DNA of 36,219 nucleotides from Polyangium spumosum (GTDB lineage: Bacteria > Myxococcota_A > Polyangia > Polyangiales > Polyangiaceae), in contig NZ_WJIE01000032.1 in the NCBI RefSeq assembly GCF_009649845.1, positions 1-36,219 on the forward strand. Reading direction: 5' to 3'. Made by a program: the position numbers and the translations under genes. The notes beneath the pieces were generated by a model that was not told the origin of the DNA, made no database searches, and saw only the letters and a program-made list of their open reading frames with translations. This document shows positions 1-36,219 of the stretch, in pieces (positions within the stretch are counted from its first letter, which is position 1; each line of letters opens with the position of its first letter).

Positions 1-65
1 GACACGGCTCTCCCTCCAGGGCATGCCCAGGTCTCGCCAGACCTGTCGACCGTGGGGCAACTAAC

Positions 66-114
66 TGTCACCCAGGCTCCCGGTCTACCCTGTCACCCAG
101 GTAGCCGGTCTGTA
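66..114. repeat. Two imperfect direct repeats of about 24 bp
   Basis: The word TGTCACCCAGG followed by a CCGGTCT-containing half occurs at about 66-88 and again at 91-114, a period of 25 bp. The copies differ by a few bases in the middle. The stretch lies downstream of the minus-strand gene that ends at 303, and I see no gene in it. Confidence 0.6.
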
Positions 115-120
115 CCGGGG

Positions 121-260
121 CGTCTCGAAGGAGGTTCGGGGCGTCGATGTACGGGAAGGCGACGTCTCGAAGGAGCTCGGGGGCGTCGATGTAGAGGTCG
201 GGGGCGTCGATGTACGGCGGGGGGGCGTCTCGAAGGAGGTTCGGGGCGTCGATGAACGGG
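121..260. repeat. Degenerate tandem repeat array (CGTCTCGAAGGAG... units)
   Basis: Copies of CGTCTCGAAGGAG followed by TCGGGGCGTCGATG start at 121, 163 and 226. A partial copy holding only the second half starts near 194. The array lies between the window edge and the stop of the minus-strand gene at 303. Reading frames through it are low in complexity (Arg/Gly or Thr/Pro/Ser) and do not look like genes. Together with the repeat at 66-114 it fills the otherwise gene-free 302 bp at the left edge. It could be an interspersed repeat or the wreck of one. Confidence 0.6.
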
Positions 261-302
261 GAAGGGAGAGCTCGCCCGAGCTACCGGTCAACGTCTGCTC
301 GG

Positions 303-1430
303 TCAGCGGGCGGGGCGGAACTCCGTCACGGAGCTCAGGTTGTGCGATCTCCGACCACGCAGCAGAATGCCGTTGCACCAGACCAGCTGATTCGCTTTGT
401 GCGCATCCACGGCCACTGCATAGTACGCTGGCGGCAGCTCTGCGTGGACGTTTCGAAGCGTCTCTTCCTCGGAGAGGAGGGCGAGCACGACTTCGCCTTG
501 CATCGCTCCATTTTCGTAAGCGCCGTGCAGCGCCTCGACGCGACAGTAATGGCCCGCGGGCCTCTGCTGTTCCGGTCTCGGCCGGAGTTCCTGCCCGAGC
601 TTGGCGACGAAGTCGAAGTGCCCGCGATGCAGGCGGATCGGACGCAAGTCGCCGAGATCCGTGGGGTGGCCATATCTCCACTCCCATTCGACCCCGATCG
701 ATAACGTCGCCCGCTCGTCCTCGGGCTGCATCTCGAGGAGACCTTCGCAGAGATTCGCGCTGAGTCCTCCGCGGGCCTCTTCGAGATGCCTTGGTGCAGC
801 GTCGTCTTCCGCGGCAGAGGAGATGTACGCAACGGAGCGGATGAAGAGATCCGTCGCACGTCGCGAGAACGGCACTTCATCGGATGATCCTCGCGGCGCC
901 TCCACGGCGTCGAGGGGACACGCCAGCACGAAAGTAAAGCTGCCGAACTCCGTCTGCCGCAATCGGCAACCCTTCACGAGCTGATCGGCCTCACGGCGTT
1001 CGAGCCTCGGATGAAACGGCTGCGGTTTGATGACGCTACAAGCCGCGGACAGGATCGAGCGCCGGATCCCGTTCAACATCCGGTTGGCTTCGTTGAACGA
1101 AAGGTCACCTCGAGATGCGTCGTATCCCGCCACGTTGAAGCGGATGACGTCGGATGGAGGGAAGAGCAGCGCGTTCAGAACGTGCGCCGGATCGCGTCGC
1201 TCCTTCTCGGCGAGGTGGACGATGGCCTCGGCGACGCGCTCTGCATAATCGTTGGCCCGAGGATTGTCGGGGATGAGGAGCTGGTCGAGGTCGTCCTGCG
1301 GTCGCTTGAGAACCACGAATTGACGAGGCACCACGCGCTCCTGCTCCCAGCCGTTCCTTCGCGCATACCGGAGGAGGTCCAGCTTGTCGACCCGCTCGAC
1401 GAGCTCCTTGGATAGCTCATGGGGACGCAT
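303..1430 (-). CDS. Conserved hypothetical protein, partner of DUF4365 nuclease
   Basis: This is a 375-residue soluble protein with no signal peptide or membrane segment. The best-conserved-looking block is residues 129-174, running from an ACSV segment through CRLRQTE to ACPLD. A beta-rich C-terminal half (about 290-370) follows. The pattern resembles a widespread uncharacterised bacterial family, but I cannot name it. The ATG lies inside the last codons of the upstream DUF4365 gene (14-bp overlap), so the two are probably translated together in a fixed ratio. The context suggests a partner or immunity/sensor role for the nuclease-like protein. That is inference; no catalytic motif is visible. 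Confidence 0.85.
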   Translation of the reverse strand: MRPHELSKELVERVDKLDLLRYARRNGWEQERVVPRQFVVLKRPQDDLDQLLIPDNPRANDYAERVAEAIVHLAEKERRDPAHVLNALLFPPSDVIRFNVAGYDASRGDLSFNEANRMLNGIRRSILSAACSVIKPQPFHPRLERREADQLVKGCRLRQTEFGSFTFVLACPLDAVEAPRGSSDEVPFSRRATDLFIRSVAYISSAAEDDAAPRHLEEARGGLSANLCEGLLEMQPEDERATLSIGVEWEWRYGHPTDLGDLRPIRLHRGHFDFVAKLGQELRPRPEQQRPAGHYCRVEALHGAYENGAMQGEVVLALLSEEETLRNVHAELPPAYYAVAVDAHKANQLVWCNGILLRGRRSHNLSSVTEFRPAR

Positions 1431-1953
1431 AGAGGATCCTTTCCTGTCGGGAGAAGCGACCCATCAACGCCCGAAGTGCATCGACGGAGAGGCAGTTCGA
1501 CTTCGGAACATACACTGTCTGCGCGGTCGCGTTGGCGCTGGGCGGTGCGCCGTACAAGCTGACCCAGTAGGCGCACCGCTTGGTAATCAACGAATCCTCG
1601 GAATGAATCAGCCAGTCTGCCGCGTCCTCGGGCAAAAATAGGACGACCACGATGACAGGCGCCGCCGTCTCCGTCGAGCGTGCCTTGTCGTAGTGCCTCA
1701 CGCTCATGGCGAACGAGTAGTGGTCCTTCTCGTCGACGGGTTCGCGGCTCGTCGATTTGAGCTGAACGTCCGCCGTGAAGTTCGTGTAGACGGAGTCGGG
1801 AAAGAAGCGCTCTTTTGCTCGCAGGACGGCATCGACCCCTGCGCCGTCGCTGTGGCGGCCGGTGACCTCGCACGCGAACCCGGCACGTGCCGCGATGGCG
1901 TGCAGGTACGCGTAGCTGAGCTCACTCTTGATGTTGTTGTCCGACAGTAACAT
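1417..1953 (-). CDS. DUF4365 domain protein, putative PD-(D/E)XK-type nuclease
   Basis: This 178-residue protein is a single DUF4365-like domain. Visible residues fit a restriction-endonuclease-like core: Glu11 in the first helix, Asp41 in a GVD turn, and Gln64-x-Lys66 in a QLKST strand (the variant of E-x-K seen in several such families). The ATG at 1953 begins MLLSDNN. The frame stays open upstream to about 2800, but the extension runs antisense to the kelch gene and has no domain character. The gene heads a two-gene unit with the 303-1430 gene (14-bp overlap). The likely role is DNA or RNA cleavage, possibly in defence; substrate unknown. Confidence 0.85.
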   Translation of the reverse strand: MLLSDNNIKSELSYAYLHAIAARAGFACEVTGRHSDGAGVDAVLRAKERFFPDSVYTNFTADVQLKSTSREPVDEKDHYSFAMSVRHYDKARSTETAAPVIVVVLFLPEDAADWLIHSEDSLITKRCAYWVSLYGAPPSANATAQTVYVPKSNCLSVDALRALMGRFSRQERILYASP

Positions 1954-2076
1954 GGGTCTCCACACCCAGAGGGCGCACCATGCCACAGGCCTGAAGTCGG
2001 TGGAAGAGGCAAGGCGCGGCGGCGTCAGGGCACGATCATCGCCGCCACCTGTATCGCATTCGCCACCCCGGGGGCA

Positions 2077-2090
2077 CCTCGGCGCCGAGG
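2077..2090. promoter_or_regulatory. Perfect 14-bp palindrome
   Basis: CCTCGGCGCCGAGG is its own reverse complement. It lies about 125 bp upstream of the DUF4365 start and touches the left arm of the hairpin at 2089-2140. It could be an operator for a dimeric regulator. GC-rich palindromes also arise by chance in this composition. Confidence 0.35.
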
Positions 2091-2140
2091 ACGGCGTCTG
2101 CGGTAGCTCGGTCGTCGTCGCTTCGCTCCAGGCGCCGTCC
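2089..2140. other. Inverted repeat, 12-bp stem and 28-base loop
   Basis: GGACGGCGTCTG at 2089-2100 pairs with CAGGCGCCGTCC at 2129-2140, with one G-T wobble. No T-run follows on either side, so it is not a classical terminator. It may form a hairpin in a DUF4365 leader transcript or be part of a regulator site. Confidence 0.4.
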
Positions 2141-2241
2141 TTTCCTCGCACGAAATGGCTCCCCTCGTTCAGCACGCCTCCGCCGTCCACGAGCGTCGAG
2201 GGCCGGGAATGCGACGAAATTCTGCCCGGACCGGCTTTCCC

Positions 2242-2272
2242 TTGACATTCGAGGTGGGGGCGTCGATAGGGT
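2242..2272 (+). promoter_or_regulatory. Candidate sigma-70-like promoter of the kelch gene
   Basis: TTGACA at 2242-2247 is a perfect -35 box. TAGGGT at 2267-2272 fits a loose TANNNT -10 box after a long 19-base spacer. The -10 box ends six bases before the ATG at 2279, so the transcript would be leaderless or nearly so. No clear Shine-Dalgarno is present apart from a weak GGGTGG. Confidence 0.4.
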
Positions 2273-2278
2273 GGCAGC

Positions 2279-5236
<2,958 letters not shown>

Positions 5237-5252
5237 GCCTCACCCACCCCAA

Positions 5253-5283
5253 CCCTCCCTCTCCACACGGTGGAGAGGGAGGG
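5253..5283. terminator. Strong hairpin between convergent genes
   Basis: CCCTCCCTCTCCAC (5253-5266) and GTGGAGAGGGAGGG (5270-5283) form a perfect 14-bp stem with a 3-base loop. It sits between the stops of the kelch gene (5236) and the DUF4215 gene (5303). It probably acts as a bidirectional terminator, although only a short TTT follows it. With its flank CACCCACCCCAAC it resembles a repeat family often seen between genes in other bacteria. Confidence 0.65.
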
Positions 5284-5302
5284 AGTTTCCGACGGGTGAA
5301 GG

Positions 5303-8300
5303 TTATCGAATCGTCACCGCGAGCTTGTAATCGAACACCGCCACCGGGTTGCCCGGGTTGCGCGAGAACGGCGCGGCCTGCAGGAGCAGGTAATACTTCC
5401 CGCCCGTCAGGTTGCTCGCGAATGCGTGGGTCGGCGTCGCGCCGAGGCCGTCGATCACCGAGCAATACCCGCGGCCGCCGTCGTCGTCGCCGCCGAGCTC
5501 CACGCCCGCCGCGTCGAAGAACGTCAGGTAGCTGTCGATGGGGTCGGCCCCGGTCGCGCACGACTCCGCGGCCGAGCCCTCGATGATCTCGGCGCGCAGC
5601 GACTTGCCGTCCGGCACCGTCACCTCGAAATAATCGTAATCGTCGAAGGTCGGGTGCGAGGCCGAGACCACCGTGTCCCAGCCGCTCGCCATGTCGGCGT
5701 CGGCGAGCTGGTCGTTTGGCTCGGACTCCGGCCCGCCCTCCATGAGCACCTTCGCCCGGAGCATGTACCCGGCGATCGTCCCGTCGTTGTTCGTCTCCTC
5801 GACCGAGACGTAATACGTGCCCGCGGCGAGGTTCATCGTCAGCGCCGAGCAGGCGCCCTCGCCGCTCACGTTGTCCGTCTCGATCTGCGCGCCCGTCGCG
5901 TCGAGCAGGCGGAGCGTCGAGCTGAAGCCGCAGCCGATGCCCGTGTCGTTCAACGTCTCGAGCACGAGCACCTCGTCCGACGCGAGGTCGAGGCGGAAGA
6001 CGTCGACGTCGCCGGCCGCAGGGATCACGCCCGTCACGAAGCTCGAGCCCGTGAGGATCACGGGGGCGACGTCGGCCTCGGCCGTCGTGCCGTTGGGCTC
6101 GATCTCGACCAGCGCCTCGAGCGCGCAGAGGTCGCTGCATCCATCGCCGGACATCGTGTTGCCGTCGTCGCAGGCCTCCATTTCGTCGACGTAACCGTCG
6201 CCGCAGACGGGGATACGATCACAGGTCGGCCCGCAGCTCGCGCCGCCGTCGCACTCCTCGCTGCCCTCGACGACGCCGTCGCCGCAGACGGCTTCGACGG
6301 CGAACTCGAGCAGGTAGCCGGGGATGACGGTGTCGTTCTCGAAGTCCTCGACCTTCACGAAGTACGTGCCCGGCGCGAGGTGCCGCGCGCCGTCCTGGGT
6401 CTTCCAGGAGATACGCGAGCAGATGTTGATGCCGCCGTCGTCCGCCGTCGCGAGCTCGGTCGCGCCGTCGGGGCCGTAGAGCGTGAGCACCGTGTCGAGC
6501 GGCATCGCGCAGGAGCCAGGGCCGTTCGCGTCGTAGGTCTCGAGGCGGATGTCCGACGTGGCGCTCAGCGTGAAGCTGTACCAGTCGAGGTCGCTGCCCG
6601 GATCGATCGCGCCGCTCGTGATCGCGTAGGGCGTGAAGGGCCCGTTCGCCGTGGCAGAGGTGTCGTTTGGCTCGACCTCCGGCGTCGACTCCTTCATGCA
6701 GGCGGCGTCGCAGCCGTCGCCGGGCATCGTGTTGCCGTCGTCGCAGGTCTCGGGCGCGTCGATCGTGCCGTCGCCACACACCGCGATGCGATCACACGTG
6801 GCCGAGCAGTTCGCGTCGCCGTCACACGCCTCGGCGCCCTCGACCTTGCCGTCGCCGCAACGCGCGGCGAGCGTGACCTGCAGGCGATAACCGGGGATCT
6901 CGTCGTTCCGCAGGAAGTCCTCGACCGAGACGTAATACGTGCCCGCCGGCAGGTGCGCCGCCGCGGCGTCGCCGGGCTTCGTCGCGTCGATCTTGCCGCA
7001 GGCGCCGAGGCCGCCGAGGTCACGCTCGAGCAACATCGTCGTGCCGTCGGTGCCGTAGAGGCGCAGGAGCGTGTCGACGCCGACGCACGAGCCGGGGCCG
7101 TTCACGTCGAAGGACTCGACCACGAGGTCACTCGTCTGGTCGAGCTGGATCGCGTAGAAGTCGACGTCCGCGGCCGGGCTGATCGCGCCCTGGTAAAGCG
7201 CGGGCGGGGCGAACGCGCCGGAGGCCTGCGCGGCCACGTCGTTCGGCTCCGTCTCCATGAGGATCGACGTCTCGCAGGTCGAGCTGCACGTGTCGCCGTC
7301 CATCGTGTTGCCGTCGTCGCAGGTCTCGGGCGCGTCGATGAAGCCGTCGCCGCAGACCGGGTCGCGATCACAGGTCGCCGAGCAGCCCGCGCCGCCGTCG
7401 CACTCCTCGGCGCCGCTCACGACGCCGTCGCCGCAGAGCGCGTCGTACGAGACGACGAGCGTGTAGGCGGGGATCGACTTGTCGTTGCCGCTCTCCTCGA
7501 CCTTCACGTGATACGTGCCCGCCGGGAGGTGCCGCACCGCGGGGCTCGTCGCGGCGTCGAGGCGCGAGCACGCGTTCGTGCCGTCGTCCTCGTTCGAGGC
7601 GATGACCGTCGTGCCGTCGGCCGCGTAGAGCGTGACGAGGGTGTCGATGTTCAGGCAGGTCGTGGGGCCCTGCGCGTCGAAGGTCTCGACGTGCAGGTCG
7701 ACCGTGGCGGGCACGGTGATCTCGTACCAGTCGGCGTCGCTGCCGGGGCTGATCGAGCCCGCGACGAGGACGGCCGGCGAGAAGGGGCCGTTCGCCGCGC
7801 CGGCGTCGTTGTTCGGCTCGGCCTCGGTGAACGCGTCGACGACACACGTCGCGCTGCAGCCGTCGAGGCTCTCGGTGTTGCCGTCGTCGCACGCCTCGGC
7901 GCCGGCCTGGATGCCGTCGCCGCAGGTCGTCGCGCAGGCGCTCGGCGCGCCGGTGCAGGTGTAGCCGAGCTCCGCGCCGCAGACGTCGCTGCAGCCGTCG
8001 CCCGCGGTGGTGTTCCCGTCGTCGCAGGTCTCCATGCCCGCGACGATGCCGTCGCCGCACGTGGTGGTGCAGGCGCTGGGCTCACCCGCGCACATGAAGC
8101 CGGCCTCTTCGGCGCACGAGGCGTCGCAGCCGTCGCCCGCGGCGGTGTTGCCGTCGTCGCAGGCCTCGGCGCCGCTGATCAGGCCGTCGCCGCACACGTC
8201 CATCGAGCCGCCCGCGCCGCCTGCGCCGCCTGCGCCGCCGATGCCGCCTGCGCCGCCTGCGCCGCCTGCGCCGCCGATGCCGCCTGCGCCGCCTGCGCCG

Positions 8301-8521
8301 CCTTGGCCGCCCGCGCCGCCTGCGCCGCCTTGGCCCCCCACGCCGCCTTGGCCACCTTGGCCCCCTTGGCCGCCCATGCCGCCGGTCCCGCCTCCGGCGC
8401 CGCCTTCTCCTTGCGGAATCTGGTCTCGATCGACCGCTGCGATCAGCTCGCAGCCCATGGATCCGAACGATCCCAGGCCGAGCACGAGCGCCACCCCAAA
8501 GTGCCGCGTTAGCCTCGTCAT
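5303..8521 (-). CDS. Secreted DUF4215 / PPC repeat protein
   Basis: This 1072-residue exported protein begins with a signal sequence ending near Cys24 (GSMGC, an imperfect lipobox). A Gly-rich linker follows (about 39-105). The rest alternates Cys-rich DUF4215-type repeats (signature CGDG...CDDGNT..GDGC, six full copies plus three short ECDGG forms) with five prepeptidase-type PPC beta-sandwich domains, each starting near an EPN motif. PPC domains usually accompany secreted proteases, but I find no catalytic domain here, so it looks like a structural or binding surface protein. ATG at 8521; it diverges from the lipoprotein gene at 8866. Confidence 0.92.
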   Translation of the reverse strand: MTRLTRHFGVALVLGLGSFGSMGCELIAAVDRDQIPQGEGGAGGGTGGMGGQGGQGGQGGVGGQGGAGGAGGQGGAGGAGGIGGAGGAGGAGGIGGAGGAGGAGGSMDVCGDGLISGAEACDDGNTAAGDGCDASCAEEAGFMCAGEPSACTTTCGDGIVAGMETCDDGNTTAGDGCSDVCGAELGYTCTGAPSACATTCGDGIQAGAEACDDGNTESLDGCSATCVVDAFTEAEPNNDAGAANGPFSPAVLVAGSISPGSDADWYEITVPATVDLHVETFDAQGPTTCLNIDTLVTLYAADGTTVIASNEDDGTNACSRLDAATSPAVRHLPAGTYHVKVEESGNDKSIPAYTLVVSYDALCGDGVVSGAEECDGGAGCSATCDRDPVCGDGFIDAPETCDDGNTMDGDTCSSTCETSILMETEPNDVAAQASGAFAPPALYQGAISPAADVDFYAIQLDQTSDLVVESFDVNGPGSCVGVDTLLRLYGTDGTTMLLERDLGGLGACGKIDATKPGDAAAAHLPAGTYYVSVEDFLRNDEIPGYRLQVTLAARCGDGKVEGAEACDGDANCSATCDRIAVCGDGTIDAPETCDDGNTMPGDGCDAACMKESTPEVEPNDTSATANGPFTPYAITSGAIDPGSDLDWYSFTLSATSDIRLETYDANGPGSCAMPLDTVLTLYGPDGATELATADDGGINICSRISWKTQDGARHLAPGTYFVKVEDFENDTVIPGYLLEFAVEAVCGDGVVEGSEECDGGASCGPTCDRIPVCGDGYVDEMEACDDGNTMSGDGCSDLCALEALVEIEPNGTTAEADVAPVILTGSSFVTGVIPAAGDVDVFRLDLASDEVLVLETLNDTGIGCGFSSTLRLLDATGAQIETDNVSGEGACSALTMNLAAGTYYVSVEETNNDGTIAGYMLRAKVLMEGGPESEPNDQLADADMASGWDTVVSASHPTFDDYDYFEVTVPDGKSLRAEIIEGSAAESCATGADPIDSYLTFFDAAGVELGGDDDGGRGYCSVIDGLGATPTHAFASNLTGGKYYLLLQAAPFSRNPGNPVAVFDYKLAVTIR
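8206..8403 (-). repeat. Gly-rich coding repeat in the DUF4215 protein
   Basis: About 200 bp of GGC-GGC-GCA/ATC-type units, read on the minus strand, encode residues about 39-105 (GGAGGAGGIGG pattern). The likely function is a flexible spacer behind the membrane anchor. Confidence 0.75.
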
Positions 8522-8699
8522 GCGCGATTCTTCGCTCCCACCGGTTCGCGATGTCTCGCCCGACGCCTGCGCCGAGGCGCATATCCCGAGAGCCTCGGCA
8601 AGCGAAGAGCCGAGCTACCTCAATGAAGGAACGAGCCGGCGTCAAGGGCTCCTGTGGGAACGAACCCCACGTCGCTCTCGCGTCGCCCTCCGACGCTGC

Positions 8700-8717
8700 C
8701 ACGATGGGCACATCGTG
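8700..8717. promoter_or_regulatory. Inverted repeat, possible enhancer-binding-protein site
   Basis: CACGATG and CATCGTG are perfect 7-bp arms around GGCA. The centre lies about 126 bp upstream of the start site predicted from the sigma-54 boxes at 8810-8823. That is the usual distance for binding sites of sigma-54 activators. The role is inferred from position only. Confidence 0.45.
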
Positions 8718-8809
8718 TGCCGCATTTCGCCTCCGATGCCAGGGGGCACGCGCCTGCGCCGACAGAGGAGGTCACCACGAACGCGCGCATTTCGATACAC
8801 TGTCCCGGG

Positions 8810-8823
8810 GGCACGTTTGTTGC
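8810..8823 (+). promoter_or_regulatory. Candidate sigma-54 (RpoN) promoter
   Basis: GGCACGTTTGTTGC matches the -24/-12 consensus (GGCAC, five bases, TTGC) exactly, including the invariant GG and GC ten bases apart, and is followed by T. Transcription would start near 8835, about 30 bases before the ATG at 8866. Confidence 0.6.
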
Positions 8824-8865
8824 TGCCGATCACACGCCCACTTCTTTCACGATCTGGAGATGACG

Positions 8866-10827
8866 ATGATGAAGCTGCAAAAAAACACCCTGGTGTGGTG
8901 CTTTTTCCCCGCGGCGCTCGTGCTCGCCTCGGCGGGGTGCGGGAGCGACGGCGGTGGCCTCACCTGCGGACCCGGCACGAAGGCGCAAGGCGGCGCGTGC
9001 GTGCCGGCAGAGACCGATCCGGGCCTCACCTGCGGACCCGGCACGGAAGCAAAAGACGGCGTCTGCGTCTCGACCGCGCTCGAGCCCGGCCAATTCATGA
9101 GCCCGCTCGTGCAGCTCCAGAACCTGCACGAGGTCGGAAGCCACACGGACGAGGTCCGCATCCGCGAGGACGGCCTGCTGCTCAATTGCAGCTACACGTT
9201 CAACGTGATCGACGCGACCGACGCCGCGGACATGGACAAGCTCGCGGTCGGCCTCAAGCACACGATCCCCGGTGATTCGCGCCAGCCCGGCTGCAAGCAC
9301 CTCGCCTGGGACGATCACCTCGTCTTCACCACGCACCTCGGCAACATCCGGAACCCCGCGTTCCTCAGCGGCTGGGACATCACCGATCCCGAGGCGCCCG
9401 TGCAGCTCCCCGTCCTGCAGGAGCCGGGCGTGAGCTACGAGGGCGTCGACGTCGCGAACCATCACATCTTCGTCGGCCTGCACGGGAGTGGCCTCGGGGT
9501 CTACAAATACGATGCCCAGGCCGGGTTTTCCCGCGTCGGCAGCCTGGGCGGGTTCACGAATGCGTGGGGCGTGGCCGCGCGCGGCAATCACGTCTTCGTC
9601 GGCGACGGCGTGGACGGCCTCGTGATCGTCGACGCGACGGACCCGACGAAGCCCGTCGAGCTCGGCCGCGTGCCCACGGGCGGACAGGCGAGGGGCGTGG
9701 TCGTGAATGGGAATCACGCGTATGTGGCGGCAGGATCCGCGGGCGTGGCCGTCGTCGATATCGCCGATCCCACGAAGCCGACGGTGGTCGGCCGGGCGGA
9801 GATGCCCGGGACCGCGCTGCGCGTGGCGTTCGCCGACAATCGCGTGTTCGTGGCCGCGTGGAACGACGTGCGGGTCTACGACGTCTCGAAGCCGGAGGCG
9901 CCCGCGTTCGTCGCGGCGGTGCGTATCCCGCGGCCGTTCGAATACGAGGACCCGAACCGCGAGCTGCCCACGATGCGTATCTTCGGCGTCGCCGCGCGGG
10001 AGCGGGACGTCTTCATCGGCACCTGGGAGAACCCGTATTCGTACCGCCTCGAGCCCGACCGCCTGGCCCCGAACCTCCGCCTCCCGGAGTCCGCGGCCCG
10101 CACCGATTTTGGTCCGGTCGCCGTGGGCGAGACGAAGACGCTGCCCGTCCCGGTCACGAACCAGGGCACGGCGCCGCTCACGGTCGTGGACACGTGGATC
10201 AGCGGCGCGCCGTTCACCGTCGAGCCGCGCCAGGCGCGTATCGAGCCCGGACAAACGGTGAACCTCACCGTGACGTACGCCGCGTCGAAGGCGGAGGAGG
10301 AGGTGGGGTATCTGCATATCGTCTCCGACGACCCGGCGGCCCCGGTGCGCAAGGTGTATCTCGTGGGCAACCCGCCCGGCGTGAGCGTGGGCTCGCCGCT
10401 GCCCGCGACGACGGGCGCCATGCTCGACGGCACGACGTGGACGTCGGAGCAATCGCAGGGCAAGGTGCTGCTCTTGACCTATTTCGGCACGTTCTGCCCC
10501 GTCTGCGCCAATCACCTGCCGGACGTGCAGGAGCGGTTCTACAACGCGTACAACGACAAGGGCCTCGACGTCGTCGCCCTCAACCCGAGGGAATCGACGG
10601 ACCAGATCGGCCTCGTGCAGAACTACAGCGCGAACATCAAGGTCGACTTCCCGCTCGGGATCGAGGAGCCGGCGAGCACGTATGGCGGTATCGTGGCCAA
10701 TTTCCCGGGGCCCAATCCGTTCCCGGTCGACGTGATCGTCGACAAGGCCGGCATCGTCCGATACGCGACACACGAATACGATCCGGACGCGATGACCGCG
10801 GTCATCGAGCAATTGCTGGCGGAGTGA
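8866..10827 (+). CDS. Lipoprotein: LVIVD-type propeller fused to Ig-like and thioredoxin-like domains
   Basis: The product is about 653 residues. A lipoprotein signal ends at Cys25 (ASAGC). Two tandem copies of a short LTCGPGT...C segment follow. Residues about 80-400 contain LVIVD-type propeller repeats (LVIVDATDPTKP and variants). Residues about 414-505 look like an ASH/DUF1573-type Ig fold (FGPVAVGE...NQGTAPL). Residues about 506-653 are a TlpA/redoxin-like thioredoxin fold with the redox pair C544-P-V-C547. Likely a membrane-tethered periplasmic or surface thiol oxidoreductase; substrate unknown. Start: GGAG at 8856-8859 sits six bases from the ATG at 8866, better than the in-frame ATG at 8860. 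The next gene starts four bases after its stop. Confidence 0.88.
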   Translation: MMKLQKNTLVWCFFPAALVLASAGCGSDGGGLTCGPGTKAQGGACVPAETDPGLTCGPGTEAKDGVCVSTALEPGQFMSPLVQLQNLHEVGSHTDEVRIREDGLLLNCSYTFNVIDATDAADMDKLAVGLKHTIPGDSRQPGCKHLAWDDHLVFTTHLGNIRNPAFLSGWDITDPEAPVQLPVLQEPGVSYEGVDVANHHIFVGLHGSGLGVYKYDAQAGFSRVGSLGGFTNAWGVAARGNHVFVGDGVDGLVIVDATDPTKPVELGRVPTGGQARGVVVNGNHAYVAAGSAGVAVVDIADPTKPTVVGRAEMPGTALRVAFADNRVFVAAWNDVRVYDVSKPEAPAFVAAVRIPRPFEYEDPNRELPTMRIFGVAARERDVFIGTWENPYSYRLEPDRLAPNLRLPESAARTDFGPVAVGETKTLPVPVTNQGTAPLTVVDTWISGAPFTVEPRQARIEPGQTVNLTVTYAASKAEEEVGYLHIVSDDPAAPVRKVYLVGNPPGVSVGSPLPATTGAMLDGTTWTSEQSQGKVLLLTYFGTFCPVCANHLPDVQERFYNAYNDKGLDVVALNPRESTDQIGLVQNYSANIKVDFPLGIEEPASTYGGIVANFPGPNPFPVDVIVDKAGIVRYATHEYDPDAMTAVIEQLLAE

Positions 10828-10831
10828 CCCG

Positions 10832-11650
10832 ATGCGGAGGCACGGACTTTTTCTGTTCGCCACGATCGCCCTGCTCGCCGCCTGCGGCGGCGGCAACGGC
10901 GGAACGACGGGCGCGGGCGGCGGTGGCGCGGGCGCAGGCGGCGGCTCCGGGGGTGGTCCGAGCGGCCCCGCCGTGACCGGCGTGCTCGCGGACGAAATGG
11001 GCGTGCCTGTTTCCTATGCGAAGGTCGTGTGTTGCAGCATCAAGAACTGCTACACGAGCGACGCGGACGCGGAGGGGCGGTTCTTCTTCGGCATCGACGA
11101 GGAGCTGCCCGCCGATTACGTGGTGAAATCGTTCGAGGAGACGACGACGTCGCCGCGCCGCGCCGCGACGATGTTCCCCTTGCAGTTCGTCGATACGAGC
11201 GTCGTCGACCTGGGGGAGCTCTGCGCGCCGAGCTTGCCGGCGGGCGCCGTCCTCGGCCCGAAGAGCGACGATCCGCAGACGCTGGAGGTCGGCGACGGCC
11301 TCACGCTCACCGTGAACCGCGCCGATCTGGAGCCGCCGCTCGGCGGCTCCTTGTACGACGTCGCGGCCCGGAGAGTCTCGCCGCAGCACGTCCCCGCGCT
11401 GCCCGAGCTCGGCGCGGAGGAGGTCGTCGCGGTCTACGCGATGTATCCCTTCGCGACGACGAGCGCGTCGCCGATCGCCGTGTCGGCTCCCTCGGATCTC
11501 CCGGCCGGGACCGTGGTGTATTTTCGGAGCATCAGCGAATACAACGGCAAACTCTCGGCGCCGGCCCCCGGGGAGGCCGACGGCGCGCGCGTGACGACCG
11601 ACCTCGGGGCGGGGCTCGACGAGCTGACCTGGATCGTCGTCTCGAAATGA
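10832..11650 (+). CDS. Lipoprotein with carboxypeptidase-regulatory-like domain
   Basis: This 272-residue protein has a clear lipobox (LLAAC, Cys18) and a Gly-rich linker to about residue 45. A segment then resembles a carboxypeptidase-regulatory/transthyretin-like beta-sandwich (GVLADEMGVPVSYAKV...DADAEGRFFF). The C-terminal half has no recognised motif. It begins four bases after the stop of the thioredoxin-like lipoprotein, so the two are almost surely co-transcribed and may work together outside the inner membrane. No enzyme motif is visible. Confidence 0.85.
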   Translation: MRRHGLFLFATIALLAACGGGNGGTTGAGGGGAGAGGGSGGGPSGPAVTGVLADEMGVPVSYAKVVCCSIKNCYTSDADAEGRFFFGIDEELPADYVVKSFEETTTSPRRAATMFPLQFVDTSVVDLGELCAPSLPAGAVLGPKSDDPQTLEVGDGLTLTVNRADLEPPLGGSLYDVAARRVSPQHVPALPELGAEEVVAVYAMYPFATTSASPIAVSAPSDLPAGTVVYFRSISEYNGKLSAPAPGEADGARVTTDLGAGLDELTWIVVSK

Positions 11651-11688
11651 CCTCTCGTGCCGACGGGCGTCGCCCGCGTCACGAGAGG
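11651..11688. terminator. Bidirectional hairpin terminator between convergent genes
   Basis: CCTCTCGTG (11651-11659) pairs with CACGAGAGG (11680-11688), and CGGGC/GCCCG form an inner stem. The hairpin starts directly after the stop of the lipoprotein gene and includes the stop and last codons of the hydrolase gene on the other strand. There is no T-run. Confidence 0.55.
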
Positions 11689-12509
11689 CCGGCGAGGAAG
11701 GAGAGCACCGCCGCGTTGAATGCCGCGGGGGCATCCATGTTCACGCAGTGATTCGCGTCTGCGATCACCACGTCGCCGCGGCATAGAGGCTCGCGTCGGG
11801 CCCACGGGGGCCCTTGCCTGGCGATCGATCCGGCGCGGCTCTTGGCCCCGCGCACGAGCACGAAGGGCTTCGGGATACGGTAGTCGGGCTCGTCGCGCAT
11901 GCAGCCGAGGGCCGCCAGCATCACGTCGCGCATCTCGAGCTTTTCGAGGCGCCGCATCGCCTCCCGGCAGTAGACACGTACGCTCTCCACGGACGTGATC
12001 GACTGCGCGCTGTGGCGGATCAGCGCTTCGAGTGGATAGAGCTGGAGCATCGCGGGCGTGATCGCCACGCCGAAGCGCTCCAGGAGGGTGAGCTCTGCGG
12101 TGTTGCACGCGCAATCCACGAGCACGAGCGCGCGCACGCGGCCCGGGTGCCTGCGGACGAGCTCCTGCGAGAGGTTGCCGCCCATGCTTTGCCCGACGAA
12201 GATCGCCGGAGGCGCGGAGATCGCGTCGAGGAGCGCCACCATGTCGTCGATCGCCGTCTCGACCGTGAAGCGTGTCCCCATCGGCCGCGAGAGCCCGTGC
12301 CCGCGCACGTCCCAGAGGAGCACGCGGTGGTGCTCGGCGAGCGCCGCGACGTTGTCGCGCCACATCCCATGATCGAGCCCCGCGCCGTGGGTGAGCACGA
12401 GGAGCGGACGGTCGGCGTCGCCGACGAGCCAAAAATGCAGCGGACAACCTTTTCGCTCGAGGACGCGCGCTTCGGCGTCCGGGAATGCCTTCATGTGTGT
12501 GGATTCCAT
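11679..12509 (-). CDS. Alpha/beta hydrolase
   Basis: This 276-residue cytoplasmic protein has the alpha/beta-hydrolase layout: oxyanion-loop HGAG at 41-44, nucleophile elbow GQSMG with Ser108, and catalytic His254 in ADANHCVNMD. The usual acid after strand beta-7 is not visible; the region 219-226 reads VRGAKSRA. Asp132 after beta-6 could replace it, as in some lipases. The substrate cannot be told. The gene starts 14 bases after the histidine kinase stop, with GGGGGT ahead of the ATG, and is the likely last gene of the six-gene operon. Confidence 0.88.
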   Translation of the reverse strand: MESTHMKAFPDAEARVLERKGCPLHFWLVGDADRPLLVLTHGAGLDHGMWRDNVAALAEHHRVLLWDVRGHGLSRPMGTRFTVETAIDDMVALLDAISAPPAIFVGQSMGGNLSQELVRRHPGRVRALVLVDCACNTAELTLLERFGVAITPAMLQLYPLEALIRHSAQSITSVESVRVYCREAMRRLEKLEMRDVMLAALGCMRDEPDYRIPKPFVLVRGAKSRAGSIARQGPPWARREPLCRGDVVIADANHCVNMDAPAAFNAAVLSFLAGLS

Positions 12510-12523
12510 CTCGAAATGACCCC

Positions 12524-14017
12524 CTAGCGCCGGCAGGGAATCTCCAGCGTGAACGTGACCCCCTCGCCGGGGCGATTGTCGACGCGCACGCGCCCTCCGT
12601 GCGCGTCGGCCACGCTCTTCACGATCGAGAGCCCGAGCCCCGTGCCGTCGCGATCCGCGTCGGTCGTGAAGAATCGATCGAAGATGCGGGGCAAGATGGC
12701 CGGCGGGACGCCGGGGCCACGATCCATGACGGAGATGCGGACCACGGGTCCGGGCGGCCCTCCCTCGACGCGGAGACGCACGGGCTCTGCCGGCGGCGAG
12801 AATCGCACGGCGTTGTCGAGCAGGTTGCCGATCGCGGTCTCCACGTCCAGGGGGCGGCAGACGATCTCCCTCGCTTTCGCCGCGTATTCGACGATCACCG
12901 GCTGATCCGGCCCCGAGGCGCGATCCTTCGCGGCCTGGACGAGCGCCTCGAGATCACAGACGCGCATCGGCTCGGCCGAGGCCTCGATGCGCGAGAGCTG
13001 GAGGAGGCGCGAGACCAGACGATCGAGCCGCTCCACGTCGAGCTCGATGTTGCGCAAGAACCGCGCGCGCGCCTCGGGATCGTCGCTCGCGCCTTCGCCG
13101 AGCAGCTCCGCCGCGCCGCGGATCGAGGTGAGCGGCGACTTGAACTCGTGCGCCACGTCCGCCGCGAACTCGGAGATGTACCGCATGCGCGCGTCGAGCC
13201 GCTCTTTCATCGCCGCGAACGACTCGCCGAGCTCGCGGATCTCGCCGCCCCCGCCGATCGGCACGACGACGTCGCGCTCGCCCGCCGCGATACGCTTGGC
13301 CGCGCGCGAGAGCCTGCCGAGGGGCCGCGAGATGCTCCACGCGAGCACGAGCGTCACGAGGCCCGTGCCGAGCAGCGCGACGAGGAGCACGCGCCCGAGG
13401 CCCGCGCGGATGCGGTAGAGCTCGAACAGGACGGGCTGCGTCGATCGCGCCACGTACACCACGCCCGTCACCACGCCGCTCGCGCGGATCGGATCCGCGA
13501 GGAAGAGGATCACGCCCGGGTCGCGGTCGCGCACGCGCGTGCGTGTCGCCTTCTTGCCCGCGAGCGCCGAGCGCACCTCGAAGCGCTGCGCGAGCTCGGG
13601 CCACCTCTCGCCGGGACCGGCGCGCATGTCGAGCACCTGCCGCACGTCCCGCGAGCGCGGCAGCATCGAGGGCGGCGGCGGCTCCGGCCCCTCGGGCGGG
13701 CCCTCCGCGTGAGAGTCGGCCACCACCTCGCCGGCCTGGTCCACGATCCGGATCCGCGTCCGCGTCCGCTGCGCCGCCGTCGCCAGGATCTTCTCGTGGG
13801 AAGGATCCCCGAGCGCGCGGCCCGCGCGGAGGTCCTGCTCGACGAACGATCGCACGAGCGTCGCCTGGTTCGACATGTCGCGCTCGAGCGCGTCGAGCAG
13901 CTCCCGCTCGTGGATCCGCGCGAACTCGAGCCCGATCGCCGGTACGAAGAGCGCGAGCAGGTTCACCACGAGCAGCCGCACGCGGATGCGGCCGAGCAGG
14001 ACGACGAGCCTACGCAC
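12524..14017 (-). CDS. Membrane sensor histidine kinase (HAMP, HisKA, HATPase)
   Basis: This 497-residue kinase has a transmembrane helix at about 14-33, an extracytoplasmic sensor region to about 205, a second helix at 207-229 and HAMP at 230-283. The H-box (DVAHEFKSPLTS) carries phospho-acceptor His290. The N-box has Asn398 and Asn402, with G1 DRGPG at 432-436 and G2 GTGLGLSIV at 458-466. All catalytic elements are intact. The layout is like CreC/BaeS-type kinases, but the signal is unknown. The ATG overlaps the end of the response-regulator gene by 8 bp. Confidence 0.95.
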   Translation of the reverse strand: MRRLVVLLGRIRVRLLVVNLLALFVPAIGLEFARIHERELLDALERDMSNQATLVRSFVEQDLRAGRALGDPSHEKILATAAQRTRTRIRIVDQAGEVVADSHAEGPPEGPEPPPPSMLPRSRDVRQVLDMRAGPGERWPELAQRFEVRSALAGKKATRTRVRDRDPGVILFLADPIRASGVVTGVVYVARSTQPVLFELYRIRAGLGRVLLVALLGTGLVTLVLAWSISRPLGRLSRAAKRIAAGERDVVVPIGGGGEIRELGESFAAMKERLDARMRYISEFAADVAHEFKSPLTSIRGAAELLGEGASDDPEARARFLRNIELDVERLDRLVSRLLQLSRIEASAEPMRVCDLEALVQAAKDRASGPDQPVIVEYAAKAREIVCRPLDVETAIGNLLDNAVRFSPPAEPVRLRVEGGPPGPVVRISVMDRGPGVPPAILPRIFDRFFTTDADRDGTGLGLSIVKSVADAHGGRVRVDNRPGEGVTFTLEIPCRR

Positions 14018-14693
14018 CGGCGACCTTGTAACCGACGCCGTGCACCGTCGTGATCGGATCCTCGCCGCCCGCAGCCCGGAACTTCGCGCGGATCCTGCGG
14101 ACGTGTGTGTCGATCGTGCGCTCGGTGATGAGGTTGTCGTAGCGGTAGGCGCGCGTCATGAGCTGGCTGCGCGAGAGGACGATCCCCGGACGCTCGAGCA
14201 GCGCGCCGAGCAAGCCGAGCTCCGTCGCCGTGAGCGCCACCGGCGCGCCGTCGAGCCGCGCCTCGTGCCGCTCCACGTCGACCTCGATCCGGCCGTGCGC
14301 GAGGATTTTCCGTGACAGCTCGCCCGGCGCTTCGAGCCTGCGAAACAGGGCTTTGACGCGCGCCACGAGCTCGCGCACCGAGAAGGGCTTCGTCAGGTAG
14401 TCGTCGCCGCCGAGGTCGAGGCCGAGCACGCGATCGATCTCGTCGCTGCGCGCGGACAGGAAGAGGATCGGCACGCGGCTCTCGGCGCGGATGTGGCGGC
14501 ACGCGGAGAGGCCGTCGACCTCGGGCAACATCACGTCGAGGATCACGAGGTCGATGCCGCCCTTCGCCACGGCCTCGATCGCCTCGCGGCCGTCCGTGAC
14601 CGCAGAGACCTCGTAGCCCTCTTTGCGCAGCGCGTACTGCAGGACCTCTCGGATACGCGCCTCGTCGTCGACGACCAGGATGTGTTTGCTCAC
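14010..14693 (-). CDS. OmpR-family response regulator
   Basis: This 227-residue regulator has a receiver domain with acidic pair Asp9-Asp10, phospho-acceptor Asp53, Ser80 and Lys102, all intact. A winged-helix DNA-binding domain follows (about 130-227, with the typical GYR/GVGYKV ending). The start is GTG at 14693, which overlaps the TGA of the upstream gene (GTGA) and places MSKHILVVDD at the N-terminus. The frame runs open further upstream, but that extension covers the upstream gene. It pairs with the kinase encoded just after it and probably controls this operon or envelope genes. Confidence 0.95.
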   Translation of the reverse strand: MSKHILVVDDEARIREVLQYALRKEGYEVSAVTDGREAIEAVAKGGIDLVILDVMLPEVDGLSACRHIRAESRVPILFLSARSDEIDRVLGLDLGGDDYLTKPFSVRELVARVKALFRRLEAPGELSRKILAHGRIEVDVERHEARLDGAPVALTATELGLLGALLERPGIVLSRSQLMTRAYRYDNLITERTIDTHVRRIRAKFRAAGGEDPITTVHGVGYKVAGA

Positions 14694-15373
14694 GTCTCGA
14701 TCGGCTCCTCGGCGCGGAGGCTCTCTTCGGCTTCGAGGGCGGCGCCGAGGCCCTCGACCCGCGCCTGCACCTCGGAGACGATACCACCGATGTCCGCCGC
14801 GGAGGATCCGCTGAAGCGCGCCACCGTCACCTGCGTGCGCAGCGCCTCCGCGAGCGCGCAGAGCTCCTCCAGGGCGCGCGCGTCCCGGTCGCGGAGCGAA
14901 GACAGGCGGCGGACGTTGTCGAGATCGAGCCGCGCCGTCGCGAGCGCGCGGCCCGATCCCGAGGCGCGCTCGACCTCGCGCACGCGCGCCTCGGCCCGCG
15001 CGAGGTCGAAGGCCTCCTTGCGCAGCAGCGCCTCGAGTTCGGCGTGACGCGCGACGCGCCGCTCGACCTCCGCCTCGATCCGCGCCGCGGCCTCCGCCGG
15101 CAGCACGCTCGCGAGGGGCGTGCCCCGCGAAGCTTCGACCGCCTCCGCGAGCGCCGCCTTCACCCGGGCGAGCGCGCCGCCCGCCGCGCCCTTCGGCACG
15201 TCCGCCGCGCGCTTCGCCGTCAGCGCGATCGGCGCCCAGAGCGGCCAGAGCGGCACGGCCAGCGCCGCCGACACCGCCGCGCGTGAGCCTCCCGCGGGCG
15301 ACGATCGGTAGATCGCCACGGCGCAGCAGATCCCGGCGACGAGATAGAGCACCGAGAGATCCCGCAGGCTCAT
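14690..15373 (-). CDS. Membrane-anchored coiled-coil protein, unknown function
   Basis: This 227-residue protein has one or two N-terminal hydrophobic segments (about 6-22 and 32-52). A long Ala/Arg/Glu-rich helical region (about 60-205) follows and is probably a cytoplasmic coiled coil. The family is not recognised. It overlaps both neighbours by 4 bp (15370-15373 upstream, 14690-14693 downstream). A membrane-attached rod beside a two-component pair may be an accessory of the sensor or a target complex; that is inference. Confidence 0.85.
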   Translation of the reverse strand: MSLRDLSVLYLVAGICCAVAIYRSSPAGGSRAAVSAALAVPLWPLWAPIALTAKRAADVPKGAAGGALARVKAALAEAVEASRGTPLASVLPAEAAARIEAEVERRVARHAELEALLRKEAFDLARAEARVREVERASGSGRALATARLDLDNVRRLSSLRDRDARALEELCALAEALRTQVTVARFSGSSAADIGGIVSEVQARVEGLGAALEAEESLRAEEPIET

Positions 15374-16134
15374 TGCCCGCCCTCCTCCACGAAGTCTTCC
15401 TCGACCTCGCGCGACCGCATCCGTTTGTCGTCAAACGAGTCGATCTCCCGGCGCTCGTCGATCTGATACGGCCTGTCGCTGTAGATCGCCGCCGACGTCA
15501 GGCTCGTCAGCACGGCCTCGGTGAAGCTGCCCTCGCGATCCCGCAGGAAGGGCACGTCCGGCGTGCGCGGCCGGACCAGGTACGGCCGGAGGATCCACGC
15601 GGTTTGTCCGCCGACCGCGAAGAAGACGCCGATGAACGCGAGCGCCGTGGTGAGCCGCCCCTTCCCCTCGCCGAGGCCACGCACGAGGAGCGAGAGCGCG
15701 GCGAACCCGGCCACGCCGTACGCACCCGACGCGACGAGCGCCGCCGTGTGGTAGCCCATCCCGAGGTCGAGCATCAGCCAGAGCGCGGGCGCGAACGCGA
15801 GCAAGACGAGCGACGACCGGCCCGCTGACGCGAGCGCGAGCGCCACGATCGATCGCATCGGCCAGGGCCTGCCGAGCACCGCGGCGAGCGCGTGGAACGC
15901 CGGCGCCGAGAGCGCGAGCGTCGCGAGCACGGCGAGCGGCACCTTCACCGCGCCGTAGAGGATCTGCGCGCCGCCGCGGAAGCTGCCGAGCACGCCGCCG
16001 AACGCGGCCGCGCCGAGCGCGATCGAGGCGAGCGAGGTCGAGGCGATGGCGCGAACGTCCGGGTGATCGTCGCGGCAAGCGCGGGCGATCTCCCCCGGCG
16101 CGCGCAGCAAGCGGGCGAGGACGAGGGCGCTCAC
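15370..16134 (-). CDS. Multi-pass membrane protein, unknown function
   Basis: This 254-residue protein has about five hydrophobic segments between residues 30 and 185. A soluble C-terminal tail (about 190-254) is rich in Asp, Glu and Arg and holds a PFLRDREGSF segment. The start is GTG at 16134, in a GTGA overlap with the upstream gene. Its membrane part can be aligned by eye with the upstream 231-residue protein (shared GG...L..A..VPLA.LA pattern followed by an APA segment), so the two look like diverged paralogues. No transporter or enzyme signature is visible. Confidence 0.85.
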   Translation of the reverse strand: MSALVLARLLRAPGEIARACRDDHPDVRAIASTSLASIALGAAAFGGVLGSFRGGAQILYGAVKVPLAVLATLALSAPAFHALAAVLGRPWPMRSIVALALASAGRSSLVLLAFAPALWLMLDLGMGYHTAALVASGAYGVAGFAALSLLVRGLGEGKGRLTTALAFIGVFFAVGGQTAWILRPYLVRPRTPDVPFLRDREGSFTEAVLTSLTSAAIYSDRPYQIDERREIDSFDDKRMRSREVEEDFVEEGGQ

Positions 16135-16826
16135 AGGTCACCTCCGAAGATCGGCAGCGTGCTCCACCAGACCCGCGCCGACAGCGCGATCGCGAAGACC
16201 GCGAAGCCCGTGAGCGCAAATCCGCTCATCGTCCGCACGCCCGAAGAGGCGCGCCCGAGCGGCGTACCCAGGGCGCCGAGGAACGCGCGTAGCCCGAAGA
16301 TCCCCGCGAGGATCAGGCCGAGACCCGCCATGACCCCCGCGCCGACGTGCGAGCTCGACGTCGTCACGAAGAGCGCCATCGCCGGCGCGAGGCCGCCGAG
16401 CACGAGGCCCGTCGTCGCCGCCCCGCGCGCCGCTGCCTTCACCGCGGCCGGCGGATCGACCGGCGCGTCGAAGAGCGTGAGCACGATGAAGAGCGCGGGC
16501 ACGCCGAGCCCTGCGACCGCGAGCGGCGCGAGCGGCACCGCGGCGGCGTGCTTCAAGATCGAAAGCCCGCCGGCCCGCGTGCCGATCGAGAGCCCATAAA
16601 GCGCCGAGAGCGCGAGCCCGGCGGCGAACCTCTGCGCGTCGTCGCGCAGCGTGGCGCCGTCCTGCCTGCCTTCGAGCAGCGTCCGCGCGAAGGACGGCGC
16701 GCCCTCGTCCGCGGGTTTGTCTTGGGCGATCTCGCTTGTTTCGGGCGGGTTCGTGGGCGCGTCTGCTCGGGGCTCGGGCGGGGCGTCGCCCGTGAGGGCA
16801 TCGACGTACGAGGCGTGGGCTTGCAT
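16131..16826 (-). CDS. Multi-pass membrane protein, paralogue of next gene, first in operon
   Basis: This 231-residue protein has a Pro/Asp-rich cytoplasmic N-terminus (1-60) and about five hydrophobic segments between 65 and 222. The start at 16826 is set by a perfect GGAGG (16832-16836) five bases upstream. The frame continues upstream, but that part is Arg/Pro-rich and lacks a ribosome site. It is the first gene of the operon that runs to 11679. With the next product it may form a heteromeric membrane complex feeding the kinase-regulator pair. No known family recognised. Confidence 0.85.
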   Translation of the reverse strand: MQAHASYVDALTGDAPPEPRADAPTNPPETSEIAQDKPADEGAPSFARTLLEGRQDGATLRDDAQRFAAGLALSALYGLSIGTRAGGLSILKHAAAVPLAPLAVAGLGVPALFIVLTLFDAPVDPPAAVKAAARGAATTGLVLGGLAPAMALFVTTSSSHVGAGVMAGLGLILAGIFGLRAFLGALGTPLGRASSGVRTMSGFALTGFAVFAIALSARVWWSTLPIFGGDL

Positions 16827-17025
16827 GAATTCCTCCGGTGTGGCGGCCACGGGCCGCGCCAGACCTCCTTTTCGTATCCTCCCGGTTTGGCGCTCCTCTG
16901 CCGTCGCCGCGGAAGAGTCGTGGAGTGAATGCGACGAAATTGTGGCAGGGGTGGGTCGACGGTGATCCACCCTCCCGCCCCGGATCCGTTTGTCGGCCTG
17001 GGCCTTTCGCTGGTAGAACCGGGGC
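16827..17025. promoter_or_regulatory. Divergent promoter region of operon and epimerase
   Basis: This 199-bp gap must hold the promoter of the six-gene operon and that of the epimerase. The 15-mer GAATGCGACGAAATT at 16927-16941 also occurs at 2207-2221, upstream of the kelch gene. TAGAAC at 17014-17019 ends six bases before the epimerase ATG and may be a -10 box for a leaderless transcript. A GTTTGTC word lies at 16988-16994. Confidence 0.4.
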
Positions 17026-18039
17026 ATGCACGTACTCGTGATTGGCGGGACGCGGTTCGTCGGGCCGCTCCTCGTGCACCGGCTCCTCGCCGCCGGGCAC
17101 AGGGTGACCTTGTTCAATCGTGGCACGATCCCCGATCCTTTTGGCCCGCGGATCGAGCGGCTCGTGGGGGATCGCACGACGGCGGATCTGCCCCGGCTCC
17201 TGCAAAACCGGAGCTTCGACGCCGCGGTCGACTTTGCTGCCTATCACGGGCAGGACGCGCGCGGCGCGGTGGAGGCGCTCGGCGGCCGCGTGGGGCATTA
17301 CGTGTTCATCAGCACGGGCCAGGTCTACCTCGTGCGCGCGGGCGCCCCGCGGCCCTCGCGGGAGAGCGATTACGAAGGCCCCGTGATGCCGCGACCCACG
17401 GACGAGGAAGAGCTCGGGAACTGGGAATACGGCACGGGCAAACGCGACTGCGAGGACGCGCTCGTCGAGGCCTTCCAGAAATCGCGGTTCCCCGCCACGC
17501 GTATCCGTATCCCCGTCGTCAACGGCGAGCGTGACCATTCTCGCCGGCTCGATCGTTATCTCTTCCGCCTCGTCGACGGCGGCCCGGTCCTCGTCCCGGA
17601 CGGCGGGACGCACCCGGTTCGTCACGTGTATGCGGGCGAGGTCGCGCGGTTCCTCGCGGAGATCCTCGGCCGCGAGCAGACGTTCGGCGAAGCGTACAAC
17701 GTCTCGCAGCGGGAGACGCCCTCCCTCGTGGAGCTGCTCGGCCTGCTCCAGGGGATGCTCGGATCGCGGGCCAGGTTCGCGGCCGTCGCGTCCTCGGACC
17801 TCGTCGCCGCGGGCCTCTCCGTCCGCGAGATTTCGCCCTTCAGCAGCAAATGGATGTCGATGCTGGATCCGTCGAAGGCCGAGGCCGAGCTCGGCTTCCG
17901 CCACGAGCCGCTCGTCACGTCGCTCGGCAAGATCGTGGCGAGCTTCCTCGCGTACGGGTATACGACGCCGCTCGAGGGTTACGAAGCGCGGTCGAAGGAG
18001 ATCGAGCTCGCCGAGCGCTGGCTCAGCGTGCGTTCATGA
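17026..18039 (+). CDS. NAD-dependent epimerase/dehydratase family (extended SDR) protein
   Basis: This 337-residue protein has a Rossmann nucleotide-binding motif at the N-terminus (GGTRFVG, residues 7-13) and the SDR catalytic pair Tyr135-x-x-x-Lys139 (YGTGK). The GGTRF variant is typical of the SDR subgroup related to isoflavone reductase/CSP41-like proteins rather than sugar 4-epimerases. It probably acts on a nucleotide sugar or similar metabolite in the cytoplasm. It diverges from the membrane-signalling operon, and its stop overlaps the end of the gene on the other strand by 17 bp. Confidence 0.9.
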   Translation: MHVLVIGGTRFVGPLLVHRLLAAGHRVTLFNRGTIPDPFGPRIERLVGDRTTADLPRLLQNRSFDAAVDFAAYHGQDARGAVEALGGRVGHYVFISTGQVYLVRAGAPRPSRESDYEGPVMPRPTDEEELGNWEYGTGKRDCEDALVEAFQKSRFPATRIRIPVVNGERDHSRRLDRYLFRLVDGGPVLVPDGGTHPVRHVYAGEVARFLAEILGREQTFGEAYNVSQRETPSLVELLGLLQGMLGSRARFAAVASSDLVAAGLSVREISPFSSKWMSMLDPSKAEAELGFRHEPLVTSLGKIVASFLAYGYTTPLEGYEARSKEIELAERWLSVRS

Positions 18040-18628
18040 ACGACCTGCGACAATAAACGGCATGTTCGCCCACCCGGCCCGGCGGGCAAACGCGCGTCTT
18101 CGGCGCTCCGCCCGCGAGGTTCGTGGCGTCCGCCTCGCCGCGCTCGCGGCGCTGTGCCGGCGGCGCTGGATCGAGACGATTGCCTCGGTCGACCTGCGCG
18201 TCCCGTTTTCCTCCCGTGCCGACGCCGAGTCCGTTGAACCAGGCCGACGGGCGCACGCCCATGATCGGGTACGGATCGTACATGGCCGCGGGCAGCTCGT
18301 CTGCGTAATACGGCTCCGTTTTGATCGCCTCCGCGCGCTCCCCGGGCGGCGCCGGTTGTCTTGCGTCGTCGCGCGCCGGCCCCATCGTATCCTCTTCGCC
18401 AGGGTGACTCACCTTGCGCTCGCCGCCTCGCTCCTGCGTCGCGACTTCCCCAGGCACCGCGGCCACGAGCAATCGCCGCGCGGGCGCGAACTCTGCTTCG
18501 AGGTCCTCGGGCGAATGGCTCGACCCGGCGAGCGCCGCCCCTCCGAGCAAGAGCACATGCGCCGCCAGGGAGAGCGCGTGGCAAAACCAGGGGGCGAGCG
18601 GCTTCGAGGCGAGGACGGTGTCTTCCAT
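18023..18628 (-). CDS. Hypothetical protein with TonB-like N-terminal anchor
   Basis: This protein is about 201 residues if started at the ATG at 18628. That start places a single hydrophobic segment (ALSLAAHVLLLGGAALA) at residues 16-32, behind a short cytoplasmic end, as in TonB/AgmX-like anchors. The rest is Pro/Glu/Arg-rich and periplasmic by inference, with two Cys near the end. An ATG at 18688 would add an unlikely Arg/Pro stretch. No Shine-Dalgarno is clear. The family is not recognised; existence is fairly likely from the anchor and the lack of a better frame. Confidence 0.55.
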   Translation of the reverse strand: MEDTVLASKPLAPWFCHALSLAAHVLLLGGAALAGSSHSPEDLEAEFAPARRLLVAAVPGEVATQERGGERKVSHPGEEDTMGPARDDARQPAPPGERAEAIKTEPYYADELPAAMYDPYPIMGVRPSAWFNGLGVGTGGKRDAQVDRGNRLDPAPPAQRRERGEADATNLAGGAPKTRVCPPGRVGEHAVYCRRSFMNAR

Positions 18629-18759
18629 GCGTGGATCCGGCGGCGAGGCTCGACGTGGACACCGAGGCGCGCCCCCGGTTCCCGCCATTCATCGCCGGCT
18701 GCGCTTGCGGATGGCGCCGGGGGAAGGGGGCCTTGACGTCCGCCTCCGGCCCGCGTTTC

Positions 18760-20163
18760 ATGGGCTCCATGCCGTCGGGTGGGCCGAGGCTCTGCGTGCT
18801 CCACATCTCGGACCTGCATTTCTGTGCAGCCGAAGCGCGGGGTCACTACTGGAACACCGAGGCCACCGAGCTCGCCGTCGCGCCCCACAACCGCCGCGGC
18901 CTCGTCGGCAGCCTGCTCTACGACCTCCGCCACGAGGGCCTCGCCCCCGACCTCGTCGTCGTCTCCGGCGACCTGCTCGACCGCGGCAGCGAAACCGGCG
19001 TCGAGCCCGTGGTCACGTTCCTCCGCGCCCTCGCCGAGGGCCTCGGCCTGCCGGTCACGCGTATCGTGATCGCGCCCGGCAACCACGACGTCCTGCGCGA
19101 CGGCGATCCTGCGAGCCGGTACGCCCTCTACGACCGCATCCGCGGCGGCGTCTACGGCGACGCGCGCCCGCCCTTCGTGGAGGGCACGCCGCCGCACCAG
19201 CGCGTCGATCATCACGTCTTCGAGGAGCTCGGCGTCGAGGTCGTCGCGTTCAACTCTTGCGAGGAGCTCGAGGCGAGCGCGCGGAAGGACCACGGCTCCG
19301 TCGGGGTCGGCCAGCGCGACCACGCCGACGGGATGCTCCGGCGCACGCGGGAAAAAAACTTGTTTCGTATCGCGGTCGTCCACCACCACCTGGAGAGCCC
19401 GGTGGGTATCGGGCGCACCGATTACAGCGTCATGACCGACGCGGGCGGCATGCGGCGCTGGCTCGCGCGCGAGCGATTCCACCTCGCGCTGCACGGCCAC
19501 CAGCACGTCGATTGGCACGACGTACGCGAGCTCGACGGCTGGTTCCTGGCCATCGCCGCCGCGGCGAGCGCCGGCGTCGCCGAATACGGCCGCAAGGAGT
19601 GGGCGCTGCCCATTGCTTATCAGATCCTCGTCGTCGAGGGCCCCACGCGGGGCCGGCGCATTCGCCGCGAATACGACCCGCAGACCATGGAATGGGCCGA
19701 CGCGGGCCGCGGCGAGGACACGCAGGCCCTGCGGTTCGGCCCTGCGGACGCGGCCGTCTCGTCGGGGCCGGCGCGCGAGGACAAACCGCCTCCGCCCGAG
19801 GAGCCCGCGCCGCCGAGCCTCACGCGCAAGGGCCGCATCGCCGTGAAGATCCAGCACCTCGAGCGCGCGATCGACTCGCACCGCACCACGCTGCGCGTGC
19901 AGCTCGTGAGCCTCGGCGCCGCGGTCGTCCTCGGGATCGCGCTCGCGGCGTATCTCTTCCGCATGTTGCCCCCGGTCCTCTCGGTATCGGGCGGGTTCGC
20001 GCTCCTCTTCGCGGGCTCGATCGGGCTGCCGATGCGGCTCGCGGCGTATCGCGAGGCGATCGACAAACTGCATTTCTTGAAAGACGGCTACCACCGCTGC
20101 GCGAGCCACCGCGACGACGAGCTCGTCCGGGTGCTCGACGAGCGATTCCACCGGCTCATTTGA
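18760..20163 (+). CDS. Calcineurin-like metallophosphoesterase with C-terminal two-helix membrane unit
   Basis: The protein has 467 residues from the ATG at 18760 (ATG 18769 also possible). The N-terminal phosphoesterase has the full metal-ligand set: D18-x-H20, GD71, GNHD (N108, H109, D110), a His run at 208-210 and GHQH at 246-249. A Pro/Glu-rich linker (about 325-350) leads to a helix, two hydrophobic helices (about 381-402 and 408-430) and a final long helix. That order resembles SLATT-like two-TM effector units. The catalytic part would face the cytoplasm; the substrate may be a nucleotide or phosphoprotein. The next gene starts 10 bases on, so the two form a pair. Confidence 0.88.
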   Translation: MGSMPSGGPRLCVLHISDLHFCAAEARGHYWNTEATELAVAPHNRRGLVGSLLYDLRHEGLAPDLVVVSGDLLDRGSETGVEPVVTFLRALAEGLGLPVTRIVIAPGNHDVLRDGDPASRYALYDRIRGGVYGDARPPFVEGTPPHQRVDHHVFEELGVEVVAFNSCEELEASARKDHGSVGVGQRDHADGMLRRTREKNLFRIAVVHHHLESPVGIGRTDYSVMTDAGGMRRWLARERFHLALHGHQHVDWHDVRELDGWFLAIAAAASAGVAEYGRKEWALPIAYQILVVEGPTRGRRIRREYDPQTMEWADAGRGEDTQALRFGPADAAVSSGPAREDKPPPPEEPAPPSLTRKGRIAVKIQHLERAIDSHRTTLRVQLVSLGAAVVLGIALAAYLFRMLPPVLSVSGGFALLFAGSIGLPMRLAAYREAIDKLHFLKDGYHRCASHRDDELVRVLDERFHRLI

Positions 20164-20173
20164 GGGGCGAGCC

Positions 20174-21016
20174 ATGAGCATGGACGACGAAAAAGAGAAA
20201 CTGGAATCGGAGCTCTCGGCGCTCGACGAGCGCGCGCGCACGAGGCGCCAGCAGAGCATGCTCGTCACGATCGTCCCCGTCCTCCTGACGGCGCTCATCG
20301 TCGTGTATTTCGCGATCGACATCGCGAAGAAGAACATGGAGCTCTACGACGCGCGCAAGGCCAAGGAGGAGCTCGATCAGCGGCTCTCCGAGGGGCAGAG
20401 CAAGCTCGAGCAGGTCGAAAAATCGCGCAAGGCGCTGGAGGAGGAGACGCGCCGCCTCGAGGATCGCAAAAAAGACCTCGAGGCCTACCTGCGCAGCCAG
20501 CGGGCCGAGGCGCCTGCCGTCGCCGGGGCCGCGCGCGCCCCCGAGGCGCCCGAGAGCGTCGTGCTGAAGGAGGAGGGCGAGGTCCCCGAGGGATTGCGCC
20601 CGACGCCCCGCGCGAAGGTGATCACGCGCCCCGGCGTCCGCGCCTTGCCCATCTACGACGTCGTCCTCTCGCTCGACGTACCCGAGGCACAGAAGGACTC
20701 GATCAAGCGCGTCGTCTACGACCTGAACCCCGTCTTCTACATCTCGAAGCGCGAGCTCGTCGGCGGAGAGCCGCCCTCGTTCGAGGCCGCGGCCACGGTG
20801 TACGCGTGCAAATCGACCGTCATCGTCAAGATCGAGCTCGTGGACGGCTCCCGCCTGGAGCTCGACTACGACTGGTGCCGCGCCGAGGGCTGGCCCCAGA
20901 AGAGCCAGGAGAAGCAGATCGTCGTGCCGCAGAGCTTGCAAGAGGTCGAGAAAATGCTCAATCAGAGCCCGCTCGTCCCCCGGCCTCCCACGGCGCCGCC
21001 CCGCCCGCCTCGCTAG
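20174..21016 (+). CDS. Membrane-anchored coiled-coil protein with probable prokaryotic YEATS (pYEATS) domain
   Basis: This 280-residue protein has a single transmembrane helix (about 29-50), a long charged coiled coil (about 52-113), a linker, and a beta-rich domain (about 160-234) with the pattern YDVVLSLDV...VVYDLNPVF...F.A.A.VYACKSTVIVKIEL. I read this as a pYEATS-type immunoglobulin-like fold, with moderate certainty. A Pro-rich tail ends the protein. YEATS domains bind acyl-lysine in eukaryotes; the bacterial ligand is not known to me. Ten bases separate it from the phosphoesterase gene, and both products sit in the membrane, which suggests one complex. Confidence 0.82.
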   Translation: MSMDDEKEKLESELSALDERARTRRQQSMLVTIVPVLLTALIVVYFAIDIAKKNMELYDARKAKEELDQRLSEGQSKLEQVEKSRKALEEETRRLEDRKKDLEAYLRSQRAEAPAVAGAARAPEAPESVVLKEEGEVPEGLRPTPRAKVITRPGVRALPIYDVVLSLDVPEAQKDSIKRVVYDLNPVFYISKRELVGGEPPSFEAAATVYACKSTVIVKIELVDGSRLELDYDWCRAEGWPQKSQEKQIVVPQSLQEVEKMLNQSPLVPRPPTAPPRPPR

Positions 21017-21158
21017 CCTCCAGCGATCTCCGCGAATCCACGATTGCGAGGGGTGACTTGTCGTCCGCGATGAAATCGTTACGTCGGGCGTGAATCGTCG
21101 CCGGCGCGCCGCGTCGAAGAGTCGCTGCCGACGCAATGGTGGCGTGGAGGTCATCGAA

Positions 21159-22019
21159 ATGAAGAAGTACGCGACGATCCTGGCATTTTGTGCACCGCTG
21201 CTCGGGCCGGCGATGGAGGCACGAGCGGACGTCGGGATCGATGCGTCGCTCGATGCGTCGTTCCTCGGGAAAATGCAGATGAGGGCGCCGGCCCAGATGC
21301 AAGCGCAATGGGGGCCCGAGCAGACGCGGCCACCCGTCCAGGTGGCGCCCCCGGCGGAGCGGCCGTACGGCCGTCGCTCGACCCCGCGCCCGCAATATGG
21401 CCAGGCGCCCACGCCGAGGCGCCACATGGGCCAGTTCGCCCCGTATACCGAGCTCCGCATCGCCCCGGCTTACGGCGGGATCGCCTGGGTCTACGACGGC
21501 GACACCCTGGTCGGCTCGATCGAAGGGCGCCCCGGCACCGTGTTCGTCCCCGAGGGGCGCGCCTACGGCGTCGTCATGACCCGCGGAGGTCGCACGGTTT
21601 GGCAGGGCCAGGTCATGGCCACGCCGGGCCTCGTGGCCCTCTCCCTCGATCGGTCCGGCGCGCCCGTCGTGGAGCGCGCCCCGCCCCCGCCCTCGCAGCG
21701 CGCCTATCGATACGACCGCGGGCCCGCCCTCGATCAACCCCTCTCGGCGATCCAGTTCCGCTCCGCGATCGCAGACATGGAGGAGCTCCGCAACGAGCGG
21801 GCTCGCCTCTCCTTCCTCGCGGACGTCTTCGGCGACCGCGCCGTCACCGTGGGGCAAGCGCGTGATCTGCTGAATCGCTTCGCCTTCGAGGACACGCGCC
21901 TCCGGGCGCTCGACCTGCTCGCGCCGAGCCTCGTGGGCAGGGACGTCTCGCGCCTGCTCGGCAGCTTCGTCACGCCCGAAGGGCGCGCCGAGGCCGCGGA
22001 GATCCTCGGCCTGCCGTGA
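21159..22019 (+). CDS. Secreted DUF4476 domain protein
   Basis: This 286-residue protein has a Sec signal peptide (KKYATILAFCAPLLGPAMEARA). The middle is rich in Gln/Pro/Arg; a short beta-rich segment (about 90-165) follows. A C-terminal DUF4476-like helical domain (about 190-286) has the pattern R..L..L.......T..Q.R.LL..F.FE. The start is fixed by GGAGG at 21146-21150 eight bases before the ATG; an in-frame ATG at 21090 would put an Arg-rich stretch before the signal. The function of DUF4476 is unknown. The stop abuts the stop of the next gene on the other strand with no base between. Confidence 0.88.
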   Translation: MKKYATILAFCAPLLGPAMEARADVGIDASLDASFLGKMQMRAPAQMQAQWGPEQTRPPVQVAPPAERPYGRRSTPRPQYGQAPTPRRHMGQFAPYTELRIAPAYGGIAWVYDGDTLVGSIEGRPGTVFVPEGRAYGVVMTRGGRTVWQGQVMATPGLVALSLDRSGAPVVERAPPPPSQRAYRYDRGPALDQPLSAIQFRSAIADMEELRNERARLSFLADVFGDRAVTVGQARDLLNRFAFEDTRLRALDLLAPSLVGRDVSRLLGSFVTPEGRAEAAEILGLP

Positions 22020-23015
22020 CTACCCGCAAAAACCGCTCGACGTCCCGTCCGGCGGCACGCACGAGAGCCCGAGTGTCGCGCAATCGACCGTGACCCTCGA
22101 TCCGCCCACGCAGGTCGAGATTTTGGTACCCTGACAAACGTCGATGTCGGGATCGAGCGGCGAGCACGCCTCCACGGGCCTCGCGCAGCGCGCGCCCGCC
22201 TCCTCCTCGACGCAATGGGCGCCCATCGACCCGCAATCGAACTCCGAGGCGAGCGAGCCGTCGCAGGCCCGCACCCGCGCCTCGTCGGGCGAGCAGGACG
22301 TCGCGCCCGGCTCGTCGCACGGGAACACCCCGTCCTCGGTCGCGCATTGCGCGTCCGCCCCCTCGGCGCCCTCGGGGCACGTCAGCCCCACGGTGTTGCA
22401 ATCCTTCGCGACCTTGAGGTTCGTCGCCGGGTCACAACGCACGTACACCCCCGACGTGCAGCGCGGCGGCGCGGACGCGTCGGGCAGGCACCCGCTCAGC
22501 GCGCACCGCCCCTCGCTCGCGAGCCCGAGCCGGCACTCGCTGCCGGCCCCCCAGTGCGGGCTCGGGCAACGCTCGGCGTGGCGGCTCGCGCAATCGACGA
22601 GCATCCCCGCGGACGCGCACACGTCCCCGGCCACGCCCGCGCAACGCGTGTCCCCCTCGCCGAGCGGCTCGACGAAGGCGCACGCGAGCGCCTCCTCGCA
22701 CCCGTTTGCCTCGCTCACGCAGCCGAGCAAGCTCGCCTGCGCCGCCATCCCGAACCGGCCCGGCGGCAGCGGACCCGAGAGCCATCCGAGGCACATCGAG
22801 TATCGCGTCGCGCTCGTCGGCACGCCGATCGAGCGCGCGATCGCCTCCGACAGCCGCGGACAACGAAAGACGAGGCTACACGCCCGCGCCCCCTCCTCGA
22901 TCGAGAGGTAACCGGGCAGCGCCGTGGCCTCCGGGGGCACCGTGAGCCCGTCGAAGACCGTGCAGCCGAACAGGCCGAGGAGGAGGAGCCAAGCGAATCG
23001 TTTTCCCTGCATCAC
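22020..23015 (-). CDS. Cys-rich lipoprotein, unknown function
   Basis: This 331-residue protein has a good lipobox (LFGC, Cys18). The mature part holds many evenly spaced Cys, probably in disulphides, in repeated blocks ending like C.T.GL.C and C...GA.C. No enzyme motif. It is the last gene of a three-gene unit; its ATG overlaps the kinase stop (ATGA). It may be the external receptor or cargo of the kinase module. Confidence 0.85.
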   Translation of the reverse strand: MMQGKRFAWLLLLGLFGCTVFDGLTVPPEATALPGYLSIEEGARACSLVFRCPRLSEAIARSIGVPTSATRYSMCLGWLSGPLPPGRFGMAAQASLLGCVSEANGCEEALACAFVEPLGEGDTRCAGVAGDVCASAGMLVDCASRHAERCPSPHWGAGSECRLGLASEGRCALSGCLPDASAPPRCTSGVYVRCDPATNLKVAKDCNTVGLTCPEGAEGADAQCATEDGVFPCDEPGATSCSPDEARVRACDGSLASEFDCGSMGAHCVEEEAGARCARPVEACSPLDPDIDVCQGTKISTCVGGSRVTVDCATLGLSCVPPDGTSSGFCG

Positions 23016-24346
23016 CGGCTCGTTTCGCCGATCTCCCTCGCGCGATACGGATTCGCGTGTAGATCCCAGCGCGGCGCGGGCGAAGCGCGGCGGCCTCCGC
23101 GCGTCGATCCCGACGGCGACCTCGAAGGCGGCTCGGCCTTCGCCGCACCCGCCGCTCGGCCCTTCGCCTCCACGCGGGGCGCGTTCGTCGCGACGAACGT
23201 TACGGCCTTTTGCACATCCGCCGCGCGCGAGACGAGGCCCGCTTCGGCCCGCGGTGGGCTTTGCGCGGCCCCTCGCAGGGCGCCCGCCGCGAGGAGCCCG
23301 CCCCCCGCGAGCGCCGCCGAGGCCAGCACCACGAGCGCCCGCGAAGACGCTCGCCTGCGCGGGGCGCTCTCCTCGGCTTCGGCCCTTGGTTCGTCAAGAA
23401 AAACGCGCACCGCCTCCCGCCGCCGCTCGATCTCCGCCGCGCCGAGCCTCGCGAGCCGCGCGGCCACCTCGCGCGCGGGCGCCGGCGAGAGCGCGCGCTC
23501 GAGCGCCTCTGCGAAGGCCGCGGCCGAGGTGAAGCGCTCCTCCGGATCCCGCGAGAGCGCCCTCTCCAGCACCTCGTCGATCGCGGGCGAGAGGCCGAGG
23601 GCCGCCTCCGAGAGGCGCGGGATCTCGTCGGCGAGCACGCCGATCAGCACGTCCGCCTCGTCGCGCCCGTCGAAGAGCCGCTCGCCCGTGATCGCCTCGT
23701 GCAGCACCACGCCCGCGGCGAACACGTCCGCGCGCCGATCCAGCTCGCGTCGCCGGAGCTGCTCCGGCGCCATGTACGCGATCGTCCCCTTCATGATCCC
23801 GCTCTGCGTCTGCGTGATCCGCCGCGCCGCCTTGGCCACGCCGAAATCGATCAGCCTCGCGCGCCCGTCCGTGCCGACCAGCACGTTCCGCGGGCTCACG
23901 TCGCGGTGCACGAGCTCGAGCGGCTCGCCGCGCAGGTCCTTCGCCTCGTGGGCCGCGTCGAGCCCCGCGAGCACGTCGAGCAGGATCCGGCTCGCGACGT
24001 CGGGCGGCAGGCGCTCGCCTTCGCGCCGCGCCGCCTCGAGCAGCGCGCCGAGCGAGAGCGACTCGACGTACGGCATCACGAGGCAGAGCTCCCCCGACGC
24101 GGAGACCACGTCCTCCACCGGCACGACGTTCGGGTGCCGCATCGACGCGGCGACGCGGGCCTCGTCGGCCAGCATGTCCCGGAGGTTCGGCTCCTTCAGC
24201 AAGTGCGGGTGCACGCGCTTGAGCACCACGAGCCGTTCGAAGCCGACCTCGCCCGTCTTTCGCGCGAGGTAGGTCGTCGCCATGCCTCCGGAGGCGAGCT
24301 CGGCGATCACCTCGTACGGGCCGATGCGCTCGATGGATCGCGGCAT
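23012..24346 (-). CDS. Hanks-type Ser/Thr protein kinase with C-terminal membrane helix
   Basis: This 444-residue kinase has a complete catalytic domain: Gly loop ASGGMATTY (19-27), Lys43, Glu62, catalytic HRD with Asp149, Asn154, DFG at 167-169 and APE at 193-195. A single hydrophobic helix lies at about 335-360, and a short outer tail of about 85 residues follows. The ATG follows directly after the TGA of the upstream TPR gene. The kinase domain is cytoplasmic; the outer tail is too short for PASTA domains. Targets are unknown. Confidence 0.93.
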   Translation of the reverse strand: MPRSIERIGPYEVIAELASGGMATTYLARKTGEVGFERLVVLKRVHPHLLKEPNLRDMLADEARVAASMRHPNVVPVEDVVSASGELCLVMPYVESLSLGALLEAARREGERLPPDVASRILLDVLAGLDAAHEAKDLRGEPLELVHRDVSPRNVLVGTDGRARLIDFGVAKAARRITQTQSGIMKGTIAYMAPEQLRRRELDRRADVFAAGVVLHEAITGERLFDGRDEADVLIGVLADEIPRLSEAALGLSPAIDEVLERALSRDPEERFTSAAAFAEALERALSPAPAREVAARLARLGAAEIERRREAVRVFLDEPRAEAEESAPRRRASSRALVVLASAALAGGGLLAAGALRGAAQSPPRAEAGLVSRAADVQKAVTFVATNAPRVEAKGRAAGAAKAEPPSRSPSGSTRGGRRASPAPRWDLHANPYRAREIGETSR

Positions 24347-25366
24347 TCAGAAGCTCCCCGTGGCCAGGACGAACCCCGGGCCCCCGAGCACCGGCGGCGC
24401 GAGACCGACCTTGACTTCGCCCCCACTTCGCCCCGCGAGCCAGTACGATCCGAGCGCGCCCGTGATCGCGCCGAGCCCGAACGACACGCCGAGCAGCACG
24501 TTCGTGCGGAGCTGTTTGTCTCGGCCGTCGTAGAGTTTGTCCCAGGACGGCGCCGCGTGAAAATCGTCGAGCGCTGCGAGCGTATCGACCCCCGACCACA
24601 CGAGGATCCCCGCGCTCACGACCGTCGCCGCCCCGCCCACGGCGAGCGCTGGCAAGAGCCAGGGCCGCTCCGTCCGCGGCGCGGGCGCGGGTTTCGCCGG
24701 TGGGCGCATCTGCTTCGGGATCGGCCGCGGCGCCTCTTTCGGCGCCTCTTTCGGCGCTTCTTCTGGCGCCTCTGCCGCGCTCTCTGCGACGAGCGCCACG
24801 CTGCGCACGCTGCCGGCTTCGAGCTCCTCCGTCCGCTGCACGGCGACGCCACGCACGCGCCCTTCGATCACGTGCGTGCCGGGGTGCACGTAGAGGATCG
24901 TCCCTTCGAGCGGCAGATCGTCGACCTTCACGTCTTCGGCCTCCGGCGCGAAGACCTCGATCCGCCCGAGCTTCGTCGCGAGCTCGGCGAGCGCCTTGCC
25001 GGCCTCGTCGCGATCCGGCGCGCCCTCGGGCGCCTCGCGCAGGTACCTCGCGTAGCCGTTCGCCGCGCGCGCGATCTCGCCGGCTTTTTCCCACGATCGC
25101 GCTGCGTTCCAGAGCGGCGCGGGGTGCGGGGCTCTCCGGTGCGCCTCCTCGAAGCGCTCGGCTGCTCGCGCGAAATCGCCGGCGCGATACGCGCGCTCGC
25201 CCTCCTCGAATGCGCGCGTCGCGGCCCCTCGCTCCTCCTTCGTCGCCTCGAGCTCCTCGGCGTCGGCCGCTCGGATCCCGCCTCCTGCCGGCGCTGCCAG
25301 CGCGGCGAGCGTGGCCACGAGCGCGGCGCCTCTTTTTCGAGAAACGGAGCGGGCGAGAGGGAGCAT
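24347..25366 (-). CDS. TPR/PEGA-like membrane protein
   Basis: This 339-residue protein has an N-terminal signal sequence, a helical TPR-like segment (about 40-120, with AFEEGERAYRAGDFARAAERFEEAHR-type repeats), a PEGA-like beta segment (about 130-190), a Pro/Lys-rich linker and two hydrophobic helices (about 235-258 and 290-310). Such proteins are common beside myxobacterial kinases. The start at 25366 is set by the signal sequence; the frame is open far upstream, antisense to the next gene. TATCTT lies about 8 bases before the ATG with no Shine-Dalgarno, so the transcript may be leaderless. First gene of the kinase module. Confidence 0.82.
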   Translation of the reverse strand: MLPLARSVSRKRGAALVATLAALAAPAGGGIRAADAEELEATKEERGAATRAFEEGERAYRAGDFARAAERFEEAHRRAPHPAPLWNAARSWEKAGEIARAANGYARYLREAPEGAPDRDEAGKALAELATKLGRIEVFAPEAEDVKVDDLPLEGTILYVHPGTHVIEGRVRGVAVQRTEELEAGSVRSVALVAESAAEAPEEAPKEAPKEAPRPIPKQMRPPAKPAPAPRTERPWLLPALAVGGAATVVSAGILVWSGVDTLAALDDFHAAPSWDKLYDGRDKQLRTNVLLGVSFGLGAITGALGSYWLAGRSGGEVKVGLAPPVLGGPGFVLATGSF

Positions 25367-25430
25367 TTCGAGATAAGATACCACGCCTTCCGAGCGCGCC
25401 GAGCGCCGCCCCGGCGCGGGGAGCAGGGGT
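25367..25430. promoter_or_regulatory. Divergent promoter region, 64 bp
   Basis: This very short gap must serve both the kinase module (minus) and the lipoprotein-ECF sigma pair (plus). GATAAGATACC at about 25371-25381 reads TATCTTATC on the minus strand and is the only AT-rich block, a likely -10 element for the minus unit. AGGGGT precedes the plus ATG at 25431. Confidence 0.45.
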
Positions 25431-26255
25431 ATGACACATTCTGTCCTTCCCTTTCGAACGACTCGTGTGTCCATCGTGTCCCTGCTCCTCGTGGCGGCCG
25501 CCTGCGGCCCCGCCGAGGGCGAGGACGAGCGCGTCGACGTCGAGCAGGCCCTCGATTCGTTCGACGTCTCGCAGAACGAAGCGTCCCTCGTCGTCGCCTC
25601 GATCGCGCGCCTCGATCCGACGAGCGCGGATCCCGACCTCGCCGCGGCGAAGGCGGCGGCGACGGCGGGCCTCGTCTTCCGCCCCACGGATTGCGTCTCG
25701 ACCACGAGGCAGGACAACACCGTGAGATACCTGCTCTCGGGCTGCGTCGGCCCCTTCAAGACCACGAAGCTCGACGGGACGCTCGACGTCGTGTACTCCG
25801 TGGGCGCGAGCGGCCTGCACGCGCTCGCTTCGGCGCGTGATTTGCGCGCCTCCCGGGTGGTCCTCGACATCGACTCCGAGGGGTCGTTTTCGATCGACGA
25901 GGACGGCGAGACCCGGCGCCTCGTCGTCAGCACGAGCGGAGCCGGCCAGGGCCCGCGTGGGCATCGAATCGAGCGGGTCGGCTCGTACACGGTCACCTGG
26001 AATGCCACGGAGAAATGCGCCACGTTCGACGGCGACTTCGAGACCCGCGCCTCGGCGCGGTCGTTCCACACCGCGGTGAAGGGCTTCGCGCGTTGCGCCG
26101 GCGAATGCCCCGCGGCGGGCGGCTCGATCCTGCACGAGCAGAGCGATCGCGACGTCCACATCCGCATCACCTTCGACGGCAGCGCCGAGGCGACCTGGTC
26201 GAGCTCGCGTGGCCCGAGCGGAAAAATCCCGCTATTCTGCGGCGCCGAAGCATGA
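25431..26255 (+). CDS. Lipoprotein, unknown function
   Basis: This 274-residue protein has a clear lipobox (VAAAC, Cys25). The mature part is beta-rich with few Cys and contains a CVSTTRQDNTVRYLL...GC region. No known domain recognised. It is followed after 19 bases by the ECF sigma factor gene, so it is probably co-transcribed with it. It may be a product or a regulator partner of that sigma factor; no anti-sigma motif (ZAS) is visible. Confidence 0.85.
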   Translation: MTHSVLPFRTTRVSIVSLLLVAAACGPAEGEDERVDVEQALDSFDVSQNEASLVVASIARLDPTSADPDLAAAKAAATAGLVFRPTDCVSTTRQDNTVRYLLSGCVGPFKTTKLDGTLDVVYSVGASGLHALASARDLRASRVVLDIDSEGSFSIDEDGETRRLVVSTSGAGQGPRGHRIERVGSYTVTWNATEKCATFDGDFETRASARSFHTAVKGFARCAGECPAAGGSILHEQSDRDVHIRITFDGSAEATWSSSRGPSGKIPLFCGAEA

Positions 26256-26274
26256 ACGAACGCCGAGGTCATCG

Positions 26275-26829
26275 ATGAGCGAGGGGGCAGAGGACGGCGA
26301 CATTTCGCTCGTCGAGCGTGTCCTCGCGGGCGATCGCAGCGCCGCGGACGCGCTCGTCCGGGAGCACCAGCCTGGGATCCTGCGCCTCGTGCGCCGGTAC
26401 GTCCGGCGCGCCGAGGACGCCGAGGACGTCGCGCAGCGGGCCTTCCTCAATGCATTCGAGAAGCTCGCCGATTTTCGCCGCGAATCGAGCTTCCGCACCT
26501 GGCTCTACCGCATCGCCGTGCATGTCGCCTTGAACCACGTCCGCGGCGCCTCGCGCGAGGGGCCGACCGCCGACATGGATGATCTGCCCGCGTTCACGAG
26601 CTCGCTCGAGACGAGCCGCCTCGTCGCCGCCGAGGTCTGGGGCCGCGTCGCCGCGCGCCTCGAGGAGCTCCCGCCGAAGCAACGCCTCGCCGTGGAGCTG
26701 CGCCTCTTCCACGAGCTCAGCTTCCGCGAGATCGCGGCCCTCGCCGATTGCAGCGAGGACAGCGCCAAGGTGAACTTCCATCACGGCATCAAGCGCCTGC
26801 GCGGGCTCGTCCCCGATCCGAACGCCTGA
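26275..26829 (+). CDS. ECF-type RNA polymerase sigma factor
   Basis: This 184-residue protein has region 2 (about 25-95, with EDAEDVAQRAF and FRTWLYRIAVHVALN) and region 4 (about 125-178, with LPPKQR...ELSFREIAALADCSEDSAK), the usual ECF length and layout. The start at 26275 follows GAGGT five bases upstream; an earlier in-frame start overlaps the lipoprotein gene. No anti-sigma gene is adjacent. It ends base-to-base against the matrixin gene on the other strand. Confidence 0.93.
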   Translation: MSEGAEDGDISLVERVLAGDRSAADALVREHQPGILRLVRRYVRRAEDAEDVAQRAFLNAFEKLADFRRESSFRTWLYRIAVHVALNHVRGASREGPTADMDDLPAFTSSLETSRLVAAEVWGRVAARLEELPPKQRLAVELRLFHELSFREIAALADCSEDSAKVNFHHGIKRLRGLVPDPNA

Positions 26830-27591
26830 TCACGCGCCTCTCCGCCGCCTCCGAAGGCAGACGATCCCCACGCCGAACGCGCCGAGCGCCGCCGCCACGC
26901 CGAGGGCCCGGGGCAGGGGCAACGGGAAAACCGGGTCTGTCCGGACAGATTGTTTGTCCTTCCTGACCAAAACGGGCGCGGTGTACAGCGCGCAGAGCCC
27001 CGCCGCGTCGTCTCCGTCGAGCGCGCGCCTCGGCGCGTGCCCCGGCTTCAGCCCGGCCCGCATCACGGCCGAGGAATGTACGCTATGGGCGAGCCCCGCC
27101 GCGTGCCCGAGCTCGTGCAGCAGCACCGTCTCCAGATCCAGCGCGTCCGCGGGCACGCGGGCCGCGTCGCTCCACCGCCGCCTCGCGTCGAGCTCGATCA
27201 CCACACGCCGGATCTCGCCCGTCCACGCGTCACTCTCGACGTCCGTGTGCGCCGCGATCGCCTCGCCGTGTCGCCATTTCGAGGCCACGGCGCGGACCTC
27301 GATCGGCGCCTCCTCCCCATGGTTTGCCTCGACGAACGACACGGCCATCGAGCCACACGTCACGGCCGACCACGTCGCCATCGCCCGCAGCAAGGCGCCC
27401 CTCCCGCCGTCGACGAGACCCGGCACGGGTGTGTCGAGACGCACCCGTGCCGGAAGCGAAGTCAAGTGAAGGCGCGCGCCGTACTCGGATCGCCCCTCCT
27501 CGTAGGCCCGCGCCGCTCTCGTGAAGGAGAGGGCGAGGGCCACGAGAAGGAGCGCCCAGACAAACTTCGTCACGGCGCGCGCTCGGCTCAT
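26830..27591 (-). CDS. Matrixin-type zinc metalloprotease with C-terminal membrane helix
   Basis: This 253-residue protein has a signal peptide (about 1-29), then a metzincin domain. The zinc motif HELGHAAGLAH has H159, E160, H163 and H169; a Met-turn candidate is M177 (SAVMRAG). Residues about 228-246 form a hydrophobic helix followed by a run of Arg, like a sorting or anchor tail, but the Cys typical of MYXO-CTERM is not just before it. The start at 27591 is four bases after the stop of the upstream lipoprotein gene. A secreted or surface-held protease; substrate unknown. Confidence 0.88.
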   Translation of the reverse strand: MSRARAVTKFVWALLLVALALSFTRAARAYEEGRSEYGARLHLTSLPARVRLDTPVPGLVDGGRGALLRAMATWSAVTCGSMAVSFVEANHGEEAPIEVRAVASKWRHGEAIAAHTDVESDAWTGEIRRVVIELDARRRWSDAARVPADALDLETVLLHELGHAAGLAHSVHSSAVMRAGLKPGHAPRRALDGDDAAGLCALYTAPVLVRKDKQSVRTDPVFPLPLPRALGVAAALGAFGVGIVCLRRRRRGA

Positions 27592-27595
27592 CCCG

Positions 27596-28702
27596 TCACT
27601 CGCCGATCGCGTCGGCCGCGTCGGCCTCGGCCGCGTCGATGTCCATCGCGCCCGACTCCTCGAGCAGGGCGTCGAGCTCCGGGTCCGTGTCCTGCCCATT
27701 CTCGTTCACGTCGCCCTCGTCCGGCGGCGACTCCTGCGCGAAGCCCGCGCACATCGTGACGTCGCCCTCGTCCGGGTTCATCGCGTCATTGTTGGGGTTG
27801 TCGTCCTTGTACGCCGTGCGCAGGCCGTCCTTGTCCCAGCACTCGTGCGCCGTGCCGAGGAGCTGCGGGTTCTGGCCGATCGAGGCGATGGCCGCCGCCG
27901 CGCGCCCGCCCTCGCCGGCCTTCCACAGGATCCGGAGCCCGATGGCCTCCGGCCCCGGCAGCGCATCGATCACGTCGCCCACGCCCACGGACCGGAACCG
28001 GCCGCCCACGCCCACGAGCCGCACGAGATCGGCGCCGTAGTTCACCTTCTGCATCGTCGGATCGTCCCGACGAACCACGTTCAGGTAAGCGACGCGCCGG
28101 CCGCGTTTGTCGCCCTTGTGGTTCGCGAACCAGAAATGGATCGAGCCGTCCGCGCCCGGGGCATTGTAGAGATCACTCACGTTCGTCAGGTTCACGTGGA
28201 ACCGGCCGCCGCCCGTCTTCGGGCCCTTCTTGACGAAGATGCCCGTGAGCAGCCCCTTCTTCGAGCCGTCCGACGCCGTGCCTTGCACCAGGTAACGCAG
28301 CCGATCCTGGTTCACGCGGACCGCGGAGAACGTGATCTCCACGCCCTGGATCGTCTTCACCCATCGCGCGTACGCCTTGCCGTCCGGCGTCACGCCCTTC
28401 TTCGTGGCCTCGCCCTGCGCCGCCTCTTTGATGAAATTCAGCACGGCGGCGACGTCGGCGCGCACCTTCTCGCCCTGCTGCTTCCCCTCGGCGAGCATCG
28501 TCGCGGGGTCGCCGATCATCTCCGCCGCGGCCGCCGCGTCCGGGTCCTGCGTGACCAGATCGCCGAGGTCGACGATCTCCTCGTCGGCGATCGGCGCGAC
28601 CGAGGGTTGCTCCGGATCGGGCTCGGTGCCGCCGCCGCAGCCGGCGAGCGCGAGGGCCGAAAAAAGGACGAGGCTCGAGAGCGTATGACGAAGCAATTTC
28701 AT
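27596..28702 (-). CDS. Lipoprotein, unknown function
   Basis: This 368-residue protein has a canonical lipobox (LALAGC, Cys22). An acidic N-terminal linker is followed by a beta-rich region (about 110-260) with a KAYARWVKTIQGVEITFSAV segment. A final acidic tail (about 320-368) is rich in Asp, Glu and Ala. No named domain is recognised. It is the first gene of a pair with the metalloprotease, four bases apart, so it may be its substrate, inhibitor or chaperone; that is inference. Confidence 0.87.
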   Translation of the reverse strand: MKLLRHTLSSLVLFSALALAGCGGGTEPDPEQPSVAPIADEEIVDLGDLVTQDPDAAAAAEMIGDPATMLAEGKQQGEKVRADVAAVLNFIKEAAQGEATKKGVTPDGKAYARWVKTIQGVEITFSAVRVNQDRLRYLVQGTASDGSKKGLLTGIFVKKGPKTGGGRFHVNLTNVSDLYNAPGADGSIHFWFANHKGDKRGRRVAYLNVVRRDDPTMQKVNYGADLVRLVGVGGRFRSVGVGDVIDALPGPEAIGLRILWKAGEGGRAAAAIASIGQNPQLLGTAHECWDKDGLRTAYKDDNPNNDAMNPDEGDVTMCAGFAQESPPDEGDVNENGQDTDPELDALLEESGAMDIDAAEADAADAIGE

Positions 28703-28767
28703 GCCGAGATCTCCCCTTCGATCCCCCGCGCGAGGCGGAGGATCGGCGTTCGACCCAGGACGGCCCG

Positions 28768-28786
28768 GCGCGCCCCTCCGGCGCGC
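28768..28786. other. Weak GC hairpin in the 28703-28836 gap
   Basis: GCGCGCC (28768-28774) pairs with GGCGCGC (28780-28786) over a 5-base loop. It lies between the LamG lipoprotein stop at 28837 and the lipoprotein start at 28702. No T-run follows. It could end the upstream kinase module transcript. The rest of this 134-bp gap shows nothing else clear. Confidence 0.3.
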
Positions 28787-28836
28787 GTATCGTCCTCGGT
28801 CGCGCTTCTAGACACCCGGGCGGGCGAAAGGGAAAA

Positions 28837-30162
28837 TCAGCGTCGCGCGTGGACCTTCACGGCGAAGAGCCCCGGGCCGTCGCCCTCGCGGTAGCCCTCG
28901 AAGCTCGCCTCGTACTGGAAATAACGGCCCCTCGGCACGTCGAGCGGCAGGTCCCCGGGCGGGCCCGGCGTGCCCGTCGGATCCACGAACCACGCAGCGC
29001 CGCCCGGTCCCACGAACGGAGGATCCCCCTCCGCGCAGGCGGGGTCGTCGCAGACCCGCACCCGGAGCGCGAGCCGCGCCCCGCCGCGCCGATAGATCGA
29101 CCGGATCTCCTCCGGCCCGAGCGCGCGTCTCCAGATCGCGACCTCGTCGTAGGTGCCTTCGGCCTGGTAGCCGCCCTCGAGCAACGCGCCCACGGTGATG
29201 TCGTCGCCCGTCAGGAAGATGGGGTCCTGGAACGTGGTCCCGAGCGTCGCCTCGGCGATCCCGTCGACGTACAGCACGACCTGGGCTTGCGCGTGCCCCT
29301 TCTTCACGACTGCGAGGTGGTGCCAGTTTCCGTCGTTGATCTGGCTCGTGCCGCAGAAGGGCGTGCCGTCGCTCGGGTCGTCGTGGTCGGACCGGAAGGT
29401 GCCTGCCGCGCGGCCGCCGGTCGCGCCCGGCCCACACGGGCCGAACTCGTCTCCCTCCGCGCAGCCGAGCCAGAGGTGTGGCCCGCTGATGCCGGTGTCG
29501 ACGCCGAGCAGGACCTTGTTGCCCGTGCAGCTCATGGTGGTTTTTGCCCAGAGCGCCCAGGTGAAATCTCCTTCGTCGAAATCGAAATCGGAGGAGAGCG
29601 TGCTCACCGCGAGGTAACCATTGAGTTTGTCCGCGAGCCCCTGCCCGAGCGTGCCCTCCTCGAACGAGAGCGTCGCGCCCGTCGGTGCGTCCACGAGGGC
29701 GTCGTTTTTCTTGCCAGACGTATCCGACAGCGCCGCCCCCGAGGTCAGCGCGCCCGTGCCGTCGAGGTGGAGCAGGAGCACGTTCGAGGACATGTCGAGC
29801 GCGCCCTCCGAATACCCCGCCTCCACGCCATTTTCGTCCGGCAATGCCTTGAGGTAGGGCTCGGCGGGCGTCCACGAGAACGTGGTCCATTCGACGTCCT
29901 GGCCTGCGTCGAAGACCCGCGACCGGAACTCGCCGTCGTGCGCGTTCTCCATGAGCTGCAGTCGCCCCGCTCTCCACTCCGTGTCCGTGTGCGACCCGAG
30001 CTCGAATTCACCCGGGAACGCGTCGTCCACGAATTCGTACGTCCCGTCCGGCAACATGCCCGACTGGTACTCCGACGAGAGCGCGTCGAGATCGGTGAGG
30101 GCCGAGCAGCCCAGCGTCGCGAAGGCGAGGGGAAAGAGCGCCGCGAAAAGGTGCGTCCTCAT
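28837..30162 (-). CDS. LamG-domain lipoprotein
   Basis: This 441-residue protein has a lipoprotein signal (ATLGC, Cys19). A LamG/concanavalin-like jelly-roll domain lies at about 145-335: LLLHLDG, FTWALWAKT, NDGNWHHLAVVK, VVLYVDG, YDEVAIW..AL..EEI. A C-terminal beta region with two Cys follows. LamG domains bind glycans or proteins, so a surface-binding role is likely. The start codon shares one base with the stop of the upstream PEGA-like gene (TGATG). It is the last gene of the second kinase module. Confidence 0.9.
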   Translation of the reverse strand: MRTHLFAALFPLAFATLGCSALTDLDALSSEYQSGMLPDGTYEFVDDAFPGEFELGSHTDTEWRAGRLQLMENAHDGEFRSRVFDAGQDVEWTTFSWTPAEPYLKALPDENGVEAGYSEGALDMSSNVLLLHLDGTGALTSGAALSDTSGKKNDALVDAPTGATLSFEEGTLGQGLADKLNGYLAVSTLSSDFDFDEGDFTWALWAKTTMSCTGNKVLLGVDTGISGPHLWLGCAEGDEFGPCGPGATGGRAAGTFRSDHDDPSDGTPFCGTSQINDGNWHHLAVVKKGHAQAQVVLYVDGIAEATLGTTFQDPIFLTGDDITVGALLEGGYQAEGTYDEVAIWRRALGPEEIRSIYRRGGARLALRVRVCDDPACAEGDPPFVGPGGAAWFVDPTGTPGPPGDLPLDVPRGRYFQYEASFEGYREGDGPGLFAVKVHARR

Positions 30163-30989
30163 CAGAAGGCTCCTCGAAGGCTCAAGAATCCGCCGCCGAT
30201 CGTCGGGGCAAACTCGACGCGCGGCATCGCGCTTTTTTTCTCGTCGCTCGAATCCGCGGTCAACCAGAGGACCGCCGCCGTCCCCAGGAGGGCGAGCGAC
30301 GCGCCCGCCGTGATATCGGCCACGAGCAACTTCGTCCGGACGGGGTCGACCGCGCCCGGCGCGCAGCGCGGCGCGCACGAATCCTCGAGGTCCGATTTCT
30401 GCGAGAGCCCGAGCAGCCCGATCGTCCCGGCCACGCCGAGCCCCACGACCCCGATGCCGCCGATCACCAGCGGGAGCACGGGCACGCGGCCTCGCTTTTC
30501 GCCCGGGGTCTCGTCGGCGGCCTTCGTCTCCTTCACGAACGACGCCTCGATCCGCACGAGTTTGTCCCCCTCGTGCACGATCACCTTCCGCGTCACGGGG
30601 GCCGCGCCTTCTCGCTCGAACCGGAGCGTGTGCTCGCCCGGATCCATCGGCATGGCCTTGCCGTCGAGCCGCTCGCGCACGAGCGCGTCCCCTTCGAAGA
30701 CCCGCACGTCCGCCGTCTCCTCGCCCTTCTCGTCGCGCGCGACGAGCACCACGGTCGGCAGGCTCTTCTCGATCTCGGCGAGCCACTCGGCGCAATCGCC
30801 GCGCACCACGCGCGGACAATCCTTGCGCGAGCAGACGAGCGCCGCCTCCTGCGCGGCCGCGAGCTTGCCTTCCTTGCGTAACGACTGCGTTTGCTCGTAG
30901 GACGCCGCGCACTCCTGTTTCGTCGTGGCGGTGGCGGGGGCCGCGAGCGTGATCATCGCGGCGATGAGGGCAGTGCGAACGATCTTCAC
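30162..30989 (-). CDS. PEGA-like membrane protein
   Basis: This 275-residue protein has a Sec signal (MKIVRTALIAAMITLAAPATA), a Cys-containing helical segment (about 25-70), a PEGA-like beta segment (about 75-140, with D.GEHTLRFE), and two hydrophobic helices (about 165-190 and 215-240). The start is GTG at 30989, five bases after GGAG, in a GTGA overlap with the kinase stop; a GTG at 30995 is less good. The layout matches the TPR/PEGA-like protein at 24347-25366, so it is the equivalent part of the second kinase module. Confidence 0.85.
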   Translation of the reverse strand: MKIVRTALIAAMITLAAPATATTKQECAASYEQTQSLRKEGKLAAAQEAALVCSRKDCPRVVRGDCAEWLAEIEKSLPTVVLVARDEKGEETADVRVFEGDALVRERLDGKAMPMDPGEHTLRFEREGAAPVTRKVIVHEGDKLVRIEASFVKETKAADETPGEKRGRVPVLPLVIGGIGVVGLGVAGTIGLLGLSQKSDLEDSCAPRCAPGAVDPVRTKLLVADITAGASLALLGTAAVLWLTADSSDEKKSAMPRVEFAPTIGGGFLSLRGAF

Positions 30990-32482
30990 AAACACTCCGG
31001 CTTGATGCGGCGGATCCCCTTCGCGTCGATCGTGTACGGCGGGGAGCAGCTCCCCACGCGAGGCGCCGTTTTTCCGCTCGTCGTCGTCGTCACGCCCGTC
31101 GGCGCGCTCTTGCCCGTAGCGCGAGGCGCCGCCGTGGCCGTCTCGACGGGCGCGCTCGTGCTCGCCGTCGCCGTCTCCGGGGGCGCCGGCGCCACCGTGG
31201 GCGTGGGCGCAGGGGCCTCCACGGGGGTCTTGGCCGTCGCCGTCGTCGCCGCGGCCGTGGGCGTGACCGGCTGGATCCCCGCGGCGTTCTCCTCGCGCCC
31301 GCGATCGATCCAGAGCGCCGCGGCTCCTCCGAGCGCCGCGATCAACGCGACCGCCGCGATCACCACGACCGATCGGGGGAGCGCCACGGACTGCGGGCGA
31401 TGGGGCAGGGCGATCCCCGAGACCTGCGATCGCATCACCGACGGCATGCTCGCCGCGTCCACGCTCTCGTCGGTGCGCGTCGACAGGGGCGGCATTTCTG
31501 CGCCCGAAAGCGAAGCGTTCTCGATCGCTTGCACCTCCCGCGCGCGCCGCGCGAGCCCATCGGGCGCCACCTCGGCGAGCCACTCGCCGACCTCCCACGC
31601 GGGCGCTGGGGCTTGCGCGGCTTCGAGCGCCATCGCCATCTCTCGCGTGGACTGGAACCGATCGGCTGGATCTCGCGCGAGCCCTCGCATCACCACGGCT
31701 TCGAGCTCGGGCGGCACCGTGACGCCGATCTCGCGGAGCGGCGGGATCTCCTTCATCGTCACCTGATGGATGATCGCGAGCTCGCTGTCGCCGTTGAACA
31801 GCCTGCGCACCGCGAGCATCTCCCAGAGCACGATGGCCGCGGCGAACACGTCGACGCGCCTGTCGACCGAGCTCCCGCCCCGGATCTGCTCCGGCGCCAT
31901 GTACGCGTATTTCCCCTTCAGCTCGCCCTCGCGCGTCACCTGCGCGCGGCCCATCGCCTTGGCCACGCCGAAGTCGAGCACCCGGCTCGTCCCGTCGGCG
32001 CCGATGATCACGTTCTGCGGCGACACGTCGCGGTGCACGATCCCGAGCGGCGCGCCGCGCTCGTCGATCGCCTCGTGCGCGGCGTGCAGCCCGTGCAGCA
32101 CGCTCGACATCACGCTCGACACGATCTTGAGCGGCGTCCGTCCGCCGTTGCGCTCCAGGATCTTGAGCACGCGCGCGAGGCTCTCGCCGTGCACGTAGTC
32201 CATCACGAGGAGCAGCTCGCTGCCTTCGTTGATCACGTCGAGGATCGGCACCACGTTCGGGTGCTTGATCCTCGCGGCGAGGCGCGCCTCGTCGAGGAAC
32301 ATCGTGCAGAACTCGGGGTCCTTGGAGAACTGCGGGTGCAGCCGCTTGATCGCCACGGTCCGCGCGAAGCCCGACGGCCCGAGCAGGCGCCCGAAATGGA
32401 CCGTCGCCATGCCTCCCGACGCGATCTCGCCGTAGAGGGCGTACCGACCGACCTTGTGCGCGCCCGCCTGCCCTCCTGCCAT
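30986..32482 (-). CDS. Hanks-type Ser/Thr protein kinase with Pro/Thr-rich outer tail
   Basis: This 498-residue kinase has a full catalytic domain: Gly loop ASGGMATVH (21-29), Lys46, HRD at 150-152, Asn157, DFG at 170-172, APE at 196-198. A membrane helix lies at about 365-388, followed by an Ala/Pro/Thr-rich tail. The last residues (CSPPYTID..GIRR.K.ECL) form a short Cys-paired end that I associate with kinases of this group. The ATG at 32482 has no good Shine-Dalgarno; TAGAGT lies 10 bases upstream (32493-32498), a possible -10 box for a nearly leaderless mRNA. First gene of the second module. Confidence 0.92.
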   Translation of the reverse strand: MAGGQAGAHKVGRYALYGEIASGGMATVHFGRLLGPSGFARTVAIKRLHPQFSKDPEFCTMFLDEARLAARIKHPNVVPILDVINEGSELLLVMDYVHGESLARVLKILERNGGRTPLKIVSSVMSSVLHGLHAAHEAIDERGAPLGIVHRDVSPQNVIIGADGTSRVLDFGVAKAMGRAQVTREGELKGKYAYMAPEQIRGGSSVDRRVDVFAAAIVLWEMLAVRRLFNGDSELAIIHQVTMKEIPPLREIGVTVPPELEAVVMRGLARDPADRFQSTREMAMALEAAQAPAPAWEVGEWLAEVAPDGLARRAREVQAIENASLSGAEMPPLSTRTDESVDAASMPSVMRSQVSGIALPHRPQSVALPRSVVVIAAVALIAALGGAAALWIDRGREENAAGIQPVTPTAAATTATAKTPVEAPAPTPTVAPAPPETATASTSAPVETATAAPRATGKSAPTGVTTTTSGKTAPRVGSCSPPYTIDAKGIRRIKPECL

Positions 32483-32576
32483 GAGCGGCGCCACTCTAAC
32501 AGACCGCGCCCGAGCGCGGCCACATCTCTGTCGACCGACCCACACTTTTTGTGATACCGGTGGAGGTATGTTTCAG
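32483..32576. promoter_or_regulatory. Divergent region of kinase and EF-hand genes
   Basis: This 94-bp region holds the starts of both genes. GGAGGT at 32562-32567 decides the EF-hand start: the ATG at 32568 touches it, while the ATG at 32577 is nine bases away. GTGATACC at about 32550-32558 is a possible plus-strand -10 area. CACA/TGTG flank a short T-run at about 32541-32553. Confidence 0.4.
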
Positions 32577-33131
32577 ATGAACGAGTTTCTCGAGCGCAGG
32601 CTTGCGCGACGGTTTCGCGCCCACGATCACGATGGCAATGGTTTTCTGCAGCGACGTGACTTCGAGCTGGCGGCCGTGCGCATGGCCGAGGAGTTTGGCC
32701 ACGGCCCTGAGTCTCCCGCGCGGCAAAAGCTCGTCGCGATCAGCTTGGGCTTGTGGGAGCACCTGCAGAAGGTCGCGGATCTCAATACCGACGGGCGCAT
32801 CAGCTTGGGCGAGTACAAGGCCGCGTTCGCGGCGGGCATGCTCGAGACCCCCGAGACGTTCCATCAGAACTACGTGCCCTACATCGATGCGGTCCTGGAT
32901 ATCGCCGATATCGATGGCGACGGCAGGCTCACCGTCTCCGACGAAGTCCGCTGGATGAGCTCCTTGATGAACGTGCCCGAGCAGGTGTCCCGAGACGCGT
33001 TTTATCGCATCGACAAGGACAACGACGGCTTCATCACCGCCAGCGAGCTGGTCGAGGCCATCCGCGGTTATTACTTCGACGAGTCGCCCGAATCCCCCGG
33101 GCACTGGCTGCTCGGCTCGCTCGACCCGTGA
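32577..33131 (+). CDS. Four-EF-hand calcium-binding protein (calerythrin/SCP-like)
   Basis: This protein is 184 residues from ATG 32577 (187 if ATG 32568 is used; spacing from GGAGGT favours 32577). It has four EF-hand loops: DHDGNGFLQRRD, DLNTDGRISLGE, DIDGDGRLTVSD and DKDNDGFITASE. All four carry acceptable calcium ligands at positions 1, 3, 5 and 12. The length and start (NEFLERRLARRF) fit prokaryotic calerythrin-type sarcoplasmic calcium-binding proteins. It is cytoplasmic and probably a calcium buffer or sensor. It stands alone, divergent from the kinase. Confidence 0.92.
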   Translation: MNEFLERRLARRFRAHDHDGNGFLQRRDFELAAVRMAEEFGHGPESPARQKLVAISLGLWEHLQKVADLNTDGRISLGEYKAAFAAGMLETPETFHQNYVPYIDAVLDIADIDGDGRLTVSDEVRWMSSLMNVPEQVSRDAFYRIDKDNDGFITASELVEAIRGYYFDESPESPGHWLLGSLDP

Positions 33132-33165
33132 TGTTCGTCGAGCTCATGACCGCGTCGCTCGTCTC

Positions 33166-33993
33166 TCATCTCTGCTTGTCCGTCACTGGCTTTCGGCCCC
33201 AAACCTGAAAGAAGAGGTGGGAAACCACCAGCGTATCGGGATCGTCGAGGTGGCGCCTCAACTCTCGCGTGAGCTCATTCAGCTCTTCGTCGCTGGCGAA
33301 GCCTTCCCTGACGAGGTTTTCGCGAATGTTCGTCACGAAGTCGAGGAAGATGCTCCGGCGGTGATGGCCCGGCGGGTAGACGTGGATCACAGGGTTTACC
33401 TGGATCTCCACGAGCCCGGCGTCACGCAGCATTCGGTGGAGCCTCCTGCCGACGAACAGGTCGACGCCTTTCGCGCGTGAATACGCAAGAAAGAGATCGA
33501 ACAGACGATCCCAGGCAGGGGAAGGGGGGTCGCAGCCATGCGGGAGGTAGTCCGCCTCGTGGCTCGCGAGGACACCCCCCGGGCGCAGCAACGAGACCAT
33601 TTCTGCGACGATTTGCTCTGGCCGAGGGACGTTCACGAGCAGGAGCCGACAGAACGCGACGTCGAACGACTCTCTCGGCAGATTCGTGGCCCTCGCGTCT
33701 CCTTGTATGACCTCGACATGGGCGCGCAGCTCCGCCGCATGTTCGCGGGCCGAAGCGACGAAGCCCTCGTTCCTGTCCAATCCGACCACGGTCCCCGACG
33801 GCCCCACGCGCTCGGCGAGGAGATCCAGCACCCCGTACGGCCCGCAGCCGAGCTCGATCGCGCTCGCACCCGGGCGAATCTGGAGCCGGTCGAGCAACCA
33901 CCGAGCCTCGCCCGCAAGCTCCTCGACCTGCCTGCGGAGACGTTCGGCCTCTCGCGCGCTGCGCTCCAATAGATAGATATCAGATTGCGTCAT
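33166..33993 (-). CDS. SAM-dependent methyltransferase
   Basis: This 275-residue class I methyltransferase has motif I IELGCGPYG (46-54), an acidic residue after strand 2 (Asp73 in GLDRN), an acidic-Ala motif GDARA and a post-motif LLRPGGVL. It is of the UbiE/small-molecule type; the substrate is unknown. Its first codons use AGA/ATA-rich spelling and the upstream DNA is lower in GC than the rest, which may mean recent arrival. A tiny ORF upstream overlaps its start (ATGA). Confidence 0.9.
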   Translation of the reverse strand: MTQSDIYLLERSAREAERLRRQVEELAGEARWLLDRLQIRPGASAIELGCGPYGVLDLLAERVGPSGTVVGLDRNEGFVASAREHAAELRAHVEVIQGDARATNLPRESFDVAFCRLLLVNVPRPEQIVAEMVSLLRPGGVLASHEADYLPHGCDPPSPAWDRLFDLFLAYSRAKGVDLFVGRRLHRMLRDAGLVEIQVNPVIHVYPPGHHRRSIFLDFVTNIRENLVREGFASDEELNELTRELRRHLDDPDTLVVSHLFFQVWGRKPVTDKQR

Positions 33994-34073
33994 TCAGAGA
34001 CTTTCGTGGTGTCGAAATAGGTCTGCGCCTGGGCGATGAATGCTGCCACCATGGCGCGGTAGGTGGCATCCAC
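33990..34073 (-). CDS. Possible 27-residue coupled micro-ORF or gene remnant
   Basis: GTG at 34073, preceded by GGAG, opens a 27-codon frame (MDATYRAMVAAFIAQAQTYF and seven more residues) that ends in an ATGA overlap with the methyltransferase start. The sequence looks more protein-like than the shadows around it. It could be a leader peptide controlling the methyltransferase or the last piece of a lost gene. The frame stays open upstream, so the start is a guess. Confidence 0.25.
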   Translation of the reverse strand: MDATYRAMVAAFIAQAQTYFDTTKVSE

Positions 34074-34156
34074 TATATCGCTCTCCGAGCCAACGCATCG
34101 AGGGCGACGTTCGCTTTTCCCTAACCATATCGACGCGAATTTCGTCGCTCGCCGCC

Positions 34157-36073
34157 TTACCCGCCGTTCTTTTGCCGCGCCTTCCAGGCCCAGAATGCTC
34201 GCGAGCTCGCGCCCCGCTTGCTGCTGCCTCCCTTCGACGACTTGCCCCGCGCCTTCTTCTTCGGCGCCTCGTCGAGCGTCACGAACCGCGTCTCGTTCGC
34301 CCCTCCGCGTGTTTGTCCCTCCTCGGTCAGCGACACGCGCTGAAACTCGATCCACTCCCCGCCCTTCTGGAACGAGTCCGATCGCACCTCGCACAGCCCT
34401 GCGCGCACGAGCCCGTTCACCAGGTGCTCGAACGACCTTCGATCGAGCGCGTCGCCGAACGTCTCGCGGTAAAGCCGTCCCATCGGCTGCCCGTCCTCCT
34501 CGGCGAGCGCGCCCAGGATCTTCTCGATCGCCTGCGACTCGGCCCGGCTCGGCTCGCGGAACTTTCGCCCCACGCACCCGTCGGGCGCGCAGACGTCACA
34601 CACGCCGCAGGGCCTCCCGTCGTCCTCCTGGTCGCCGAAATGCCGCACCAGGTGCAGCATCCGGCACCCGTGCCCCTCGGCGTACCGGGCCATCTTGGCG
34701 AGGTCCTCCTGCTTGTGCCTCCGCTGCGCCACGTATTCGGCGAGAAACCCCTCGCTCCCCCGCCGGATCCCCCCGTCCGCGTCGAGGATCGCGCCTCCGC
34801 TGATCCAGAGCTTCTCCAGCACCTTCTCGAACTTCTCGGGATCCGACTCCACCCTCGGCGCGAGGCTCTCCTTCGCCTGCGGCCGCGTCGACAGCGCCCC
34901 GAACAGCGCCGACAAGAGCGCCGGATCCGGATAATCGCGTTCGAAGAAGAACTCGTGCGTCCTCCGGTCCGTGAACGAATGCATCAAGATCGCCCGCGAG
35001 GGCAGCCCGTCCCGCCCTGCGCGCCCGATCTCCTGGTAATACGCCTCCACGCTCCCCGGCAGCGCCATGTGGACCACGGTCCTCACATTGGGTTTGTCCA
35101 CACCCATTCCGAACGCGATCGTCGCCACCACCACATCGAGCTCTCCCCCCAGAAACGCCGCCTGGATCCGGTCCCGCGTCCCTGTCTCCATCCCTGCGTG
35201 ATAGGCCGCCGCGCCGAGCTCCTTCGCCGTCTCCTCCGCGTGCTTCCGCGTCGGCGCATACACGATCGCGGGCCGCCGCTCCTTCGGCCCGAGTAGCTTC
35301 TTCAACGCCTCCACCCTCGCCGACGGCGACAGCTCCACCACCTCGATCCCGAGGTTCGTCCGGCGAAACCCGTGAATGAAGCGACCCGCCTCCGAGAGCC
35401 CGAGCTCCCTCGCGATATCGTCCTGCACCATCGGCGTCGCGGTCGCCGTCAGCGCCACCACCGGCGCCGGCCTGAGCGAAGGCAACCGCTGCCCCAGCAT
35501 CCGATACTCCGGCCTGAAATCGTGCCCCCAGTGTGAAATACAATGCGCCTCATCCACCGCGACCAGCGTCGGCTTCCTCTTCGCCAGCATCTCGGGGAAC
35601 CCCGGCACCCGCAGCCGCTCCGGCGCAATGAACAAAAAATCCAGCCGCCCCGCCAGATACTCCGCGCAGGCCGCCCGCGAGCTCTGCCGATCCCGCCCCG
35701 AATGAATCCGCTCCGCGGCAAACCCCTGCGCCCGGAGCTTCCCCACCTGATCCTCCATCAAAGCAATGAGCGGACTCACCACCAGCGTCGTCCCCCGCCG
35801 CGCGATCCCGGGCAACTGATAACAAAGCGACTTCCCGGCCCCCGTCGGCATGACCAGGAGCACATCCCGCCCCTCGGTCACGGCCCGACAAACCGCCTCC
35901 TGATAAGGCCGAAACCCGGAAAAACCAAACCTCTCCCGCAAAATCTCCCCGAGCGTCGCCCCCTCCCGCACCTCCCGCCGCTCCGCCAGCGGCAGAGCCG
36001 CCCCGACCCTCGTTTGTCCCATACCATTCACCATCGCCGACCCGAACCCCGCCCCGCTCTGATCCCCCCCCAC
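34157..36073 (-). CDS. RecQ-family ATP-dependent DNA helicase
   Basis: The product is up to 638 residues. Helicase motifs: FGFSGFRPYQ (49-58), Walker A PTGAGKS with Lys81, DEAH at 174-177, the RecQ aromatic loop HCISHWGHDFRPEY, TATAT, and QEIGRAGRDG (motif VI). The RecQ zinc site follows (C in GHGCRM, then C..C..C in PCGVCDVC), then a winged-helix-like region. The C-terminus is a Lys/Ser/Arg tail without HRDC. It unwinds DNA in repair and recombination. The start is GTG at 36073 or ATG at 36034 or 36022; the core begins at residue 49, so the shorter forms remain possible. Confidence 0.93.
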   Translation of the reverse strand: MGGDQSGAGFGSAMVNGMGQTRVGAALPLAERREVREGATLGEILRERFGFSGFRPYQEAVCRAVTEGRDVLLVMPTGAGKSLCYQLPGIARRGTTLVVSPLIALMEDQVGKLRAQGFAAERIHSGRDRQSSRAACAEYLAGRLDFLFIAPERLRVPGFPEMLAKRKPTLVAVDEAHCISHWGHDFRPEYRMLGQRLPSLRPAPVVALTATATPMVQDDIARELGLSEAGRFIHGFRRTNLGIEVVELSPSARVEALKKLLGPKERRPAIVYAPTRKHAEETAKELGAAAYHAGMETGTRDRIQAAFLGGELDVVVATIAFGMGVDKPNVRTVVHMALPGSVEAYYQEIGRAGRDGLPSRAILMHSFTDRRTHEFFFERDYPDPALLSALFGALSTRPQAKESLAPRVESDPEKFEKVLEKLWISGGAILDADGGIRRGSEGFLAEYVAQRRHKQEDLAKMARYAEGHGCRMLHLVRHFGDQEDDGRPCGVCDVCAPDGCVGRKFREPSRAESQAIEKILGALAEEDGQPMGRLYRETFGDALDRRSFEHLVNGLVRAGLCEVRSDSFQKGGEWIEFQRVSLTEEGQTRGGANETRFVTLDEAPKKKARGKSSKGGSSKRGASSRAFWAWKARQKNGG

Positions 36074-36219
36074 CTTCTTCTCTCTCTCCGGCGGCGTCTT
36101 CCGGGCCCGCGTCCCGAGGCCTGGGGTGGCGGTGGCTTTGGGGGGCCGGGGTGGTGGGTCCTGCTGTTCGAGGGCCCGCTTTGCGGGCCCGAGTTCGGGG
36201 GAACCGCCCCGGCCCCCCA
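36074..36219. other. Right edge, low-complexity non-coding stretch
   Basis: This 146-bp end is G/C-biased (runs of GGGG and CCCC) and shows no gene. GGGCCCGC (36172-36179) and GCGGGCCC (36183-36190) form a perfect 8-bp stem around TTT. The hairpin may be the terminator of a gene outside the window or a repeat. Confidence 0.4.

Follow-up and report, generated by a model that had tools for sequence, protein, structure and literature searches.

A conserved operon of three membrane proteins and a two-component system in Myxococcota: a candidate self-regulated inner-membrane control module

Described systems and the Polyangium locus

Myxobacteria have very many two-component systems, and for few of these does the sequence reveal a target. 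ChvG/ChvI has an ExoR-type periplasmic partner, and the regulator CreB of the CreABCD system has the site TTCAC-N6-TTCAC. In Stenotrophomonas maltophilia, the loss of CreD, a CreBC-linked membrane protein, is reported to harm envelope integrity (PMC4689548). YknW, which another study calls a Yip1-family protein, modulates the assembly of an ABC exporter (PMC4887032).

The window analysed here is a stretch of 36,219 nucleotides from Polyangium spumosum (contig NZ_WJIE01000032.1, positions 1–36,219; assembly GCF_009649845.1). The initial annotation placed six genes in one operon, and the frames are open at the described positions on the minus strand for 6/6 of them, with coordinates exactly as claimed. 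The overlaps at MP1/MP2, MP2/MP3, MP3/RR and RR/HK are 4, 4, 4 and 8 bp and a gap of 14 bp separates the kinase gene from the hydrolase gene. All six genes have a third-position GC content of 0.87–0.94. Neither a sigma-70-like promoter nor an intrinsic terminator was found on either strand of 11500–17050 (0.1 and 1.2 expected, respectively), which is a weak test at ∼70% GC.

Table 1. Genes and candidate regulatory site of the locus (window coordinates)
Feature	Position	Strand	Description
MP1	16826-16131	(-)	231 aa; proline-rich tail at the N-terminus, followed by four or five hydrophobic segments
MP2	16134-15370	(-)	254 aa; two short helices at the N-terminus, five long ones and a conserved tail
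MP3	15373-14690	(-)	227 aa; N-terminal hairpin of two hydrophobic segments and long helical part
RR	14693-14010	(-)	227 aa; OmpR-class, receiver and winged helix
HK	14017-12524	(-)	497 aa; two hydrophobic segments, HAMP, HisKA, HATPase
Hydrolase	12509-11679	(-)	276 aa; alpha/beta hydrolase, GQSMG elbow
Putative RR operator	16918..16946	(-)	half-sites in 11-bp phase upstream of MP1

RR and HK belong to a two-component system of an OmpR-class regulator and a HisKA kinase, with Pfam matches above the gathering scores: PF00072 (7.8e-31) and PF00486 (4.7e-20) in RR, and PF00512, PF02518 and PF00672 in HK. The catalytic motifs of both are intact (the phospho-acceptor and the H-, N-, G1- and G2-boxes), with the Asp of RR in LVILDVMLP; the recognition-helix stretch of RR reads ERTIDTHVRRIR. 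Between its two hydrophobic segments HK has a conserved, presumed periplasmic sensor with the motif DSH..GPPEG.

The locus resembles CreABCD in that the best NCBIfam models are CreB for RR (232.5 bits against a cut-off of 273) and CreC for HK (244 bits against 356), and in that the gene for an inner-membrane protein lies alongside. It differs in that neither score reaches its equivalog cut-off, in that none of the six proteins has a CreA or CreD match (Pfam and NCBIfam) and in that an unrelated trio of genes comes first in the operon. The view that no cre-type partner is recognizable stands for CreD, but the regulator and kinase do have CreB and CreC as their best, sub-cut-off models. A transporter or protease, which the initial annotation did not recognize either, was rejected among the window proteins together with a CreD-type partner, as no match of these kinds went beyond chance level. 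HK has the kinase architecture of ChvG, its second-best NCBIfam model, but reaches only 200 bits where the cut-off is 740; its match to Stimulus_sens_1 (PF13756; 1.6e-4, 22.6 bits) is likewise below the cut-off of 29.8.

Two further systems share parts of the arrangement. Kinases that match the same sensor-domain profile stand beside sortase-target-type (VIT + VWA) genes in six Myxococcota genomes, as in the proteobacterial dedicated sortase system (TIGR03784/03785/03787/03788), and three of the six carry, in the divergent start region, the same 11-bp repeat as described below for the trio. The window proteins nevertheless score far below these models (RR 175.5 against 335.7 for TIGR03787, HK 101.1 against 612.2 for TIGR03785), and Pfam gave no sortase or VIT/VWA target among the six genes and the neighbours at 17026–18039, 10832–11650 and 8551–10827. 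The PSP system is echoed in one RR–HK relative (L143), which has a PspA/IM30 gene next after it (40.8 bits, with the cut-off at 33.9), whereas the window unit has no PspA match, the helical MP3 included.

The conserved five-gene unit

The order MP1–MP2–MP3–RR–HK recurs across Myxococcota, down to ∼40% identity and mostly with the same short overlaps; order and overlaps are kept across many genera. With start codons picked by a heuristic, an exact 4-bp overlap is present in relatives in 13/15 pairs for MP1>MP2, 17/19 for MP2>MP3 and 9/16 for MP3>RR, and short overlaps exceed chance. The conserved unit is five genes, not six. The proposal of an unnamed membrane-signalling unit is upheld, as three undescribed membrane proteins with a two-component system; gene order, the suggested check, is kept far beyond one species, and the loss of order that was to count against the proposal did not occur. 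Reading the tight coupling as the sign of a single device is sound for these five genes, whose order and overlaps are conserved, but not for the hydrolase, which is a neighbour in Polyangium only.

A kinase or receiver gene lies within 3 kb in 39 of the 46 untruncated loci of the MP1–MP2–MP3 trio, compared with 4/20 arbitrarily placed control stretches. The trio and the two-component system are separable. The regulator is absent within 3 kb in the other 7/46 trio loci, and one genome (G003) has the two-component system on a different contig from the trio. An MP2 match is absent in 12 of the 32 genomes that carry this HK sensor domain. The trio also adjoins several unrelated kinases and regulators, and the RR lineage is also found beside sortase-target or PspA genes.

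The initial annotation counted three unnamed membrane proteins. They are indeed undescribed, but they are not three separate unknowns, since MP1 and MP2 are paralogues, judging from a profile match of 96.6% probability over 118 columns, and some MP2 relatives approach Yip1. The MP1 of the window has no Pfam or NCBIfam match. Yip1 (PF04893) is matched near full length in 4/20 members of the MP2 family, always below the Pfam gathering score (best 26.0 bits against a cut-off of 28.6), and the window MP2 has no Yip1 match itself. MP2 is predicted by AlphaFold2 to have five long helices (pLDDT 81.9, pTM 0.75), a point of likeness to Yip1 proteins such as YknW of Bacillus, and it ends in a conserved tail, WxLRP..P..PFxR..EGSF, which an inside N-terminus and five membrane-crossing helices would place in the periplasm. 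The setting differs from that of YknW: here a tandem paralogous pair goes with a two-component system, not with an ABC exporter. A link of the tail to the type of kinase was considered and dropped, as the tail is retained at one locus (L131) where the adjacent regulator is of the sigma-54 type.

The long helical part of MP3 (AlphaFold2 pLDDT 79.2, pTM 0.60) is probably cytoplasmic; its family matches in Pfam and NCBIfam are at chance level only. By sequence, MP2 has no relative of solved structure, and the three found for MP3, at E values of 0.24–0.9, were disregarded. Foldseek returned no convincing fold relative (lowest E values: MP2, 1.2; MP3, 0.2). The best VIA-align Z score for MP2, 6.0, is at a level common for helical proteins; the compared list contains no Yip1 structure, and the outcome therefore does not count against the Yip1 family. 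Searches of the open-licence PMC literature found nothing joining Yip1 family proteins to Myxococcota and, among the matches listed, nothing joining Sorangium, two-component system and Yip1.

A candidate operator upstream of MP1

Regulators of the OmpR/PhoB class have tandem half-sites in ∼11-bp phase. A direct repeat of GCCACAA with an 11-bp period is present in 16/31 upstream regions of relatives, and any other spacing in at most one; 15/31 have no clean half-site pair. In other genera clean GCCACAW-N4-GCCACAW repeats lie upstream of the trio. The window has a weak form only, with one exact half-site (GCCACAA, 16946–16940) and two imperfect ones (GTCGCAT, 16935–16929, with three mismatches, and TCCACGA, 16924–16918, with two). 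The first base of this site lies 120 bp ahead of the start codon of MP1, and an alignment of four Polyangium sequences shows conservation here. The repeat, which differs in sequence from the CreB site, is likely to be a newly found operator that RR would bind.

Allowing one mismatch, the strict repeat gave 13 matches in 15 genomes. Seven of these are upstream of this operon, and the remaining six are fewer than the 12 from a reversed-pattern control, so the repeat marks the operon in 7/15 genomes, nearly restricted to it, with nothing else above background. The strict scan misses the operon in all six Polyangium genomes because one half-site is degenerate there; the single match in the genome of the window lies elsewhere. 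A relaxed pattern gave 51 matches in three Sorangium genomes compared with 42 in the control, and 3/51 are at the operon. We inspected 31 of the 51 (the three operon matches and 28 more). Several relaxed matches recur in a second genome and one in all three; the site identical in all three is deep inside a conserved open frame of 535 codons. No further regulon member stood out in the strict scan of 15 genomes or in the relaxed scan, which covered the three Sorangium genomes only, and degenerate targets could escape both.

The repeat also lies beside RR relatives that have no trio (L144, L146 and L147), which suggests that it goes with the regulator. Sortase-target loci were rejected as its home: from 30 fetched, 20 are above the cut-off, and 2/20 carry the repeat, a third having a weak version (3 mismatches of 14). 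One repeat-bearing locus (L147, genome G422) is not among the 20. Where a kinase with this sensor is next to a sortase-target-type gene (G112, G361, G364, G366, G404 and G422), the repeat is found in three cases, is weak in one and was not seen in two. The rarity of the repeat at sortase-target loci suggests that it follows a sub-lineage of RR and HK, and not the sortase gene.

Possible roles of the unit

The reading that we put forward, with a confidence that is evenly balanced, is an inner-membrane control module of Myxococcota that regulates itself, a CreBC/CreD-like loop of envelope homeostasis with the trio as its output and probably as a feedback partner of HK. The main target of RR seems to be this same set of genes, and the envelope damage reported on CreD loss in S. 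maltophilia is a published parallel. HK would sense the periplasmic side of the membrane and phosphorylate RR, which would bind the 11-bp-phased GCCACAA repeat and switch on MP1–MP2–MP3–RR–HK as a single transcript with translational coupling. A Yip1-like paralogue pair and a membrane-anchored helical protein, the trio would stabilize or remodel the inner membrane, and would most likely close the loop by restraining HK once the membrane has recovered. Here the regulator is predicted jointly with its target site and target genes, which makes the whole circuit testable. The unit also places three unnamed families of membrane proteins in a context and assigns them a role that can be tested. Yip1-like proteins act in vesicle traffic in eukaryotes; the unit suggests that they can also act in bacterial envelope control.

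A broader proposal, which we regard as possible but less likely than not, makes the trio a general Myxococcota adaptor that couples the state of the inner membrane to whichever phosphotransfer regulator comes to lie next to it, and the CreC/CreB-like pair with its GCCACAA operator a portable cassette reused for sortase-target or PspA envelope genes. If true, two interchangeable modules, the adaptor and the control cassette, would give rise to a family of envelope homeostats. The regulator partners in this proposal are the CreC/CreB-like pair, a different divergent OmpR pair, and sigma-54-type regulators with or without a 7TM-like kinase.

In Lia- and Bce-type systems accessory membrane proteins directly control the kinase, and the trio could by analogy be an input, a sensor of membrane state that directly controls HK while the important targets of RR are elsewhere. 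The trio genes precede the two-component system and are tightly coupled to it, their presence beside several unrelated kinases and regulators is as expected of an adaptor, the MP2 tail would be near the HK sensor if it is periplasmic under the topology given above, and the Polyangium operator is degenerate. We consider this arrangement possible but doubtful, as no other target is above background in three Sorangium genomes, HK retains its own conserved, presumed periplasmic domain and relatives of the two-component system exist without the trio.

A device for the transport or efflux of some compound, switched on by its own two-component system, is unlikely. A heterodimeric channel could be made of two paralogous proteins with several helices each, and the role in ABC exporter assembly given for YknW (PMC4887032) points the same way. 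However, when the neighbours at 14 trio loci were inspected by eye, no ATPase, periplasmic binding protein or partner in the outer membrane was seen to recur, and transporter-family matches are at chance level (TrkH 0.14 and MgtE 0.79, one family member each). Still less probable, indeed very improbable, is a divergent CreABCD in which RR is CreB, HK is CreC and the trio replaces CreD: the best NCBIfam models and the pairing with an inner-membrane protein gene speak for it, but besides the sub-cut-off scores and the lack of CreA and CreD among the proteins of the unit, CreB of E. coli is on a long branch with the sortase-linked regulators in the RR tree, not in the trio-linked group, and the repeat is unlike the CreB site.

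That all six genes form one device can scarcely be credited, and is already largely refuted by the conservation pattern of the hydrolase (PF00561, 1.8e-24 in Pfam), which is on the same strand at a 14-bp spacing and is kept in 4/5 other Polyangium species, but is not present there in Polyangium sp. y55x31 and was not found beside the unit in the examined loci outside Polyangium (E ≤ 1e-10). Being near the unit in Polyangium loci only, and not conserved with it, the hydrolase was rejected as a working part and is a local passenger, a genus-level neighbour.

The five-gene unit and its conservation

Re-reading of the sequence bore out the six reading frames and starts of the initial annotation, as well as the overlaps (4, 4, 4 and 8 bp) and a 14 bp gap before the last gene. 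The genes encode three membrane proteins (MP1, MP2 and MP3; the trio), an OmpR-class response regulator (RR), a sensor histidine kinase (HK) and an α/β-hydrolase. By eye, GGAGG-type ribosome-site-like stretches lie upstream of MP1, MP2 and MP3 and a GAGGAG-type stretch upstream of RR, with no clear stretch of this kind upstream of HK and the hydrolase. GC3 is 0.87–0.94 across all six genes, and no promoter-like or terminator-like consensus was found inside the six-gene stretch, which is a weak test in this DNA.

The five-gene MP1-MP2-MP3-RR-HK unit is real and widely conserved. A single-sequence search placed MP2 in 33 of 98 genomes and 21 of 48 genera of the window's GTDB family; profile searches of a phylum sample of 377 genomes found MP2 in 70, MP3 in 45 (36 of them also with MP2) and the HK sensor domain in 32 (E ≤ 1e-10; 20 also with MP2), the overlaps being counted by eye from match tables. 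These 20 genomes compare with 5.9 expected were the two independent, although the genomes share ancestry. Among named genomes, a scan with a single peptide pattern, which cannot show absence elsewhere, gave 34 loci labelled Polyangium, Sorangium, Minicystis, Byssovorax, Polyangiaceae, Myxococcaceae, Myxococcales, delta proteobacterium or similar, and one 'uncultured bacterium'. The nearest relatives are Polyangium species, and the usual gene order, with exceptions, is kept beyond that genus, as the initial annotation had proposed checking. Among relatives the overlap is exactly 4 bp at MP1>MP2 in 13 of 15 pairs, at MP2>MP3 in 17 of 19 and at MP3>RR in 9 of 16. RR and HK share an overlap of varying length in 8 of 15 pairs, counting the unrelated pair of locus L042.

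The proposal of one six-gene device thus stands for five genes and not for the hydrolase, which was seen beside the unit in Polyangium only. Four of five other Polyangium species carry it next to the unit (L032/L054, L033, L052 and L053); it is absent there in Polyangium y55x31 (L031/L051) and was beside none of the compared loci outside the genus. A limited search of open-licence PMC literature found no description of the five-gene unit. Two-component systems tied to membrane proteins are an already known kind; what sets this unit apart is its trio, its predicted operator and the swapping of modules in both directions.

Proteins of the unit

The RR consists of a receiver and a winged helix, and the HK has two hydrophobic segments flanking a presumed periplasmic domain, followed by HAMP, HisKA and HATPase domains. 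In NCBIfam the RR scores best against CreB and the HK against CreC, each under the cut-off, and the catalytic motifs of both proteins are intact. The sensor domain carries DSH..GPPEG in 12 of 13 aligned sequences.

MP1, MP2 and MP3 of the window match no Pfam or NCBIfam family above chance. MP1 and MP2 are, judged from their sequences, paralogues (tblastn cross-hits of ∼30% identity; profile–profile probability of 96.6% over 118 columns). Yip1 (PF04893) was matched at E < 1 by four of 20 MP2 family members, spanning nearly the whole domain in the best three, the top match reaching 9.4e-6 and 26.0 bits where the cut-off is 28.6. The predicted MP2 model (pLDDT 81.9, pTM 0.75) has two short N-terminal helices and then five long ones, followed by a lower-confidence part comprising a conserved WxLRP...EGSF region and one helix; if five helices cross the membrane and the N-terminus lies inside, this tail would be periplasmic. 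The MP3 model (pLDDT 79.2, pTM 0.60) is a hairpin with long helices. Sequence and fold searches gave no clear PDB relative for MP2 or MP3.

A putative operator and a possible regulatory loop

Aligned Sorangium-type regions upstream of MP1 share GCCACAAnTYC-GCCACAACCTC-TCC or a near form. Among 31 upstream regions, several from close relatives, paired GCCACAA half-sites (≤1 mismatch each) are spaced at 11 bp in 16 and at any other spacing in ≤1; no 11 bp pairs occur on the reverse strand or in the reversed sequence of the same regions. The remaining 15, including all four Polyangium loci, have no such pair. The window has three phased half-sites, of which the first alone is exact. Tandem half-sites at 11 bp are the arrangement used by OmpR/PhoB-class regulators; a brief literature search on this arrangement found nothing.

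Putative operator and other features with coordinates
Feature	Sequence	Coordinates	Description
Putative operator	Window	16946-16918	Phased half-sites GCCACAA, GTCGCAT, TCCACGA; starts 120 bp before MP1
Multidomain protein	Window	8551-10827 (+)	LVIVD repeats, ASPM/HYDIN-type Ig domain and redoxin/AhpC-TSA domain (Pfam)
RR, 290 residues	Locus L045	3906-4778	Receiver and DNA-binding domains apparently separated by an insert (split matches)
RR, 249 residues	Locus L043/L069		Smaller apparent insert
RR-HK, then PspA/IM30 gene and OmpA-domain gene	Locus L143 (G405)	991-5988	Possible phage-shock-type operon under the window's regulator lineage
Small unnamed gene	Locus L140	4009-4386	Adjoins trio-less RR-HK, family f2; no Pfam match
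Small unnamed gene	Locus L141	5523-6011	As for L140

The operator is predicted to be dedicated to the five-gene unit. With one mismatch, GCCACANNTTCGCCACA has 13 matches across 15 genomes of 7–16 Mb; seven lie upstream of the operon (G019, G032, G039, G058, G087, G094 and G097) and six elsewhere, against the 12 of the control. The operon is among the matches in none of six Polyangium genomes, and the one match in the window's own genome is on a different contig. A relaxed pattern gave 51 matches in three Sorangium genomes (42 in the control), three of them at the operon; the sole match with the same sequence in each genome falls within a long, conserved open frame. In these genomes no further strong target emerges, though weak sites would escape.

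In the mechanism favoured here, a periplasmic signal would, from family knowledge, pass through HK to RR; co-occurrence and geometry suggest that RR may then bind the repeat and raise expression of the operon, while the trio would act on the inner membrane and feed back on HK. We put the chances of this closed loop at about even, since its support is strongest for Sorangium and relatives and is extended to the window by homology. For the same reason, slightly more weight was given to the rival reading in which the trio is the input.

Exchange of trio and regulators

A kinase or receiver gene lies within 1 kb of 35 of 46 trio loci, compared with two of 20 control stretches placed arbitrarily in ten of these genomes, and within 3 kb of 39 compared with four (one-sided Fisher ∼8e-7, too small given the relatedness of the genomes). 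The 46 untruncated loci, chosen by an MP2 or MP3 match, were taken by hand from match lists, leaving out four truncated loci and L150–L152, which were picked via the kinase. Seven lack any regulator within 3 kb (L037, L048, L134, L135, L136, L137 and L187), less securely for L135 and L187, with <3 kb of downstream sequence. Genome G003 has the trio at L037 and RR-HK on a separate contig (L138); in G030 RR adjoins the trio (L039) and HK is on a separate contig (L139); in G032 (L041) RR lies ∼1 kb past MP3 with no HK after it. In some trio loci the profile search did not detect all three membrane genes. Besides its main trio, G003 has a divergent second copy with MP1-, MP2- and MP3-like genes at L134 (contig 218); its next same-strand downstream gene is, by eye, a Ser/Thr protein kinase.

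The trio is not bound to a single two-component system. An OmpR-type pair is divergent from it in G010 (L042/L073), L064 and G367 (L197). In three family f25 genomes (L118, L185 and L186) the trio leads into a kinase whose N-terminus is 7TM-like (23.2 bits for HisKA_7TM in L118, where the cut-off is 28.6). A sigma-54-activating regulator comes next in L118 and L185; the L186 contig stops within the kinase. In L131 MP3 precedes a PAS-containing sigma-54-type regulator, and in three f53 loci (L130, L192 and L193) the two-component system is upstream. In a single FastTree of ∼200 residues, rooted on Escherichia coli PhoB and with several weak nodes, most trio-linked RRs form one group that includes the trio-less L140–L142 and PspA-linked L143; the RRs of L042 and L064 fall outside it (L197 was not included), and adjoining it are L130/L149 and the sortase-linked RRs, the latter together with E. 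coli CreB.

Conversely, 12 of the 32 genomes with this sensor domain have the kinase without MP2. A VIT/VWA sortase-target-type gene adjoins it in six, above the TIGR03788 cut-off in G112, G361, G364, G366 and G404 and by Pfam domains in G422; in G361 a sortase was also tested for and confirmed. L144, L146 and L147 have an 11 bp GCCACAW repeat where the two genes start divergently, on the target-gene strand (in L146 it may run into the opening codons of the RR frame), and L171 (G361) has a weak form (three mismatches of 14); none was seen in two of the six genomes. As it stands beside trio-less, sortase-linked RRs, the repeat seems to go with the regulator lineage and not with the trio. The repeat in L144, L146 and L147 is also a candidate operator for Myxococcota dedicated-sortase-type loci. 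The recognition-helix stretch of the sortase-linked RRs, ERTIDSHIKRIR or ERTIDSHVRRMR, resembles the ERTIDTHVRRIR of the window.
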